Assembly (NCBI GenBank): GCA_017853575.1
Contig: JAFMJI010000001.1
Span: 1 to 64,000 of the forward strand
DNA length: 64,000 bases
DNA from: Chitinophagaceae bacterium
GTDB lineage: Bacteria; Bacteroidota; Bacteroidia; Chitinophagales; Chitinophagaceae
Direction: 5' to 3'
Shown here: piece by piece, positions 1 to 64,000 of the stretch
Layout of the letters: every line of letters begins with the position of its first letter
Position numbering within the stretch: the first letter of the stretch is position 1
Program-made: the position numbers and the translations under genes
Notes under the pieces: model-generated
The model's database searches: none
What the model saw: only the letters and a program-made list of their open reading frames with translations
Told to the model about the DNA's origin: nothing

Positions 1-49
1 GTGGAGAATAGCGGGTTCGAACCCCTGCCTGCCGGCAGGCAGGGCTGAC
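1..49 (-). repeat. Duplicated 3' end of tRNA-Ala interrupted by a palindrome
   Basis: Bases 1-23 repeat exactly the 3' end of the neighbouring tRNA-Ala gene (84-106) and bases 44-49 continue it (107-112). Between the two parts sits a 20-bp perfect palindrome at 24-43. Past base 49 the similarity stops: there is no anticodon or D arm, so this is a tRNA fragment and not a second tRNA gene. It lies directly downstream of the intact tRNA, as a leftover attachment-site repeat would. The copy starts at the window edge and may extend further. Confidence 0.75.
24..43. repeat. 20-bp GC palindrome CCTGCCTGCCGGCAGGCAGG
   Basis: This is a perfect inverted repeat of two 10-base halves, and the outer C23/G44 pair extends it to 22 bp. 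It is almost pure G+C in an AT-rich surrounding. Removing it restores the continuity of the tRNA-Ala 3' repeat, so it looks inserted. It could be a dispersed palindromic element or a small hairpin; no other copy was seen in this window. Confidence 0.7.
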
Positions 50-84
50 GTTCTTGATGCGTAACAGAGAACTTAAATTTCTAG

Positions 85-157
<73 letters not shown>

Positions 158-249
158 AGAGGGTGCAAATTTACTCAATCTATCGATTGATTACAACCTC
201 AAATTTGAAGCAATATTATCCGTAAATTCAACACACAAATAATTGCTAT

Positions 250-1971
250 ATGAACAACGACAATCCATCCCCTAATTTGAATATTAAATCGATCAAGACA
301 AATAGCTTCGATACCATTGTGATTGGATCTGGCATGAGTGGAGGATGGGCAGCCAAAGAATTATGTGAAAAAGGATTGAAAACATTGGTTATTGAAAGAG
401 GAAAAGATGTTGTTCACTTAAAAGATTATCCAACAGCAACCAAACATCCATGGGAGTTTCCTCATCATCTGAAAATGCCTCGAAATGTGTTGGATGAAAA
501 TCCGGTTGTATCAAGATGTTACGCATTCAACGAAGCCACAGAACACTTTTTTGTAAAGGATACAGATCATCCATACATACAAGAAAAGCCATACGATTGG
601 ATCAGAGGTTATCAAGTGGGTGGAAAATCTCTGCTATGGGCAAGACAAACCCAACGATGGAGTAAATATGATTTTGAAGGACCAGCAAGAGATGGATTTG
701 CAATAGATTGGCCGATTCGTTACGATGACTTGGCACCATGGTATTCTTATGTAGAAAAATTTGCAGGAATCAGTGGAAACCATGATGGATTAGACACATT
801 ACCTGATGGCGAATTTCTTCCGGCATGGGAAATGACCTGCGTTGAATCTGACATCCAAAAAAAGATCAACAGTCATTATAAAGATCGCAGGGTTGTACAA
901 GGAAGATGTGCGCATCTCACCAAACCCAATCCCATCCACCTGGAACAAGGAAGAGGACAATGTCAGGCAAGAAGTCTATGTGAACGAGGTTGTCCTTTCG
1001 GAGGATACTACAGCTCCAATTCATCCACCATACCATGGGCAGCCAAAACCGGAAATTTAAGTCTCAGGACAGATGCAGTTGTTCACTCCATTATCTATGA
1101 TGAAAAACTTGGCAAAGCAAAGGGAGTTCAAATTATAGATGCCATCACTGGAAAAACAGAAGAATATTTTGCCAAAATCATTTTTGTGAATGCGGCATGT
1201 TTAAATACAAATCTGATTTTATTGAATTCTACTTCCAACAGATTTCCAAACGGATTGGGAAATGACAGCGGCTTACTAGGAAAATATATCGCCTTTCATA
1301 ATTATAGAGGAACTGTGAGTGCCTCTTATGATGGCCCGGATGATAAATATTATTATGGAAGGAGACCCACACAACCGATGATGCCCAACTTTAGAAATGT
1401 TCACAAGCAAGAGATGGATTTTCTGAGAGGGTATATGGTATTTTATGGTGCAAGCAGAGGGAAGGGCTGGAGTGATAATATAGGTGAAGAATTGAAAAAT
1501 GCATACACAGAGCCGGGAGGTTGGCATGTGAGCATGATGATGCAGGGCGAAACCATTCCGAAAGAAAGCAATCATGTGAGATTGAGCAAGGATCTAAAAG
1601 ACAAATGGGGAATTCCTCAATTGATTACATCCATTGACTATGATGAGAACGATGTGAAACTTAAGGATGATTTTTTACAAGTTGCATCTGAAATGCTGGA
1701 GATTGCTGGATGTACCAACATTAAGCAGCGTGACAGCAAACAAGCCCCTGGATTGGATATCCATGAAATGGGTGGAGTCAGAATGGGCAATGACCCAAAG
1801 ACATCTTTATTGGATAAATGGAATGCCATGCATCACTGCAAGAATGTATTTGTTACTGATGGAGCAGCCATGGTTTCAACAAGTACACAGAATCCATCAT
1901 TGACTTTCATGGCCATGACTGCTAGAGCAGCAAATCATGCAGTAGAGGAATTGAAAAAAGGGAATGTTTAG
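250..1971 (+). CDS. GMC-family FAD-dependent oxidoreductase
   Basis: This 573-residue protein belongs to the glucose-methanol-choline oxidoreductases, which oxidise alcohols or sugars with FAD. The dinucleotide-binding motif GSGMSGG is at residues 26-32, with the ribose-binding acid in LVIER near residue 49. A cysteine-bearing segment (CQARSLCERGCPFGG, about 238-252) is typical of the gluconate/fructose dehydrogenase-type branch. The C-terminus carries the conserved active-site block HEMGGVRMG and NPSLTFMAMTARAA. There is no signal peptide. In many Bacteroidota such genes sit beside a small subunit-3 gene; here the neighbours are a tRNA and an RNA-binding protein, so it looks like an orphan. 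The substrate is unknown. Its stop overlaps the convergent RRM gene by four bases. Confidence 0.9.
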   Translation: MNNDNPSPNLNIKSIKTNSFDTIVIGSGMSGGWAAKELCEKGLKTLVIERGKDVVHLKDYPTATKHPWEFPHHLKMPRNVLDENPVVSRCYAFNEATEHFFVKDTDHPYIQEKPYDWIRGYQVGGKSLLWARQTQRWSKYDFEGPARDGFAIDWPIRYDDLAPWYSYVEKFAGISGNHDGLDTLPDGEFLPAWEMTCVESDIQKKINSHYKDRRVVQGRCAHLTKPNPIHLEQGRGQCQARSLCERGCPFGGYYSSNSSTIPWAAKTGNLSLRTDAVVHSIIYDEKLGKAKGVQIIDAITGKTEEYFAKIIFVNAACLNTNLILLNSTSNRFPNGLGNDSGLLGKYIAFHNYRGTVSASYDGPDDKYYYGRRPTQPMMPNFRNVHKQEMDFLRGYMVFYGASRGKGWSDNIGEELKNAYTEPGGWHVSMMMQGETIPKESNHVRLSKDLKDKWGIPQLITSIDYDENDVKLKDDFLQVASEMLEIAGCTNIKQRDSKQAPGLDIHEMGGVRMGNDPKTSLLDKWNAMHHCKNVFVTDGAAMVSTSTQNPSLTFMAMTARAANHAVEELKKGNV

Positions 1972-2285
1972 AAATTTCTTGATCCGCGGTTATTTTGAAA
2001 ACCGCCGGGGCGTCTGTTGAAGTTTGATTGACCTGTACCAGGCTGTCTCTCTTCTGCAGCTTTTACAACCAATGGCTTCTTGCCAAGAGATATATCGTTG
2101 AGATTTTCAATCGCATCTTTTGCCTCTTCATCATTGGGCATTTCTACAAATCCGAATCCCCTGCTTCTTCCCGTCAGTTTATCCATTGCCACTTTTGCAG
2201 AATCTATTTTTCCAAACTTTTCAAATATTTCTTCCAATTCTGCATCATCAAGGTCATAGGGCAAACCGGCAACGAAAATTTTCAT
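1968..2285 (-). CDS. RRM-domain RNA-binding protein
   Basis: This 105-residue cytoplasmic protein consists of one RNA recognition motif. RNP2 (KIFVAGLPY) lies at residues 2-10 and RNP1 (RGFGFVEM) at 42-49. A short Gly/Arg/Asn-rich tail after residue 80 probably helps RNA binding. Small RRM proteins of this kind are common in Bacteroidota and are thought to act as RNA chaperones or post-transcriptional regulators; the targets are not known. The ATG is 13 bases after a TACCTTTG promoter box. The stop codon shares the tetranucleotide TTAG with the convergent GMC gene. Confidence 0.92.
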   Translation of the reverse strand: MKIFVAGLPYDLDDAELEEIFEKFGKIDSAKVAMDKLTGRSRGFGFVEMPNDEEAKDAIENLNDISLGKKPLVVKAAEERQPGTGQSNFNRRPGGFQNNRGSRNF

Positions 2286-2298
2286 AACGGAATTTTTT

Positions 2299-2306
2299 CA
2301 AAGGTA
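2299..2306 (-). promoter_or_regulatory. Bacteroidota -7 box TACCTTTG (RRM gene)
   Basis: It matches the TAnnTTTG consensus of the primary Bacteroidota sigma factor and ends 13 bases before the RRM gene start. No clear -33 TTG is visible at the usual distance, so support comes from position and the core box only. Confidence 0.5.
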
Positions 2307-2386
2307 ATAAGAATTGAAGACCGGAATTGTAATCTTATTGTAAAATGCCAAATAATAAATACCTAACTTAGAAGAATAGGTCATAT

Positions 2387-3160
2387 ATGATTCACTACAT
2401 CATCAAAGACAAACCAACCAGGCTCTTCCTGATACTAGGAGGATTTTTCATCGCAAATACAATTTTAGCGGAGGTAATTGGGGTGAAGTTGTTTTCTCTT
2501 GAGAAAACATTACACATGCAATCAGCAAACCTCACATTGTTTGGCGAATCAGGACTGGGATTTACGCTTACGGTTGGTGTACTAATTTGGCCAGTCGTTT
2601 TCATCATGACTGATCTGATCAACGAATACTATGGCGTAAAGGGTGTACGATTTCTGTCAATTCTTACCAGCATCATCATCATGTTTGCATTTTTGGTTTT
2701 CTATGGTGCCATTCATTTGGCTCCAGATGATTTTTGGATCAATTCACAAAAAGAAAAGGGAGTACCAAATATGCAATCAGCTTTTTCTCAAGTACTGGGT
2801 CAAGGAATGAATATCATTTTTGCATCTTTGACAGCATTTTTAATAGGACAATTAGCAGATGCAACCGTATTCAAGCAGATTAAAAAGATAACCGGTGAGA
2901 AGGGCATTTGGATGAGAGCAACGGTATCAACGTTGATCTCTCAATTGATTGATACCATCTGCGTTTCATATATTTATCTATATTTTTCTTTAGGATTTTC
3001 ATTTCCAAGAGTAACTGCCATTGCACTGACAGGATATATTTACAAATTTTCTGTGGCGATCATTTGTACACCAATCATTTATTTGATTCACCATCTGATA
3101 GAAGAATATTTAGGCAAGAGCAAGGCTGCTGAAATGAAAAGATCAGCAATGCAGAATTAG
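2387..3160 (+). CDS. Queuosine precursor transporter (YhhQ/VUT family)
   Basis: A 257-residue integral membrane protein with about six hydrophobic segments. It has the family's N-terminal pattern (ANTILAEVIGVKLF, near residues 24-37) and the internal WPVVFIMTDLINEYYG segment near 68-83. Members of the VUT/YhhQ family import queuosine precursors for tRNA modification. Nothing else for queuosine synthesis is in the window, so the role rests on the family. It ends in a four-base overlap with the convergent PEP carboxylase gene. Confidence 0.88.
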   Translation: MIHYIIKDKPTRLFLILGGFFIANTILAEVIGVKLFSLEKTLHMQSANLTLFGESGLGFTLTVGVLIWPVVFIMTDLINEYYGVKGVRFLSILTSIIIMFAFLVFYGAIHLAPDDFWINSQKEKGVPNMQSAFSQVLGQGMNIIFASLTAFLIGQLADATVFKQIKKITGEKGIWMRATVSTLISQLIDTICVSYIYLYFSLGFSFPRVTAIALTGYIYKFSVAIICTPIIYLIHHLIEEYLGKSKAAEMKRSAMQN

Positions 3161-5730
3161 GCTGAATTCCTTCCTGCATTGATGATTCCAAAAGAACATC
3201 GCATCACCAACTTCTCGTAACTTTTACGCAATTCAGAAGGAACATTTTTTTCATCCATTTCCCTGACCTTGGTAATTGCATACTGCTGAATCGTGGCAAT
3301 AGGCAAAACTATTCTCTCTCGGGTTTGAATTGAGATCTGTTCGATTGGATAATCAGACATCAAATCAGTTTTATCAGACAAAAGCAGAATGTATTTTTTT
3401 GTAAGCTCAAATTCCTCTTCAATATCTCTCCACAATTCTCCATACTTTGGATGATCTGATAAAAATGCTGTGAGAGGGAAAAAACATTTTTTCATCGCCA
3501 TCTCGCAATTGTCAATAAGGGTTTTGAAAAACGACGAGCGCTTATATAAATTTTTTAAGTCCTGGAACAATCCTTTTTCCTCCATCATTTTCAATGCTGT
3601 TCCAACACCATAATAACCTGTTACATTCTGTTTCATTTGACTCCATGCACCTACAAACGGGATCGCTCTTAAATCCTGTAAGCTTAGGTTTGAAGTAGCG
3701 CCTCTTTTTGCAGGCCTGCTGCCAATATTCGTTTCAGCATAGAATCTCAGTGGACTCGCATGATATAGATAATCCAGGAAATATGGATGAGATTTTAAAG
3801 TTGCATAGGACTTATATGATTCTTCTGAAAGTTGCTGAATCAGTTCCTGTTCTTGTTGGCTGAATGTACTCAACCCATCAGAGAAAATTTCATTTCCCAA
3901 TCCCGCATGTATCAATTGCTCAATATTGAACTGTGCTGCCTCAACTGTACCGAAATTTGAGCTGACTGTTTGTCCTTGTACCGTCAACTCAATTTCCTTG
4001 TTTGCAATATCACTGCCCATGGATGCATAGAATTTATGGGTCTTCCCTCCGCCTCGTGCAGGAGGTCCTCCCCTTCCATCAAAGAATACAACATCAACAT
4101 CAAACTTTGCTGATATAGAGGTCAACTCTTTTTTTGATTTAAAAATGCTGTAATTGGCCATGAGATAACCTCCATCTTTGGTGCCATCACTAAAGCCTAA
4201 CATTACTGTTTGCTTGTTGCCTCTTCTTTTCAGATGTTCTCTATATAATGGAAATGAATATAGAGACAGCATTACGGAAGAAGCATTTGCTAAATCGCCA
4301 ATGGTTTCAAAAAGTGGAATGATATCTACCGAAATAGATTCTCGTTTCCATCCACCCAATACAAATAGCGCAAATACCTCGAGGATATCTACTGCACTAT
4401 TGCATTGACTAATAATGTAACGTTCACAACCTGGCCTACCATTTTCAGTTTGAATTTTCTTAATGGTTTTTACAGCTTCAAGTGTATCCTTAACGATTGG
4501 CGAAGCAGCTTCTGGAAGCTCAATACCGGCATTGATTGAAGACAACCATTCAATTTTGGCTTCATCATTCATAGATTCGTAATCACCGGCATGCAACAAT
4601 GAACAAATTTCACTGATCACTTTTGCATGTACAGAACTATCCTGACGAATATCAAGAGATGCAAAATACAATCCAAAAAGATGAACACGATTGATCAATC
4701 CATCAACCAAATTCAAGAAAAGTCCGTTGTGGTTGTACAGTATTATTTCTCGGATGGCATGCAGCGTCTCTAGGATTTCTTCTTTTGACAAATCTGATGA
4801 ATGACCTGGAATGAAAATATTGTTATATAACTTATTCTCGAGCTCCAATAATTTAGCATCAACTCCTTCAAAAGTCAATCTTCTTTTGAGTTTTCTAATA
4901 TCCAGATAATAGCACTTGATAATACTGCCTCTTAATGCCTTGGCTACTTTTGCTGTGATATCACTCGTGACAAAAGGATTTCCATCGCGGTCGCCTCCAG
5001 GCCAAAATCCCATTCGTATGACTTTGTTTTCAGGATCATACAAATCGGAATATTGTGAACCCAATGTATTTGCAATTCTACCGCTGGCCTGATAAAAAAC
5101 ATTCTCCAAATACCAAATCAAGCTGACTGCTTCATCATAAGGAGTTGGCTTTTGTTTTTTAAAGAAGGCAGTTTTTCCAAGTTGCTGCAAGTAGATATTG
5201 ATCTGATTCAAATTATTTTCAGCAATTGCTTTGGATAAATCGTTGATGATGCCCAGCACTGAATCAGGATAAAACTGAGTTGGATGAGCAGTGAGTACTA
5301 GGCGAACACAAAAATCCTTCAACTTTTTTTGTAATTGAGCCTGACGTTTTGTTTGAATAACTTCTGTTTCAAGATGCTTCAACGTACCGATGCCCTGCAT
5401 GTCATTGAGCTTTGAAAATGCAGCATCCTCTAATGCATCAAACAATACAACTTGTCGTTCAACATACTGAACAAAGCGGAACATTAAATCAAGTTGTTGC
5501 TGTTCGCTGTTATAAATTGTATGTCGGCTGAAGAAATCCTGCAAAATCTGAGAAGGGTTCATTCTCTTTTTGAATCCCTCTTCACAGTTCGACTGCAACA
5601 ATGAAAGCAAGATCCCAGTTTTCTCAATTCGATGAAATGGCAATGAAGTAAAAAGGCTGTTATACAATTGATATCGAATGCCTACTTCTTTGGTAAATTT
5701 GGCCAATTCATTAGATGAAAAGCTGGTCAT
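3157..5730 (-). CDS. ppc: Phosphoenolpyruvate carboxylase
   Basis: This 857-residue cytoplasmic enzyme carboxylates PEP to oxaloacetate with bicarbonate, refilling the TCA cycle. The catalytic histidine motif LTAHPTQ is at residues 146-152 (H149). The PEP/metal region GFWPGGDRDGNPF lies near 241-253, followed by LGFSDGTKDGGYLMA and the mobile loop FDGRGGPPARGGG in the second half. It ends RNSA, close to the family's conserved C-terminal asparagine. The length is slightly below that of the E. coli enzyme (883). The gene is single, divergent from a GNAT gene 113 bases away. Confidence 0.96.
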   Translation of the reverse strand: MTSFSSNELAKFTKEVGIRYQLYNSLFTSLPFHRIEKTGILLSLLQSNCEEGFKKRMNPSQILQDFFSRHTIYNSEQQQLDLMFRFVQYVERQVVLFDALEDAAFSKLNDMQGIGTLKHLETEVIQTKRQAQLQKKLKDFCVRLVLTAHPTQFYPDSVLGIINDLSKAIAENNLNQINIYLQQLGKTAFFKKQKPTPYDEAVSLIWYLENVFYQASGRIANTLGSQYSDLYDPENKVIRMGFWPGGDRDGNPFVTSDITAKVAKALRGSIIKCYYLDIRKLKRRLTFEGVDAKLLELENKLYNNIFIPGHSSDLSKEEILETLHAIREIILYNHNGLFLNLVDGLINRVHLFGLYFASLDIRQDSSVHAKVISEICSLLHAGDYESMNDEAKIEWLSSINAGIELPEAASPIVKDTLEAVKTIKKIQTENGRPGCERYIISQCNSAVDILEVFALFVLGGWKRESISVDIIPLFETIGDLANASSVMLSLYSFPLYREHLKRRGNKQTVMLGFSDGTKDGGYLMANYSIFKSKKELTSISAKFDVDVVFFDGRGGPPARGGGKTHKFYASMGSDIANKEIELTVQGQTVSSNFGTVEAAQFNIEQLIHAGLGNEIFSDGLSTFSQQEQELIQQLSEESYKSYATLKSHPYFLDYLYHASPLRFYAETNIGSRPAKRGATSNLSLQDLRAIPFVGAWSQMKQNVTGYYGVGTALKMMEEKGLFQDLKNLYKRSSFFKTLIDNCEMAMKKCFFPLTAFLSDHPKYGELWRDIEEEFELTKKYILLLSDKTDLMSDYPIEQISIQTRERIVLPIATIQQYAITKVREMDEKNVPSELRKSYEKLVMRCSFGIINAGRNSA

Positions 5731-5843
5731 GTGCGTATTTTATTAGGAAAAAAGAAGCGATCGGATAATAAAATTAAATAAAATCGACTGAAATAGGTCT
5801 TATTTTTACATTCAACGTCTTTAATATTCAAACAAATCCGCAA

Positions 5844-6323
5844 ATGATCCTTATTAGAAATATCAATAAATCGGATAACCCTTTAATCGCAGCAATCATT
5901 CGCAAATGCCTCGAAGAATTCAATGCAAATAAATGTGGTACAGTTTATTTTGATGACTCGACTGATCATCTTTATGAATTATTTCGAACTCCTAACTCGG
6001 TTTATTTTATTGCAGAGGAAGATGGAAAGATTTTAGGAGGTGGGGGGATTTTCCCCAGCAAGGGACTCCCAGCCGATACGTGTGAATTGGTGAAGATGTA
6101 CTTAGTACCAGAAGCAAGGGGAACCGGACTAGGCGCAAACATCATCAATAAATCAATTGATTTCGCAAAACAGCAAGGCTTCAAAAGAATATATCTTGAA
6201 TCAATGCCGGAACTCAAAAAAGCTATCAGCGTTTATGAAAAATTTGGCTTTGAATATATTTATGAACCAATCGGGGAAACAGGACATCATGGCTGTGACG
6301 TATGGATGACTAAAAATATATAG
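5844..6323 (+). CDS. GNAT-family N-acetyltransferase
   Basis: A 159-residue acetyl-CoA-dependent acetyltransferase. The fold's acetyl-CoA loop RGTGLG is at residues 92-97, after the beta-strand LVKMYLVPEA, and the C-terminal half ends in the usual YEKFGFEYI block. The acceptor cannot be told from sequence; small-molecule amines or protein termini are both possible. The stop TAG abuts the stop of the convergent SprT-like gene with no spacer (TAGCTA). Confidence 0.9.
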   Translation: MILIRNINKSDNPLIAAIIRKCLEEFNANKCGTVYFDDSTDHLYELFRTPNSVYFIAEEDGKILGGGGIFPSKGLPADTCELVKMYLVPEARGTGLGANIINKSIDFAKQQGFKRIYLESMPELKKAISVYEKFGFEYIYEPIGETGHHGCDVWMTKNI

Positions 6324-6944
6324 CTATCCCAATTTAATAACTTCATAGATGGGGCTAAATAAGTAAACCCTTCCAGTATCAATTTCAACTGCCCTTATCC
6401 GCTTTCGGATTTTTTCTTCTCTGCGGTAAATTTTTCCATTTTTAGTTTGAAAACATGCCCCCTGTTGAATTTCTTCAACCAAAAAATGATCGTCTTTTAT
6501 TTGATCATATTTCCTTAAAACCCTCATCAATGCATCATCTGCACAGGAACTAGCAGCAGGACTTTTCAAGGATGCAGTCAATTGTTGTCTGATGTCATTT
6601 GGAAAAACTTCCGTCTGTAAGAAATGTTTCAGTAATTCCGAGAACTGCATCTTCCATTCTTTTCCATGAGATGCCACTCTATGACCGAATCTCTCGAAAG
6701 TGATTAAATGTGCCAGCTCGTGCAACAGTGTTATTAAGAACGCATACTTATTCAGATTTCCATTTACAGAAATACGATGTGCTTTACCTGCAAACGCATT
6801 TCTATAATCACCTAATACAGTACTTCGTGATCTGGTGACAGTAAGGTGAACCTTGTAGTGAACCAAAAAAGGCTCAACCAATTGATAAGTGTTGGCAGGA
6901 ATAAAATCTGACAGGGATGATATGGCCACTTCTTTTTTCGACAT
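6324..6944 (-). CDS. SprT-like zinc metalloprotease domain protein
   Basis: 206 residues. The zinc-binding motif HELAH is at residues 75-79 and a third probable ligand, H93, lies in SHGKEW, as in SprT/Spartan-like proteins. Bacterial SprT function is poorly known; the eukaryotic relatives digest DNA-protein crosslinks. There is no signal peptide, so it acts in the cytoplasm. It is the last gene of a four-gene minus-strand run, one base after the preceding membrane-protein gene. The C-terminal 80 residues are basic and may bind nucleic acid, which is only a guess. Confidence 0.82.
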   Translation of the reverse strand: MSKKEVAISSLSDFIPANTYQLVEPFLVHYKVHLTVTRSRSTVLGDYRNAFAGKAHRISVNGNLNKYAFLITLLHELAHLITFERFGHRVASHGKEWKMQFSELLKHFLQTEVFPNDIRQQLTASLKSPAASSCADDALMRVLRKYDQIKDDHFLVEEIQQGACFQTKNGKIYRREEKIRKRIRAVEIDTGRVYLFSPIYEVIKLG

Positions 6945-6945
6945 C

Positions 6946-7329
6946 CTACTCTTTTCGAAAAAGCGACATAAGTCCTTTTACTTCCAAAAACATGTAAGCC
7001 AAGTATAAAAATAAGCATCCAATGATTCCATTGGTGTTCATTTTATTACCTGCCCATTTTGAATATACTATCACAATCAACACAGAGAGCATCAATTTCA
7101 TCAAAAATGAACCATACACTGCTGATGTAAAACGAACAGTAGATTTAGCTCTTGATCCAGTTGACATAAACCAATAAGAAACAACGGTGATAATACATAG
7201 AAACGCATTGCCGATCAGAAAAACATTGGGATCGGTATCAATTTTTTTAAAGCCACTGTAAAAAACTACAGTAAATATGTTCACTGCTATAAACAGCCAA
7301 AGAATGCTGCGCAAGGGTTTAGGAATCAT
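6946..7329 (-). CDS. Small membrane protein next to AtpZ, function unknown
   Basis: With the ATG at 7329 the protein has 127 residues and about four membrane segments (near 9-27, 34-50, 72-90 and 103-120). A longer TTG-initiated form from 7350 is possible but less likely. It overlaps the AtpZ stop by 11 bases, which implies translational coupling. In Bacteroidota a similar membrane protein usually sits between AtpZ and ATP synthase subunit a, so an AtpI-like assembly role is a reasonable inference; sequence alone does not prove it. No atpB follows here. Confidence 0.75.
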   Translation of the reverse strand: MIPKPLRSILWLFIAVNIFTVVFYSGFKKIDTDPNVFLIGNAFLCIITVVSYWFMSTGSRAKSTVRFTSAVYGSFLMKLMLSVLIVIVYSKWAGNKMNTNGIIGCLFLYLAYMFLEVKGLMSLFRKE

Positions 7330-7534
7330 CTGTTTTTTTATTGGTTTCAATGATTAATTTAATAAGAATAAAAACAATAATTAAAAGAGGTAATACCCAA
7401 ATCAATAATGCTGTCTTAAAACCAAGCCATTGATCGAGTTTCCAACCCAAAGCAAGCATTAAGGCAATGGAAGCAAATAACTGTCCACCCAAGGACATGT
7501 ATTTAAACCATGAGTTATTGGAACTGTCTCTCAT
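7319..7534 (-). CDS. AtpZ/AtpI-like protein
   Basis: 71 residues with two transmembrane helices separated by the characteristic turn WKLDQWLGF, the hallmark of the AtpZ/AtpI accessory proteins of F1Fo ATP synthase, which help c-ring assembly or Mg2+ supply. The ATG at 7534 is preferred over the TTG two codons upstream. The gene sits second in the cluster, 17 bases after the coiled-coil membrane protein. The main atp operon is not in this window, so the accessory genes seem separated from it or lie at its edge. Confidence 0.8.
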   Translation of the reverse strand: MRDSSNNSWFKYMSLGGQLFASIALMLALGWKLDQWLGFKTALLIWVLPLLIIVFILIKLIIETNKKTDDS

Positions 7535-7551
7535 CTTCAATTGCTGAATTT

Positions 7552-7950
7552 TTATTCGGGAGTCTGCTCTAAATTTGGAATAGCGATTACCGCCGTATCC
7601 AGAGTTGTTTCTGCTTTACCAGAAATGATGTTTCGAACATTTTCCCAGTACGCTTCTCTGTTTTTGATATATGTCTCAAGAGAATCTGTCTTGATTTTCA
7701 AATTGGTCAATTCTTTTCTCTCTGCTTGAGAACCATATCCAGGAATATAAAACTTAAGGGGAGTGAAGCTAATTAGTGCAGTGGTGAGCCCAACAAGCAA
7801 TACAAAAACAAAACATGAAAGTACGTATACACTCAAGCGCGTAAGCTTGAATGTGACCAATTCTTCATAGGTATGATCATTCATGATAATCAACCTGTAG
7901 CGATTGGTCAGGCGCTTGAACGTGCTTTGTTTTACTTCATTTTCTGCCAT
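7552..7950 (-). CDS. Membrane-anchored coiled-coil protein (M23-peptidase N-terminus-like)
   Basis: 132 residues: a cytoplasmic N-terminus of about 40, one membrane helix near residues 41-63, then a periplasmic region with a short predicted coiled coil near 78-100. The start (RYRLIIMNDHTYEE) resembles the anchor portion of Bacteroidota M23 peptidases, but no HxxxD/HxH catalytic domain follows. It may be a scaffold partner. It leads the AtpZ cluster and is divergent from porW. Confidence 0.7.
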   Translation of the reverse strand: MAENEVKQSTFKRLTNRYRLIIMNDHTYEELVTFKLTRLSVYVLSCFVFVLLVGLTTALISFTPLKFYIPGYGSQAERKELTNLKIKTDSLETYIKNREAYWENVRNIISGKAETTLDTAVIAIPNLEQTPE

Positions 7951-8047
7951 TCATCAATTTTAACTCAAATTGAGTCATAAAGTTACTGTTAATTCCTCAA
8001 TAGGTGACTTTTCTATTAAACCCAGAAATCTTAGTTTTACTCACCGG

Positions 8048-10987
8048 ATGTTGAAACTGAAAATTAGATGGACCCCATGGCCTAAAACAATTCTATTGGT
8101 TTTTGGCGTATTTGCAATTCAACCCCTTTTCGCGCAAGTCAACATAACTTTTGATTTAAAAAAACCAAAAATTTACGAAGACAGAAAACTTCCATCAGAG
8201 CTTACACCTGATAAAAAAATTGGCCCAATAAAACGTTTAAAAGAAAACATTTTTTCTCATTATAATTTTTATTTTAATTCCAACCAAAAAATTGAAAAAA
8301 TTGTACTGGCAGCGAAACAATCACACAAAGACACTTTCAATACCCTCCTTTCCTTTTACAACTACAGTTTAAATACAACTGCTCAGCAACAACAAGAACT
8401 GGATTCAGTTATCATAAAAGTGAACAACGGAGTTCTGCTGCACGACTTAAGAAACGACTGGGTGGATGATTTATACTATCTAATGGGGAAATCATATTTC
8501 TTTCAAAAGAAATTTGATTCAGCCTATGATGTATTCCAATACATCAATTATAATTTCCAGCCCAAGGATAGATCTGAGCGAGGCTACGAAAAGACAATTG
8601 GCTCTAATTTAAATAGCAAAGGAAATGTTTATACCATTTCATCAAAAGAGTCAGGAGGCATAGGTCATAAGCCCATTCGAAATGAAACAATCCTTTGGAT
8701 TATTAGAACATTGATTGAGCAAAACAACGATGATGATGCCAGAAGCATGATGGAAACGTTGGTGAGGGATGTAGATTTTCCAAAAAGACTCCGACCTCAT
8801 CTAAACGAATTGAAATCCTATTGGTTTTATAAAATTCAGCAATATGATTCTTCGGCCAGATTTCTGGAAGAAGCCTTACCGGTTTGCATCAACAAGCAGG
8901 AAAAAGCAAGAATGTTTTACCTGATAGCACAGCTTTATGCTAAATCCAATAACAAAGAAGCGGCAAATGAGGCATTTGAAAAATCAATTGGACTCACAAC
9001 AGATCCCGTGATGGCAGCATATGCAAAGATTTATCAAATCAGCCTTGCATCCAACAACAAAGACAGAAATATAAAAATAGAGGAAGATGTAAAGGCATTA
9101 ATAAAATTAGCCAATAGAGAAAAATACATCTCTTACAGACCCATCATTTATGCGGCGGCAGGTGAAATGGAATTATCTAGAGACAGTGTCATGAGAGCGA
9201 TTGAGTTACTGGAACAAAGCAACAAATTCAATTCAGTTGATCCTGATTTAAAGTTAAAAAACAATTTAACAATTGCCACTTTGGCTTTTGCAAACAAAAA
9301 ATATACGCTTGCAAAAAAATATTTTGACAGTACTTCTAATACACAACCAGGGTTTACCAAAGAGCTTGAAATAAAAAAATCAATTGTAACGGATCTCGCC
9401 AATGCACTATCGATTGTTGAAACAGAAGACAGCCTTCAGATGGTTGCAGCAATGAATGAAAAACAGAGAGACGTATACATCAAAGAATATCTCAAAAAAC
9501 TCAAAAGGGAAGAAGGTCTCAAAATTGATTTAAACAGCACAGGATTAGAGGCAAAAAAGAACAACTTGCTGGAAGACAGAAACAATGATCTGTTCCAAAC
9601 CCAGGGGAAATCAGGTGAGTGGTACTTTAACAACCCGACGCTTAAATCGCAGGGAAGTATAACTTTCAAAAACAAATGGGGAAACAGGCCAAACGAGGAC
9701 AATTGGAGAAGAAGCAATGCGAATTCGGGTGTTCTCAAAATGAATGCAAAAGTAAATGAACAGGGTGCTGCTGATGCTTCAAAAGAAAATAAAAATAATT
9801 TAACAGGAATCAGTTTTGACAACCTTCTTGATAATCTGCCAACAACTCCTGAAAAACTTCTTCAATCGAATAAAAAGAAATCAGAGGGTATTAAAATGCT
9901 AGCAACTCTTTATAAAGACAAACTGGGTGATTGCAAAGAATCTATTTACTGGAACAATCAACTTCTTAATATTCAACCTGATTCTACATCCATCAGTCAG
10001 ATATATTTTGATCTTGCATTTTGTTACAAACAATTGGACAGTTCAGATCAGGCAAAGCATTTTACTGATTTACTGATTAAACAATCGCCGAATGGAAATT
10101 TGACCAAACTCCTGCTGAATCCAAAAGCGTCAGAGAAACAGGATAAAATCAAAGAAACAACAATTGAAAAAAAATACACTGAAATTTATAACCAATTTAT
10201 AAGTGGGGATTTCAACAAAGCACTCGCAAATAAAAAAATAGCTGATTCAATTTATGGAGACATCTATTGGACTCCCCAACTACTTTATATAGAATCTGTA
10301 TACTACTTGAAAGAAAGAAAAGATAGCTTGGCCATTGCTACACTAACAAAAATCGAAACCATCGCCCCATCTTCCCCTCTTGCAACCAAATCAAAAATCC
10401 TCAAAGAAGTGTTAAAGAACAGAGATTCGATTGAAACAAATTTGAAAGCAATGAAAGTAACTCGCATGAAAGACGACGAAGTTGAAGTGGTTGTAGAAAG
10501 ACCTAAGATAGTACCCAAGCGAATGATCCGTGATGACAACAATTTGCTTAAGAGAGACTCCACCAAATTGATTGCTGAGTCAGAGAAAAAAATCATCACC
10601 CCCTCTTCATTTCAATTTGACCCAAAGGAAGCATATGGAGTGATTATGATAATGAACGGCGTGGACGTTGTTTATATTAATGAGGCAAAAAGGGCATTAT
10701 CAAGATACCATGCTGAGAAGTTTTACCAAAAGAATTTTACAATAAGAAATGATAAAATTGGCGAAACACCCTATATTTTGATTAGCTTATTTACGGATGC
10801 AGCAGATGCACTTGCATATGTTGAAAAGACCAAACCGGTTGCGGCCAAAGAAATTTTTCCATGGCTTCCCGCAGATAAATACAGCTTCTATATTGTATCT
10901 CCGGGCAACTTGAAAAAAATGTTGGAGGACAAAGAAACAGCGAAATACATAGAGTTTCTAAAGACACAGTTTCCAGGAAAATTTTAG
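8048..10987 (+). CDS. Type IX secretion protein PorW/SprE-like, TPR-rich
   Basis: A large exported helical-repeat protein of 979 residues from the ATG at 8048, which yields a clear signal peptide (positive MLKLKIRW, hydrophobic stretch, cleavage around FAQ). A TTG at 7970 would put 26 extra residues ahead of it and is rejected. After the signal comes the PorW/SprE-type segment with SHYNFYFNSNQKI, then repeated tetratricopeptide-like helices and a C-terminal domain. SprE/PorW proteins are needed for type IX secretion and gliding in Bacteroidota; many are lipoproteins, but no lipobox cysteine is seen here. It is followed 45 bases later by PBP1A. Confidence 0.85.
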   Translation: MLKLKIRWTPWPKTILLVFGVFAIQPLFAQVNITFDLKKPKIYEDRKLPSELTPDKKIGPIKRLKENIFSHYNFYFNSNQKIEKIVLAAKQSHKDTFNTLLSFYNYSLNTTAQQQQELDSVIIKVNNGVLLHDLRNDWVDDLYYLMGKSYFFQKKFDSAYDVFQYINYNFQPKDRSERGYEKTIGSNLNSKGNVYTISSKESGGIGHKPIRNETILWIIRTLIEQNNDDDARSMMETLVRDVDFPKRLRPHLNELKSYWFYKIQQYDSSARFLEEALPVCINKQEKARMFYLIAQLYAKSNNKEAANEAFEKSIGLTTDPVMAAYAKIYQISLASNNKDRNIKIEEDVKALIKLANREKYISYRPIIYAAAGEMELSRDSVMRAIELLEQSNKFNSVDPDLKLKNNLTIATLAFANKKYTLAKKYFDSTSNTQPGFTKELEIKKSIVTDLANALSIVETEDSLQMVAAMNEKQRDVYIKEYLKKLKREEGLKIDLNSTGLEAKKNNLLEDRNNDLFQTQGKSGEWYFNNPTLKSQGSITFKNKWGNRPNEDNWRRSNANSGVLKMNAKVNEQGAADASKENKNNLTGISFDNLLDNLPTTPEKLLQSNKKKSEGIKMLATLYKDKLGDCKESIYWNNQLLNIQPDSTSISQIYFDLAFCYKQLDSSDQAKHFTDLLIKQSPNGNLTKLLLNPKASEKQDKIKETTIEKKYTEIYNQFISGDFNKALANKKIADSIYGDIYWTPQLLYIESVYYLKERKDSLAIATLTKIETIAPSSPLATKSKILKEVLKNRDSIETNLKAMKVTRMKDDEVEVVVERPKIVPKRMIRDDNNLLKRDSTKLIAESEKKIITPSSFQFDPKEAYGVIMIMNGVDVVYINEAKRALSRYHAEKFYQKNFTIRNDKIGETPYILISLFTDAADALAYVEKTKPVAAKEIFPWLPADKYSFYIVSPGNLKKMLEDKETAKYIEFLKTQFPGKF

Positions 10988-11032
10988 GCAATCCTTTAAA
11001 AATATCTTTCAGCTTTTGATTAGCTTTACTGC

Positions 11033-13438
11033 ATGGCAGTGAATGAGAAAAAGTCTTTTCAACCCACCAAAGCAGTTAAAGTTTTCTGGAAAATATTTCT
11101 ATACGCTTGGGGGTCTTTTTTTCTATTGATTTTTTTGATCTACGTAGGTCTGTTTGGAAAACTTCCTTCTATTGAAGAGCTAGAGAACCCCTCCATGATG
11201 TCATCCTCTGAAATTTATGCAGACGATGGGACATTGATGGGTAAGTTTTATTTGAAAGATCGAATCAATGTAAAATACCAAGATATTTCTCCTTTTGTAA
11301 TTCGTGCTTTGATTGCAACGGAAGATGAAAGATTTTACGAACATTCAGGCATTGATATCAAAAGTCTCATCAGGGCAATTATATTTCTTGGTCGTGAAGG
11401 TGGAGCAAGCACCATCACTCAACAAACTGCAAAAGCATTGCTTGGACAGCAAAGTAGAAAAAGTGTAACAAGGGTAATTGAGAAACTAAAAGAATGGATT
11501 GTTGCCATCAGGTTAGAAAAGAATTTTACGAAGGAAGAAATCATTACTCTCTATCTAAATATGGTCAATTATGGAGAGGAAACATATGGAATAAGAAATG
11601 CTGCTAAAACATATTTTCAAAAAGAACCTGGACAGTTGGCTGTAGAAGAAGCTGCAGTATTGGTGGGCGTTTTAAAAGGTTCAACAAGGTATAACCCAAG
11701 AAGAAATCCAAAGGCAGCCATGTCTCGTCGAAACACTGTACTTGACCAAATGGTGAGGAATGATTTTCTAACCAAAGAAGAGGCAAAGTCATTAAAGATG
11801 GCTCCCATTCAGTTAAAGTATTTGAAGATGGATGAGAATTCCGGCATTGCTCCTTATTTCCGGGAAATGCTGCGAGAAGATTTAAAAGAGTGGTGCAAGC
11901 AAAATGAAAATCCTACAACAGGTGAACCATATGATTTATATAGGGATGGATTAAAAATATTTACAACCATCAATCCAAAAATGCAAGAGTATGGAGAGAT
12001 AGCAGTTTACAGACATATGCAGAATCTTCAAAAAGTATTCAACAACCAATACAACATCAAAGATGGTTCAGTATGGAAAACCAAAGAAGGAAAAGCAGTG
12101 CTGGAAGCGGCCATGAAGCAAACGGATAGATGGAAAAATATGAAGGAGGAAGGAATAGATGAGGAAGAGATTAGAAAAGCTTTTCTTGAGCCAGTAAACA
12201 TGAAAGTATTTGCATGGAATGAAAAGAGGGAAAAAGATACCATACTCTCCCCCATTGACTCTATTCGCTACCATAAACAAATCATGCAAATTGGCCTCTT
12301 GTCTATAGACCCACTGACCGGTGAAGTCAAGGCATGGGTTGGAGGAAGCAATTTCAAGCGATTCAAATTTGACCACGTTAATATTAATACCAAAAGACAA
12401 GTTGGATCAACTTTTAAGCCATTGCTTTATACACTAGCGGTAAAAAATGGATTCAGGCCTGAAACAGAATTACCGAATGGACCAATCGACATGGGTGGAA
12501 AAATGATTGATGGAACAGGTGGACCAATGGCAGTATGTTTGGCATTTTCAAAAAATCCAGGAGCAGTTTATTTAATCAATCAATTGAGCGTGAAAAGAAC
12601 TGTTGATTTTGCCAAAGAGTGCGGAATTGTAAACACCATACCTCCTTACCCATCTATTGCATTGGGTTCTGCAGATTTATCATTGATTGAAATGGTACAA
12701 GCATTTAGTATGTTTCCTGGAAGAGGATTCAATGTGAAACCATATTACATTAGTAGAATTGAAGACAGAAATGGAAATGTGTTGGCTTCGTTCAGAACAC
12801 AAACCAAAGAAGTAATCACTGAAGGCGAAGCGTATATAATGACTAAAATGCTTCAGGGAGTTGTTGATTTTGGAACTGGAAGCTCATTAAGATGGGCTTA
12901 TGGAGTGAACAACGAAGTTGCTGGAAAAACCGGAACCACCAATGACAATGCGGATGGATGGTTTATTGGTTTTAGTCCACAGCTCCTCTCTGGTGTTTGG
13001 GTTGGATGCGACGATCCATTTTTAAGAATGTTGTATACGGCAGGTGGATCACAAATGGCCATGCCTGCTTGGGCATATTATTACCAGCAAGTTTTTAATG
13101 ACAGAAGTTTAAATATAGATCCGAACGCAAGGTTCAGCCCACCGGCTAACATGCAAAATGAAATGCTCTTCAATATGGATTCATTAAAAACTTCTGGTGA
13201 AGTCTTGCCTGTGGAAGGAGAAGATGGTTATAAGCCAGAAGAACTTGTTGAAATTCCAATCAGTACAGGCAAGGAAAAAGTCGTGTCTGAATCACAAAAA
13301 TTTGAAGACCCTAATCTTCCTACAGGAACTCCAAAACCAACACCTGCGCTTCCAAACGAACAACAGAAGCCTGTTAATTTGGTAGATACTTCTAAAAACA
13401 AAAAAACGACACCAAAAAGAATTTTTGGTAAAAACTAA
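11033..13438 (+). CDS. Penicillin-binding protein 1A (bifunctional)
   Basis: This 801-residue enzyme polymerises and crosslinks peptidoglycan in the periplasm. One membrane anchor lies at about residues 19-41. The GT51 glycosyltransferase has its catalytic acid E97 in ATEDERFYEH and the motif GGASTITQQ near 123-131. The transpeptidase has S459-x-x-K462 (GSTFK), S506-x-N508 and the K632-T-G motif (GKTGTTND). A Pro/Lys-rich tail follows. The gene lies between PorW and the RlpA-like gene, whose stop it overlaps by four bases. Confidence 0.95.
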   Translation: MAVNEKKSFQPTKAVKVFWKIFLYAWGSFFLLIFLIYVGLFGKLPSIEELENPSMMSSSEIYADDGTLMGKFYLKDRINVKYQDISPFVIRALIATEDERFYEHSGIDIKSLIRAIIFLGREGGASTITQQTAKALLGQQSRKSVTRVIEKLKEWIVAIRLEKNFTKEEIITLYLNMVNYGEETYGIRNAAKTYFQKEPGQLAVEEAAVLVGVLKGSTRYNPRRNPKAAMSRRNTVLDQMVRNDFLTKEEAKSLKMAPIQLKYLKMDENSGIAPYFREMLREDLKEWCKQNENPTTGEPYDLYRDGLKIFTTINPKMQEYGEIAVYRHMQNLQKVFNNQYNIKDGSVWKTKEGKAVLEAAMKQTDRWKNMKEEGIDEEEIRKAFLEPVNMKVFAWNEKREKDTILSPIDSIRYHKQIMQIGLLSIDPLTGEVKAWVGGSNFKRFKFDHVNINTKRQVGSTFKPLLYTLAVKNGFRPETELPNGPIDMGGKMIDGTGGPMAVCLAFSKNPGAVYLINQLSVKRTVDFAKECGIVNTIPPYPSIALGSADLSLIEMVQAFSMFPGRGFNVKPYYISRIEDRNGNVLASFRTQTKEVITEGEAYIMTKMLQGVVDFGTGSSLRWAYGVNNEVAGKTGTTNDNADGWFIGFSPQLLSGVWVGCDDPFLRMLYTAGGSQMAMPAWAYYYQQVFNDRSLNIDPNARFSPPANMQNEMLFNMDSLKTSGEVLPVEGEDGYKPEELVEIPISTGKEKVVSESQKFEDPNLPTGTPKPTPALPNEQQKPVNLVDTSKNKKTTPKRIFGKN

Positions 13439-13860
13439 TCTGTTTTTGCTGGTCTGATTTCAGGTGGCTTTACGACAACGACACTTACATTGATAATACC
13501 ACTTCCGGTATAACCAAGTTTCTTTGCTGCACCTGTTGGCAAATCAATGATGCGTGGATTTCTGTGATGAAGTCGATCGTTCACACGAACAATAATTGAT
13601 TTTCCGTTTTTCAAGTTTGTTACTTTTACTTTGGTGCCAAGAGGAAGCGTATTATGAGCACAGGTCATTTTATCTTGACTAAAAATCTCGCCACTTGCAG
13701 TTTTTCTGCCAACAAATTTATCTGCATAGTAACTCGCAACGCCTACTGCAGAATCCACCACTGGCACAAGACGGTAATTCGGTTTGGTTTGAGAAAATGC
13801 TATCTGAAGCATGCAAAAGAACAGGCCAGTGAATATTGTCTTTAAATTTTTGACTGGCAT
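13435..13860 (-). CDS. RlpA-like septal ring protein (DPBB domain)
   Basis: 141 residues with an N-terminal signal peptide (to about residue 23) and a double-psi beta-barrel. The domain shows the RlpA signature ASYYADKFVGRKTASGE, a CAHNTLPLG block and VNDRLHHRNPRIIDLP with conserved aspartates. RlpA proteins cleave naked glycan strands at the septum in some species. There is no SPOR domain, so septal targeting is not obvious. It converges on PBP1A; a TAGCTTTG box lies 20 bases upstream of its start. Confidence 0.9.
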   Translation of the reverse strand: MPVKNLKTIFTGLFFCMLQIAFSQTKPNYRLVPVVDSAVGVASYYADKFVGRKTASGEIFSQDKMTCAHNTLPLGTKVKVTNLKNGKSIIVRVNDRLHHRNPRIIDLPTGAAKKLGYTGSGIINVSVVVVKPPEIRPAKTD

Positions 13861-13880
13861 AATAAATGTTTAACTTCATA

Positions 13881-13888
13881 CAAAGCTA
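13881..13888 (-). promoter_or_regulatory. -7 box TAGCTTTG (rlpA-like gene)
   Basis: It fits TAnnTTTG and ends 20 bases before the RlpA-like start. No convincing -33 element is present. Confidence 0.45.
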
Positions 13889-13961
13889 AATTTTTAGTTT
13901 TAAGCATGGTGTTAAAATGGCAAAATGCTATCAATCAATGACTTAAGATCTGAAAAGCAAG

Positions 13962-14585
13962 TTGAATAAATATTTTTTGATACCAATTCTGTTGTTCATT
14001 TCTAACAACGCATTTAACCAGGTGGATCATTTGGTCGAATTAAAATCCCGTGTACCAAACATTCGATATGCGTTGATGTATGCAACAGATGAAAATTTCA
14101 CAGGAAAAAGAATTTATCCCAAAAACACAAATCAGACCTACCTCGTGAAAGATGCAGCAGACGCGTTGAAAAAAGTTGCTGTAGAACTTGAGAAAACCGG
14201 AATAGGGATTCTGGTTTGGGATGCATATCGTCCACATGCAGCAACTGTAAAATTTTGGAAATTGATTCACGACGAAAGATATGTTGCCAATCCAGCAAAA
14301 GGAAGCGGGCATAATCGAGGCATTGCCATAGATATGACACTGTACAAATTAAGTTCAGGTGATATGATTGAAATGCCCACTGGTTTTGATAATTTCAGTG
14401 ACACTGCCCATCATGATTTCATGCAATTGAACAAAGAAAAAATCAACAACAGGTCAATCTTGAAAACCATCATGGAAAAAAATGGATTTCAATCTTTCCA
14501 AACAGAATGGTGGCATTATTCATGGCCTAACAACAAAGAGTATATGGTTCTAAATATTCCATTTAAAAAAATAAAAAAACAATAA
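13962..14585 (+). CDS. D-alanyl-D-alanine dipeptidase (VanX/DdpX type)
   Basis: 207 residues of peptidase family M15D, which hydrolyses D-Ala-D-Ala. The zinc ligands are all present: H117 and D124 in SGHNRGIAID and H185 in EWWHYSW, with catalytic E182. The N-terminus (KYFLIPILLFISNNAF) is a signal peptide, so it acts in the periplasm on muropeptide fragments or free dipeptide. No ATG exists before residue 38, so the start is the TTG at 13962, or a CTG at 13950. It lies two bases before the SDR gene and may head the same operon. No vanHA ligase is nearby, so resistance is not implied. Confidence 0.88.
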   Translation: MNKYFLIPILLFISNNAFNQVDHLVELKSRVPNIRYALMYATDENFTGKRIYPKNTNQTYLVKDAADALKKVAVELEKTGIGILVWDAYRPHAATVKFWKLIHDERYVANPAKGSGHNRGIAIDMTLYKLSSGDMIEMPTGFDNFSDTAHHDFMQLNKEKINNRSILKTIMEKNGFQSFQTEWWHYSWPNNKEYMVLNIPFKKIKKQ

Positions 14586-14587
14586 AC

Positions 14588-15361
14588 ATGCTGCTGAAAG
14601 ACAAAAATATCATCATCGCTGGAGGTACCAGTGGCATTGGATTGGCAGCAGTTAACTATTTTATAGAGCAAGGAGCAAATGTCGTTTCAATAGGAAAATC
14701 AGGAGATGAAAACTTACCTCATGCAAATACACAATTGCAATGGTTGTTTGGAGATCTAAGAAAAGAGGAGACTATTCAGCAGGCTATCAAAATTTGTATT
14801 GATCATTATAAAACAATCGACGGACTATTACATGTTGCTGGCGGAAGTGGCAGAACTTTTGGAGATGGTCCCTTGCATGAGCTCACAGAAGAAGGATGGG
14901 AAAAAACATTCCAGTTGAATGCTACATCTAATATGCTGACTAATAAGGCAATTATTAATGTGATGATGCATCAACATCATGCAGGTTCTATAGTAAATAT
15001 TTCATCCGTGTTGGCATCACATCCATCTCCACATTATTTCACTACACATGCCTATGCTGCAGCAAAAGCAGCCATCATTGGACTTTCAAAAAGTACAGCT
15101 GCCTATTATGCTGATAAAAATATCCGAATCAATGTTATTTCACCCGGATTGGTTGATACACAGATGTCATCCAGAGCAAAATCAAATAATGCGATCATGC
15201 AATTCATACAAACAAAACAACCATTGGATGGAGGCAGAATCAGTCATCCCAATGATATTGTAGGAATGGCCGCATTTTTACTCTCTGATCAAGCTAGGTT
15301 TATCACAGGACAAGAAATTCTGATTGATGGAGGATGGTCGATCAGCGATGGGCAGTTTTAA
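14588..15361 (+). CDS. SDR-family NAD(P)-dependent oxidoreductase
   Basis: 257 residues of a classical short-chain dehydrogenase. The cofactor motif GGTSGIG is at residues 12-18 and the catalytic set S140, Y156 and K160 (YAAAK) is complete, with INVISPGLV after it. The substrate is unknown, a sugar or hydroxy acid being plausible from the neighbours. It is the first of five closely spaced genes (gaps 10, 5, 11 and 2 bases), so it probably serves the same pathway as the ROK, SIS, MetE-like and metallohydrolase proteins. Confidence 0.9.
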   Translation: MLLKDKNIIIAGGTSGIGLAAVNYFIEQGANVVSIGKSGDENLPHANTQLQWLFGDLRKEETIQQAIKICIDHYKTIDGLLHVAGGSGRTFGDGPLHELTEEGWEKTFQLNATSNMLTNKAIINVMMHQHHAGSIVNISSVLASHPSPHYFTTHAYAAAKAAIIGLSKSTAAYYADKNIRINVISPGLVDTQMSSRAKSNNAIMQFIQTKQPLDGGRISHPNDIVGMAAFLLSDQARFITGQEILIDGGWSISDGQF

Positions 15362-15371
15362 TTAATGTTAT

Positions 15372-16250
15372 ATGCAAGCAATCGGAATAGATTTAGGAGG
15401 AACAAGAATCAAAGCAGTGCTGATCAATGATCAAGGTGAAATTCAAGATGAGATCATCACTGAAACCAAAGAAGAAAATCAGCAATGGAAAGAAGATGTA
15501 AAATATACTGTTGAGCAACTTTCCTCAAAAAGCACAAATTCGGTTGTAATTGGATTAAGTGCGCCTGGTATACCAAACAATGAAAACAAAGCGATTGAAT
15601 TTTTGCCTGACCGCTTACAAGGAATTGAGGGGTTTGTGTGGCAAACACATCTTTCAAGGCCAACATTTGTAATCAATGATGCAATCGCAGCGCTATCAGC
15701 AGAAGCATCATTTGGCTCAGCCCGTGACTGCGAACATGCAGTTCTCATTACAATTGGAACAGGTGTTGGCGGGGCAATAATGATCAATAAAAAAATTTAC
15801 CAGGGGGCGTATCAAAAAGCAGGACATATTGGACACATGTCTGTTAACATGGATGGAGATCCAGATATATGTGGCATGCCCGGAAGCCTAGAAGAGGCCA
15901 TAGGAAATTATTCTATTTCGAAAAGAAGTAATGGAAAATTTCATGATACCTTAGAATTATTGGAGTCGTTAAAGAATAATAATTCAGAAGCAAAAGAAAT
16001 TTGGGAAAAGTCAGTCAAATCCCTGGCAGTGAGTATTGCATCCATCAGTAATATATTATCACCAGAAAAGGTGATACTAGCTGGAGGAATTACAAAAGCA
16101 GGGGATGTATTAATGCATCCATTGCGTACATTCATGGATCAGTACGAATGGAGAGCAGGCGGAAAACAGCTCAACATAGAAATCGCAACATTTAGTGACA
16201 AAGCTGGTGCAATTGGGGCAGCAGCTTTTGCATTGTCAAATATAAAATAG
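15372..16250 (+). CDS. ROK-family sugar kinase-like protein
   Basis: 292 residues. The ATP-binding motif DLGGTR is at residues 7-12, a likely catalytic D103 lies in INDAIAAL, and the second phosphate motif GTGVGG is at 129-134. The family's zinc-binding CxCGxxGCxE is reduced: only C167 remains in CGMPGSLEE, while H152 and E174 are kept. There is no helix-turn-helix, so it is a kinase rather than a NagC-type repressor. It would phosphorylate a hexose or amino sugar, with the next gene (SIS) as a natural partner. Sugar specificity is unknown. Confidence 0.87.
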   Translation: MQAIGIDLGGTRIKAVLINDQGEIQDEIITETKEENQQWKEDVKYTVEQLSSKSTNSVVIGLSAPGIPNNENKAIEFLPDRLQGIEGFVWQTHLSRPTFVINDAIAALSAEASFGSARDCEHAVLITIGTGVGGAIMINKKIYQGAYQKAGHIGHMSVNMDGDPDICGMPGSLEEAIGNYSISKRSNGKFHDTLELLESLKNNNSEAKEIWEKSVKSLAVSIASISNILSPEKVILAGGITKAGDVLMHPLRTFMDQYEWRAGGKQLNIEIATFSDKAGAIGAAAFALSNIK

Positions 16251-16255
16251 CAGCA

Positions 16256-17026
16256 ATGAGTGAGATAAAGCAATACATAGAAAAAAGCAGGGAAATTATT
16301 GAAAAAATAGCCGCACAGGAAGATAAAATTGAACAGGCAGCAAATCTTTTTTCATCAACCATCCTTTCAGGTAGAATGGTGCATGTATTTGGCTCTGGAC
16401 ATAGTAGGATCATGGTTGAGGAAATGTGGCCCAGGTATGGCTCATTCCCTGGATTCAATCCGATTGTTGAGCTATCACTCACCTTCCACAATTTAGTGGT
16501 AGGAGCAAATGGACAGAGACAGGCTATGTTTCTGGAGAATGTAAGCGGTTTTGCAGAAAGAATATTGAGAAATTTCAAATTATCAGAACTGGATAGTGCC
16601 TTGGTTATCTCCTCAAGTGGCACCAACATAGTTCCTGTAGAAATAGCAGAAATTTTTCAACAAAATAAAATCAAGGTTGTAAGCATTATCACGAAAGCAC
16701 ATTCTGATAAAAGCAAAAGCAAGAGAAAAGACGGTAAAAAACTTTCAGATTTTTCAGACATCATATTAGATACTGGCGCTCCCGTTGGAGATGCAATGAT
16801 AGAAATTGAAAACCTTAAAACACCTGTATCACCTGGATCTACACTAGGAGGCGTCATATTGATCAATTCAATCAAAGCCAGGGTAGCATCTTTACTCACA
16901 AAAGCCGGTCATCCTCCAACAGTGTTATCTGCAGCAAACAAAGTGGGCGAGCAAAAAGCAGTTGAGCTGTTTGAGAATGCATACGACGAGCATGCAAAAA
17001 GATTATCCAAACTTTATCAATTTTAA
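16256..17026 (+). CDS. SIS-domain phosphosugar-binding protein (UPF0309-like)
   Basis: 256 residues with a sugar-isomerase fold. The sugar-phosphate loop VFGSGHSR lies near residues 42-49 and a second SSSGTN block near 119-124. It resembles the uncharacterised UPF0309 group, not MurQ or GlmS. It may isomerise, or cleave an ether from, the phosphorylated product of the ROK kinase five bases upstream. It has no DNA-binding domain, so it is not an RpiR-type regulator. Confidence 0.85.
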   Translation: MSEIKQYIEKSREIIEKIAAQEDKIEQAANLFSSTILSGRMVHVFGSGHSRIMVEEMWPRYGSFPGFNPIVELSLTFHNLVVGANGQRQAMFLENVSGFAERILRNFKLSELDSALVISSSGTNIVPVEIAEIFQQNKIKVVSIITKAHSDKSKSKRKDGKKLSDFSDIILDTGAPVGDAMIEIENLKTPVSPGSTLGGVILINSIKARVASLLTKAGHPPTVLSAANKVGEQKAVELFENAYDEHAKRLSKLYQF

Positions 17027-17037
17027 AAAATTATGTA

Positions 17038-18057
17038 ATGCAACCCATACCCATTCGAACAACAGTTGTTGGAAGCTACCCATTCCCAGGCTGGCTAGAA
17101 TTTTCAACCCAACATCTTTCTGCATTCGGTGCAGCAGATATTGAAGAAATGGCAAACGACGCGGTTGTTGCTGCCATTCATGATCAAATGCAAGCAGGCT
17201 TAGATGTGATTACAGATGGTGAACAAACAAGGTTTGATTTTAACCTTTCATTCTACGGATTTATTAAAGGCATAGAGCCAAATCATACAGAAACCAGAAA
17301 ATTTGGCCCACCTGCTCATGACCAAAGAGGAAAACATAGTATCGTAGATAAACTCACAGCCCCAAATGGATTAGGAGCTGTAAAAGAATTTGAAAGGTTA
17401 AAAAAACTCGCTCCAAATGGACCAACACTGAAATGCAGTTTGCCAGGACCTTATACTTTGAGCGGAAGATTGCTGCCAAATAAAGAATATAAAGACAGAT
17501 GGGCAATCACTTATGCCCTGATGCCAATCATTCAAAATGAACTAAAAGCACTCATTAAAGCTGGATGTACAGAAATTACATTAGATGAGCCCTCGATGAG
17601 CTGTTATGCATACAAAGAGGATACCAAAAATTTTGTAAAGATTTTTAATGAAACGGTTGCAGGACTTAAAGGAAAATGCAGACTATCCACTCATCTTTGT
17701 TTTGGTAACTTCAAAGGAAGACCGGTTGGGTTTAGAAGTCTTAAACCCATGCTTCCGGATTTTTTGGATATGGAAGTAGATGAAATTCACATTGAAATGG
17801 CCAACAGGGAATTTGCTGAAATTGAATTACTGGCTGCATTTGCTGAAAAGATGGACGTTTCGGTGGGAATCATTGATGTAAAAAATTATTATATAGAAAC
17901 CATAGAGGATATTAAGCAAAGAATTCAAAAATGTCTTTTGTTTGTTCCAAAAGAAAAATTATCAGTTGCTCCAGACTGTGGATTGAGTCAAACTGCAAGA
18001 TGGGCGGCAAAACAAAAGTTGATTAACATGGTTGAAGGAGCAAAACAAATGCGTTGA
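17038..18057 (+). CDS. MetE C-terminal-like zinc methyl/alkyltransferase
   Basis: 339 residues corresponding to only the C-terminal catalytic half of cobalamin-independent methionine synthase. The zinc ligands are intact: H219 and C221 (THLCFG), E253 (HIEM) and C314 (APDCGL). The folate-binding N-terminal half is absent. Proteins of this size include core-MetE, which takes methyl from a corrinoid, and the epoxyalkane:coenzyme M transferase type. Homocysteine methylation is therefore only one possibility. Its place among sugar-type enzymes suggests a different thiol or methyl substrate. Confidence 0.85.
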   Translation: MQPIPIRTTVVGSYPFPGWLEFSTQHLSAFGAADIEEMANDAVVAAIHDQMQAGLDVITDGEQTRFDFNLSFYGFIKGIEPNHTETRKFGPPAHDQRGKHSIVDKLTAPNGLGAVKEFERLKKLAPNGPTLKCSLPGPYTLSGRLLPNKEYKDRWAITYALMPIIQNELKALIKAGCTEITLDEPSMSCYAYKEDTKNFVKIFNETVAGLKGKCRLSTHLCFGNFKGRPVGFRSLKPMLPDFLDMEVDEIHIEMANREFAEIELLAAFAEKMDVSVGIIDVKNYYIETIEDIKQRIQKCLLFVPKEKLSVAPDCGLSQTARWAAKQKLINMVEGAKQMR

Positions 18058-18059
18058 AA

Positions 18060-18905
18060 ATGATTAAGGCATTTAAAAAAGACAATGAACTGCTTAAAGA
18101 CATCGCAGATGTTGATCCAAAAGATAAATATGTGCTTTTGTGGTGGTTGGGACAATCGGGGTATTTGATTCAATACAAGGGGAAAAGAATTTTAGTAGAC
18201 CCCTATCTATCAGACTCACTCACAGAAAAATACAAGGATACTGACAAGCCGCATGTTAGAATCAGCGAAAAAGTGATTGATCCGTCTAAATTGCCAACAA
18301 TCGACTTTATTACATCCAGTCATAATCATACAGATCACCTGGATGCATTCACCATCAATCCTATTTTGAAAAATTCTCTTCATTGCAAGATGATTATTCC
18401 TGAAGCGAATAGAGCATTTGTAGCTCAGAGACTAGGTATAGATCCTTCAATACCCATTGGACTTAATGCAGGAGAGCACTTCAGCATAGAGGATATTGAA
18501 TTTCATGCAATACCTGCAGCACATAATACACTTGAAAAAAACACCAAAGGAGAATATCATTACCTTGGTTATATTATTCGCTTAGGAAATTTCGTGATTT
18601 ATCACTCTGGAGATACACTATATTACGAGGGAATGGAAGAGTGGATCAACCAGTTTAATCCAACTATTGCATTGCTCCCTATCAACGGAAATGATCCAGC
18701 CAGGAAAGTTGCAGGAAATTTAAATGCTGAAGAAGCTGTGAAATTATCTAAACAGTGCAATTTTCAAATTGTAATTCCTTGCCACTATGATCTTTTTGAA
18801 TTCAATACCGCAGATGTCAATGAATTTATTCAGGCAGCAAAAAAAATAGAACAACGATTCTGTATACTTGAATTGGGAGGAAAATTTTCTTCTTGTGAAG
18901 TTTAA
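18060..18905 (+). CDS. UlaG-like metallo-beta-lactamase-fold hydrolase
   Basis: 281 residues from the ATG at 18060, two bases after the MetE-like stop; a TTG at 18054 is the alternative. The metal motif H88-N-H90-T-D92-H93 is complete, and later ligands lie in HSGD and PCHYD. Relatives include L-ascorbate-6-phosphate lactonase (UlaG) and other lactone or phosphodiester hydrolases. As last gene of the operon, opening of a sugar lactone is a plausible role, but this is inference. The stop overlaps that of aroC by four bases. Confidence 0.85.
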   Translation: MIKAFKKDNELLKDIADVDPKDKYVLLWWLGQSGYLIQYKGKRILVDPYLSDSLTEKYKDTDKPHVRISEKVIDPSKLPTIDFITSSHNHTDHLDAFTINPILKNSLHCKMIIPEANRAFVAQRLGIDPSIPIGLNAGEHFSIEDIEFHAIPAAHNTLEKNTKGEYHYLGYIIRLGNFVIYHSGDTLYYEGMEEWINQFNPTIALLPINGNDPARKVAGNLNAEEAVKLSKQCNFQIVIPCHYDLFEFNTADVNEFIQAAKKIEQRFCILELGGKFSSCEV

Positions 18906-19894
18906 AATACCCGCTTAACCAACTGCTCTCTCAACATTAAATCTACCAATACCATTGCGGTAACTGCCTCCAATACTGGTGGAACACGGAGGGCGATACA
19001 CAAATCATGACGACCTCTTACTGCAAAAGACTCGACTTGATTTGTATCCCAGTTAAGTGTTTGTTGTTCTTGTGGCGTTGAAGATGTTGGTTTGATTGCA
19101 ACTCTAAATACCAAATCATTGCTGTTTGTTATGCCGCCAACAATACCACCAGCATGGTTTGTAGAAGTTTTACCATTGATATCGACGATGGCGTCATTGT
19201 GAATAGACCCAAACATACTTGATGCGGCAAAGCCAGTTCCAAATTCAATTCCACGCACTGCAGGTATCGCAAAAACTGCATGAGAAAGCAATGATTCTAC
19301 TGAATCAAAGAATGGCTCACCCAATCCAATTGGAAGTTCATTCACCTTACACTCAACAATTCCGCCAACTGAATCTTTTGCATCAATCCCCTTTTGTAAT
19401 CCCTTTTCCAAATCCGCTTCTCCTGCAATTGAAATGACATCAGCAGATACAGTAATATTTTTTAAAATCTTTTTAGCAACTACACCTACTGCAACCAGGC
19501 AAAGTGTCAATCGTCCACTGAAATGTCCACCACCTCTAAAATCTTCAAATCCTCCATATTTTTTATGTGCTACAAAATCAGCATGTCCGGGTCTCGGCAC
19601 TGATCGCTGTTTTTCGTAGTCACCAGATCTGGTATTTTTATTTTCAAACAAGATGGTCAGAGGGGCACCAGTTGTTTTGCCATTGAATAAACCACTTTTG
19701 AATATAGGTAAATCATCCTCCTGTCGTGGAGTAGTTCCTTTTTGGGTTCCGCCTTTTCTGCGTTCAGTATCTTTTATGAAATCGTCTACTACAAGTGGCA
19801 TGCCTGCTGGACATCCATCAATCACCACACCTACGCTTTCACCATGTGATTCTCCAAAAATGCTGACTGAAAAAAGCTTTCCAAAATGATTCAT
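18902..19894 (-). CDS. aroC: Chorismate synthase
   Basis: 330 residues; it converts EPSP to chorismate using reduced FMN. The start FGKLFSVSIFGESHGESVG and PRPGHADF are typical. In place of the common RSSARET block it has GGHFSGRLT, the pattern of the shorter bacterial subgroup, which agrees with its length (usually 350-400). It is the last of the seven-gene Phe/Tyr operon, nine bases after aroA. The stop is shared with the convergent metallohydrolase gene. Confidence 0.95.
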   Translation of the reverse strand: MNHFGKLFSVSIFGESHGESVGVVIDGCPAGMPLVVDDFIKDTERRKGGTQKGTTPRQEDDLPIFKSGLFNGKTTGAPLTILFENKNTRSGDYEKQRSVPRPGHADFVAHKKYGGFEDFRGGGHFSGRLTLCLVAVGVVAKKILKNITVSADVISIAGEADLEKGLQKGIDAKDSVGGIVECKVNELPIGLGEPFFDSVESLLSHAVFAIPAVRGIEFGTGFAASSMFGSIHNDAIVDINGKTSTNHAGGIVGGITNSNDLVFRVAIKPTSSTPQEQQTLNWDTNQVESFAVRGRHDLCIALRVPPVLEAVTAMVLVDLMLREQLVKRVF

Positions 19895-19903
19895 ATGTTA
19901 AAA

Positions 19904-21181
19904 TTAATGCTCTATCACAATATGAGCTCCCAAGGTTTGTAAATCGTTATAAAATGCCGGATATGACTTATTAATGGCCTCAGCATTTTCGATCTTTACA
20001 GGTCCATCGGCCTTCAAAGCAGCAACAGCAGCAGCCATTGCAATTCTATGATCGTGATGCGAATGAACATGAGCGGCTTTCAAGCTGCTTCCGCCACGAA
20101 CAATCATCCAATCATCATCCAAATCAATGTTTACACCCAAACTTCCAAAAGTGTCTTGCAGTGTCAATGCTCGATTGCTTTCTTTGTGTGTGAGTCGTTT
20201 AGCACCTTTTATGCGGGTAATGCCTTTGCAATATGCCGCAAGTGAAACCAGAGGAGGGAATAAGTCCGGACACTCAGTTGCATCAAATTCAAAAGCATGT
20301 AATTCTGAGGGCGTAATGATATAAGTTCCATGCTGATATTTTATGATTGCCCCTGCATCGTCGATAGCCTCTAAAATTTTTTTATCTGCCTGAACGGAAT
20401 CATTTCTCATTCCGGTAATGCTGATTTCATTTGCAATCGCTCCAGAAACAAACAAAAATGCTGCTCCACTCCAATCTCCCTCAATGGTGTAAACTACATC
20501 ACGCTTATTTTGATCAGAACTGTTATTGTCAAAATAAAAATTTTCATAATTGTTATTAATGGGCGATTTCATGCCAAAGGCTTCAATCACTTTTAAGGTC
20601 ATATCAATGTATGGCTTGCTCTTAAGATCCTTTACAATTATCGTTACGTGCTGAGGATTAGAAGCCGAATAGGCCATGAGAAGCCCTGTCAAGAATTGTG
20701 AACTCAAACTTCCGTCTACCGTTATATTTGACGGCTTGAGTAGACCCTGTATTTGAAGAGGAAGTTTCCCATTATTTGATGAAATACCAATACCCAACTG
20801 AGGAAATATCTCATCGAAAAAATTCATTGGCCGATTTACCAAAGAACCAATGCCTGAGATCGTTAATGTTCTTGAACTCAATGCAGCAATGGGGGTAAAC
20901 ATGCGAATGCCTAATCCACTTTCACCGCAATTGATCTCATCGTATTTTGGGTTTACGCCATTGCTTAGAATAGTGAGTTCATCTTTCTGGTCATTGACTG
21001 TAGCGCCCAACTTTGATATTACGCCTAGTGCAGCTGCATCGTCATTGCTCCTACCCGGATCTTTGATCGTGGTTGTTCCTTGATGCAAAAGCGCAGCAGC
21101 ACAAGCACGCTGCATATCACTTTTGGAGCGCGGTGCTTTTACACTACCTGCAATACTGGATGGATGAACAACTGCAATCAT
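19904..21181 (-). CDS. aroA: 5-enolpyruvylshikimate-3-phosphate synthase
   Basis: 425 residues; it joins shikimate-3-phosphate and PEP. The N-terminal substrate loop is PRSKSDMQRA (residues 17-26) and the central GESGLGIRMFTPIAA replaces the usual GNAGT block. The C-terminal ECPDLFPPLVSLAA and HDHRIAMAAAVAAL motifs are conserved. The divergent N-terminal loops are common in Bacteroidota and may affect inhibitor sensitivity. Its start overlaps the end of aroB by four bases. Confidence 0.94.
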   Translation of the reverse strand: MIAVVHPSSIAGSVKAPRSKSDMQRACAAALLHQGTTTIKDPGRSNDDAAALGVISKLGATVNDQKDELTILSNGVNPKYDEINCGESGLGIRMFTPIAALSSRTLTISGIGSLVNRPMNFFDEIFPQLGIGISSNNGKLPLQIQGLLKPSNITVDGSLSSQFLTGLLMAYSASNPQHVTIIVKDLKSKPYIDMTLKVIEAFGMKSPINNNYENFYFDNNSSDQNKRDVVYTIEGDWSGAAFLFVSGAIANEISITGMRNDSVQADKKILEAIDDAGAIIKYQHGTYIITPSELHAFEFDATECPDLFPPLVSLAAYCKGITRIKGAKRLTHKESNRALTLQDTFGSLGVNIDLDDDWMIVRGGSSLKAAHVHSHHDHRIAMAAAVAALKADGPVKIENAEAINKSYPAFYNDLQTLGAHIVIEH

Positions 21182-22233
21182 TTACCTACCTTATTTAGAT
21201 TTGAATATGTTGACACATATTTTTCAAGTTTATCCAGTTTTATCGGGTGTATAACTCCTTTGCCAATTTTTTCCAATAGCACAAAATTCATTTTATCGCT
21301 CACCCTCTTTTTGTCCATCGTTAATATATTAAAAACACGTTCAGCATCAAACGATGCAATGGTGGGCAATTTATACTGAGATAGAACTTGGATTATTTCT
21401 ACAGACTTTTTTAGTCCAAGCATTTGTTCTGATAACCATGCAGCAAATACCATACCCAAAGCAACTGCTTGTCCATGGGTAAGCTCGTATTGTGTTTCTA
21501 ATGCATGCCCCAGTGTATGGCCGAAGTTTAATAACTTTCGATCACCTTTCTCAAACTCATCTTTTTTTACAACAGATGATTTCAACAACACATTTTTTTC
21601 AATGATGGAAGTGAGCAGTTTTTTGTCTTTCTTGATAGATTGAAGGCTGTTATTTAACAACAACTTGAAAGAAGAATGATCTAAAATACAAGCATGTTTA
21701 ATGATTTCAGCGAAACCATTAGACCATTCGATATCTGGCAACGTTTTCAAAAAACTGTAATCATACAACAAAAAAGATGGCTGACGTATACTTCCAACCA
21801 AATTCTTATACGCACCAACGTCAACTCCATTCTTTCCACCAATGGATGCATCAACCATAGCAAGCAGAGATGTTGGCACAAATCCAAATCGAATACCTCT
21901 CATGTATATGGAAGCAACGTATCCTGTTAGATCAGTCACCACACCTCCCCCAACACCAATCAAGGTTGTAGAGCGATCGGCTTCAAAACCAATCAACTGT
22001 TCAATGATTGCATCAGCAGTGAGTTGTATTTTAAATGCTTCGCCAGGCTTTAATGTGATTACATTCCAATTGCGAAATTTTGATCTATGGAGAGAAAAAA
22101 TATTTTCATCAGTGATGATAACTGCATTTTTCTTATCAACCAATTTGGAAAGATGGTTGAAAGTGCCATCTAAATAAACATCTACCGATGTATTTGAAAA
22201 TTGTTGTTTGATTTTTCTCATTGAATCAATCAT
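21178..22233 (-). CDS. aroB: 3-dehydroquinate synthase
   Basis: 351 residues; it cyclises DAHP to 3-dehydroquinate with NAD and a divalent metal. It shows the NAD motif GGGVVTDLTGYVAS, the PTSLLAMVDASIGGK block, and the metal ligands in NGFAEIIKHACI and NFGHTLGHALE. It is the fifth gene of the operon, overlapping the DAHP synthase gene by eight bases and aroA by four, so translation is probably coupled. Confidence 0.95.
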   Translation of the reverse strand: MIDSMRKIKQQFSNTSVDVYLDGTFNHLSKLVDKKNAVIITDENIFSLHRSKFRNWNVITLKPGEAFKIQLTADAIIEQLIGFEADRSTTLIGVGGGVVTDLTGYVASIYMRGIRFGFVPTSLLAMVDASIGGKNGVDVGAYKNLVGSIRQPSFLLYDYSFLKTLPDIEWSNGFAEIIKHACILDHSSFKLLLNNSLQSIKKDKKLLTSIIEKNVLLKSSVVKKDEFEKGDRKLLNFGHTLGHALETQYELTHGQAVALGMVFAAWLSEQMLGLKKSVEIIQVLSQYKLPTIASFDAERVFNILTMDKKRVSDKMNFVLLEKIGKGVIHPIKLDKLEKYVSTYSNLNKVGK

Positions 22234-23314
22234 TCATGATTTTATTCTGCCTATTGATGCTTTCCATATGAATGGCATCCATATATTTCACAACAAATTC
22301 ATCACTCAACCCAAGCTTGGATCCTTTTTTAGTTGCTTTTTCAAGTATTTCATTCCAACGTGAGGTTTGAAGAATCGTCACATTGTTGTTCTTTTTGTAT
22401 TCACCAATTTTTTCGGCAATATTCATTCTCTGGCCAATCAATTGCATCAGCTCGTCATCGATATGATTGATTTGTTCACGCAGTTTATCGAGTGCAGCAT
22501 GAAAAGAAGGTGAAGGCACATCTTCTTTTCTCCAAATAATATTATCCAACATTTCAGCCAATACTTCTGGCGTAATCTGTTGTTTTGCATCACTCCATGC
22601 ATTGTCAGGATCAATATGACTTTCAATCATCAACCCATCAAACTCAAGATCAATGGCTTTTTGAGCAGTAGACTGAAGAATATCTCTTCTTCCACAAATA
22701 TGTGATGGATCATTGATGATAGGGAGCTCGGGTAAACGGCGTTTCATTTCAATTGCCAAATGCCACATCGGAGCATTTCTGAATTCTGTATTTCCATATG
22801 CAGAGAATCCGCGGTGAATCAATCCTACTTGTTTGATGCCAGCTCTTGATATTCTTTCTACTGCACCTTGCCACAATTCAAGATCGGGATTGATAGGATT
22901 TTTAATCAACACAGGAACATTCACTCCTCTCAGTGCGTCTGCTACTTCCTGCACACTGAACGGATTCACAGTGGTTCTTGCACCAACCCAAAGCACATCA
23001 ACATCGAATGTCAAAGCATCTTCAACCTGTTTACCGGTAGCCACTTCCACCGTTGTTGGAAGTCCGGTTATTTTTTTTGCCTGTTGTAACCACGGAAGGC
23101 CCTTCGCTCCAATCCCCTCAAACATTCCAGGCTTTGTTCTTGGTTTCCAAATACCAGCACGAAGCATATCAACTTTACCTGTATTTGCCAAACGCTGTGC
23201 AGTTGCCAAGACTTGCTCTTCGGTTTCTGCACTGCATGGACCTGAAATGATTAGTGGGCGCTTGTTCCAAGCTGCCTGAACGATTGACTGATGTGTTTGC
23301 TGACTCGTTTCCAT
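22226..23314 (-). CDS. Bifunctional DAHP synthase / chorismate mutase
   Basis: 362 residues. Residues 1 to about 265 form a KDOPS-type (AroA-I-beta) DAHP synthase with IISGPCSAET, GIWKPRTKPG, RGFSAYGN and DPSHICGRRD. Residues from about 275 form an AroQ chorismate mutase (LDKLREQINHIDDEL, NVTILQTSRW). C-terminal fusion of the mutase is known in Bacteroidota such as Prevotella, where it gives prephenate feedback. It therefore catalyses both the first step of the shikimate pathway and the step towards Phe/Tyr. Confidence 0.94.
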   Translation of the reverse strand: METSQQTHQSIVQAAWNKRPLIISGPCSAETEEQVLATAQRLANTGKVDMLRAGIWKPRTKPGMFEGIGAKGLPWLQQAKKITGLPTTVEVATGKQVEDALTFDVDVLWVGARTTVNPFSVQEVADALRGVNVPVLIKNPINPDLELWQGAVERISRAGIKQVGLIHRGFSAYGNTEFRNAPMWHLAIEMKRRLPELPIINDPSHICGRRDILQSTAQKAIDLEFDGLMIESHIDPDNAWSDAKQQITPEVLAEMLDNIIWRKEDVPSPSFHAALDKLREQINHIDDELMQLIGQRMNIAEKIGEYKKNNNVTILQTSRWNEILEKATKKGSKLGLSDEFVVKYMDAIHMESINRQNKIMND

Positions 23315-23349
23315 TGTATAAAATTAATAATTTAAAAGTGGTTTATATT

Positions 23350-24195
23350 TTATTGTATGATCCTACGAATTTGATTTGCATGTGAAATCAACTCCCTCAA
23401 GTATTCCCAATTATCTTTTTCTAAACAGGATTTAAACTTTCGCAGTTGACTGATATGTTCATTCAGCACATCAAGAACGTTCTCCTTGTTTTGCATCAAT
23501 ATTGGCGTCCACATATCCGGGTTGCTTTTAGCTAAACGAACAGTGCTTTCAAAACCTGCGCTCGCCATTTCAAAAATGGCATTGTCCTCCCGCTCTTTTT
23601 CTAATACAGTATTTGCAAGAGCGAATGATGTGATGTGAGAAATATGGCTCACATAAGCTGCATGCAGGTCGTGATCAACTGCATTCATTTCAAGGATGCG
23701 CATATTCAATATGTCATACATTTTTTTTACAAACGCCAAAACATCAGGATCAGATTTTTCAGTATCGCAGAGAATAACTGCCTTGTTTTCAAATGCCCCT
23801 TCAACTGCTGCAGAGGGACCGCTGTATTCAGTACCCCACATAGGATGGGTTGCGATAAATCGACCTCGATGTGGATGGTTATCAACTGCATCAGACAATG
23901 TGCTCTTGGTAGAACCCATATCCATAACTATCTGGTCTTTCACCTTATCCAATATTCCTGGCAATAAACCAACCAGTATATTCATAGGAACCGTCAGCAC
24001 AATCATATCTGCAGTTTCTACAGCCTCGTCAAGACTCAAAATTTCATCAACCAAATGAAGTGATATAGCCTGTTCAGCATGGCTGACATTGCTTTCTACT
24101 CCAATGATTTTTTCTGCAATCCCTTTTCGGCGGCATTGTAAGGCAAGGGATCCCCCTATCAAACCAACTCCTACTATTGCAATTTTATTTATCAT
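23350..24195 (-). CDS. tyrA: Prephenate dehydrogenase
   Basis: 281 residues; it oxidatively decarboxylates prephenate to 4-hydroxyphenylpyruvate for tyrosine. The Rossmann motif GVGLIGGSLAL is at residues 9-19. MGSTKS, THPMWGTEYSG and the AYVSHISHI helix are characteristic; the catalytic histidine lies in the last. No ACT or chorismate-mutase domain is fused. It overlaps the aminotransferase gene by four bases and is 35 bases from the DAHP synthase gene, the widest gap inside the operon. Confidence 0.94.
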   Translation of the reverse strand: MINKIAIVGVGLIGGSLALQCRRKGIAEKIIGVESNVSHAEQAISLHLVDEILSLDEAVETADMIVLTVPMNILVGLLPGILDKVKDQIVMDMGSTKSTLSDAVDNHPHRGRFIATHPMWGTEYSGPSAAVEGAFENKAVILCDTEKSDPDVLAFVKKMYDILNMRILEMNAVDHDLHAAYVSHISHITSFALANTVLEKEREDNAIFEMASAGFESTVRLAKSNPDMWTPILMQNKENVLDVLNEHISQLRKFKSCLEKDNWEYLRELISHANQIRRIIQ

Positions 24196-25385
24196 TTTAC
24201 ATTACTTGTTAAAGAGGTCTGTTTAATTCTTTCAATTGCTTCTTGCAACACTTCCTTTTTACTGCACAAACTAACTCGAATAAATTTTTCACCTGCAGAT
24301 CCGAATATCCCTCCAGGAGTGATGAAAACTTTGGCTTTACCTAAAATATCATCACTTATTTCAAATCCATTTGAGTATGTTGATGGAATTTTCGCCCATA
24401 CAAACATTCCTACCTGTTCTTTTGAATATTGGCATCCCAATAAATCAAGCAATTGATGTGCTTCGTTTTTTCTTGCTGCATATATTGCATTGACTTCATC
24501 ATGCCATTGCTCATCGAGAGAGAGTGCTTTCGCAGCAGCAAGCTGAACAGGCAAAAACATACCAGAATCCATATTGCTTTTGAATCGCATGATATTGTTG
24601 ATATGCTGTTGTGATGCAACAATCATTCCCACGCGCCAACCCGCCATATTATGGGACTTACTCAGAGAATTTAATTCAATGACAACTTCTTTTTGTTGAT
24701 CCAAAACAAATAAACTGCTAGGGTTATCATTTAAAATAAAACTGTATGGATTGTCATGTACGATGAGAATATCATTTGCTTTTGCAAATTCTATTACTTC
24801 TTTTAATAAAGTATTATCAGGCAACTGCCCAGTTGGCATATGGGGATAATTCAGGAAAAGCAATTTCACCTTCCCGCCATTCTGCTGATGGGAGGCTACA
24901 ATATTTTTAAGCTGGTTTACTTCCGGATGCCAATTGTTAGATTCCAGTAATTCATATGAAAGCACTTCACCACCTGAAAGTTTGACGGCAGAACTATATG
25001 TTGGATAACCGGGATTTGGCACCAAGGCTGCATCTCCTTTATCAAGATAGGTCATACAAATATGCATGATTCCCTCCTTGCTTCCAATCAAAGGGAGAAC
25101 TTCAGTTTCTGGATCTACAGTTATTTTGTACCAACTCTTGTACCAATCAGAGACTGCAGAACGCAAAATTGGAGATCCTTTGTATGATTGATAAGCGTGT
25201 GTATTTACTTTGCTCGCTTCCTGATGCAATACTTCTACAACAGATGGGTGTGGAGGAAGATCAGGACTTCCAATTCCAAGATTAATCACTTTGTGACCAG
25301 CTTTGTTCAATGCATCAATTTCTCTAAGCTTTGTAGCAAAGTAGTATTCACCTATACCATTTAAGCGACTAGAAACTTCCACCAT
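24192..25385 (-). CDS. Aminotransferase class I/II (probable aromatic)
   Basis: 397 residues of a fold-type I PLP aminotransferase. The PLP lysine is in LNSLSKSHNMAGWRVG, and NPGYPTYSSAV and LFLNYPHMPTGQ form the cofactor pocket. Position between pheA and tyrA makes it the likely enzyme that transaminates phenylpyruvate and hydroxyphenylpyruvate, though aspartate or DAP substrates are possible for this family. It is two bases from pheA. Confidence 0.9.
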   Translation of the reverse strand: MVEVSSRLNGIGEYYFATKLREIDALNKAGHKVINLGIGSPDLPPHPSVVEVLHQEASKVNTHAYQSYKGSPILRSAVSDWYKSWYKITVDPETEVLPLIGSKEGIMHICMTYLDKGDAALVPNPGYPTYSSAVKLSGGEVLSYELLESNNWHPEVNQLKNIVASHQQNGGKVKLLFLNYPHMPTGQLPDNTLLKEVIEFAKANDILIVHDNPYSFILNDNPSSLFVLDQQKEVVIELNSLSKSHNMAGWRVGMIVASQQHINNIMRFKSNMDSGMFLPVQLAAAKALSLDEQWHDEVNAIYAARKNEAHQLLDLLGCQYSKEQVGMFVWAKIPSTYSNGFEISDDILGKAKVFITPGGIFGSAGEKFIRVSLCSKKEVLQEAIERIKQTSLTSNVK

Positions 25386-25387
25386 TT

Positions 25388-26263
25388 TTATGAATTATAT
25401 TTTCCTTTTTTATAAACCCCCAATACACGGATATATTTTGTTGCACTTGCAATTTTTTTCTTCACTTGCTGAAAGTGATGAATATCATCAAATTCAAGAT
25501 CTGCATGAAAACCATAATTGAACTTGCTTCCGGCAATAGGAAAAGACTGAAGCTTGCTCAGATTGATCCCTTCCTTGGCGATGATCGTCAACACTTTTGC
25601 AAGACTTCCTTGTGAATGGTCTGTATGAAAATTAATCGATGCTTTATTGGCATTTGCCACTTCTACTTCATGCTGAGCGAGCACTAAAAACCTTGTATAG
25701 TTGTCTTTAACATCATGAATCCTTGGAGCAATCATATTTAAGTCAAATAATTCAGCAGCCAATTCACTTGCAATGGCAGCAATATGCTTGCTGTTTCGTT
25801 GATGTATATGTTTTGCACTGAGTGCAGTATCCTCTGTTTCAATCAGCTTCCATGAATATTTGTTTAGGAATCCTAGGCATTGCTGTAAAGCCATGGGATG
25901 AGAATGAACTTCTTTTATATCCTCCAACCTTACACCAGGATTAACCAATAAATTCTGATTGATTTGAAGATATACTTCACCCGCTACAAATAAATCTGAT
26001 TTTTGAAGCAGGTTGTAGTTTGGCATGATACTTCCAGCGATGGAATTTTCAATTGCCATCACACCACCTTGTGTATTTTTTTTATTGGATGCCTCTTTTA
26101 TCAAATCGACAAAAGTGGCACAAGGAAGAATTTCAACTTCGTTGCCATGAAATATCCTGGCTGCAACCTGATGGAAGCTACCCTCATAACCCTGTATCGC
26201 AACTGGCTTTACCACTCGCCCCTTGTTACTCGTCTCTGGTCCCTTTGTATTGATCCTTTTCAT
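25388..26263 (-). CDS. pheA: Prephenate dehydratase
   Basis: 291 residues; it makes phenylpyruvate from prephenate. The catalytic domain starts with VAIQGYEGSFHQVAA and contains the NYTRFLVL motif (TRF) near residue 186. A C-terminal ACT domain (about 203-285, with SQGSLAKVLTIIAKEGIN) should bind phenylalanine for feedback inhibition; its ESRP-type motif is altered to LQSFPI. There is no chorismate mutase here, since that is fused to the DAHP synthase. It is the first structural gene after the attenuator at 26275-26447. Confidence 0.94.
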   Translation of the reverse strand: MKRINTKGPETSNKGRVVKPVAIQGYEGSFHQVAARIFHGNEVEILPCATFVDLIKEASNKKNTQGGVMAIENSIAGSIMPNYNLLQKSDLFVAGEVYLQINQNLLVNPGVRLEDIKEVHSHPMALQQCLGFLNKYSWKLIETEDTALSAKHIHQRNSKHIAAIASELAAELFDLNMIAPRIHDVKDNYTRFLVLAQHEVEVANANKASINFHTDHSQGSLAKVLTIIAKEGINLSKLQSFPIAGSKFNYGFHADLEFDDIHHFQQVKKKIASATKYIRVLGVYKKGKYNS

Positions 26264-26274
26264 TTACACACATT

Positions 26275-26309
26275 AAAAAAAAAGATCCCGGTTGTTTACC
26301 GGGATCTTT
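26275..26309 (-). terminator. Attenuator terminator of the Phe/Tyr operon
   Basis: On the minus strand a perfect 12-bp stem (AAAGATCCCGGT / ACCGGGATCTTT, 26281-26309, loop AAACA) runs into nine consecutive Ts ending at 26275. This is a strong intrinsic terminator placed 11 bases before the pheA start. It therefore can only act on transcripts about to enter the operon. The competing antiterminator is described at 26298-26356. Confidence 0.93.
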
Positions 26310-26372
26310 ATGTTGAGTTATTTTTTCTTTTTTGGTATCAACAATGAGCTCCCGGTCTACTTGTAAAGTAGA
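26298..26372 (-). promoter_or_regulatory. Antiterminator and pause hairpin of the attenuator
   Basis: ACCGGGA inside the leader-peptide reading frame (26350-26356) is complementary to TCCCGGT of the terminator's 5' arm (26298-26304), so the two folds exclude each other. Just upstream a 7-bp hairpin TCTACTT-TAC-AAGTAGA (26356-26372) covers the last Tyr/Phe codons and adjoins the antiterminator strand. A ribosome stalled at the Tyr/Phe codons would melt this hairpin, free the antiterminator strand and allow read-through. Confidence 0.8.
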
Positions 26373-26412
26373 AATAAAAATAAAAAGAGTACCAGTTGCT
26401 TCTTGTTGACAT
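26338..26412 (-). CDS. Phe/Tyr leader peptide of the attenuator
   Basis: A 24-codon reading frame from ATG (26412) to TGA (26338) that is too short for usual gene finders. Its core reads WYSFYFYFYF: four Tyr and four Phe codons within ten residues, preceded by MSTRSN and followed by TSRPGAHC. Such a run is the classic sensor of charged tRNA-Phe and tRNA-Tyr in attenuation. The single Trp could add a third input. The ATG is only four bases past a TATATTTG promoter box, so the mRNA may be leaderless. Confidence 0.92.
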   Translation of the reverse strand: MSTRSNWYSFYFYFYFTSRPGAHC

Positions 26413-26416
26413 GTGA

Positions 26417-26447
26417 CAAATATAAGATAATTGGAAAATTAAACAAA
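26417..26447 (-). promoter_or_regulatory. Promoter of the Phe/Tyr operon leader
   Basis: On the minus strand TTTG (26444-26447), a 19-base spacer and TATATTTG (26417-26424) match the Bacteroidota consensus TTTG/TAnnTTTG at normal spacing. It lies wholly in the gap between the helicase stop and the leader peptide ATG. Confidence 0.85.
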
Positions 26448-26451
26448 AATC

Positions 26452-28113
26452 TTAAAATCTTTTTCTAGGACCGCCGCTGTCAGCGTCGTTCATACGAATT
26501 TTTCTGCCTTTGAACTTCTTCCCGTCGATGGATCGCATCATTTGATTGGCTGCACTGCTTTCGATTTCCACCCAACTGTTCATTTCTTTCATATCAATTT
26601 TTCCAAGTACATCCTTGTTAAGATCACTCATATCTAAAATAAACTGAAGGAAACTTGCCTTGTAGAAGCCGTCTTTTGTACCAAGATTGATAAAAAGTTT
26701 CTTATAACCACTGTTTGATATAGGTCTACTACTAGGGGATCCAGATAATTTTTCTCTCTTCTGAACGCTTCGATCAGATTTTCTGTCATCTCTGACATTG
26801 AGATCAGCTGCATTCTCATAATACTGAAGGAACCTGTCGAATTCCAATGCAGCAACTCGTTGAAGAATTTCTTCTTTTTCCATATGAGCAAACTTCTCTC
26901 TAAGAAGAGGAACATAGGTTTCATATTCTCCATGACTGATATCTGCCATGAACATTTTATCAATAAAATGAAAAAATTGTTTTCTGCAAACATCTTTGCC
27001 AGATGGGATATCCAGCTTATGAAATTTATTATTTATCAACCTCTCGATTTGACGAAGGCGATATACTTCTCTTTGTGTAACCAATGAAATACAAACGCCG
27101 CTGTTTCCTGCCCTTCCGGTTCTGCCGCTTCGATGCGTGTAAACTTCAGGATCATCCGGTAATTCATAATTAATGACATGGGTGATGCCCTGTACATCTA
27201 TTCCACGTGCCGCAACATCTGTTGCAATCAACAACTGTAGGCTCTTTTCTCTGAATCTCGCCATTACCTTGTCGCGTTGTTGTTGTGTAAGATCTCCATG
27301 CAATGCTTCGATATCATAACCTTCTCTGATGAGTGATTCAGTTATATGTTGAGCATCTGCCTTGGTTCTTGTAAACACAATTCCATACATACCGGGATTA
27401 AAATCAATGATTCTCTTTAATGTGTGATATCTGTTAACACCTGATGTAACATAAAATTGATGATCAATATTTACGTTGGCAGCATTCACTTTGCCAATGG
27501 TAATTTCTGCAGGCTGCTGCATGAAACGTTTGCTTACCTGGCGAACCTCATTGGGCATGGTTGCGCTGAACAACCAAATACTATTTCTATTGGGTGTATT
27601 TCCCAGTATAAATTCAATATCTTCTCGGAATCCCATGTTCAGCATTTCGTCTGCCTCATCCAAAACGATGTAAGAAATGTTTTGCAGATTAATTGCCTTT
27701 CGCTCGATTAAGTCAATCAACCGACCGGGTGTAGCCACCACTATTTGAATACCTTGTTTGAGTTCACGAATTTGCTGGCCAATGGAGGCACCGCCATATA
27801 CGGCAACCGACTTAATTGACCTTTTATTTACCGAGAAATTGGTGATGTCTTTGGTGATTTGTACGCAAAGCTCACGTGTAGGGCAAACGACGAGGGCCTG
27901 GGGGGATCTGACGTTTCCATCTACTAATTGTAACAGTGGCAGACCAAATGCGGCTGTTTTTCCAGTACCCGTCTGGGCGAGTCCGACAAAATCTTTTGTT
28001 CCACTAAGGAGTATGGGAATTGCTTTTTCCTGTATTGGGGTAGGGTTAACGAACCCAAGTGACTGAATGCCTGATAGTAACGACGCTTCAATACCTAACG
28101 CTTCAAAACTCAT
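26452..28113 (-). CDS. DEAD-box RNA helicase with DbpA-type C-terminal domain
   Basis: 553 residues. The helicase core has Walker A GTGKT at 49-53, PTRELC, ATPGR, DEAD at 153-156, FSATMP and HRSGRTGRAG. A basic linker follows (about 435-465) and the last 85 residues form a DbpA/CsdA-like RNA-binding domain (KKLFINLGTKDGF). Such enzymes act in ribosome assembly or cold adaptation. It is transcribed toward the aromatic operon but that operon has its own promoter. Confidence 0.94.
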   Translation of the reverse strand: MSFEALGIEASLLSGIQSLGFVNPTPIQEKAIPILLSGTKDFVGLAQTGTGKTAAFGLPLLQLVDGNVRSPQALVVCPTRELCVQITKDITNFSVNKRSIKSVAVYGGASIGQQIRELKQGIQIVVATPGRLIDLIERKAINLQNISYIVLDEADEMLNMGFREDIEFILGNTPNRNSIWLFSATMPNEVRQVSKRFMQQPAEITIGKVNAANVNIDHQFYVTSGVNRYHTLKRIIDFNPGMYGIVFTRTKADAQHITESLIREGYDIEALHGDLTQQQRDKVMARFREKSLQLLIATDVAARGIDVQGITHVINYELPDDPEVYTHRSGRTGRAGNSGVCISLVTQREVYRLRQIERLINNKFHKLDIPSGKDVCRKQFFHFIDKMFMADISHGEYETYVPLLREKFAHMEKEEILQRVAALEFDRFLQYYENAADLNVRDDRKSDRSVQKREKLSGSPSSRPISNSGYKKLFINLGTKDGFYKASFLQFILDMSDLNKDVLGKIDMKEMNSWVEIESSAANQMMRSIDGKKFKGRKIRMNDADSGGPRKRF

Positions 28114-28126
28114 GATTATTTTTTTG

Positions 28127-28134
28127 CAAAGGTA
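28127..28134 (-). promoter_or_regulatory. -7 box TACCTTTG (helicase gene)
   Basis: It matches TAnnTTTG and ends 13 bases before the helicase ATG, the same arrangement as at the RRM gene. No clear -33 element. Confidence 0.5.
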
Positions 28135-28192
28135 GTCTTATTGAGATAGAAGACCTTTTTAGCTATATAAAGAACTGATAATCAATTAAATA

Positions 28193-28225
28193 AAAAAAGT
28201 CATCCCGTGGAAACGGGACGACTTC
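28193..28225 (-). terminator. Intrinsic terminator after the small lipoprotein gene
   Basis: On the minus strand AAGTCGTCCCGT and ACGGGATGACTT form a 12-bp stem (one G-U pair in RNA, loop TTCC) followed by a T-run ending at 28193. It lies 27 bases after the lipoprotein stop and separates that gene from the helicase. Confidence 0.9.
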
Positions 28226-28252
28226 AACGATTGCTTGCCATATGAAAAAATC

Positions 28253-28429
28253 TTAGTGCTTCGCTGAATCAGCAGGAGCAGCAGCAGCAGCTGAATCTAC
28301 TGTAGCAGCAGAATCAACAACAGCAGCAGTGTCAGCAGCAACAGCAGTTGTGTCAGCAGCTGGAGTCTCTTGAGAACCACCGCAAGATGCGAGGGCAACG
28401 ATAGCTAGGATTGCAAATACCTTTTTCAT
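28253..28429 (-). CDS. Small Ala-rich lipoprotein
   Basis: A 58-residue protein with a lipoprotein signal peptide (MKKVFAILAIVALASCGG, lipobox LASC, Cys16). The mature part of about 43 residues is almost only Ala, Asp, Thr, Ser and Val in irregular DTAA/DSAA-like units. It should be a lipid-anchored, disordered peptide in the periplasm or outer membrane. Similar short Ala-rich lipoproteins are frequent in Bacteroidota and have no known role. It has a strong terminator of its own, which points to a monocistronic transcript. A weaker TACTTTG box lies at 28479-28485. Confidence 0.88.
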   Translation of the reverse strand: MKKVFAILAIVALASCGGSQETPAADTTAVAADTAAVVDSAATVDSAAAAAPADSAKH

Positions 28430-28569
28430 TCTTTTGGGTTTTTGAAAGTTAAAAAGTTTAAAATTTAAAATTAATACGCAAAGTAAAAGAAAGTAACCCG
28501 CTTTTAAAAAGTTTTTTTTGTTCTTTTGTGGGTTACAACCCTGCTTATAAGGGTATTAATATCAGCAAA

Positions 28570-29133
28570 GTGGCAATTACTGAACAGGAAAAAGAGGTTT
28601 TCAGGTCCATTGGCAACAACGAAAAAGGGGCAATTGAGGCTGTTTACAAGGAAAATTACAGCCTGATCCAACATTTCGTGATCAGCAACAACGGAACAGA
28701 AGATGACGCGAGGGATATTTTTCAGGAAGCCATGATGGTGCTCTATGAAAAGTCGAGGTCTCCAGAATTTGAACTAACCTGTCAAATCCGCACTTACCTC
28801 TACTCTGTTTGCAGAAGATTGTGGCTCAAGAAGTTACAATATTCGAGGAGGATGGAGAGTCAGGTTGAAAACTACGATAAGATCGTGGCTGTAGAAGAGG
28901 ATCTGGAACAACACGACAAGCTTACCCAACAGTACCTGACCATGAGAACGGCGATGGGAAAAATTGGGGAGCCCTGTAAAAGTCTTATTGAGGCTTTTTA
29001 CGTACACCGAAAAAATATGCATGAGATTGCCAGTTTTTTTGGATACACCAATGCAGACAACGCGAAAAACCAAAAATATAAATGCCTGGTAAGGTTAAAA
29101 AAATTGTTTTTCGCACAGTATAAAAACAACTGA
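28570..29133 (+). CDS. Sigma-70 family (ECF-type) RNA polymerase sigma factor
   Basis: 187 residues from the GTG at 28570 (MAITEQEK); an in-frame GTG at 28528 would add 14 residues that relatives do not seem to have. Region 2 contains DDARDIFQEAMMVLYEKS and the following helix LTCQIRTYLYSVCRRLWLKKL. Region 4 near the end (MHEIASFFGYTNADNAKNQKYKCLVRLKKL) is a helix-turn-helix for -35 binding. The gene 14 bases downstream encodes a membrane protease with an anti-sigma-like N-terminus, suggesting an envelope-signal response. Confidence 0.85.
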   Translation: MAITEQEKEVFRSIGNNEKGAIEAVYKENYSLIQHFVISNNGTEDDARDIFQEAMMVLYEKSRSPEFELTCQIRTYLYSVCRRLWLKKLQYSRRMESQVENYDKIVAVEEDLEQHDKLTQQYLTMRTAMGKIGEPCKSLIEAFYVHRKNMHEIASFFGYTNADNAKNQKYKCLVRLKKLFFAQYKNN

Positions 29134-29147
29134 CACAACAAAAACAT

Positions 29148-30251
29148 ATGGAGCAACTCCAAATAGCAGAATTGGTAGAGAAGTATCTAAAGGGTGATTT
29201 GAATCCTGAAGAGAAAGAACAATTTGAGACACTGCGCAAAACAAATCCTGAAGTAGATCAGACTGTTGTAGAATATCATTTCTTTCTTGAAGAAATGGAG
29301 AGATACGGACAAGTAAGAAGGTTCAAATCCAACCTGTATGATACACACCATACATTACAAGAAAATGGTGATATAAAGGACCTCCATTTAAAAGCTGGTG
29401 CTAAGATCATCAACTTGTGGGGCAAATACCGCAGAGTTGTTGCAGTCGCAGCTTCCATCGCAGGCATCACAGCATTGTTTATAAGCGGCATGATTTCGAT
29501 ATTCTCACCCAATGCTCCCATCCGCGATCTTGAAGAATTGAGAAGAAAAGTGAGTAATCTGGAAAAACAATCAACCCGTCAAATTTCTGAATTCAATAAA
29601 ATCAAAACCAAAATAGAACCTGGCGCTGATGTAAAATTCGGTGGAACAAGTTTTATCTTAGATATCAATGGGTATTTGGTAACGAGTGCACACGTTTTGA
29701 AAGGCGCTAAAAAAGTATACGTACAAAGTGTTGATGGAAAAGATTTTCTCACTGAAATTATCCACGAAGACCTTGAAGCAGACATTGCCTTGCTAAAAAT
29801 CAATGATGCTGATTTCACTCCAGGTACTGCTCTACCCTATGGTTTCAGCAAAAAGAGAACAGACCTTTCTGAACCCGTTTACACACTCGGCTTCCCTAAA
29901 GATGAAATTGTTTACAACGAAGGATATCTAAGTGCTCAAACTGGATTAGAGGGAGACACCATGTCTTGCCAAATTACCATCAATGCAAACCCCGGTAACA
30001 GCGGTGGTCCTGTATTCAATAAAAACGGAGAGGTAATTGGTATATTAAATGCACGTCAGGCTTCTGCCAATGGCGTTGTATTTGCCACCAAATCAAAAAA
30101 CATTTTCCGTTTTATTGAAACACTCAAAGAAGCTGACAAAGATTTAAACATCAGAATGAAGTCCAGCTCCTCTTTAAAAGGTGCAAACAGGTCTTCCCAA
30201 GTGAAGAAGGTTCAAGACCATATTTACATGGTTAAAGTTGTATTGGGCTAA
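29148..30251 (+). CDS. Membrane-anchored trypsin-like protease with anti-sigma-like N-terminus
   Basis: 367 residues. Residues 1 to about 50 are a helical cytoplasmic domain (ELVEKYLKGDLNPEEKEQF) like the sigma-binding part of Bacteroidota anti-sigma factors. One membrane helix spans about 97-119 and a coiled coil about 125-155. Residues from 160 form an HtrA-type protease with the full triad H182 (TSAHV), D212 (ADIALL) and S285 (GNSGGP). No PDZ domain follows. It is co-transcribed with the sigma factor upstream. The simplest model is one protein acting as both sigma anchor and periplasmic sensor protease, which is inference. Confidence 0.85.
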   Translation: MEQLQIAELVEKYLKGDLNPEEKEQFETLRKTNPEVDQTVVEYHFFLEEMERYGQVRRFKSNLYDTHHTLQENGDIKDLHLKAGAKIINLWGKYRRVVAVAASIAGITALFISGMISIFSPNAPIRDLEELRRKVSNLEKQSTRQISEFNKIKTKIEPGADVKFGGTSFILDINGYLVTSAHVLKGAKKVYVQSVDGKDFLTEIIHEDLEADIALLKINDADFTPGTALPYGFSKKRTDLSEPVYTLGFPKDEIVYNEGYLSAQTGLEGDTMSCQITINANPGNSGGPVFNKNGEVIGILNARQASANGVVFATKSKNIFRFIETLKEADKDLNIRMKSSSSLKGANRSSQVKKVQDHIYMVKVVLG

Positions 30252-30258
30252 GAAACCA

Positions 30259-31161
30259 TTAGCCTCTCCAGAGTCCTGCTGGGTAAGCTCCCTGTTCTAG
30301 AAGTAGATTAATGGCTTTTCGCACTGCTGGTGCGTCCTCTTTGTAAGTTACACCAAACCAGATAGCAGTGGTTGGAATAATTTCAATTTTCCCACCGCCT
30401 TCATGCATAAACTTATCTGCTACGATCGGGATGAAAAATTCAGATTTGGGTTCTTGACCTCTTTCAGTTAAAAAATTCTCAAATAATTTTTCTGTGTAGG
30501 AGAAAATAGATGGATGAAAGCACCAGAAATTCATCGAAACAATCGTGTTAACATCAAGGGTTCCAGGTATTAAGCCATCATCACATTTTACAACTCCATT
30601 GTTGTATGAAATATTCAATCTTTCAACAACAGATTCAAGATGACCTTCTGCATCAACTCCGCAAACACCTCTATTCACTGTGCCATAATCTGACAAAGTC
30701 TGTTTCAACTGATATCCAACAATTGCAAAATGCTTTTCGCTGCATTCGTTCTTTAAAAATGTAACAGATTTTTCAAAAGAATCTCTCCCATAGAAATCAT
30801 CTGCATTGATAACTGCAAATGGCTCTTGAATGACATCCTTAGCACAAAGAACAGCATGTGCAGTTCCCCATGGCTTTGTTCTATCTGATGGCCGGATATA
30901 TCCATTTAAATATGCATCCAAATCCTGATAGACATATGCAGTTTCTACACGGCCTTTGAGTTTGGGTTCAAAAATCTGCTTGAATTTATCTGCAAATTCC
31001 TCACGAATAATAAAGACAATTTTACCGTAACCCGCCCTGATGGCATCATAAATCGAATAATCCATGATGGTCTCATTATCTGGACCAAATACCTCGATCT
31101 GCTTCATTCCTCCATATCGGGAGGCCATTCCAGCAGCAAGAATCAACAAGGTGGGCTTCAT
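30259..31161 (-). CDS. NDP-sugar nucleotidyltransferase
   Basis: 300 residues from the ATG at 31161; an upstream TTG falls inside the promoter box and is rejected. The start LLILAAGMASRYGGMKQ is the nucleotide-binding signature of sugar-phosphate nucleotidyltransferases, and VINADDFYG carries the metal-binding aspartates. It should transfer a nucleotide to a sugar phosphate; the sugar is unknown and no partner glycosyl genes adjoin. It converges on the protease gene with a seven-base gap. Confidence 0.85.
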   Translation of the reverse strand: MKPTLLILAAGMASRYGGMKQIEVFGPDNETIMDYSIYDAIRAGYGKIVFIIREEFADKFKQIFEPKLKGRVETAYVYQDLDAYLNGYIRPSDRTKPWGTAHAVLCAKDVIQEPFAVINADDFYGRDSFEKSVTFLKNECSEKHFAIVGYQLKQTLSDYGTVNRGVCGVDAEGHLESVVERLNISYNNGVVKCDDGLIPGTLDVNTIVSMNFWCFHPSIFSYTEKLFENFLTERGQEPKSEFFIPIVADKFMHEGGGKIEIIPTTAIWFGVTYKEDAPAVRKAINLLLEQGAYPAGLWRG

Positions 31162-31176
31162 TCGGTTATTTTTGCG

Positions 31177-31184
31177 CAAAATTA
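31177..31184 (-). promoter_or_regulatory. -7 box TAATTTTG (nucleotidyltransferase gene)
   Basis: It matches TAnnTTTG, ends 15 bases before the ATG at 31161, and supports that start over the TTG at 31179. Confidence 0.55.
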
Positions 31185-31221
31185 TGGTTAATTATTCTAG
31201 CTTCAAAAGGAAATAAAATAA

Positions 31222-32112
31222 ATGGAAGTTGCTGGATTTATAGAATGGATTAGCGATGCTCTTATTGAGCAAAATGAATGTAACGTTGGTATGCTGCGTC
31301 TCGATAAGATTCACCCAATAATATCCGGAAACAAATATTTTAAATTAAAATATTACCTCGAAGAAGCAAAGAAAGCTAATCGTGATACCATCATTACATT
31401 TGGTGGATATTATTCCAACCATTTGCACGCAACTGCATTTGCCTGCAATAAATACGGATTCAAATCAGTTGGTTATGTGAGGGGTGAAGAACCGTCATCG
31501 ATGAACGACACATTAAAAGATTGTATCAAGTTTGGAATGGAACTCAAATTCATTCCACAAGGTGAATTTAAAAAGATTCAAGACCAGTTTAATGTTAGCC
31601 ATTCTAGAAATGTGCAAATCATTCCAATGGGAGGTCATGGTATTTTAGGTATGAAAGGGGCAAGTGAAATACTGAATAATGAGATTGCAAAAGAATTCGA
31701 CTATATCATAGCATCTGCAGGGACTGGAACGATGGGTGGAGGACTGCTCGATATATTAGAAAAACACCAACAATTGGTATTGATTTCTGCAGTAAAAAAT
31801 AATTTTTCACTCAAAGAAGAAATTTTTGAATTAGATCCTTCTCTTGTTGCGAAAGAAAAACAACTTTTCATTCAACATCAATTTCATTGTGGTGGATTTG
31901 GAAAATCCAACCAACTTTTATTTGAAAAAATGAATTGGTTTTACAATCAACATCAGATCCCTACAGATTTTGTTTACACAGGAAAAATGATACTGGGATT
32001 TTATGAATTGTTAAGAAACAATTCAATTCAAAAGAATAGCAAAATACTGTTGGTACATAGTGGTGGGCTACAGGGAAATAGAAGCCTAGGAGCAGGAAGT
32101 CTTAATTTTTAA
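31222..32112 (+). CDS. ACC deaminase / D-cysteine desulfhydrase-like PLP enzyme
   Basis: 296 residues of the fold-type II PLP family. The PLP lysine is in SGNKYFKLKY (residues 31-40), and the phosphate loop SAGTGTMGGG near 170 is clear. Members deaminate 1-aminocyclopropane-1-carboxylate or D-cysteine; residues that separate these were not checked. It is divergent from the nucleotidyltransferase gene and the last 28 bases before the next reading frame contain no ATG. Confidence 0.86.
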   Translation: MEVAGFIEWISDALIEQNECNVGMLRLDKIHPIISGNKYFKLKYYLEEAKKANRDTIITFGGYYSNHLHATAFACNKYGFKSVGYVRGEEPSSMNDTLKDCIKFGMELKFIPQGEFKKIQDQFNVSHSRNVQIIPMGGHGILGMKGASEILNNEIAKEFDYIIASAGTGTMGGGLLDILEKHQQLVLISAVKNNFSLKEEIFELDPSLVAKEKQLFIQHQFHCGGFGKSNQLLFEKMNWFYNQHQIPTDFVYTGKMILGFYELLRNNSIQKNSKILLVHSGGLQGNRSLGAGSLNF

Positions 32113-32172
32113 TAATTTTATTCTAATAAAATTTTAACCCTGAGATACAACATAAATATCCTCTTCCTCTTA

Positions 32173-32964
32173 TTGATTTATTCAGCAACAACTGCAGGAC
32201 AAACACTTCCCTCATTCAATGCAACCGATAAGGGCGGATCAACTGTAATCAGTTGGAATGTTTCAGAAGAAAAATTAACCCTCCTTGTCATTCAAAAGTC
32301 AAGTGATTCACTCAATGGATTTAAATCAATTGCATCAATGCCTGATCCCAATACACCGAGCAATGGATATGTTGACAAAAACAATAAAGACCTGAATTTT
32401 TATTATAGAATTTTCTACGCAGGAGTTAATGGCAAATATTTTTTCACAGCATCAAAAAAAGCTCGAATAGAGATCATCAAACCTGTTGTCAAAATTGAAC
32501 CCAAAAAAGACAGTACAAAAGAGATTAAAGGGATATCACCTCCAATTAATGAATTTGTTGTCAATACAGCAGCAGAGAAAATAATTGATAGCATTGAAAT
32601 ATTACCAAAGAAAGATCTTATTGAAAGTGTTTTACCAATAAAAGACAATAACACCACTACAAATTTCAGCATCAATTTATTTACTGAAAAAGTAGTTCAG
32701 GAAAGTAAATTAACAACGAATCCTTATCTCTATGTGAGTAAGGATAACAATCTTATGTTGATCATTCCTGAAACCCATAAAAGAAAATTTCAATTACAGG
32801 TTTGGAGGGAAGATGGAACTCACATTTTCTCCATGAAAAATATCAAAGATGCACAACTGCTGATTGATAAGTCTAATTTTATTTACAGCGGATGGTTCAA
32901 ATATGAAATTTCAGAGGGAGAGCAACCGAAAGAAAAAGGAAAATTTTTAATACAGCCAGATTAA
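32173..32964 (+). CDS. Secreted protein of unknown function
   Basis: 263 residues from the first conventional start, TTG at 32173. No ATG exists between the previous stop and this point. The frame stays open further upstream, and a CTG at 32140 would add RYNINILFLLL, which makes a full signal peptide ending near TTAGQ. So the true start is probably non-canonical. The mature part has a fibronectin-like beta domain (SFNATDKGGSTVISWNVS) and a Lys/Pro-rich linker. No family is recognised. It overlaps lipB by four bases. Confidence 0.7.
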   Translation: MIYSATTAGQTLPSFNATDKGGSTVISWNVSEEKLTLLVIQKSSDSLNGFKSIASMPDPNTPSNGYVDKNNKDLNFYYRIFYAGVNGKYFFTASKKARIEIIKPVVKIEPKKDSTKEIKGISPPINEFVVNTAAEKIIDSIEILPKKDLIESVLPIKDNNTTTNFSINLFTEKVVQESKLTTNPYLYVSKDNNLMLIIPETHKRKFQLQVWREDGTHIFSMKNIKDAQLLIDKSNFIYSGWFKYEISEGEQPKEKGKFLIQPD

Positions 32965-33659
32965 ACCATTTCACATTCGAACACCTGTTCGAATTTAGAA
33001 ATCAGCATTTTTTTAACTTCTTCGATGTCGACTTGTTTTCCAAGTTCCTTTTCCAACGAAGTAACTTGCTTTCCTACGATACCACAAGGCACAATCATGG
33101 TAAAATATTCGAGGTTTGTATTCACATTTAAAGCAAATCCATGCATGGTAATCCACCTGCTGCATCTCACGCCCATGGCACAAATTTTTCGCGCCTTCAT
33201 TTTATTTTCAGGATCAATCCATACACCTGTTTCACCCTTGCTTCTTTCACCTTTTATGCCATATTCAGCAAGCGTAAGAATGATCACTTCTTCCAATGAT
33301 CTGAGGTATCTGCCAATATCCCGATAATATTTTTCAAGATCAAGAATTGGATATCCTACTATTTGTCCAGGTCCATGAAATGTAATGTCTCCCCCACGAT
33401 TGGTTTCATAATACGCAATATTTCTTCTTGCCAATTCTTCTTTGCTAACCAATACATGTTCCTCTTTTCCACTTTTACCCAGAGTATAGACAGGAGGATG
33501 TTCACAAAAAAGCAAATGATGAGATGTGTTTTCATTTGTTTGATCATTCACCAATTTCTTTTTGATATCAGCATTTTCAAATAGAAGCGACTCCTGATAT
33601 TTCCAAGCTTCCCCATATTCGATAGAGCCTAAATCTTTGTAATGTACCTTTTGAAGCAT
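32961..33659 (-). CDS. lipB: Lipoyl (octanoyl) transferase
   Basis: 232 residues; it moves octanoate from acyl carrier protein to lipoyl domains. The family motifs are present: RGGDITFHGPGQIVGYPI, ICAMGVRCSRWITMHGFALN and PCGIVGKQVTSLEKEL with the acyl-binding cysteine and conserved lysine. No lipA is in the window. It is divergent from the RluD-type gene. Confidence 0.95.
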   Translation of the reverse strand: MLQKVHYKDLGSIEYGEAWKYQESLLFENADIKKKLVNDQTNENTSHHLLFCEHPPVYTLGKSGKEEHVLVSKEELARRNIAYYETNRGGDITFHGPGQIVGYPILDLEKYYRDIGRYLRSLEEVIILTLAEYGIKGERSKGETGVWIDPENKMKARKICAMGVRCSRWITMHGFALNVNTNLEYFTMIVPCGIVGKQVTSLEKELGKQVDIEEVKKMLISKFEQVFECEMV

Positions 33660-33686
33660 GCTAATTTAAATCGGTTTGAAAGACGT

Positions 33687-33694
33687 TAACTTTG
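33687..33694 (+). promoter_or_regulatory. -7 box TAACTTTG (RluD-type gene)
   Basis: It matches TAnnTTTG, 21 bases before the GTG start at 33716. A TTG that could extend the gene lies within the box, so it is not the start. Confidence 0.5.
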
Positions 33695-33715
33695 CAAAAA
33701 TACAGATTCACCACC

Positions 33716-34783
33716 GTGAAAAAAGAATTTGATCAAATAGAGGATCTCAGGGAGTTTGGAAATGAAGAGCTCTATGAAAGGCTGACCATATCAGTAGATA
33801 AGGGACAGGAGCCTCTTCGTATTGACAAATTCATTTTGAATCGGGTTGTAAACACATCCAGAAATAAAATCCAACAAGCTATTGACAATGGAATGGTTTT
33901 AGTGAACAACCAACAGATTAAATCCAATTATAAGGTAAAACCTTTCGATCAAATCATTTTTTATTCTGATACAGAACCTGAAACATATGAAATTGTTCCT
34001 GAAAACATTCCACTGAATATCGTTTACGAAGATGATCATGTTCTTGTAATCAACAAGCCTGCAGGCATGGTAGTGCATCCGGGTTCAGGAAATTTCAACG
34101 GCACCTTGATCAATGGAGTCGCCTGGCATTTAAAGCAGCAAAATCCTGATCTTGATGAAAGCAAACTTCCCCGTTTTGGAATGGTACATAGGATCGATAA
34201 AAACACAAGTGGTTTGATCGTATTGGCAAAATCAGAAATTGCAGCAGTTAAACTGGCAAAACAGTTTTTTGATCATACCGTTCAGAGAAAATACATCGCT
34301 TTGGTTTGGGGAAATTTTGAAGAAAAGGAAGGAACAATTACAGGGAACATTGCACGACATCAAAGATTTAGAAAATTAATGGACGTATATCCAGAGGGTG
34401 ATCACGGAAAAGAAGCTGTTACGCATTTTACTGTCCTAGAAGATCTGAAATATGTTAGTATAGTTGAATGCAGATTAGAAACAGGACGAACACATCAGAT
34501 AAGAGTTCACATGCAACACATCGGACATCCACTTTTCAATGATGACACTTATGGAGGGGACTCGATTGTAAAAGGAACAGTATTTAGCAAATACAAACAA
34601 TTTGTTGAAAATTGTTTTTCGATTTGCAGTAGGCAGGCGTTACATGCAAAAACATTGGGATTTATTCACCCGCATACAGAAAAGGAAATGTTATTTGACA
34701 GTGAAATTGCTGCTGATATGCAAGCAGTCATCGAAAAATGGAGAAACTATACCCATAACATTCAATTGGCAGAAAGGTCATAG
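33716..34783 (+). CDS. RluD-type 23S rRNA pseudouridine synthase
   Basis: 355 residues from GTG 33716. An S4 RNA-binding domain (about 23-75, with DKFILNRVVNTSRNKIQQAI) precedes the RluA-family catalytic domain. The catalytic aspartate is in HRIDKNTSGL, and LETGRTHQIRVHMQHIGHPL completes the motif set. It isomerises uridines in 23S rRNA; the exact sites cannot be read from sequence. Its 3' end overlaps the convergent secreted-protein gene by 22 bases. Confidence 0.92.
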   Translation: MKKEFDQIEDLREFGNEELYERLTISVDKGQEPLRIDKFILNRVVNTSRNKIQQAIDNGMVLVNNQQIKSNYKVKPFDQIIFYSDTEPETYEIVPENIPLNIVYEDDHVLVINKPAGMVVHPGSGNFNGTLINGVAWHLKQQNPDLDESKLPRFGMVHRIDKNTSGLIVLAKSEIAAVKLAKQFFDHTVQRKYIALVWGNFEEKEGTITGNIARHQRFRKLMDVYPEGDHGKEAVTHFTVLEDLKYVSIVECRLETGRTHQIRVHMQHIGHPLFNDDTYGGDSIVKGTVFSKYKQFVENCFSICSRQALHAKTLGFIHPHTEKEMLFDSEIAADMQAVIEKWRNYTHNIQLAERS

Positions 34784-35709
34784 ACCGTTGCTGTAAAGAC
34801 TCCCCTCTCACTTCCTTTCACCATAACCCCCCAACTTCCATTATACCTTATAACAGAGGGATAAAGGAGTTTGCCAAATTTTGAAATTTCAACATCCATA
34901 GCAACATTGAACTTATATACACCGGCATTATAACTCATCTTATAATTTCTTGATAGAACTTCGAAGCTGTCATAATCAAACCAGGTAGTCATTTCATCTA
35001 TGACTACATTGTCTTTTTTAAAGAAAGAAAGATCGTCTTTAATTTTTAGTGAAAATACATATGCGGATTTACCCTTGTAATCTTGGATATCAACTGAAAA
35101 ATCATACAGATCAGCATGGGATTGATCAAATACTTTCACTTTATCTCCCATCAAAGGTATACCCGGTATGTCTTTACCTGGATTAAAAAACAACATCTTT
35201 AATTGCTCTTTATGTTTTTCCATTCCTTTTTTGCCTTTGATGGAGCGATTCATGTCTTTGATAAGATTAGACTGCCCGCAGATGGTGTCTTTTGAAAAAA
35301 ACAATGAAGCATATAATTCTGCTGTATAATAATTATAATCCCCATCTGATTTATAAAAGTCACCAGTAGTTTTTTCTTCCAATACATTGGTAAACCTGCA
35401 TCCCCTGGAAGCCCATTGTCTGGTTTTGCTGTACAAACTGGCATCCACACTGCCTTTTTTATCCAACATCCTGATATCATTGATGGAAGAAAAATTCAGT
35501 ACACGTAGATTTTTAAATGCCTTGTAAAAGGTTGTATCATCTTCTACTTTTCGAATAAACCCTGGAACATTGGTACCACTCCTGATCACTATTGGTGAAA
35601 GAGTAACCTGCCTGCCTTCCCAAATGATAGAGGTATCTTTGATCTGTGCGGAAGAACAGAGACTAAATCCGAAGAAGATTATAAATAAAGCAATAGTGCT
35701 CTTAAACAT
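34762..35709 (-). CDS. Secreted protein of unknown function
   Basis: 315 residues from the ATG at 35709, which starts a signal peptide (KSTIALFIIFFGFSLCSSAQ). An ATG 10 codons upstream is also possible. The mature part is beta-rich with no recognised domain; features include WEGRQVTLSPIVIRSGT and a C-terminal KGSERGVFTATVYDLS. It resembles the many periplasmic Bacteroidota proteins of unknown role. No lipobox. Confidence 0.78.
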   Translation of the reverse strand: MFKSTIALFIIFFGFSLCSSAQIKDTSIIWEGRQVTLSPIVIRSGTNVPGFIRKVEDDTTFYKAFKNLRVLNFSSINDIRMLDKKGSVDASLYSKTRQWASRGCRFTNVLEEKTTGDFYKSDGDYNYYTAELYASLFFSKDTICGQSNLIKDMNRSIKGKKGMEKHKEQLKMLFFNPGKDIPGIPLMGDKVKVFDQSHADLYDFSVDIQDYKGKSAYVFSLKIKDDLSFFKKDNVVIDEMTTWFDYDSFEVLSRNYKMSYNAGVYKFNVAMDVEISKFGKLLYPSVIRYNGSWGVMVKGSERGVFTATVYDLSAN

Positions 35710-35811
35710 GTATGCAAGGTACAACCAAAAAAAGATCATTGGAATAGAGACGGCAAATTTAGATTGCAGTATAACTTTCCTATTTTTACCAACGCTGTTC
35801 TTTTATTAAAA

Positions 35812-36429
35812 ATGCTTATGATGAATCAAGAAAAAATTATTTTTCTCGGAGATTCCTATACAATTGGCGAGGGGGTAGATTTCAATGAAAATTTCCCAAA
35901 TAAACTCATCAAGAAATTGAGCCGATTGACCAAGGCAACTTTTACAGCCAAAATAATTGCAAAAACCGGTTGGACAACCGGTGAGCTTTTAGCTGCACTT
36001 CTAAATACACCAACAGCGGACGATTTCAAAATAGCCACACTACTTATTGGTGTAAATAATCAATACAGGGGATTGGACATTGAAATTTACAAGAAAGAGT
36101 TTGAAGTACTTTTAAAAAGGGCCATTTCATTTGTCACCAACCCTAACTCAGTTATTGTAATAAGCATCCCTGATTGGGGGCAAACTCCGTTTGCAAAAGA
36201 TCGAGACAAGAGTAAAATTTCATGGGAGATAGATCAGTATAATTCAATCAATCGCTCTATAGCCGCCAAATATCAGTCGCATTATCTTGACATCACAAGT
36301 GGATATAGACTGAGAAGCAATGCTGCGGAATTTATTGCTGGAGATGGCTTGCATCCTTCATCTGCAGAGTATGAATTTTGGACAAGTCAACTCCTTGAAC
36401 TTATCAGAGATAAAAAGCTATACCAATAA
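35812..36429 (+). CDS. SGNH/GDSL-type hydrolase
   Basis: 205 residues from ATG 35812; ATGs at 35818 and 35821 are equally possible, and a TTG at 35764 is unlikely. Block I GDSYTIGEG holds the serine nucleophile, GVNNQYRG is block III and DGLHPSSAEY gives the Asp-His pair. No signal peptide, so it is a cytoplasmic esterase or deacetylase of unknown substrate. Converges on pyrF with a three-base gap. Confidence 0.88.
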   Translation: MLMMNQEKIIFLGDSYTIGEGVDFNENFPNKLIKKLSRLTKATFTAKIIAKTGWTTGELLAALLNTPTADDFKIATLLIGVNNQYRGLDIEIYKKEFEVLLKRAISFVTNPNSVIVISIPDWGQTPFAKDRDKSKISWEIDQYNSINRSIAAKYQSHYLDITSGYRLRSNAAEFIAGDGLHPSSAEYEFWTSQLLELIRDKKLYQ

Positions 36430-36432
36430 TTT

Positions 36433-37236
36433 TTATAGAAATTTGCTCATTTGCCTTGCATAATCTTTGGCTTTTTCACCTGCTCTTTTATCATAATCAT
36501 TTTCTTTTGAGCAATAAATAATATCTCTGCTCACATTAATCAAGAGTCCAATTTCATTGTTCATTGCTTTTTTTGAAATCTCTTCAAGGTTTCCACCTTG
36601 TGCACCAACACCTGGAACCAGTAAAAAATGATGCGGTATAATTTTTCTGATGTGAAGAAACTCGTCACTTCTTGTTGCACCTACAACAAACATTATATTA
36701 TTATCACTACCCCATGAAGCGACGGTGGATAAAACATGTTCATAAAGCGGCTTGCCATCTTCCATGTTTTGCAACTCAAAATCTGATGCCCCGGGATTGG
36801 ATGTCAAGCCCAAAACGATGGCCCACTTTCCATCATACTGCAAAAATGGCTTAACGCTATCTGCACCCATGTATGGAGCAATGGTGATTGAATCGAAAGG
36901 AAGATTTTGAAGAAAAGCTTTGGCATACTGCGCTGAAGTATTTCCGATATCACCTCGCTTTGCATCTGCAATCTTGAAATGAGTGGATGGTATATAATTC
37001 ACTGTTTTCTCTAGGGCTTTCCATCCTTCTATTCCCTGAGATTCATAAAATGCAGTATTGATTTTATAGGCCACACAATAGTCCAGTGTAGCGTCTATAA
37101 TAGCTTTGTTGAATGTAAAAATCGGATCGGCTTCACCTAGCAAATGAGGAGGGATCAAAGCCGGATCAGTATCTAAGCCAACACATAGATACGATTTCTT
37201 CTTTCTGATTTGCTCAACCAAATATTGTCTGTTCAT
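36433..37236 (-). CDS. pyrF: Orotidine 5'-phosphate decarboxylase
   Basis: 267 residues; it makes UMP, the last step of de novo pyrimidine synthesis. The active-site array is IADAKRGDIGNTSAQYA and the phosphate loop is PGVGAQGG, both of the type-2 PyrF subgroup. It is the last gene of a five-gene minus-strand run behind kynU (six-base gap), an unusual partner. Confidence 0.95.
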   Translation of the reverse strand: MNRQYLVEQIRKKKSYLCVGLDTDPALIPPHLLGEADPIFTFNKAIIDATLDYCVAYKINTAFYESQGIEGWKALEKTVNYIPSTHFKIADAKRGDIGNTSAQYAKAFLQNLPFDSITIAPYMGADSVKPFLQYDGKWAIVLGLTSNPGASDFELQNMEDGKPLYEHVLSTVASWGSDNNIMFVVGATRSDEFLHIRKIIPHHFLLVPGVGAQGGNLEEISKKAMNNEIGLLINVSRDIIYCSKENDYDKRAGEKAKDYARQMSKFL

Positions 37237-37242
37237 CTCATT

Positions 37243-38514
37243 TCAATGTTCCAAAGATAATTCATTGATGATTTCTTTCAAGGCTTGAACAAATTGCCAA
37301 ATTTCTGAGAAGTTATTATACATTGGCACTGGTGCAAATCTAATGACATCAGGCTCTCGCCAATCAATCATAAAACCTCCTTCAAACAACTTTCGATAGA
37401 TTTCTTTACCATTTTGCTTGAACTGTAAGGAAATCTGACACCCTCTTTGTGCAGGAGTAATTCGATCAAATATATCTTGATCAAAAGAATTTAAAAGAAA
37501 GTCTGTCCATGCAATCATTTTTTGTTGCTTTTGAAGCAGTTGATCCCAACCTGCTTGTTCAAATATTTCCAAAGAGGCATTCAATGAGGCTAACAACAAC
37601 ATTGGAGAAGTTCCCAATTGCCATGACCTTGCATCTGGAGATGGGATAAATTCTTTTTTCATTAGAAACCGCTGTTCTTCCTTCACACCCCACCAACCTT
37701 CGAGCCTATTCAAATTTTCATGATGGTGTTTTTCATGAACAAAAACCGCACCTATTGCACCTGGCCCGGCATTTAAATACTTATATGAACACCAACATGC
37801 AAAGTCAACATTCCACTCATGCAATGACAATGGAACATTACCTGCAGCATGTGCAAGATCGTATCCGACCACTGCCTTAATTTGATTGGCAGCCTCAGCA
37901 ATAGATTTTAAATCAAAGAGCTGACCAGTGTAATAGTTTACACCACTGAGAAAAATCAAAGCCAACTCATCTTTATGTTTTTCTATAACCTTCAACACCT
38001 CATCATTTGTAGGGGGAAGTCCCTCTTTGTCAGGATTGATCTCAATGATCACTTCGTCTGGATTGAGACCGAGGTGCCGAACATACGAATACAAAGCATA
38101 CTGATCACTCGGAAATGCTTTTGATTCAACTAAGATTTTGTTTTTTTTACCAACAGGACGATAAAAGCTCACCAACATTAAATGAATGTTCACGGTAAGT
38201 TGATTCATGACAGAAATCTCCTGAGGCAATGCTCCAACAATTTTCGAAAGCGGCCCTACCAATTTATCATGATATTTCAACCAAGGATCTTCTTCACTAA
38301 AAAAAGACTCCACTCCCTCTAACTCCCATTGGTTCAAAATTTTTTGAATTGCATGTTTTGTGGACTTTGGTTGCAATCCCAATGAATTGCCAAGAAAGTA
38401 AATTCGATCTTTGCTATCTTTTTTTGGAAATAGAAATTCATTCCTGAAAGAAAAAAGTGGATCTTCTTTGTCCAGCTGCTGAGCACAATCGAAAGAATAT
38501 TGAAAAGTTTCCAT
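37243..38514 (-). CDS. kynU: Kynureninase
   Basis: 423 residues; it cleaves kynurenine or 3-hydroxykynurenine to anthranilate or 3-hydroxyanthranilate and alanine. The PLP lysine is in CWCSYKYLNAGPGAIG, and VGYDLAHAAGNVPL precedes it. The enzyme serves tryptophan breakdown or NAD synthesis. None of the other kynurenine-pathway genes (kmo, haaO, tdo) is in the window. Confidence 0.93.
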   Translation of the reverse strand: METFQYSFDCAQQLDKEDPLFSFRNEFLFPKKDSKDRIYFLGNSLGLQPKSTKHAIQKILNQWELEGVESFFSEEDPWLKYHDKLVGPLSKIVGALPQEISVMNQLTVNIHLMLVSFYRPVGKKNKILVESKAFPSDQYALYSYVRHLGLNPDEVIIEINPDKEGLPPTNDEVLKVIEKHKDELALIFLSGVNYYTGQLFDLKSIAEAANQIKAVVGYDLAHAAGNVPLSLHEWNVDFACWCSYKYLNAGPGAIGAVFVHEKHHHENLNRLEGWWGVKEEQRFLMKKEFIPSPDARSWQLGTSPMLLLASLNASLEIFEQAGWDQLLQKQQKMIAWTDFLLNSFDQDIFDRITPAQRGCQISLQFKQNGKEIYRKLFEGGFMIDWREPDVIRFAPVPMYNNFSEIWQFVQALKEIINELSLEH

Positions 38515-38517
38515 GAG

Positions 38518-39303
38518 TCAAATCGTTCCAGTTCTACCTCCATCCACAGGTAAGCTTATTCCATTTACATAAGATGCTGCAGGTGATGCTAAAAAAGCTG
38601 CTACCGCTGCAATTTCAGATGGCAAACCAAATCTTTTTGCAGGCACAGAATTTTTCATTCGATCTTCCATTTCAGCTTTGGTAACCTTAGCCCTTTCAGC
38701 AAAACTTGCTGCCACTGCGTCTAGTCGACCTGTAGCAATAAACCCAGGCAACAAACTATTGACCGTAATACCGTGTACTGCCAATTCATTCGACATGGTC
38801 TTGGACCATGAAGCAACTGCAGCACGAATGGTATTGGAGACACCAAGATTATCTAGAGGAATCCGAACAGAGGTCGAAATAATATTAATAATTCTTCCCC
38901 AGCTCTTTTGTTTCATTCCTGGAACAACAGTTTGGGTTAAGATTTGGTTACAAACAACATGTTGTCTAAAAGCGGTTTCAAATTTGTCGGGGACTTCTTC
39001 AAAAATTAAACCAGCCGTTGGCCCACCTGAATTATTAATGAGTATATCAATAGAAGTGCTTTTCAATATTTTTTCGACCAACAACTTGAGTGATGCTGGG
39101 TCATTAAAATCAATTACAAAATATTGATGATGCTGTCCATGAGAAGCATCCAGCTCTTTAATTGCATCAACAAGTGAATGTTCATTGCGAGCTAGCAAGA
39201 TACAAGCTGCGCCAAGTTTAGACAATTCTATTGCAATTGCTTTCCCAATGCCCTGGGAGCCACCGCTAATCAATGCAACTTTGCCGTGTAGTGATAATTC
39301 CAT
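38518..39303 (-). CDS. SDR-family oxidoreductase
   Basis: 261 residues of a short-chain dehydrogenase with the cofactor motif GGSQGIGKA at residues 14-22, NNSGG, and a C-terminal SYVNGISLPVDGG. The usual catalytic tyrosine is not obvious: the stretch that normally holds YxxxK reads VSNTIRAAVASWSK, so Y and K may be replaced. Activity is therefore doubtful, or the enzyme is a divergent subgroup member. It sits between the CorC-type gene (sharing one base) and kynU (three-base gap). Confidence 0.85.
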   Translation of the reverse strand: MELSLHGKVALISGGSQGIGKAIAIELSKLGAACILLARNEHSLVDAIKELDASHGQHHQYFVIDFNDPASLKLLVEKILKSTSIDILINNSGGPTAGLIFEEVPDKFETAFRQHVVCNQILTQTVVPGMKQKSWGRIINIISTSVRIPLDNLGVSNTIRAAVASWSKTMSNELAVHGITVNSLLPGFIATGRLDAVAASFAERAKVTKAEMEDRMKNSVPAKRFGLPSEIAAVAAFLASPAASYVNGISLPVDGGRTGTI

Positions 39304-40601
39304 TACTCATCCTCCATTTCGTCTCTGATTTCATCAGAAACCTTGACCAATATTTTATCAATTCGATGACCGTCCATGTCAACAATTTCAAACGTAAATC
39401 CCTTCCATTCAAAGTGTTCTCCTGTGACTGGAATATGTTCTAATGAATGAAGAATGAATCCTGCCAATGTATCAAATTCATGCTCACCTTCATTCATCCA
39501 TTCAGCCTTTTCGAATCGGGATAAAAATTCATAAAAAGGTATTTGAGCATCAACCAAAAAGCTACCATCTTCTCTTTGCACCACTTCGTAATCCTGCTCA
39601 TCCTGCTGGGGAATATCGCCAACAATGGCTTCCAAAATATCATTCAGTGTTACCAGTCCCAATAAAGTACCATACTCATCCACCACAAAAGATGTATGCA
39701 TTTTGGTTTCCTTGAATTTTTCGAGCAACTGATAAGGCGTGATGTTTTCAGGAACAAACAAAGGTGTTTTCATGATTTCCCTAAACGAAACATCATCAGG
39801 ATTGGTATACATATCTTTTATGGATACTATCCCTTTAATATGATCAATAGTTTTATCACAAACCGGATAAACGGAGTGTGGTTCAGATAAAATTTTTTCT
39901 CTGATGCTTTTCTCATTATCATTCAATTCAAACCAAATTACATCGCTTCTGTGTGTCATAAGTGAAGTAAGGTTTCTATCTCCCAAATGCATAACACGTT
40001 CGATGATCTCTTGCTCTGTTTCTTCAATTGCACCATGTTCAGTTCCTTCACTGATGATTGCTTTGATTTCTTCTTCAGTTACCAATGATTCATCGGAGGA
40101 AATTCTAAATACACGCAATATGAAGCTGGTCGTTTTTGTTAGCAACCAAACAAATGGATGTGCCAATCGCGACATAAACATCATGGGTGATGCAACTGTT
40201 TTGGCGATCGACTCAGGATTTGCCAATCCAAGTCGTTTTGGCAATAATTCACCAAAGACCAAGGAAAAGAAGGTAATGATGATGACTACGATGGCAGTTG
40301 CAATTCCATTGCTGTAGGCAGAGAGTGCAGGAATTGTTACAAGAAATGAAGCAACATCGTCTATGATTTTTTCACCTGAATATATACCTGTTAGAATTCC
40401 GATGGTTGTAATTCCAATTTGAACGGTTGACAAAAATCTATCAGGATGCTGAGCCAGATTCAAGGCCTTTTTGGCTTTCAGATCACCTTTGCCGGCCTGA
40501 CCTTCTAGACGGGCCTTCCTGGAGGAGACCAGTGCAATTTCTGCCATGGAAAAAAATCCGTTAAGCAGGATCAGTAAAAAAAGAATCAGCAGTTCCGTCA
40601 T
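39303..40601 (-). CDS. CNNM/CorC-HlyC family membrane protein
   Basis: 432 residues: an N-terminal CNNM (DUF21) membrane domain with about four helices (residues 1-140), two CBS domains (about 200-335), and a C-terminal CorC/HlyC domain. Family members are tied to Mg2+/Co2+ homeostasis and are often misnamed hemolysins. It overlaps the PAP2 gene by four bases. Confidence 0.9.
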   Translation of the reverse strand: MTELLILFLLILLNGFFSMAEIALVSSRKARLEGQAGKGDLKAKKALNLAQHPDRFLSTVQIGITTIGILTGIYSGEKIIDDVASFLVTIPALSAYSNGIATAIVVIIITFFSLVFGELLPKRLGLANPESIAKTVASPMMFMSRLAHPFVWLLTKTTSFILRVFRISSDESLVTEEEIKAIISEGTEHGAIEETEQEIIERVMHLGDRNLTSLMTHRSDVIWFELNDNEKSIREKILSEPHSVYPVCDKTIDHIKGIVSIKDMYTNPDDVSFREIMKTPLFVPENITPYQLLEKFKETKMHTSFVVDEYGTLLGLVTLNDILEAIVGDIPQQDEQDYEVVQREDGSFLVDAQIPFYEFLSRFEKAEWMNEGEHEFDTLAGFILHSLEHIPVTGEHFEWKGFTFEIVDMDGHRIDKILVKVSDEIRDEMEDE

Positions 40602-41203
40602 GTTCTAGGTTCATGTAAAGATAATGCCTGATTGGTTACCCTAAATCCAATCCATCCAAGAAGAATCCCCAAAAACGCACCCACAATAACATCACTTGGA
40701 TAATGTACACCCACGTAAATCTGAGAATATGCGATGATGGCAGCCCATAAATAAAGCAGATTGAACCATTTAGAAATTTGCTTAAATGATTGAACCACAT
40801 AGGCTGCAAAGGCAAAATGATTAAGTGCATGTGAAGATGTAAAACTGGGATTTGTTCCGCAATATTTTGCCAAAAACCTGATATGTACTGACATAAAGGG
40901 ATCCCTGCAGGGCCTCAGTCTATTGAAAGTATATTTAATCACCTGACTGCTCAGCAAATCAGTAAACGCAATAAGTGCAAAGGCGCCAAGTATCCACCAA
41001 AAAGCTTTTTTACCAAAAACTTGGTATGAAATAAAAAATAAAAACACATAAAGTGGAATATGAAATATAGATTCCCTCATGAACAGGGCAACATGGTCTA
41101 AAACGGGATGAGTCCATGCTCTATTCACCAGCAACATGAGTGTGTTATCTAATTGTTGGGAATAAGAAATAAAAGATTGGTAAATATTCAAGGAAACAAA
41201 CAT
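40598..41203 (-). CDS. PAP2-family phosphatase
   Basis: 201 residues with about five membrane helices. All three acid-phosphatase motifs are readable: KYTFNRLRP, PSFTSSH and GVHYPSDVIVG. It likely dephosphorylates undecaprenyl pyrophosphate or a phospholipid in the inner membrane. It is the first gene of the minus-strand PAP2-CorC-SDR-kynU-pyrF run, behind a TAAATTTG box only four bases before its ATG. Confidence 0.9.
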   Translation of the reverse strand: MFVSLNIYQSFISYSQQLDNTLMLLVNRAWTHPVLDHVALFMRESIFHIPLYVFLFFISYQVFGKKAFWWILGAFALIAFTDLLSSQVIKYTFNRLRPCRDPFMSVHIRFLAKYCGTNPSFTSSHALNHFAFAAYVVQSFKQISKWFNLLYLWAAIIAYSQIYVGVHYPSDVIVGAFLGILLGWIGFRVTNQALSLHEPRT

Positions 41204-41207
41204 TATG

Positions 41208-41215
41208 CAAATTTA
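41208..41215 (-). promoter_or_regulatory. -7 box TAAATTTG (PAP2-led operon)
   Basis: It matches TAnnTTTG and ends four bases before the PAP2 ATG, so the transcript may be leaderless. The -33 position has no TTG. Confidence 0.5.
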
Positions 41216-41298
41216 CAATGTAATCCACTTGGATATAAGCCATTGAAAATTAACAATTCATAAAATATATTGAATTAATTCGTCAGATGTTTGACAGA

Positions 41299-41329
41299 TT
41301 GGATAAGGAGCCTTTTTTTTGTAATTTTG
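41299..41329 (+). promoter_or_regulatory. Promoter of glmM (TTG / TAATTTTG)
   Basis: TTG at 41299-41301, a 20-base spacer and TAATTTTG at 41322-41329 fit the Bacteroidota consensus. The box ends 18 bases before the GTG start of glmM. Confidence 0.65.
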
Positions 41330-41347
41330 CAACCTTAAAATCGAGTT

Positions 41348-42730
41348 GTGGCACTAATCAAAAGCATATCAGGAATCAGAGGAACCATTGGTGGAACACC
41401 CGGTGATTCTTTGTCTCCCATCGATGTAGTTAAATACACTGCAGCATTTGGACAATGGGCCATCTCTAAAGGCAATAAAAAAATTGTGATTGGCAGGGAT
41501 GGAAGGATCAGTGGACCCAATATAGCAGATTTGGTTTCTCAGACCTTGGTTTCACTGGGAGCAGAGGTAATAGATTTGGGACTTTCTACCACCCCAACTG
41601 TCGAAATGGAGGTGGTTCATGAAAAAGCCGCTGGAGGCATCATCATCACTGCAAGCCACAATCCAAAAGAATGGAACGCATTAAAACTCCTGAACGACAA
41701 GGGAGAATTTATCAGCGCAGAAACGGGAACAGAGATTTTAAACAATGCTGAAAACAACCAAATTGAATTTGCATCAGTTGAAAAGTTGGGCCGAATTGAA
41801 TACAAATATGATCATTTGAGCCATCATTTGGATAGCATCATTGATTACCACTTGGTCAATAAAAAATTAATTGAAAAAAGGAAATTCAAAATTGTCGTTG
41901 ATGCCATCAATAGTTCCGGAGCAATCTTTGTACCTGCACTTTTAAGAAAACTTGGCTTGCAAGACGATCAGATAATTGTGTTGAATGGTGAAGTAAATGG
42001 AAAGTTCGCACACAATCCTGAACCATTGCCACAACACCTAAATCAGCTCGCTGCAGAGGTCGTCAATCAGAAGGCAGATCTAGGTATATCTGTTGATCCC
42101 GATGTTGACAGATTGGTGTTGGTCTCTGAAGACGGATCCATGTTTGGAGAAGAATATACTCTTGTTGCAGTTGCTGACTATGTACTTGGAAAAAAGAAGG
42201 GAGATACCGTTAGCAACCTTTCTTCATCACGGGCACTCAGAGATGTTACTGAAAAACATGGGGGCAAATACCATCCGGCTGCAGTTGGTGAAGTAAATGT
42301 TGTTGCAAAAATGAAAGAGGTTAATGCAGTTATTGGTGGGGAAGGAAACGGAGGCATCATTGTACCAGATTTTCATTATGGCAGAGACGCATTGATTGGA
42401 ATTGCACTCATTCTAACACATCTGGCAGAATCTAAAAAAACAGCAAAGCAACTGAGAAACAGTTTCCCCGATTATTTTATCAGTAAGAACAAGATTGAGC
42501 TTGAAAACGGGATTGATTTACCAGGAATATTTTCAAAAATCAAACAAAAGTATAAATCCAATCCGCTGACCACAATAGATGGACTTAGAATTGAATTTGA
42601 CAATGATTGGGTTCATTTAAGAGCAAGTAATACTGAGCCAATCATCCGCATTATCGCTGAGAGCAATTTTGAAACAACAGCGAATAATATTGCGACAAAA
42701 CTGATCAAAGATATCCAAGAGTGTATTTAA
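41348..42730 (+). CDS. glmM: Phosphoglucosamine mutase
   Basis: 460 residues starting at GTG; it interconverts glucosamine-6-phosphate and glucosamine-1-phosphate for UDP-GlcNAc synthesis. The phosphoserine motif TASHNP has S103, the metal motif is DPDVDRL, and the sugar loop is GEGNGG. Some Bacteroidota members also accept mannose or glucose phosphates, so substrate assignment is likely but not sure. The next gene follows after 37 bases. Confidence 0.92.
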   Translation: MALIKSISGIRGTIGGTPGDSLSPIDVVKYTAAFGQWAISKGNKKIVIGRDGRISGPNIADLVSQTLVSLGAEVIDLGLSTTPTVEMEVVHEKAAGGIIITASHNPKEWNALKLLNDKGEFISAETGTEILNNAENNQIEFASVEKLGRIEYKYDHLSHHLDSIIDYHLVNKKLIEKRKFKIVVDAINSSGAIFVPALLRKLGLQDDQIIVLNGEVNGKFAHNPEPLPQHLNQLAAEVVNQKADLGISVDPDVDRLVLVSEDGSMFGEEYTLVAVADYVLGKKKGDTVSNLSSSRALRDVTEKHGGKYHPAAVGEVNVVAKMKEVNAVIGGEGNGGIIVPDFHYGRDALIGIALILTHLAESKKTAKQLRNSFPDYFISKNKIELENGIDLPGIFSKIKQKYKSNPLTTIDGLRIEFDNDWVHLRASNTEPIIRIIAESNFETTANNIATKLIKDIQECI

Positions 42731-42767
42731 ACTGCTTTAGGTATATTTGATTTTCTGATTAGCAAGC

Positions 42768-43895
42768 ATGACACAAAGAATATATTTCGACAACGCAGCC
42801 ACCACTCCTATTGAACCATTGGTATTGCAGGAGATGATGCCATTTTTATCTACCAATTTTGGCAATCCATCTTCAATTTATTCTTACGGTAGAGAAAACA
42901 GACTCGCCATTGAAAAAGCTAGAAAATCTGTCGCATCAATTTTAAAAGCTCAACCCGCTGAAATTTTTTTCACAAGCGGTGGAACCGAAAGCAGCAACAC
43001 AGCCATTTTTAATGCAGTAAGGGCATTGGGCTGCAAAAGAATTATCACATCCCCCATTGAACATCACGCAACACTTCATACAGTAGAATTTCTATCAAAG
43101 AATGGAGAGGCTTCATTAGAATTTGTAGATCTACTTCCGAATGGCCATATTGAAATGAAGGATCTAGAAAAAAAACTAGCAGCTTCATCAACCAAAACTT
43201 TGGTCACACTGATGCATGCCAATAACGAAATTGGCAACCTTACCGATATCAATGCTGTAGGCGAATTATGCAAGAAATATCAGGCCATCTTCCATGCTGA
43301 CACAGTTCAAACGGTTGGCCACTTTCCAATTGACCTTTCAACAACGCATGTAGATTTTATTACAGGAGCTGGGCATAAATTTCACGGACCAAAGGGAATA
43401 GGGATTCTCTATATCAGTCAGCGAAACAAAATCAATCCATTTATACATGGCGGCGGACAGGAAAGAAACATGCGGGCAGGAACTGAAAATATTTATGGCA
43501 TTATTGGATTTAGCAAGGCTCTTGAACTTGCAAATCGACATCATGATGATGACAAAACATATATTCTGTCTTTAAAAAAATATATGAAGCAACGCCTCCA
43601 TGAAACAATTCCTGGTGTGGTTTTCAATGGAGATCCAGATGGAGAAAGCCTTTATACTGTTTTGAGCGTAGGCATTCCTCATACCGAAAAATCTGAAATG
43701 CTCCTTTTTAATCTAGACATCAACCATATTTGTGTATCTGGTGGAAGTGCATGCAGCAGCGGTGCGAATCAAGGTTCGCATGTTATCAATGCGTTGACAA
43801 AAGAAAAACAATCTACTGTACGATTTTCTTTCAGCAAATTCAATACAAAAGAAGAGATTGACAAAGTGATCAACTCACTGCAATCATTGCTTTAA
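42768..43895 (+). CDS. Cysteine desulfurase (NifS/IscS-like)
   Basis: 375 residues of the class V PLP family. The cofactor lysine is K204 in GAGHKFHGPKG and the persulfide-carrying cysteine is C329 in GSACSSG. It provides sulfur for Fe-S clusters or tRNA thiolation. No IscU or SufB gene is adjacent, so a tRNA role is equally plausible. Converges on mutS with a five-base gap. Confidence 0.92.
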   Translation: MTQRIYFDNAATTPIEPLVLQEMMPFLSTNFGNPSSIYSYGRENRLAIEKARKSVASILKAQPAEIFFTSGGTESSNTAIFNAVRALGCKRIITSPIEHHATLHTVEFLSKNGEASLEFVDLLPNGHIEMKDLEKKLAASSTKTLVTLMHANNEIGNLTDINAVGELCKKYQAIFHADTVQTVGHFPIDLSTTHVDFITGAGHKFHGPKGIGILYISQRNKINPFIHGGGQERNMRAGTENIYGIIGFSKALELANRHHDDDKTYILSLKKYMKQRLHETIPGVVFNGDPDGESLYTVLSVGIPHTEKSEMLLFNLDINHICVSGGSACSSGANQGSHVINALTKEKQSTVRFSFSKFNTKEEIDKVINSLQSLL

Positions 43896-43900
43896 ATGAG

Positions 43901-46492
43901 TTAACCAATTTTCTTTTTGATATCGTTCAGGATCACCAATGCTTCAACAGGAGTTAGCGCATTGATATCAACCTTTCCAAGTACTTTTCGTATTTCATCA
44001 AAAACAAGACTTTGCGCATCAAAAATAGAGAGTTGCATTTCAGGATTTTCTTGCTTGAATGCTAAGCCAATTTCTCTTTGTTCTCTCTTTTCCAATTCAG
44101 CAAGTATTTCATTGGCGCGTTTCAACAATGCGGGAGGCATCCCTGCCATGCGTGCAACATGAATACCGAAACTATGTGTGCTGCCTCCAGGAGCTAATTT
44201 CCTTAGAAATAAAATTTTATTGTCAACCTCACGATGGGTAATATGAAAATTCTTAACCCTCGGCAATTTCCCTTCGAGCTCATTCATTTCATGGTAATGT
44301 GTAGCAAATAAAGTCTTTGAACGTTGAGGCGCATTGTGTAAATACTCAGCAATACTTGAAGCAATTGAAATGCCGTCATATGTAGAAGTTCCCCTACCAA
44401 TTTCATCAAGGATAACAAGACTTTTGGAGGAGATATTATTAATGATGCTGGCTGTTTCATTCATCTCTACCATAAAGGTTGATTCTCCACCACTCAGATT
44501 ATCAGAAGCACCAACCCTGGTGAAAATTTTATCAGTGAGTGGAATTTCAGCTTTTGCTGCAGGCACATAACTACCCATATGTGCCATCAAAACATTAATA
44601 GCTGTTTGACGCAATAGAGCACTTTTACCACTCATATTCGGACCTGTCAATATAATGATTTGTGTGTCGTCTTGATTAAGCTCCAGATCATTACTTATGT
44701 ATGTCTCACCAGGAATGAGCATGGTTTCAATTACTGGATGCCTTGCTGCAACCAATTTAATTGCATCGCCGTTATGCAGTGTAGGTTTACAATATCCTCG
44801 ATCCATTGCCGTTTTTGCAAATGAACACAAGCAATCAATGATAGCGATGATTTGTGCATTTTGCTGCATAGGCAATATGTACTCTTGTAATGAACTCAAC
44901 AGTTGATCATAAATAGCAGACTCTATTTGTGATATTTTATCTTCTGCCCCTATGATTTTCTCCTCATATTCTTTCAATTCATCCGTTATGTAGCGCTCAC
45001 CATTGGTTAGCGTTTGTTTTCTGATCCAATTTGGAGGGACTTTGGATTTATGGGTATTGCTTACCTCGAGATAATACCCAAACACATTGTTGAACCCAAC
45101 TTTTAAAGATGAAATGCCCGTTTGCAATATTTCTTTTTGTTGTATTTCGAGCAGAAATTTCTTTCCACCTGTGGCAAGCTCTCTGTAATGATCCAAATCA
45201 TTATTTACTCCTGCCCTTATATATCCCCCCTTCTGTATTTGATTGGGTGCATCTTCTGCAATTTCAAGATTGATTTTCTCTTCAATCATTGAACAAGGGT
45301 TGAGACTATCCAACAATCGATCAAGATATTCACTTTGTATTTGACCGTGGAGAGATTTCAAAAATGCAACTTCTTCTAAACCCTTGGCCAGTTGAAGCAT
45401 TTCACGTGGACCGAGTTTTTTAGAAGGTATCTTGCTCACCAAACGTTCAATATCCCCGCATGATTTAAAGGATTGAATAATTTTTTCATGCCATGCTTGA
45501 TTCGCAATGATTTTCTCAACCAAATCCAATCTCTCATTTATTTTCTTCTGATCAGAAAGAGGCATCAGAATCCAACGTTTGAGAAGCCTTGCACCCATTG
45601 GGGAAATGGTAGAATCGATGGTCTTCAATAAGGTAGCGCCATTATCGAAAGATGAAGAAACCAGTTCAAGATTTCGAATGGTGAACTGATCCATCCAAAG
45701 AAACTCTTCTCTGTTGATTCTATGGATGCTTGCAACATGATGACTGTTAGGATGCGCAGTATCTGTTAGATAATGAAGGATAGCACCTGCTGCAACAATA
45801 GCATCTGACATATCTTCTACACCAAATCCTTTCAAGGAATGAGTTCCAAAATGCCTCGTCAATCCTTCCAAAGCATACCGATGATCAAAAATCCAACTAT
45901 CAAGACAATAGATATAAAATTTCTTTCCAAAAGTGGTCTGAAAAAAATCTTGTTTTCCTTTTTGAAAAATCACTTCAGCCGGCTGAAATGTTTGAAGCAA
46001 CTTATCGATATAATCCTGGTTTCCTTCAGCAACAAAAAATTCACCTGTGGAAATATCTAAAAAAGAAATTCCAATGCTTTGTTCTCCGAAATGTATTCCA
46101 GCAAGGAAATTATTGCTGCTGTGTTCGAGCAATTTATCATGGGTTGCCAAACCAGGAGTAACCATTTCAGTGACACCCCTCTTAACAATTCCCTTTGCTG
46201 CTTTTGGATCTTCCAACTGATCACAAATAGCAACCCTGAATCCGGCTTTTACCAGTTTATGTAAATATGTATCGAGACTATGATGAGGAAATCCTGCCAG
46301 CTCAAGAGATGAAGCAGCACCATTGTTTCTCTTGGTAAGTGTGATACCCAATATGGATGAGGCCTTGATGGCATCGTCACCAAACGTTTCATAAAAATCT
46401 CCCACGCGAAATAGCAAAATAGCATCAGGGTATTTCTGCTTGATCGCCCTGTGCTGTTGCATAAGTGGAGTATCGCTTACACTGCGAGCCAT
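43901..46492 (-). CDS. mutS: DNA mismatch repair protein MutS
   Basis: 863 residues. The mismatch-reading motif F33-Y34-E35 (GDFYETFGD) is intact, as are Walker A GPNMSGKS and the DEIGRGTSTYDG Walker B region. The length is that of MutS1; it is not the SMR-bearing MutS2. No mutL in the window. A single gene, divergent from the phospholipase-D-type gene. Confidence 0.97.
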   Translation of the reverse strand: MARSVSDTPLMQQHRAIKQKYPDAILLFRVGDFYETFGDDAIKASSILGITLTKRNNGAASSLELAGFPHHSLDTYLHKLVKAGFRVAICDQLEDPKAAKGIVKRGVTEMVTPGLATHDKLLEHSSNNFLAGIHFGEQSIGISFLDISTGEFFVAEGNQDYIDKLLQTFQPAEVIFQKGKQDFFQTTFGKKFYIYCLDSWIFDHRYALEGLTRHFGTHSLKGFGVEDMSDAIVAAGAILHYLTDTAHPNSHHVASIHRINREEFLWMDQFTIRNLELVSSSFDNGATLLKTIDSTISPMGARLLKRWILMPLSDQKKINERLDLVEKIIANQAWHEKIIQSFKSCGDIERLVSKIPSKKLGPREMLQLAKGLEEVAFLKSLHGQIQSEYLDRLLDSLNPCSMIEEKINLEIAEDAPNQIQKGGYIRAGVNNDLDHYRELATGGKKFLLEIQQKEILQTGISSLKVGFNNVFGYYLEVSNTHKSKVPPNWIRKQTLTNGERYITDELKEYEEKIIGAEDKISQIESAIYDQLLSSLQEYILPMQQNAQIIAIIDCLCSFAKTAMDRGYCKPTLHNGDAIKLVAARHPVIETMLIPGETYISNDLELNQDDTQIIILTGPNMSGKSALLRQTAINVLMAHMGSYVPAAKAEIPLTDKIFTRVGASDNLSGGESTFMVEMNETASIINNISSKSLVILDEIGRGTSTYDGISIASSIAEYLHNAPQRSKTLFATHYHEMNELEGKLPRVKNFHITHREVDNKILFLRKLAPGGSTHSFGIHVARMAGMPPALLKRANEILAELEKREQREIGLAFKQENPEMQLSIFDAQSLVFDEIRKVLGKVDINALTPVEALVILNDIKKKIG

Positions 46493-46603
46493 TTTCCTCT
46501 TTTGTAGATGAACTCCGAAAATACGAAAGCGTATGGAAATATATTTAAATTCAGTTGTGTTTAAACATCAACATAAATTGTGGAAAAATTCGTTGTTTGA
46601 GAC

Positions 46604-47782
46604 ATGTCCTCAGCCAAAAAAATAAAATCTGCTTACAGCTTCAGAAACAAGGCAACACTCATTAGGGGTGGACAGGAATATTTTGAAACCCTGAAAGAAC
46701 TGATCAAAAATGCCAAATCCTTCATTCAGATGCAGGTATACATTTTTGAAGATGACCATACCGGCAATGAAATTGGCAATTATCTAATTGAAGCATCCAA
46801 AAGAAATATTAAAATCCAGCTTTTATTGGATGGATACGCATCCCGAAATCTTTCAAAAGAATTCATACAAACTCTCCGGGATGCAGGAATTCACCTAAGA
46901 TTTTTTGCACCGGTTTTTAAAAGCAAACACTATTATTTTGGAAGAAGACTTCATCACAAAGTCACTGTAATTGATGGCATTAAGGCACTGGTTGGGGGAA
47001 TCAATATATCAGACAGGTATAACGATATGCCAAATGATCCATCGTGGTTAGATTATGCAGTATTGCTTGAAGGTGATACCGCTTTTGAACTACACAAACT
47101 CTGCTTACAATTGTATTTTAAAAAGAGAAAAATCGAAACATGGTTAGAAAAAAATCAAAGTCAATATTTGCTTGACGAAAACTTACATACTGCAGTTAGA
47201 ATCCGAAGAAATGATTGGGTTATGAACAAAAATCAAATTTCTGGAACGTATATGGAAATGTTCAAAAATGCCCAGCGAGAAATCATCATGATGTCGAGCT
47301 ACTTTATTCCCAACACATTTTTCAGAAAACAAATGTCAGCGGCTTTGAAGAGAGGAGTCCAGATAAAACTGATACTTGCTGGCAAATCAGATGTCCATTT
47401 GGCAAAAAATGCTGAACGTTATTTCTATAGATGGGCTCTTAGAAATAAGATTCAAATTTTTGAGTACCTACCTACTGTATTACACAGTAAAGTTGCTATC
47501 TGTGATGATAGAATTGTTACTATTGGCTCTTACAACGTCAACGACATCAGTGCTTTTGCCAGCATTGAGTTAAATGTTGACATCGAAGAGAAAGAATTTG
47601 CGCAATCTGTAAAAAAAGAAATTGAAAAAATCATTGGTTTGGAAACTATTGAAATTAAAAATGATCACCTCAAGAATAAATTTGGCATAGTGGATCAATT
47701 AACGCAATGGACCTCTTATATACTATTCAGATTTATATTTAAAATATTTACATTCTATTTTTCGAAAAGAACATCCAATTGA
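46604..47782 (+). CDS. Cardiolipin synthase-like phospholipase D protein
   Basis: 392 residues with two HKD motifs, HHKVTVIDG (about 126) and HSKVAICDD (about 296), and the downstream SYNVND-type N/D blocks. There is no N-terminal membrane pair, so it resembles the ClsB form. The C-terminus has one hydrophobic helix. It would join phosphatidylglycerols or transfer phosphatidyl groups at the inner membrane. Confidence 0.9.
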   Translation: MSSAKKIKSAYSFRNKATLIRGGQEYFETLKELIKNAKSFIQMQVYIFEDDHTGNEIGNYLIEASKRNIKIQLLLDGYASRNLSKEFIQTLRDAGIHLRFFAPVFKSKHYYFGRRLHHKVTVIDGIKALVGGINISDRYNDMPNDPSWLDYAVLLEGDTAFELHKLCLQLYFKKRKIETWLEKNQSQYLLDENLHTAVRIRRNDWVMNKNQISGTYMEMFKNAQREIIMMSSYFIPNTFFRKQMSAALKRGVQIKLILAGKSDVHLAKNAERYFYRWALRNKIQIFEYLPTVLHSKVAICDDRIVTIGSYNVNDISAFASIELNVDIEEKEFAQSVKKEIEKIIGLETIEIKNDHLKNKFGIVDQLTQWTSYILFRFIFKIFTFYFSKRTSN

Positions 47783-47858
47783 TTTTTGTTTATACAACAA
47801 TGATATTGATCAGCTAAATCGTTCTTAAGCTTTGCTATTTTGTCACAAAGTCAAGGCC

Positions 47859-48314
47859 ATGAAAGGTGAATTAAACAAGGAACAGATCAATAATTTGCTT
47901 TCAAGTCAAATGATAGGCAGAATTGCTTGTTGCGATTTACACAAACCTTATATTGTACCGATTGCATATGCATTTGACGGAAACGATATTTATTGCCAGA
48001 CCACAGAAGGTAAAAAAGTACAATACATGAGGCAAAACCCCAACATTTGCTTTCAAGTTGATTTTTCGCATCACTTTTCCCACTGGCAAAGCGTTGTTGT
48101 ATACGGAAAATTTGAAGAGCTCACTGGAAAGGCAATTGACAAAGCCAGAGAACTATTGACCAATAAAATCATGCCCCTAATGACAGACTCAAAGATTCAT
48201 CCACATGAACATTGGGAAGGACACGATGATTTTCTTGATAATAGTCAACGCATCAAGCCAATTATCTTCAAAGTGAAAATCGAAGAAATCAGTGGTAAAT
48301 ACAATAGGCTTTAA
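47859..48314 (+). CDS. Pyridoxamine-5'-phosphate oxidase-like split-barrel protein
   Basis: 151 residues from the ATG at 47859; a TTG nine codons upstream is less likely. It shows the FMN-binding split-barrel pattern (IGRIACCDLHKPYIVPIAYAF is a strand-turn-strand, then YCQTTEGKK and VVVYGKFEEL). Family members are flavin or F420-like binders or nitroimidazole resistance proteins; this one's substrate is unknown. Confidence 0.82.
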   Translation: MKGELNKEQINNLLSSQMIGRIACCDLHKPYIVPIAYAFDGNDIYCQTTEGKKVQYMRQNPNICFQVDFSHHFSHWQSVVVYGKFEELTGKAIDKARELLTNKIMPLMTDSKIHPHEHWEGHDDFLDNSQRIKPIIFKVKIEEISGKYNRL

Positions 48315-48341
48315 TTATCAATTCGCTTTTGTAAAAATTCC

Positions 48342-48968
48342 TTACTGAGGAACGTAGATGATAAATTTGTCTTTAAAAAATTCTTCTTTGAAAATCTGCT
48401 CAATTGATTTCGCAAAAGGCTTCAAGCCTGATTCAGCAATTTCTTGTGCCAAATCTCCACCCTTTAAGCATATCAATCCATTTTTAAATCCGGGCATCCT
48501 GTTCTCTTTCTTCAACAATGGCCTACTCCAACTCCATAACTCTTTTAGTGGAGCAACAGCCCTTGAAACCGCAAAATCAAACTTTCGATTTTTGATTTGC
48601 TCTGCTCTTATATGTTGAGTTGTAACATTTTTTATCCCCAGTTCAGAACATATAGCATCGACTACTTTTAATTTTTTTCCAATAGAGTCAACCAGATGAA
48701 AATGAACTTCAGGGAAAAATATTGCTAGTGGGACACCAGGAAAACCGCCACCAGTACCAATATCAACAATTTCGAAGCCAGGCAAAAATTCAAATTCAGC
48801 TGCAATACTCAAAGAATGTAGTACATGACGTTCATACAGCTCAGAAATATCTTTTCGCGAGATTACATTGATCTTTTCGTTCCATTCACTGTAGAGTGAA
48901 CCTAATTTTTCAAATTGATTCAATTGGGTAGTAGAGAAATCAGAAAAATATGTAGAAATCAGCTCCAC
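48342..48968 (-). CDS. rsmG: 16S rRNA (guanine-527-N7) methyltransferase
   Basis: 208 residues; it methylates G527 of 16S rRNA. The SAM motif is DIGTGGGFPGVPLAI, followed by HLVDSIGKK and the RAVAPLKELW block. Start is the GTG at 48968, overlapping the glycosyltransferase end by ten bases. It ends 27 bases from the convergent split-barrel gene, the widest convergent gap in the window. Confidence 0.95.
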   Translation of the reverse strand: MELISTYFSDFSTTQLNQFEKLGSLYSEWNEKINVISRKDISELYERHVLHSLSIAAEFEFLPGFEIVDIGTGGGFPGVPLAIFFPEVHFHLVDSIGKKLKVVDAICSELGIKNVTTQHIRAEQIKNRKFDFAVSRAVAPLKELWSWSRPLLKKENRMPGFKNGLICLKGGDLAQEIAESGLKPFAKSIEQIFKEEFFKDKFIIYVPQ

Positions 48969-50074
48969 TGGGTTTTAGGTTTTTTCCATAGCGATGACAT
49001 GAAATACAAATAGTAAAGTATCATCCAGAGATCCCACAAAATAAAATAGGGAAATAAATCTTTTTCATTCAGCTTCGACATTGCTTTATAAAAAACTACC
49101 GCCTGTATAATCAATTTAAAAGCCAAGGCTGGCAAAACCCAGGTCCATGGCAGAAAGAAGAATGCAAGAATCGTGGCAGGGTAGAACAATAAATGGGTAA
49201 CTACATATATTCCCAACTTAAATCTATCCTTGGCATGATAGAATCTCCCGGTTGTTTGATGGCGTTCCTTTTGAGCAATCCACTCAGTCCACTTTTTTTT
49301 AGGTGTTGAATATGTAAATGCTTCTTTATCTACGACAACTGCTGTATTACCGCGGTTCGCAACAGCATTAATGAACAAATCATCGTCTCCACCAGGCAGG
49401 TGATGATGAGAGGCGAAACCTTTCAGCCTAAAAAACACCTGTCTTTTATATGCCAGGTTTCTTCCAACACCCATATATGGTTGACCCGCAAGTGCAAAAG
49501 ACAAGTATTGAAGTGCGGTATGAAAGGTATCAAATCGGATTACTTTATTGAGCAACCCTTTTGCCTTTTTGTAAGCACCATATCCAAGTACGATTTCGAT
49601 TCCATCACTAAACCCATTCTGCATCTTCTTAATCCAGTTTTCGGAACTTGGTATACAGTCTGCATCAGTTAGCAACAACAGCTCATGCTTTGCACTTTTT
49701 ATGCCAACAGATAACGGAAATTTCTTACCGGGAATATGAACAGCTTCTTGTTTTAGTTCAATAATGTGAAGTTGCTTGAAGTCTTTGTACAATCCATCCA
49801 ATAGATACTTCGTATCATCTTGAGAATTATCATTCACCATTACGATTTCATGAGTACTCTTGTAAGACTGTGCAAGTATACCAGGTAAGTTTGCTTCTAT
49901 TTCATCTGCTTCATCTCTTGCACATATGATAACACTCACAGGGTGTTCGCGACCGACTTCGTCTTCAGTTGACTTATAAAAAGCCAACAGCCTGAAATAT
50001 CGTAAGTAATAGAATAATTGAGTGAGCAATATCAATCCGTATCCCCCCAATACAATCCAAGGCAAAAAAATCAT
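48959..50074 (-). CDS. Membrane-bound glycosyltransferase family 2
   Basis: 371 residues from ATG 50074, five bases after a TAACTTTG box; an ATG at 50146 would extend it over the folC promoter and is rejected. An N-terminal membrane helix precedes a GT-A domain with VSVIICARDEADEI, the DxD-type TDADC and the GGDDDLF acceptor block. Two or three membrane helices end the protein. It probably builds envelope polysaccharide or glycolipid; donor and acceptor unknown. Confidence 0.88.
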   Translation of the reverse strand: MIFLPWIVLGGYGLILLTQLFYYLRYFRLLAFYKSTEDEVGREHPVSVIICARDEADEIEANLPGILAQSYKSTHEIVMVNDNSQDDTKYLLDGLYKDFKQLHIIELKQEAVHIPGKKFPLSVGIKSAKHELLLLTDADCIPSSENWIKKMQNGFSDGIEIVLGYGAYKKAKGLLNKVIRFDTFHTALQYLSFALAGQPYMGVGRNLAYKRQVFFRLKGFASHHHLPGGDDDLFINAVANRGNTAVVVDKEAFTYSTPKKKWTEWIAQKERHQTTGRFYHAKDRFKLGIYVVTHLLFYPATILAFFFLPWTWVLPALAFKLIIQAVVFYKAMSKLNEKDLFPYFILWDLWMILYYLYFMSSLWKKPKTQWS

Positions 50075-50079
50075 GGAGA

Positions 50080-50087
50080 CAAAGTTA
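50080..50087 (-). promoter_or_regulatory. -7 box TAACTTTG (glycosyltransferase gene)
   Basis: It matches TAnnTTTG and ends five bases before the ATG at 50074, supporting that start and a near-leaderless mRNA. Confidence 0.5.
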
Positions 50088-50156
50088 AATTGTCCACAAA
50101 AAAATATCTGATTTCCAGCTAGAAGTTTTCCCATGTTTTTAAACAATCTCCGCCCA

Positions 50157-50164
50157 TATCTTTG
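50157..50164 (+). promoter_or_regulatory. -7 box TATCTTTG (folC)
   Basis: It matches TAnnTTTG and ends four bases before the GTG at 50169, which supports this start over the ATG at 50133. Confidence 0.5.
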
Positions 50165-50168
50165 CGTT

Positions 50169-51455
50169 GTGGATTACCAAGGTTGCCTGACATATTTATA
50201 CAGCAAATTACCCATGTTTAGCAGAACAGGGCCCGCTGCAATTAAACCAGACCTCACCAATACGCTTGCACTGTGCAATTATCTTGGAAACCCACAAAAC
50301 AAATTCAAATCTATACATATTGCCGGTACAAATGGGAAAGGGTCAGTAAGTCATATGCTTGCGTCCATTTTCCAGGAACAAGGCTATAAAACAGGCTTAT
50401 ATACATCCCCTCATTTAAAAGACTTTAGAGAAAGAATTAAGATAAATGGAGAAATGATCAGCCAACAAGCCGTGGTTGATTTTACAGATTCCATCAAAAC
50501 ATTCATTGAAGAGATTGAGCCTTCGTTTTTCGAAGTAACAGTTGGTATGGCATTCCAATACTTCGCAGAAAAAAATGTTGATATTGCCATTATTGAAACA
50601 GGATTGGGAGGAAGACTGGATAGCACCAATGTAATAGATCCTGAAATATCTGTCATCACCAACATTGGTTTTGACCACATGAGTCTGCTGGGAAATACAT
50701 TGGAAGCCATTTCTACTGAAAAAGCTGGTATCATAAAAAAAGATAAACCTGTTGTTATAGGAAAAACACAAAAAGAAACAACAAAGGTTTTCAGAGAGAA
50801 AGCAATCCTAATGAATGCTCCAATTTTTTTTGCAGTTGAAGAGTACAGCGTAAGCGATGTCAATCAGGAAAAAGATCTTCTGACATTTAATATAACTAAC
50901 AAGAATAATTATTCGAGAAAAATCACCAGCAACTTGAACAGCTTGTACCAGCTGGAAAACATAAGAACTGTTGTTGCAACAATTGAACATGTAGATAAAA
51001 CAACTTTTAAAATTGAAGAAAGAAGTCTCGTGGATGGGATTAGAAAAACAACCAGCAACACAGGACTTAGGGGCAGGTGGGAAAAAATTGGAGAACACCC
51101 TTCGATTATTATTGATGTTGGGCACAACCCAGACGGAATGAAAGAAATAATTAGACAGCTTTCAAATTCCACCTATAAAAAATTACATATCATTATTGGG
51201 CTTTCAAAAGATAAAGACTATTTGGAAATACTTTCCATGTTGCCAAAAGATGCTGAATACGGCTTCACACAGGCAAATATTCCAAGAGCACTCGAAGCGA
51301 ATACCCTCATGAGAGAAGCATTGAGCTTTGGATTGCATGGACAGGCATTTAATAATGTGAACCTTGCTCTTGACCATATAAAATCCAAGGCAAATACTGA
51401 CGACCTCATATTAATCTGCGGAAGCCTTTTTGTAATTGGGGAATTGGAATTCTAA
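50169..51455 (+). CDS. folC: Folylpolyglutamate / dihydrofolate synthase
   Basis: 428 residues from GTG 50169. From here the N-terminus (DYQGCLTYLYSKLPMFSRTG) aligns with the usual family start, while the ATG at 50133 would add 12 unmatched residues. The P-loop is GTNGKGSVSH and the Mur-ligase signature GLGGRLDSTNV follows. It adds glutamates to folates. It converges on the Nudix gene with a one-base gap. Confidence 0.92.
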   Translation: MDYQGCLTYLYSKLPMFSRTGPAAIKPDLTNTLALCNYLGNPQNKFKSIHIAGTNGKGSVSHMLASIFQEQGYKTGLYTSPHLKDFRERIKINGEMISQQAVVDFTDSIKTFIEEIEPSFFEVTVGMAFQYFAEKNVDIAIIETGLGGRLDSTNVIDPEISVITNIGFDHMSLLGNTLEAISTEKAGIIKKDKPVVIGKTQKETTKVFREKAILMNAPIFFAVEEYSVSDVNQEKDLLTFNITNKNNYSRKITSNLNSLYQLENIRTVVATIEHVDKTTFKIEERSLVDGIRKTTSNTGLRGRWEKIGEHPSIIIDVGHNPDGMKEIIRQLSNSTYKKLHIIIGLSKDKDYLEILSMLPKDAEYGFTQANIPRALEANTLMREALSFGLHGQAFNNVNLALDHIKSKANTDDLILICGSLFVIGELEF

Positions 51456-51456
51456 T

Positions 51457-52005
51457 TTAGATTTTAATATGCCCTAATCTGGCCAACGCATAAAATAAAG
51501 CAGTTGCGTGCATGCTTTGCAAGATTTGATTGGACATTAAGAGCTCTTTAACTTCATGCAAATCCAATAAGTGGACTTCAATCTCTTCGTTTTCATCTAA
51601 TTGTTGATCTGCAATTTTTCTTCCCCCTTTAGCCAAAAAAAAGTGCATCAGGTTGCAATTGGTTGATGGGTTTGCAGAAGTTTTACCCAAGTATTCAAAT
51701 GAAGAAAACACATAGCCAGTCTCTTCTTTAAGTTCTCTTGCAATGGCTGCCTCTAGGTCTTTGTCCTCTTTGTCAACACAACCGCCCGGTATCTCCATCA
51801 ATGTCTCGCCCAATGCATGTCTGTATTGACGTTCGAAAATAAATTTCCCATCTTCAGTGATTGCAACTGCCGTAACCCATTCAGGAAATTCATACACATA
51901 GTATGGATTTACAATGGTTCCATCTTGTTTTTGGCAAGTATCTTTCCGAACGGTAAACCATAAGTCTTTAAAAAGATATTCGGAACTCAGTATTTTCCAA
52001 TTCAT
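51457..52005 (-). CDS. Nudix hydrolase (ADP-ribose pyrophosphatase-like)
   Basis: 182 residues. The Nudix box is readable as GGCVDKED...AAIARELKEETGY; it is slightly longer than the consensus before RELxEExGY. The fold start (WFTVRKDTCQKQDGT) suits the ADP-ribose or nucleoside-diphosphate-sugar type. It is the last gene after the secreted DPBB-like protein (three-base gap). Confidence 0.9.
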   Translation of the reverse strand: MNWKILSSEYLFKDLWFTVRKDTCQKQDGTIVNPYYVYEFPEWVTAVAITEDGKFIFERQYRHALGETLMEIPGGCVDKEDKDLEAAIARELKEETGYVFSSFEYLGKTSANPSTNCNLMHFFLAKGGRKIADQQLDENEEIEVHLLDLHEVKELLMSNQILQSMHATALFYALARLGHIKI

Positions 52006-52008
52006 ACA

Positions 52009-52410
52009 TTACTTATTCCAAGTTAAATTGAGCGTAGTGCTTAGGTCTTTCAAGCCCAATGCATTTAGAGTAGCGTTGCTCAAACGCATCAACAATCCTT
52101 CATTTTCTTTAGCAGCTGCCAATGCACCCAATACTTTTGCATAGACAATTTTATCTGTAAGTGTGGATTGAACTTTTACAATGGTGCCTGGTAAAATGTC
52201 ATTTACGAGCAAATAATATTTTCCATCTTTCCATCCAGCATTGCTTTTGAAAACTCCATAGTTAGGGCACTCCATAGATTGTGACTTCCCCTCAGAAACC
52301 TGCTGCTTGAAAGTTGATTTAAAATAACCTCCATCATTTGAAACATCCTGTCCAACAGTAATTTCAACTGAACCAAAAACAAAAAAACAAACAAGTAGAT
52401 ATCGAATCAT
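52009..52410 (-). CDS. Secreted DPBB-like (RlpA-type) protein
   Basis: 133 residues: a signal peptide (IRYLLVCFFVFGSVEITVG) and a mature domain resembling the C-terminal part of Bacteroidota peptidoglycan-binding proteins (KDGKYYLLVNDILPGTIVKV, GLLMRLSNATLNALG). The fold is probably a double-psi beta-barrel, but RlpA catalytic aspartates are not evident. It has no LysM. Function unknown, perhaps envelope-related. Confidence 0.72.
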   Translation of the reverse strand: MIRYLLVCFFVFGSVEITVGQDVSNDGGYFKSTFKQQVSEGKSQSMECPNYGVFKSNAGWKDGKYYLLVNDILPGTIVKVQSTLTDKIVYAKVLGALAAAKENEGLLMRLSNATLNALGLKDLSTTLNLTWNK

Positions 52411-52437
52411 TTGTAAGTTAAATTAATCATTTTATTA

Positions 52438-53802
52438 TTATTCATCACGCATCAAAATTCTCCAGTTCATAGGATAGTTGTTCTTGAACCTATTGTTAAT
52501 GATCTTAGCCCAACCCAAGGGACTTTGCTGGTATGCTATCAGATAAGTGCCGTCAACATAGTTATCAACCACAATATCGTCCTTCCGTAAATATTTGATT
52601 GCATCAGCTTTGGAAAGTACAATTTGAGGAACCTTTTTCGAAACACATTCACTCATTGCCAATTCATGATCAGGGACAAACCCCTTTTTCATCAATGTAC
52701 CCAGCTTTATACCTGATTTTCTTAATCGTAAGTGATTCTTCAAATGACTTCTTAATGACAGATGGTCGTTTTTCACTGCAAGCAATTCTTCGTTTTCATC
52801 TAGGTATGTTAGCCCACTTGAGTCGACCCATGCATCGAGATCAATTTGTTTACTTGCAATCTTCGATTGCATACTATATCCATTTGGGTAGGAATTCGAG
52901 GATGAATTATTTTTTTGAAAAACACCACAAAAGAATCCTTCCCCCAAAACTTTATCAGGATAAAAACGATATCCATTTGCAGAGAATTTATCTGACATTG
53001 AAAGAATGACATTCCAGTTTTCAGGAACATTTAATTGAACAGAATCAAGTCCACCATGATCCATAATATAATCCAGAATACTTTCATTTTCCTCTACGGA
53101 ATAAGAACAAGTGCTATAAATGAGAAAACCACCTGGCTTCAATACTTCGAGCGCATCCTTAACAATTCTTTGTTGACGAAGCGAACAAAAGTTCACCAAC
53201 TCATTATTCCACTCAGCCAAGGCATCGGGATCTTTTCGAAACAGTCCGCTTCCACTACACGGGGCATCTACCAATACAACATTAAATAATTCTCCTAAAG
53301 AATTGAAATCTTTTGGATCATTGTTTGAAATATAGGTTTTGGATGATCCCCACTTAACAAGATTCTCATATAATACTGGCACTCTTGAGCTGATGATTTC
53401 ATTGGCCAAGACAAAATCAAACTGTTTCATAGAAGCAAGCAATGAGGTTTTACCACCTGGCGCAGCACAGAGATCTAACAACTTCAAACCGCTTGCATTT
53501 GGAAGAATACTTTCAACTACATGATAAAGGAACATACTTGAAGCTTCTTGAACATAATATGCTCCTGCGTGCAAAAATGGATCTAGGGTAAATTTTGGAC
53601 GTGACTTCAAATAAATACCATGCCCACACCAAGGCACATCAGATAATTTGATTGCTTCATATGAGGAACCCGCAAGATTTGATCTCAACGGATTAAACCT
53701 GATAGATGTAGCAGCAGGTTGTTGATGCGCTTCAAGAAATGCAGGCTCATCAAAACCTGAACAACTTGAAATTGACTCAAGGAAATATTGAGGCAAAATC
53801 AT
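52438..53802 (-). CDS. RsmF/NSUN-type RNA m5C methyltransferase
   Basis: 454 residues. The SAM motif LDLCAAPGGKTSLLAS, the catalytic cysteine in DAPCSGSGLF and the second cysteine in YSTCSYS are all present. The C-terminal 150 residues resemble the RNA-binding extension of RsmF. It methylates cytosines in rRNA; the site is not readable. Its start overlaps the M28 peptidase gene by four bases. Confidence 0.91.
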   Translation of the reverse strand: MILPQYFLESISSCSGFDEPAFLEAHQQPAATSIRFNPLRSNLAGSSYEAIKLSDVPWCGHGIYLKSRPKFTLDPFLHAGAYYVQEASSMFLYHVVESILPNASGLKLLDLCAAPGGKTSLLASMKQFDFVLANEIISSRVPVLYENLVKWGSSKTYISNNDPKDFNSLGELFNVVLVDAPCSGSGLFRKDPDALAEWNNELVNFCSLRQQRIVKDALEVLKPGGFLIYSTCSYSVEENESILDYIMDHGGLDSVQLNVPENWNVILSMSDKFSANGYRFYPDKVLGEGFFCGVFQKNNSSSNSYPNGYSMQSKIASKQIDLDAWVDSSGLTYLDENEELLAVKNDHLSLRSHLKNHLRLRKSGIKLGTLMKKGFVPDHELAMSECVSKKVPQIVLSKADAIKYLRKDDIVVDNYVDGTYLIAYQQSPLGWAKIINNRFKNNYPMNWRILMRDE

Positions 53803-56027
53803 TTTTGTAAAATAGATAGGCCTTCTTGTAATACACTATCAAATTTTAATAATGTTTTTGAGAGTACTTCAATTCTTTCCTTGGTTTCTGTCCAATTATT
53901 TTCTTCAATCCCTTCTCTCAATCCGGGGAGCGTTTTTACGCCATATCCTGTATAATACCCAGGAGCATAAATTTGATGTCTGTACCAGGGCCTTCTGGGC
54001 AAACCCTTTTCATCAAGAAGTTTTTGCTCTGCCTGATATAAAATTTGATTGAGACTGCTTAATGTTTCAGCATCTAGTTTATCCGCTTTTGAAACCGCAT
54101 TTTTCAAAGCATCAGTTGTTTTCCTTAATTGAGCTAGTGCATTTTCAACAGAGCTGAAATCTAAAAATGGAACGGTGGGCTTGGCTACAGGTAGTTTCAT
54201 TTTTTCTTTTGGATCAGCAGCCAATTCAAAAACTTTGTCAGCGATTAGTTTATTCTGCATCTCAACGCTGGATCTTGAATTTTCAATCAATGATTTGATC
54301 TCAGAAAAATATCCATTGATGGTATTGGTTAAAATTGAATAATCAAATGGCAATACATCTGCATTTGCCATTCTCAACATCATTCTTCCGGCTGTTTTTG
54401 CCAAGGCAACTCCATATTGGAGGCCTGGATCTTTGAAGCGTATAAAGTGATCGTAAGAATCGTAAATGGAATGATATTCTCCTCCGCTTCCTTCCCCACC
54501 AAATCCAACATTTCCTGAAGGAATACCCAGGTGTTGAAAAAATGGAGAGTAATCGGAACCTGCTCCAAGTGCACTAATTTTCATGTACCTGTTACCATAA
54601 AGTCTGGAAATGGAGGATGCATCTGCACTTGCAAGTGCTCTGGCATATCTTCTTTCTGAAACAGATACTCCTGTTTGAGGATCGATAACATCATTAGCAA
54701 CTTCATTCACATATTTCTCCAAAGCATGAGAACCGCCAAATCCTATAAATCCTCTGCTATTGCCATCAGAGTTCAAATACATAACAGCCTTCTTCTTCAA
54801 TTCCTCTGCATGGTCTTCAACCCATTCAGTAGATCCCAACAAAGATGGCTCTTCTCCATCCCAAGCACAGAAAACCACTGTACGTTTTGGGACCATTCCT
54901 TTTTTTGCCAACTCACCAATGGCTCTTGCTTCATCCATTTCAGCAACCATACCACTAAGAGGATCAGAGGCTCCATTCACCCATCCATCATGATGGTTTC
55001 CTCTGATCACCCATTGATCAGGAAATTCTGAGCCCTTTAACTTGGCGATGACATTGTATATGGGCTTGAAATCCCAATTGAATTCAAGCTTTAGATGAAC
55101 TTTCGTTTCACTCGGGCCAGCATGGTAAGTAATAGGAAGGCTGCCTCTCCATGCTTCAGGAACTACAGGACCTTTCAATGATTTTAAAAGAGGTAATGCA
55201 TCCTCATATGAAATGGGGAGCACTGGTATTTTCATAATTGTAGTAATCTCTTCTCTTTTCAGTCTCTTGGCATCTGGAGTTGAACCAACAAAAGGAGTCG
55301 TTGGGTCACCTGGATAAACAGGCATGTCCATTACCGATCCTCGTTGAACAGACTGTTCCGGACGATAAGAACCAACAGGATAAACATCTCCCTGAAAATA
55401 TCCATCTTCATGAGGATCTGAGTAAATCAAACAGCCAATTGCTCCATGCTCTGCTGCAACCTTTGGTTTGATCCCTCTCCATGATCCACCATATTTTGCA
55501 ATTACAATTTTCCCTTTGACGCTGATTCCCATTTTATCCAATACCTCATAGTCGGCAGGAACTCCCCAATTAACAAAGACCAGCTCTGCTGTAACATCTC
55601 CATCAGCTGAAAATGCATTATAAGTTGGTAGCTGCTCAGATAATTGTCCTGATGTTCTGTCTTCTTTTAAAGCAGTTTCCTGAAGTTTTGCTTTATATGG
55701 ATTGGGGCCGAGCAATTCAAGCTGGCGGAACTTAGGCGTTGGAAACAAAACATTGTATGTTGCCAATTCAGTTTCATACCCCCATTGACGAAAAAGATTG
55801 GCCATATATTCTGCATTGGCTTTCCCTTGAGCAGAGCCAACATGATGTGGACGAGCAGAGAGAAATTTCAGCCATGTATCCTGGTCTTTGGCATTCAAAT
55901 AACCATCGAATTGTTTTTCTGCTTCCAATTGTTTGGAAACATTGGGAGTAAAAAATCCAGAAATTTTCTGTTGAGAAAAAGATGCTGAAAATAAAAATGC
56001 AAATAGAATCGAGAAAGTGAATCGCAT
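53799..56027 (-). CDS. M28 family metallopeptidase (glutamate carboxypeptidase II-like)
   Basis: 742 residues from ATG 56027; a TTG at 56060 is rejected. A signal peptide (RFTFSILFAFLFSASFSQ) leads to a PA domain (about 150-290), an M28 catalytic core and a TfR-like dimerisation domain. Metal ligands are in GNHHDGWVNGASDPLSG, CAWDGEEPSLLGS and the late HSIYDSYDHF. Relatives trim C-terminal glutamate or process peptides in the periplasm. The ATG lies one base past the T-run of a terminator-like hairpin. Confidence 0.93.
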   Translation of the reverse strand: MRFTFSILFAFLFSASFSQQKISGFFTPNVSKQLEAEKQFDGYLNAKDQDTWLKFLSARPHHVGSAQGKANAEYMANLFRQWGYETELATYNVLFPTPKFRQLELLGPNPYKAKLQETALKEDRTSGQLSEQLPTYNAFSADGDVTAELVFVNWGVPADYEVLDKMGISVKGKIVIAKYGGSWRGIKPKVAAEHGAIGCLIYSDPHEDGYFQGDVYPVGSYRPEQSVQRGSVMDMPVYPGDPTTPFVGSTPDAKRLKREEITTIMKIPVLPISYEDALPLLKSLKGPVVPEAWRGSLPITYHAGPSETKVHLKLEFNWDFKPIYNVIAKLKGSEFPDQWVIRGNHHDGWVNGASDPLSGMVAEMDEARAIGELAKKGMVPKRTVVFCAWDGEEPSLLGSTEWVEDHAEELKKKAVMYLNSDGNSRGFIGFGGSHALEKYVNEVANDVIDPQTGVSVSERRYARALASADASSISRLYGNRYMKISALGAGSDYSPFFQHLGIPSGNVGFGGEGSGGEYHSIYDSYDHFIRFKDPGLQYGVALAKTAGRMMLRMANADVLPFDYSILTNTINGYFSEIKSLIENSRSSVEMQNKLIADKVFELAADPKEKMKLPVAKPTVPFLDFSSVENALAQLRKTTDALKNAVSKADKLDAETLSSLNQILYQAEQKLLDEKGLPRRPWYRHQIYAPGYYTGYGVKTLPGLREGIEENNWTETKERIEVLSKTLLKFDSVLQEGLSILQK

Positions 56028-56028
56028 G

Positions 56029-56069
56029 AAAAAAAGTTTAGATGAACTAAAATTAAGCAATCTAAACTT
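56029..56069 (-). terminator. Candidate terminator hairpin between pntB and the M28 gene
   Basis: On the minus strand AAGTTTAGAT and ATCTAAACTT form a 10-bp stem with a 16-base loop, followed by a T-run, and the M28 ATG is one base beyond. The stem is AT-rich, so strength is uncertain. It may end the pnt transcript. Confidence 0.55.
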
Positions 56070-56087
56070 CGTTTGGAAAGGAAAGGA

Positions 56088-57497
56088 TCAGAGATTTCTG
56101 ACTTCAGCAAGTAAATCTTGCAAGGCCTTCTTAGCGTCTCCAAATAGCATAGAAGTTTTTGGCTGGAAGAAAAGCTGGTTTTCAATTCCAGCGTATCCAG
56201 GCTTCATGCTTCTTTTATTTACAATTACATGCTTGGCTTCTTCTACTTCAAGAATTGGCATGCCATATATTGGTGAGGAAGGATCTGATTTTGCAGCAGG
56301 ATTAACCACATCATTCGCACCCAAAATAAGTACTACATCAGTGTTTTTGAATTCTTCATTAGCCTGTTCCATTTCAAGTAGCTTTTCATAGCTCACATCT
56401 GCCTCCGCAAGCAATACGTTCATATGTCCTGGCATTCTACCTGCAACAGGATGTATTGCATATTTTACTTCAACACCCTTTGCTTCAAGTGTTTTCTCCA
56501 GTTCATGGCAAACGTGCTGGGCCTGTGCAACTGCGAGTCCATATCCAGGAACAATCATTACTTTATTTGCGTAGCTCATCACCACAGCCGCATCACTCAA
56601 AGTCACTTCTTTATATGTTCCTCCAGTCTGGGTGCTTCCACCCGATGAAGATGTGCCACCTCCAAATGAACCAATCAAAACGTTCTGAAGAGAACGATTC
56701 ATAGCTTTACACATCAATATTGTGAGTAATGTTCCCGCTGCTCCAACAAGGATACCACCCGTCAACATTACTTTATTGTTATACAAGAAACCACCACATG
56801 CTGCAGCTACTCCTGTAAATGAATTCAGCAAAGAAATGACCACCGGCATGTCAGCACCTCCAATGGGAAGTACAAAAAAGATCCCGTATACCAATGCAAG
56901 TACAACTACTCCATAAAAGAAAAGCTCCATTTGAGCAGGCCTGTTGATTATATTATTTGCTGCAAGCAAGAGAGTCAATAGCAGTAAAATAATATTGATG
57001 ATGTGCTGACCCTTGAAAGCAAAGTCTTTTATACTTCCATTTAATTTACCCCATGCAATCATGCTGCCAGCAAATGAAACAGAACCAATGATAAGTCCGA
57101 GCATAATGATCAGCAAACTTGTTTGATCAGCTGTAGCAAGATCTGTACTATGTGCTAAATGCCTGAATTCAATAATAGAAATCAATGCGGCGCATGCACC
57201 ACCCATACCATTGAAAAGGCTCACCATTTCGGGCATGGCAGTCATTTGCACTCTCTTTGCCATCAGGGTTCCTGCAACTGAGCCGATCAGCAATGCAGCA
57301 AATATCCATGAATAGTTACCAAGTTTTTGTCCATTGTCTTCATAAAGAAAAATGGTTCCAATGATAGCAATGAACATACCCACTGCTGCAACCAAATTTC
57401 CGTTTCTAGCAGATGCTGGATTGGAAAGCATTTTAAGTCCAACAATAAAAGTTACAGAGCCAATCAAATAACAAAGCACGAGAAGATTCAGTTCCAT
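56088..57497 (-). CDS. pntB: NAD(P) transhydrogenase subunit beta
   Basis: 469 residues; the membrane and NADP-binding subunit that couples proton flow to hydride transfer from NADH to NADP. The first 260 residues hold about eight membrane helices; the C-terminal domain has VPGYGLAVAQAQH and the NADP-binding GANDVVNPA and KRSMKPGYAG. It is the last of three genes, 21 bases after pntA2. Confidence 0.94.
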   Translation of the reverse strand: MELNLLVLCYLIGSVTFIVGLKMLSNPASARNGNLVAAVGMFIAIIGTIFLYEDNGQKLGNYSWIFAALLIGSVAGTLMAKRVQMTAMPEMVSLFNGMGGACAALISIIEFRHLAHSTDLATADQTSLLIIMLGLIIGSVSFAGSMIAWGKLNGSIKDFAFKGQHIINIILLLLTLLLAANNIINRPAQMELFFYGVVVLALVYGIFFVLPIGGADMPVVISLLNSFTGVAAACGGFLYNNKVMLTGGILVGAAGTLLTILMCKAMNRSLQNVLIGSFGGGTSSSGGSTQTGGTYKEVTLSDAAVVMSYANKVMIVPGYGLAVAQAQHVCHELEKTLEAKGVEVKYAIHPVAGRMPGHMNVLLAEADVSYEKLLEMEQANEEFKNTDVVLILGANDVVNPAAKSDPSSPIYGMPILEVEEAKHVIVNKRSMKPGYAGIENQLFFQPKTSMLFGDAKKALQDLLAEVRNL

Positions 57498-57518
57498 CAG
57501 ATCCAGCTTTTGAATGAT

Positions 57519-57827
57519 TTATTTTTTCTTCTTGAACATTTCTAACATTCTGTCCGTCACAACAAATCCCCCTACAACATTGAGTGTGCCCAATAAAACT
57601 GCCAGAAATCCCAATATCAATGCGAGTACATTTCCTTCTTCTGCTTTTCCCATTACAATAATTGCACCGATGATCACTACTCCATGAATAGCATTGGCAC
57701 CACTCATAAGCGGAGTATGCAACACGCTTGGAACGCGACCAATCACTTCAATACCAACAAAGATCATGAGTACAACAATGTATATCATCTCCTGATGTGT
57801 AGCAATCCATTGAAAAATTTGATTCAT
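57519..57827 (-). CDS. NAD(P) transhydrogenase subunit alpha part 2
   Basis: 102 residues from ATG 57827 (a TTG seven codons upstream is less likely). It has three membrane helices with EVIGRVPSVLHTPLMSGANAIHG, the conserved segment of the membrane part of the alpha subunit. Separation from part 1 is normal for many bacteria. It is 17 bases from pntA1. Confidence 0.93.
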   Translation of the reverse strand: MNQIFQWIATHQEMIYIVVLMIFVGIEVIGRVPSVLHTPLMSGANAIHGVVIIGAIIVMGKAEEGNVLALILGFLAVLLGTLNVVGGFVVTDRMLEMFKKKK

Positions 57828-57844
57828 AGCATTTGTTTTAAGTA

Positions 57845-58915
57845 TCAAGCCTGTGCACGTGATCCTTTCACCAATTCATCATCGGTTTCCAATACCAACT
57901 GACCCTCTTTGTTGATGATGAGTTGCAAGAAGTTTAATATGTTTTTTCCATATAGTTTGCTGGCATCGGAAGGCATTGTAGCGGGCAAATTACTGTCACC
58001 TATAACTTTCACACCTTCAAATTCAACTGTTTCCCTGTTTTTAGTAACGGGAGTGTTACCACCGGTTGATGCTGCAAGGTCAACAATCACGCTTCCTCTC
58101 CTCATTGATTTGATCATTTCTTCAGTAATAAGTATAGGCGCCTTTTTACCAGGAATCTGTGCTGTTGTAATAATGATATCAGCTTTTGCTGCTGACTCAG
58201 CAATTTTCAATGCCTGATTTTTCTTGTATTCATCAGACTGTTCTACAGCGTAACCTCCTGCAGCAGATGCATCAGCAGCACCTGGAATTTCAATGAATTT
58301 TGCACCTAAGCTTTGTACTTCTTCTTTAACAGCAGGACGTGTATCAAATACCTCTACCACAGCACCTAATCTTTTTGCAGTTGCAATAGCCTGCAAACCA
58401 GCAACACCCGCTCCTAATATCAATACTTTTGCAGGAGCAATACTGCCTGCTGCCGTCATAAACATGGGAAAATATCTTCCATATGCATTCGCTGCAGTCA
58501 ATACTGCTTTATACCCTGCAATGTTGGCCTGGCTGGAAAGAATGTCCATGCTTTGCGCCCTGGTTGTTCTTGGCAACAATTCCATGCTGAAAACAACAGC
58601 GCCCTGTTGATTCCAATTTCTTATTCGATCTGTTTCAAATCTTGCTTGATACATCCCAATCAAAACAACACCATTTCGGATGGAAATAGCAGGAGCATGA
58701 ATGGAGAGGATAACATCGGCTTTATCAGCAATTTCCTGAGAAGATTTTATCTCGGCACCGGCAACACGATAATCATCATCTGAGCAATAGGCATTCAACC
58801 CTGCACCACTTTCTACCCAAACTGTAATTTGCTTTTTAGTTAACTGCGCGACACCTTCCGCGATTAGTGAAACCCTTGTTTCAGGGGAGACTTCTTTTAA
58901 AACACCAATGACCAT
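57845..58915 (-). CDS. NAD(P) transhydrogenase subunit alpha part 1
   Basis: 356 residues from ATG 58915. This NAD-binding soluble subunit belongs to the alanine dehydrogenase/PntA family, with GVLKEVSPETRVSLI at the start, the Rossmann motif ILGAGVAGLQAIATAKRLGA and VEVFDTRPAVKEEVQSLGAKF. Read with the next two genes it makes a three-gene transhydrogenase operon supplying NADPH. A TATTTTTG box ends 17 bases upstream. Confidence 0.93.
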   Translation of the reverse strand: MVIGVLKEVSPETRVSLIAEGVAQLTKKQITVWVESGAGLNAYCSDDDYRVAGAEIKSSQEIADKADVILSIHAPAISIRNGVVLIGMYQARFETDRIRNWNQQGAVVFSMELLPRTTRAQSMDILSSQANIAGYKAVLTAANAYGRYFPMFMTAAGSIAPAKVLILGAGVAGLQAIATAKRLGAVVEVFDTRPAVKEEVQSLGAKFIEIPGAADASAAGGYAVEQSDEYKKNQALKIAESAAKADIIITTAQIPGKKAPILITEEMIKSMRRGSVIVDLAASTGGNTPVTKNRETVEFEGVKVIGDSNLPATMPSDASKLYGKNILNFLQLIINKEGQLVLETDDELVKGSRAQA

Positions 58916-58932
58916 GGAGTTCAATTAAGGAT

Positions 58933-58940
58933 CAAAAATA
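58933..58940 (-). promoter_or_regulatory. -7 box TATTTTTG (pnt operon)
   Basis: It matches TAnnTTTG, 17 bases before the pntA1 start; no -33 element at the ideal spacing. Confidence 0.4.
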
Positions 58941-58972
58941 ATCAAAAAATAGATCAAGTTTTTGGTGAATTT

Positions 58973-59458
58973 TTAGAACCTAATCAGAAAATCGAGCTTT
59001 TCTTTGAAATCTTTTTTAAAAAAAAGGATTCCAATAAAAAACAAATCGATAGAGCAGGTAACTTTTTCATTTTTTTTGATTTCTACCCATGTTTTTTCAG
59101 CATTTTCTGATTCCCGAATTCCTGTAAAAATGTGAATATTTTTTTCAGAAATATTGTCAAAGATTTTTCCTGAATTCGAAAACTGTTGGTCGTTAATAAG
59201 ATGCAAACTGCTCAGACGAATATCATGATCGGCATAATAGGAATGAATCCTTCCAATGAGTTTTTGATATTTCAATAAATGCTTTTTCTCAAAGGAAGGA
59301 AAATCTGTGTTAGATATAACTGTTTCATTTTTATACGTGCACAAAACATGTATTACAAAATCAAATACAAAAGGTGAATGAATTCCATGTCCTTTTCCGC
59401 TGGAAGCAAACACCCAATAATTGATGAACTTGAGGAAAAGCTTACCCTTGCCGTACAT
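58973..59458 (-). CDS. Internally shortened relative of a SAM methyltransferase
   Basis: 161 residues. The first 40 (YWVFASSGKGHGIHSPFVFD) match the start, and the last 50 (ESENAEKTWVEIKKNEKVTC, then SIDLFFIGILFFKKDF) match the end of a conserved Bacteroidota class I methyltransferase of about 260 residues, as I recall that family. The middle with the glycine-rich SAM motif is missing; about 100 residues appear lost without a frameshift. It is probably inactive or has a new role. It follows folA by 10 bases as the last gene of the pafA-thyA-folA run. Confidence 0.75.
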   Translation of the reverse strand: MYGKGKLFLKFINYWVFASSGKGHGIHSPFVFDFVIHVLCTYKNETVISNTDFPSFEKKHLLKYQKLIGRIHSYYADHDIRLSSLHLINDQQFSNSGKIFDNISEKNIHIFTGIRESENAEKTWVEIKKNEKVTCSIDLFFIGILFFKKDFKEKLDFLIRF

Positions 59459-59468
59459 CGAAGGAAAA

Positions 59469-59978
59469 TTATTTTATTCTTTGCCAGCTTTCAAAACTAT
59501 AAGCAACTGCATGTTTTTCATCTGTAGGCATTTTTTCAGATGAAATCAACTCAAATTTATTTGTATCAAGTTGATCAATAAATGTATCAGCTGCTGGAAA
59601 AGTTGAATGGACCCTCGTTAAATAAATTTTATCAGCAAGTGCGAAGGTCTGATGATACAATTCACTACCACCAATAACAAACAATTCCTTATACCCTTGA
59701 GCCTCTGCAAGTTGAATGGCTTGATTGAAATCATTTACAGATACAACTCCATTCACTCCATCATAACGTTTTGGTTGACGTGTTAAGACAATATTCAATC
59801 TGCCAGGCAAAGCTTTGCTGCCGATAGATTCAAAAGTTTTTCTACCCATTACAACAGGCATTCCCCAAGTGAGATTTTTAAAAAACTTCATATCATTTGG
59901 GAGCTTCCACAACAATTGATTGTCCTTGCCTATGGCATTGTCTTCGGAAGCTGCAACTACGATAGATATGATCATCAT
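59469..59978 (-). CDS. folA: Dihydrofolate reductase
   Basis: 169 residues; it reduces dihydrofolate, needed after thymidylate synthesis. Conserved segments are VVAASEDNAIGKDNQLLWKLPNDM in part (LLWKLPNDMKFFK), GRKTFESIG, LTRQP and VIGGSELYHQ. It is five bases after thyA, with which it forms the usual dTMP pair. Start may be either of two adjacent ATGs. Confidence 0.95.
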   Translation of the reverse strand: MMIISIVVAASEDNAIGKDNQLLWKLPNDMKFFKNLTWGMPVVMGRKTFESIGSKALPGRLNIVLTRQPKRYDGVNGVVSVNDFNQAIQLAEAQGYKELFVIGGSELYHQTFALADKIYLTRVHSTFPAADTFIDQLDTNKFELISSEKMPTDEKHAVAYSFESWQRIK

Positions 59979-59983
59979 ATATT

Positions 59984-60778
59984 TTATACTGCTACAGGAG
60001 CTTTGATAGCAGGATGTGATTGATAATTTACCAACTCAAAATCTTCAAATTTAAATCCGAAGATATCTTTCACCTCAGGATTGATTTTCATGGTTGGCAA
60101 CGGAAATGGCATGCGCGTTAACTGCAATTTTGCTTGTTCAAAATGGTTGTTGTACAAATGAACATCCCCAAAGCTATGCACAAAATCACCCAATTTTAAA
60201 TCACATGCTTGCGCAACCATCATGGTAAACAAAGCATAAGAGGCTATGTTGAACGGTACTCCAAGAAAAACATCGGCTGAACGCTGATACAACTGACAAG
60301 AAAGTTTACCATCTGCAACATAGAATTGAAACAATGTATGACAGGGCATGAGGGCCATTTTTGAAAGCTCCCCCACATTCCAGGCACTTACAATCAAACG
60401 TCTGCTGTCAGGATTTTTTTTAATCTGTTCAATTAAATCAGTAATCTGATCATATGTTTTACCATCAGCACTTTGCCATGAACGCCATTGTTTTCCATAG
60501 ACTGGACCCAACTCACCATCCTGATCCGCCCATTCATCCCAAATACTCACACCATTTTCTTTGAGATATTTAATATTGGTTTCCCCTTTCAAGAACCAAA
60601 GCAATTCATGAATGATGCTTCGCAAATGAAGTTTCTTAGTGGTAACCATCGGAAATCCTTCTTCTAAATTAAACCGCATCTGATATCCAAAAACACTGCG
60701 TGTTCCTGTACCAGTTCGGTCGCTTTTATCAGTACCGTTTTCCAGAATATGTTTCAATAAATCCAAATACTGCTGCAT
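59984..60778 (-). CDS. thyA: Thymidylate synthase
   Basis: 264 residues from ATG 60778, exactly the E. coli length; a TTG one codon earlier is the alternative. The nucleophile is C146 in [44 protein letters not shown] and [11 protein letters not shown] complete the signature. It methylates dUMP with methylene-tetrahydrofolate. Six bases separate it from pafA. Confidence 0.97.
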
Positions 60779-60784
60779 CAATTT

Positions 60785-62386
60785 CTATTTTAAAACTTCA
60801 TGAATAACAGTTCCAACATTTCCACTGGGCATTTGAATTTTAAGCATGGCAGCTATTGTGCCTGCAATATCACTCATGTATACTTTTCGATTGGTCTTAC
60901 CCTGATTTACTCCCCAGCCCATCCATAGCAATGGAATGTGTGAATCATAGGGATACATGCTGCCATGTGTTGTTCCTGTTGCACCACCATTGAAATAGTT
61001 TGGTTTGTATATCACCTGCACATCACCTGCTAACTTTTGATTAAACCCTTTCTGAAACATCTCTTTGAACTCCATCGGAAGATTAGCTGCATTGATATCA
61101 GCATTGTCAAATGCGGTCAATACATCTTCCTCTTTGTTCAACTCATTGGTGAAGTATGATTTCACTGTTTTAAAATCGACTCCCAATGAATCCAAATAAT
61201 GTCTGTCCAAATAATATTGATAATTCGCCTGTGATTCAATCAACCTGGAAAGTCCAAATTTTTTCATGGTCTCCAGCTCAGCTTTTTTACTTGCCTTCAT
61301 TGATTTTCCTGGCAATTTGTTCTCGTTCATGAAAGATGGAACATGTGCTACTGCGTGATCTGCAGTGAGGAAAAACAAATAATTTCCTTTGCCGATTTTC
61401 TTATCAAGAAAATCAAAAAAGTTTGCCAAATCTTTATCAAGCTTGATGTAATTATCTTCCACTTCTACTGAATTTGGTCCAAATGTATGTCCGATGTAAT
61501 CAGGAGAAGATAGACTGATCGCCAGAAAATCTGTTATGCTGTCTGCGCCCATTTGCTCTGCATTCACAGCATTTTTTGAAAACTCCAAGGTGAGGGTATT
61601 TCCCCAAGGGGTTGATGCAATTGCACCATAATTCTTTCCAATATTTGCTTCAAGTGTTCTTGGGAATGGGGACTTCACATACGCAGGATCGTTGATATTG
61701 CTTTGCACATATGTGTTCCATGGGAAACTCAGTTTCCAGTTTTGGGCATAAAATGAATCCACTATTTTTCTTTCATTGAATGCAGTTGCCCATGAACTCA
61801 ATTCTTTCATATACCATGTGCTCGAAACGAAATTTCCAGATCCTGGCTCATACCAATATGCAGCATCGCCTGCATGGCCAGCTGGAAGAATACTTCCTCT
61901 GTCTTTTATTGCTATGCCTATTACTTTTGATCTGAAGTTGGTGGCAAGTTCCAATTCATCAGTTATGGTAGTTGAAATAAGATTTTTAGGAGACATGGGC
62001 TCTTTGTTTCCTACACCGCCTACAATTTTTACACTTCCATCTTCAACACAATAAACCATCTTTTTCAAACTTCTGTCATACCAGTCATTTCCCATGATTC
62101 CATTGATAGCAGGAACAGATCCGGTATACACGGAGGCATGACCCGCAGCTGTAACTGTTTGAGCATAGGATATATAGGTGTTCTCACAGCTGAACCCATC
62201 CCTTAAAATCCTTTTGAAACCATTTTCACCAAAACGATGTTGATACCTGTATAAATAATCCCACCTCATTTGATCCACCATCACACCTACAACCAATTTG
62301 GGTGAGGAAGCTGGTTTGGATGATTTCTGGGCATGGGTAAATTGCAATGAACTGGTGAGGCAGATAAGAAGTAGAATCTTTTTCAT
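60785..62386 (-). CDS. PafA-type alkaline phosphatase
   Basis: 533 residues with a signal peptide (KKILLLICLTSSLQFTHAQ). The alkaline-phosphatase superfamily core begins VVGVMVDQMRWDYLYRY, with the probable nucleophile T79 in QTVTAAGHASVYTG, the same position as in the studied Elizabethkingia PafA. Later metal-binding blocks are PDYIGHTFGPNS and FLTADHAVAHVPS. It liberates phosphate from monoesters in the periplasm. It leads the thyA-folA run. Confidence 0.9.
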   Translation of the reverse strand: MKKILLLICLTSSLQFTHAQKSSKPASSPKLVVGVMVDQMRWDYLYRYQHRFGENGFKRILRDGFSCENTYISYAQTVTAAGHASVYTGSVPAINGIMGNDWYDRSLKKMVYCVEDGSVKIVGGVGNKEPMSPKNLISTTITDELELATNFRSKVIGIAIKDRGSILPAGHAGDAAYWYEPGSGNFVSSTWYMKELSSWATAFNERKIVDSFYAQNWKLSFPWNTYVQSNINDPAYVKSPFPRTLEANIGKNYGAIASTPWGNTLTLEFSKNAVNAEQMGADSITDFLAISLSSPDYIGHTFGPNSVEVEDNYIKLDKDLANFFDFLDKKIGKGNYLFFLTADHAVAHVPSFMNENKLPGKSMKASKKAELETMKKFGLSRLIESQANYQYYLDRHYLDSLGVDFKTVKSYFTNELNKEEDVLTAFDNADINAANLPMEFKEMFQKGFNQKLAGDVQVIYKPNYFNGGATGTTHGSMYPYDSHIPLLWMGWGVNQGKTNRKVYMSDIAGTIAAMLKIQMPSGNVGTVIHEVLK

Positions 62387-62408
62387 TCAATTGATTTTGA
62401 GCATTCGA

Positions 62409-62416
62409 CAAAGTTA
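62409..62416 (-). promoter_or_regulatory. -7 box TAACTTTG (pafA-thyA-folA run)
   Basis: It matches TAnnTTTG and ends 22 bases before the phosphatase ATG. No -33 TTG at ideal spacing. Confidence 0.45.
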
Positions 62417-62485
62417 GGGTAATGAAACCCTTTGAAAGATTAGATTTTATGAACATTTCAGCTTACAGGTTAATTCGAAAAATTT

Positions 62486-62493
62486 TATCTTTG
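62486..62493 (+). promoter_or_regulatory. -7 box TATCTTTG (alpha-oxoamine synthase gene)
   Basis: It matches TAnnTTTG, 25 bases before the ATG at 62519. No good -33 element was found. Confidence 0.45.
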
Positions 62494-62518
62494 CATAATT
62501 AAACCCAATCCCGTCATC

Positions 62519-63775
62519 ATGGCAGATATTTTCGAAAGACTCATCAAAAACTACGGCCCCATCGGCCAGCACCGTGAAAGAGCCCATGGATATTTTGCAT
62601 TTCCAAAATTGGAGGGTGAAATCGGATCCAGAATGAACTTCAGAGGAAAAGAGAAGATTGTTTGGAGCTTGAATAATTACCTCGGACTTGCCAACCATCC
62701 AGAAGTGAGAAAAGCGGATGCAGATGCTGGAGCTAAGTACGGTTTGGCTTTGCCCATGGGAGCAAGAATGATGAGTGGCAACTCGAATTTTCATGAGCAA
62801 CTTGAAAAGGAATTGGCAGCTTTTGAAATGAAAGAAGATGCCATCCTCCTCAACTTTGGATATCAGGGGATGGTGAGCCTGATCGACGTGCTTTGCTCAA
62901 GACATGATGTGATCGTTTATGATGCAGAAAGCCATGCATGTATCATTGATGGATTGAGATTGCATACCGGACATCGCTTTGTATTCAAACACAATGATAT
63001 TGCTGACTGTGAAAAACAACTGCAACGTGCACAGGCCTTGATCGACAAACAAAATGCAGGAGGAATTCTTCTCATCACCGAAGGTGTGTTTGGAATGGCT
63101 GGTGATCAAGGAAAACTCAAAGAAATAGTCGCCCTTAAATCAAAACATAATTTCAGGTTGTTGGTAGATGATGCACATGGATTTGGAACCTTGGGTAAAA
63201 CTGGTGCCGGCGCCGGAGAAGAGCAGGGTGTACAAGAAGAAATCGACTTGTACTTTTCAACATTTGCAAAATCCATGGCTTCAATTGGTGCATTCATTGC
63301 AGGACCAAAGCAAATCATTGATTATATCAGATACAACATCAGAAGTCAGATTTTTGCAAAGTCGCTCCCTATGCCGCTTGTAATTGGAAACCTGAAAAGA
63401 TTGGAGTTGTTGAAAACACAGCCCGCACTCAAAGACAAACTTTGGGAGAATGCACTCAAACTTCAAAATGGACTTAAGCAAAAAGGGTTTGATATTGGCA
63501 AAACCGACTCTGTAGTAACGCCTGTTTATATGAAAGGTGGGGTTGAAGAAGCAACTTCAATGGTTACCGACCTGAGAGAAAATTATAATATCTTCTGTTC
63601 AATTGTTGTATACCCTGTCATTCCAAAAGGTCATATCATATTCAGACTCATCCCAACTGCTGTTCATACAGACGAGGATATCCAATTAACACTAAAAGCG
63701 TTTGAGGAGACCAAGATGAAGTTGGACCAGGGTGCATACAAGAGTGAAGTAATTCCTCAAATGGCTGAAGCATAA
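62519..63775 (+). CDS. Alpha-oxoamine synthase (serine palmitoyltransferase-like)
   Basis: 418 residues of the PLP family that condenses an amino acid with an acyl-CoA or acyl-ACP. K251 (STFAKSMAS) is the PLP lysine and LVDDAHGFGTLG at about 215-226 stacks on it. SPT, 8-amino-7-oxononanoate synthase and 2-amino-3-ketobutyrate ligase are hard to separate; SPT or a cysteate-type acyltransferase is favoured because Bacteroidota make sphingolipids and sulfonolipids and no bio gene adjoins. It is two bases before ubiX. Confidence 0.85.
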   Translation: MADIFERLIKNYGPIGQHRERAHGYFAFPKLEGEIGSRMNFRGKEKIVWSLNNYLGLANHPEVRKADADAGAKYGLALPMGARMMSGNSNFHEQLEKELAAFEMKEDAILLNFGYQGMVSLIDVLCSRHDVIVYDAESHACIIDGLRLHTGHRFVFKHNDIADCEKQLQRAQALIDKQNAGGILLITEGVFGMAGDQGKLKEIVALKSKHNFRLLVDDAHGFGTLGKTGAGAGEEQGVQEEIDLYFSTFAKSMASIGAFIAGPKQIIDYIRYNIRSQIFAKSLPMPLVIGNLKRLELLKTQPALKDKLWENALKLQNGLKQKGFDIGKTDSVVTPVYMKGGVEEATSMVTDLRENYNIFCSIVVYPVIPKGHIIFRLIPTAVHTDEDIQLTLKAFEETKMKLDQGAYKSEVIPQMAEA

Positions 63776-63777
63776 CA

Positions 63778-64000
63778 ATGTCTGAAAAAAAGATTGTAAT
63801 CGCCATCACTGGCGCAAGTGGCTCTATTTATGCAAATCTTCTTATTAAGAAGTTAGGCATGATTAAAGAACAATGGAATGAAGTCGCCATCGTATTTTCT
63901 GACAATGCCAAAACTGTTTGGAAAACTGAGTTGGGAAATGAAGATTACAATCAATTGCCTTATCCCATATTCGAGAAAGCAGATTTCAATGCCCCATTTG
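63778..64000 (+). CDS. UbiX-like flavin prenyltransferase (partial, runs off the window)
   Basis: The first 74 codons are present, cut at the window edge. The N-terminus IVIAITGASGSIYANLLIKK is the FMN-binding loop of the UbiX/PAD1 flavoprotein family, which makes prenylated FMN for UbiD-type decarboxylases. It starts two bases after the alpha-oxoamine synthase stop, so the two are probably co-transcribed. Confidence 0.9.
   Translation, partial: MSEKKIVIAITGASGSIYANLLIKKLGMIKEQWNEVAIVFSDNAKTVWKTELGNEDYNQLPYPIFEKADFNAPF

Follow-up and report, generated by a model that had tools for sequence, protein, structure and literature searches.

A Candidate Phe/Tyr Leader-Peptide Attenuator before a Seven-Gene Aromatic Operon in Chitinophagaceae and Its Conservation across Bacteroidia

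RESULTS

Aromatic operon and pheA leader region

The window analyzed here is a 64,000-nucleotide stretch of a Chitinophagaceae bacterium genome (assembly GCA_017853575.1, contig JAFMJI010000001.1, positions 1 to 64,000 of the forward strand). Comparison to Pfam and NCBIfam confirmed the seven-gene aromatic operon named in a preliminary description of this DNA. The seven genes, which begin with pheA, overlap or are separated by gaps of ~35 nt or less (Table 1). All evidence for an attenuator in the pheA leader is computational.

When the minus strand upstream of pheA was reread, every coordinate given for the leader parts in the preliminary description was correct, and the promoter (TTTG-N19-TATATTTG) and the 24-codon Phe/Tyr leader open reading frame (ORF) 4 nt downstream of it were both present. 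The -7 box, TATATTTG, fits the TAnnTTTG pattern of the Bacteroidota primary sigma factor; 19 nt separate it from the possible -33 element, and TCAC lies between the box and the leader ATG (26412 to 26410). The leader ORF is predicted to encode MSTRSNWYSFYFYFYFTSRPGAHC*, with seven Phe/Tyr codons in a row and one further Tyr codon. Beginning 8 nt past the last Phe codon is strand 2, ACCGGGA, whose complementarity to the 5' arm of a 12-bp terminator with nine Ts was also borne out. The terminator reads AAAGATCCCGGT-AAACA-ACCGGGATCTTT (26309 to 26281), with three of the nine Ts within the stem. In the predicted fold, GTTGA and TCAAC form a second short antiterminator helix.

Table 1. Features of the aromatic operon and its leader in the window
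Feature	Coordinates	Strand	Basis
pheA, prephenate dehydratase, first gene of the operon	25388..26263	-	Pfam PDT and ACT
Class I/II aminotransferase	24192..25385	-	Pfam PF00155
tyrA, prephenate dehydrogenase	23350..24195	-	NCBIfam NF006307, above cut-off
DAHP synthase fused to chorismate mutase	22226..23314	-	Pfam PF00793 and PF01817
aroB, 3-dehydroquinate synthase	21178..22233	-	TIGR01357, above cut-off
aroA, EPSP synthase	19904..21181	-	TIGR01356, above cut-off
aroC, chorismate synthase	18902..19894	-	TIGR00033, above cut-off
Possible -33 TTTG element	26444..26447	-	Sequence only
-7 promoter box	26417..26424	-	Sequence
Leader ORF, 24 codons and stop, predicted leaderless	26338..26412	-	Sequence, conservation
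Small hairpin TCTACTT-TAC-AAGTAGA over the last Phe/Tyr codons	26356..26372	-	Fold and RNAalifold consensus of 39 relatives; putative role
Strand 2, ACCGGGA, antiterminator 5' side, within the leader ORF	26350..26356	-	Complementary to 26298-26304
GTTGA overlapping the leader stop codon	26338..26342	-	Fold; columns near-invariant in 39 relatives; putative role
TCAAC, partner of GTTGA, before the terminator	26312..26316	-	Fold; near-invariant columns
Strand 3, terminator 5' arm	26298..26309	-	Fold
Strand 4, terminator 3' arm, leading into the T tract (to 26275)	26281..26292	-	Fold

The 140-nt leader had a folding energy of -42.6 kcal/mol, compared to -19.7 kcal/mol in shuffled sequences (z = -6.6; 0/200 as good). 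The terminator hairpin alone (-18.7 kcal/mol, z = -5.6) and the conformation in which strand 2 pairs with strand 3 beside the small hairpin (-22.5 kcal/mol, z = -5.7) were likewise stable. A covariance model trained on 39 Chitinophagaceae members detected the element in a single copy in the genome of origin. Another strong terminator-like hairpin is located on the minus strand at 28196-28225 of the window, upstream of the helicase gene that precedes the pheA leader.

Conservation of the leader across Bacteroidia

A search for PheA in 101 relatives and 296 genomes of the class yielded 139 usable upstream regions, which were interrogated for short ORFs in which an ATG was followed by a Phe/Tyr cluster (6 or more in 12 residues). 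Such ORFs were found in 104 of the 139 Bacteroidia regions, compared to 19 of 973 dinucleotide shuffles (2%) and none of 114 correctly oriented regions upstream of hisG, ilvD, trpE, and aspartokinase genes. Within Chitinophagaceae, the leader was present at essentially every locus with enough upstream sequence; among other families it was found in f59 (10/10), f73 (9/9), f53, f23, f19, f56, f36, and others. Among the 139 regions it was absent from family f33 (0/8 genomes) and from some singletons. A terminator followed the leader at 102 of 105 loci, and by eye also at 2 of the 3 misses. The preliminary description had named relatives missing a Tyr/Phe-rich frame or the complementary antiterminator as grounds for refutation; the attenuator proposal survived this check, with leader and terminator together at the 102 loci in 19 families. 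The covariance model additionally identified 14 genera outside its training set with a Phe/Tyr leader before pheA.

Both Phe and Tyr were encoded in all 102 leaders with a terminator (means of 4.8 Phe and 3.8 Tyr). At codons 10 to 16 in 39 Chitinophagaceae relatives, 262 of 273 codons specified Phe or Tyr; the third position was T or C in 272 and the first position was T in 264, while the second position alternated between T and A, exchanging Phe for Tyr. This pattern is the one predicted by selection in which either Phe or Tyr will do. A Trp codon occurred in just 21 of the 102 leaders overall and in 5 of 50 in Chitinophagaceae, four of these belonging to the closest kin of the window's organism; the earlier suggestion that Trp might serve as a third input was therefore rejected.

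The same comparisons bear on what else the element might be. The hairpin could be the 3' terminator of the DEAD-box helicase gene upstream, with the short ORF a chance reading of its 3' untranslated region (UTR): this gene lies on the same strand, ends at 26452, 40 nt upstream of the leader ATG, and precedes the leader in 36 relatives. However, leader and terminator were retained under a different upstream gene at 66 loci (14 in Chitinophagaceae), and for this reason the helicase reading, which we consider highly improbable, was rejected; moreover, an exact promoter box precedes the leader ORF, which varies between genomes in a codon-like manner. A long structured leader with terminator and antiterminator ahead of an amino acid operon is equally what a T-box or another small-RNA or ligand switch would look like, with the peptide incidental to amino acid sensing. 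Yet Rfam gave no T-box or riboswitch match for the window or for 20 leader loci, and the conserved part is the Phe/Tyr coding run, with T or C at third positions as the codons demand, making a switch of this kind very unlikely.

Two Phe/Tyr leaders in series, each with its own terminator, were observed upstream of pheA at six loci (L055, L062, L075, L077, L121, and L137) in five families. Tandem leader attenuators are described for Salmonella mgtCBR (PMC3641672).

Matching of antiterminator and terminator

Pairing energies were computed between each terminator 5' arm and the leader end of the same genome or of other genomes. When each family contributed a single locus (n = 19), own pairs averaged -12.14 kcal/mol and swapped pairs -8.19 kcal/mol, and none of 2,000 permutations was as good; within family f73 alone, the values were -10.1 and -5.9 kcal/mol. 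Compared to shuffled arms, the antiterminator was better than 95% of shuffles at 82 of 102 loci. Complementarity was retained in diverged pairs, such as CAGGATTG/AATCCTG, GAGGCTTT/AAAGCCTC, and TGAAGCGGGA/TCCCGCTTC. Antiterminator pairing is genome specific and changes together with the terminator arm across families.

The preliminary description had called for an alignment of pheA upstream regions; this supported conservation of the Tyr/Phe codons, but covariation of the stems was undetectable within Chitinophagaceae (76.9% paired versus 77.2% in shuffles) because the core CGGGA:TCCCG is nearly invariant there. Support for the antiterminator therefore comes from the between-family comparison. 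The swap difference inside Chitinophagaceae (-13.6 for own versus -12.5 for swapped pairs) could reflect shared ancestry and so carries no weight in the argument.

A role in trans, instead of or besides cis attenuation, is conceivable for the leader peptide or for the leader RNA released at the terminator. The terminated leader would be an RNA of ~130 to 140 nt with a stable hairpin end, and Sinorhizobium meliloti rnTrpL, an RNA that likewise begins with the start codon of its leader ORF, acts in trans (PMC7298713). Since cis attenuation alone explains the matched changes in antiterminator and terminator, we regard a trans-acting product as unlikely.

Ribosome position and the proposed mechanism

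Masking of strand 2 by a ribosome was calculated for the window leader under the assumption that the footprint edge lies 10 nt beyond the A-site codon. For a ribosome whose A site is no further along than Tyr-15, the full set of 7 strand-2 pairs is available ahead of strand 4 synthesis. An A site at Phe-16 is compatible with 5 pairs and one at codon 17 with 2; no pair is possible once codon 18 or any later codon, the stop included, is reached. This boundary coincides with the end of the Phe/Tyr run. Across the class, the strand-2 helix starts 7 to 14 nt after the Phe/Tyr cluster at 94 of 102 loci, compared to 36% with shuffled arms. The terminator is favored at equilibrium in every stalled state of the window leader, and the decision must therefore be kinetic.

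The leader ORF, the terminator, the mutually exclusive antiterminator, and the ribosome-position geometry of classical attenuation are all present, in support of the reading given in the preliminary description. From these parts, their conservation, and the matched changes between families, we infer with a probability of about 0.9 that the pheA leader controls the seven-gene operon by ribosome-mediated transcription attenuation, with charged tRNA-Phe and tRNA-Tyr sensed together. Transcription would begin at the leader AUG or within ~1 base of it, as judged from the box spacing, so that the ribosome would begin at the 5' end of the nascent RNA. When Phe and Tyr are plentiful, the translating ribosome would pass the Phe/Tyr codons to the stop and cover ACCGGGA, whereupon the 12-bp terminator would fold and RNA polymerase would leave before pheA. 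When Phe or Tyr is short, the ribosome would stall on the run and ACCGGGA would remain free; paired with the terminator 5' arm, it would allow the polymerase to continue into the operon, giving the expected response to starvation.

A protector stem had also been proposed. It is predicted in the window, but across relatives it is weakly above shuffles, with strand-2 pairing in the absence of strand 3 at 0.69 across Chitinophagaceae compared to 0.62 in shuffled sequences. We speculate that constant ribosome loading at the 5' end, if it occurs, might make such a stem unnecessary.

Position of the promoter box relative to the leader start

The primary -7 box of Flavobacterium psychrophilum is described as spanning -12 to -5 (PMC9723704), and by this spacing a box 4 nt before the ATG puts the predicted start on the A of the ATG, at 26412. 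An exact TAnnTTTG was found 3 to 9 nt before the leader ATG at 43 of 50 Chitinophagaceae loci, with modes at 4 and 5 nt, and at 3 of 52 loci in other families, where most boxes were 15 to 35 nt away or not found. Among the 14 new genera, the box was within 9 nt in 10, in one of these with one mismatch. The earlier suggestion of a leaderless leader is thus strongly supported within Chitinophagaceae but not in other families; in Chitinophagaceae, the mRNA apparently starts at the leader ORF, as predicted from promoter spacing. One Chitinophagaceae locus upstream of pheA (L073) seemed at first to be without the leader, but by eye the leader appeared to start with GTG, 4 nt after TACATTTG; a leaderless start at a non-ATG codon would be unusual.

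As a control, 207 genes preceded by an intergenic region were examined in a complete Chitinophagaceae relative, and 16 had a box at a distance of ≤9 nt. These represented 46% of the 35 genes with any exact box, and leaderless genes are therefore not rare in Chitinophagaceae. A leaderless start unique to the leaders was ruled out by these ordinary genes, although the leaders were significantly enriched for close boxes (Fisher test, P = 2e-6). Over 400 kb of a complete Chitinophagaceae genome (L280-L299), box-to-start spacing looked bimodal, sharp at 3 to 6 nt and broad from 14 nt, with the first ATG taken as the start codon, a possible bias; this distribution suggests a sizeable class of leaderless mRNAs.

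Other candidate leaders in Chitinophagaceae

Regions upstream of other amino acid genes contained runs of the corresponding residues in candidate leader peptides. HHHH runs were observed before hisG at 25 of 26 loci (L148-L173), WWW runs before trpE at ~23 of 28 (L204-L231), IIVVVVII runs before ilvD at ~8 of 30 (L174-L203), and TTTT runs before aspartokinase genes at ~11 of 30 (L232-L261). In the genome that contains the window, the sequence before hisG was MSVFLNKHHHHISPKR, with a box 4 nt ahead of the ATG; a Trp-rich leader before trpE was not found in this genome (L226), though most Chitinophagaceae have one. The box was within 10 nt of the start for 17 of 23 Trp leaders and 18 of 25 His leaders, compared to 0 of 8 Ile/Val leaders and 1 of 9 Thr leaders.

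DISCUSSION

Escherichia coli pheL contains Phe codons only, whereas the leader in the window mixes Phe and Tyr codons and is likely leaderless. The two systems are alike in having a short leader ORF rich in regulatory codons, a terminator before pheA, and an antiterminator formed by the end of the leader region. The window's candidate attenuator differs in its reach, which takes in seven genes, among them tyrA and those of the common pathway. Against the Rfam models, the window scored 31.3 bits for Phe_leader (RF01859, the E. coli pheL/pheA element; E = 0.0049), below the cut-off of 55, and 27.2 bits for His_leader (RF00514), below the cut-off of 49.

The S. meliloti trpL leader is also a ribosome-mediated attenuator, and the leader-ORF AUG forms the 5' end of its RNA (PMC7298713); it concerns another phylum and amino acid, and the leaderless start predicted here extends across an entire family and three leader types. 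A survey in 2010 was aware of no demonstrated leader-peptide system beyond Proteobacteria and Actinobacteria until it added its own cases from Firmicutes (PMC2965389). The preliminary description called attenuation less documented in Bacteroidota, which is a fair statement. Hints do exist. The F. psychrophilum transcriptome gave "strong clues" of leader-peptide attenuation of amino acid operons (PMC9723704), and short ORFs within long 5' UTRs are described for Bacteroides thetaiotaomicron (PMC7366714). These candidates belong to the same phylum as the window; the sections of the two reports considered here name no Phe/Tyr element and give leaderless mRNAs or 5' UTRs of <10 nt as just 5.5% and 3.7% of mRNAs. 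The Bacteroid-trp RNA (RF01692) is similarly a candidate cis-regulatory RNA of Bacteroidetes (PMC2864571), but neither the window nor any of 20 leader loci, three of which were of the Trp type, matched it at the cut-off. No description of the Phe/Tyr element was found in the literature; older surveys (Vitreschak 2004; Lopatovskaya 2010) may include related predictions. Dual Phe/Tyr sensing over a whole pathway, a family-wide leaderless leader, and the spread of the element through Bacteroidia are apparently undescribed.

The mechanism of the pheA leader is classical attenuation. To this are added a single switch that reads two amino acids for the entire aromatic pathway and leader ORFs with which the RNA apparently starts. 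The chances seem to us evenly balanced that leaderless leader-peptide attenuators of the Phe/Tyr and Trp types, and largely of the His type, operate throughout Chitinophagaceae, with the ribosome loading at the 5'-terminal AUG as this AUG exits RNA polymerase, and that other Bacteroidia use the Phe/Tyr attenuator from a conventional 5' UTR, with two in series in a few lineages. If this is true, leaderless loading may explain the scant conservation of the protector stem.

Leader-peptide attenuation requires a ribosome close behind RNA polymerase. To our knowledge, transcription-translation coupling has been little tested in Bacteroidota, which are without Shine-Dalgarno signals. Phe/Tyr leaders in most of the Bacteroidia pheA regions examined, together with the Trp, His, Ile/Val, and Thr leaders in Chitinophagaceae, predict such coupling, and the leader elements supply ready-made reporters of it. 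A leaderless attenuator set, if true, would imply that transcription and translation are tightly coupled in this phylum.
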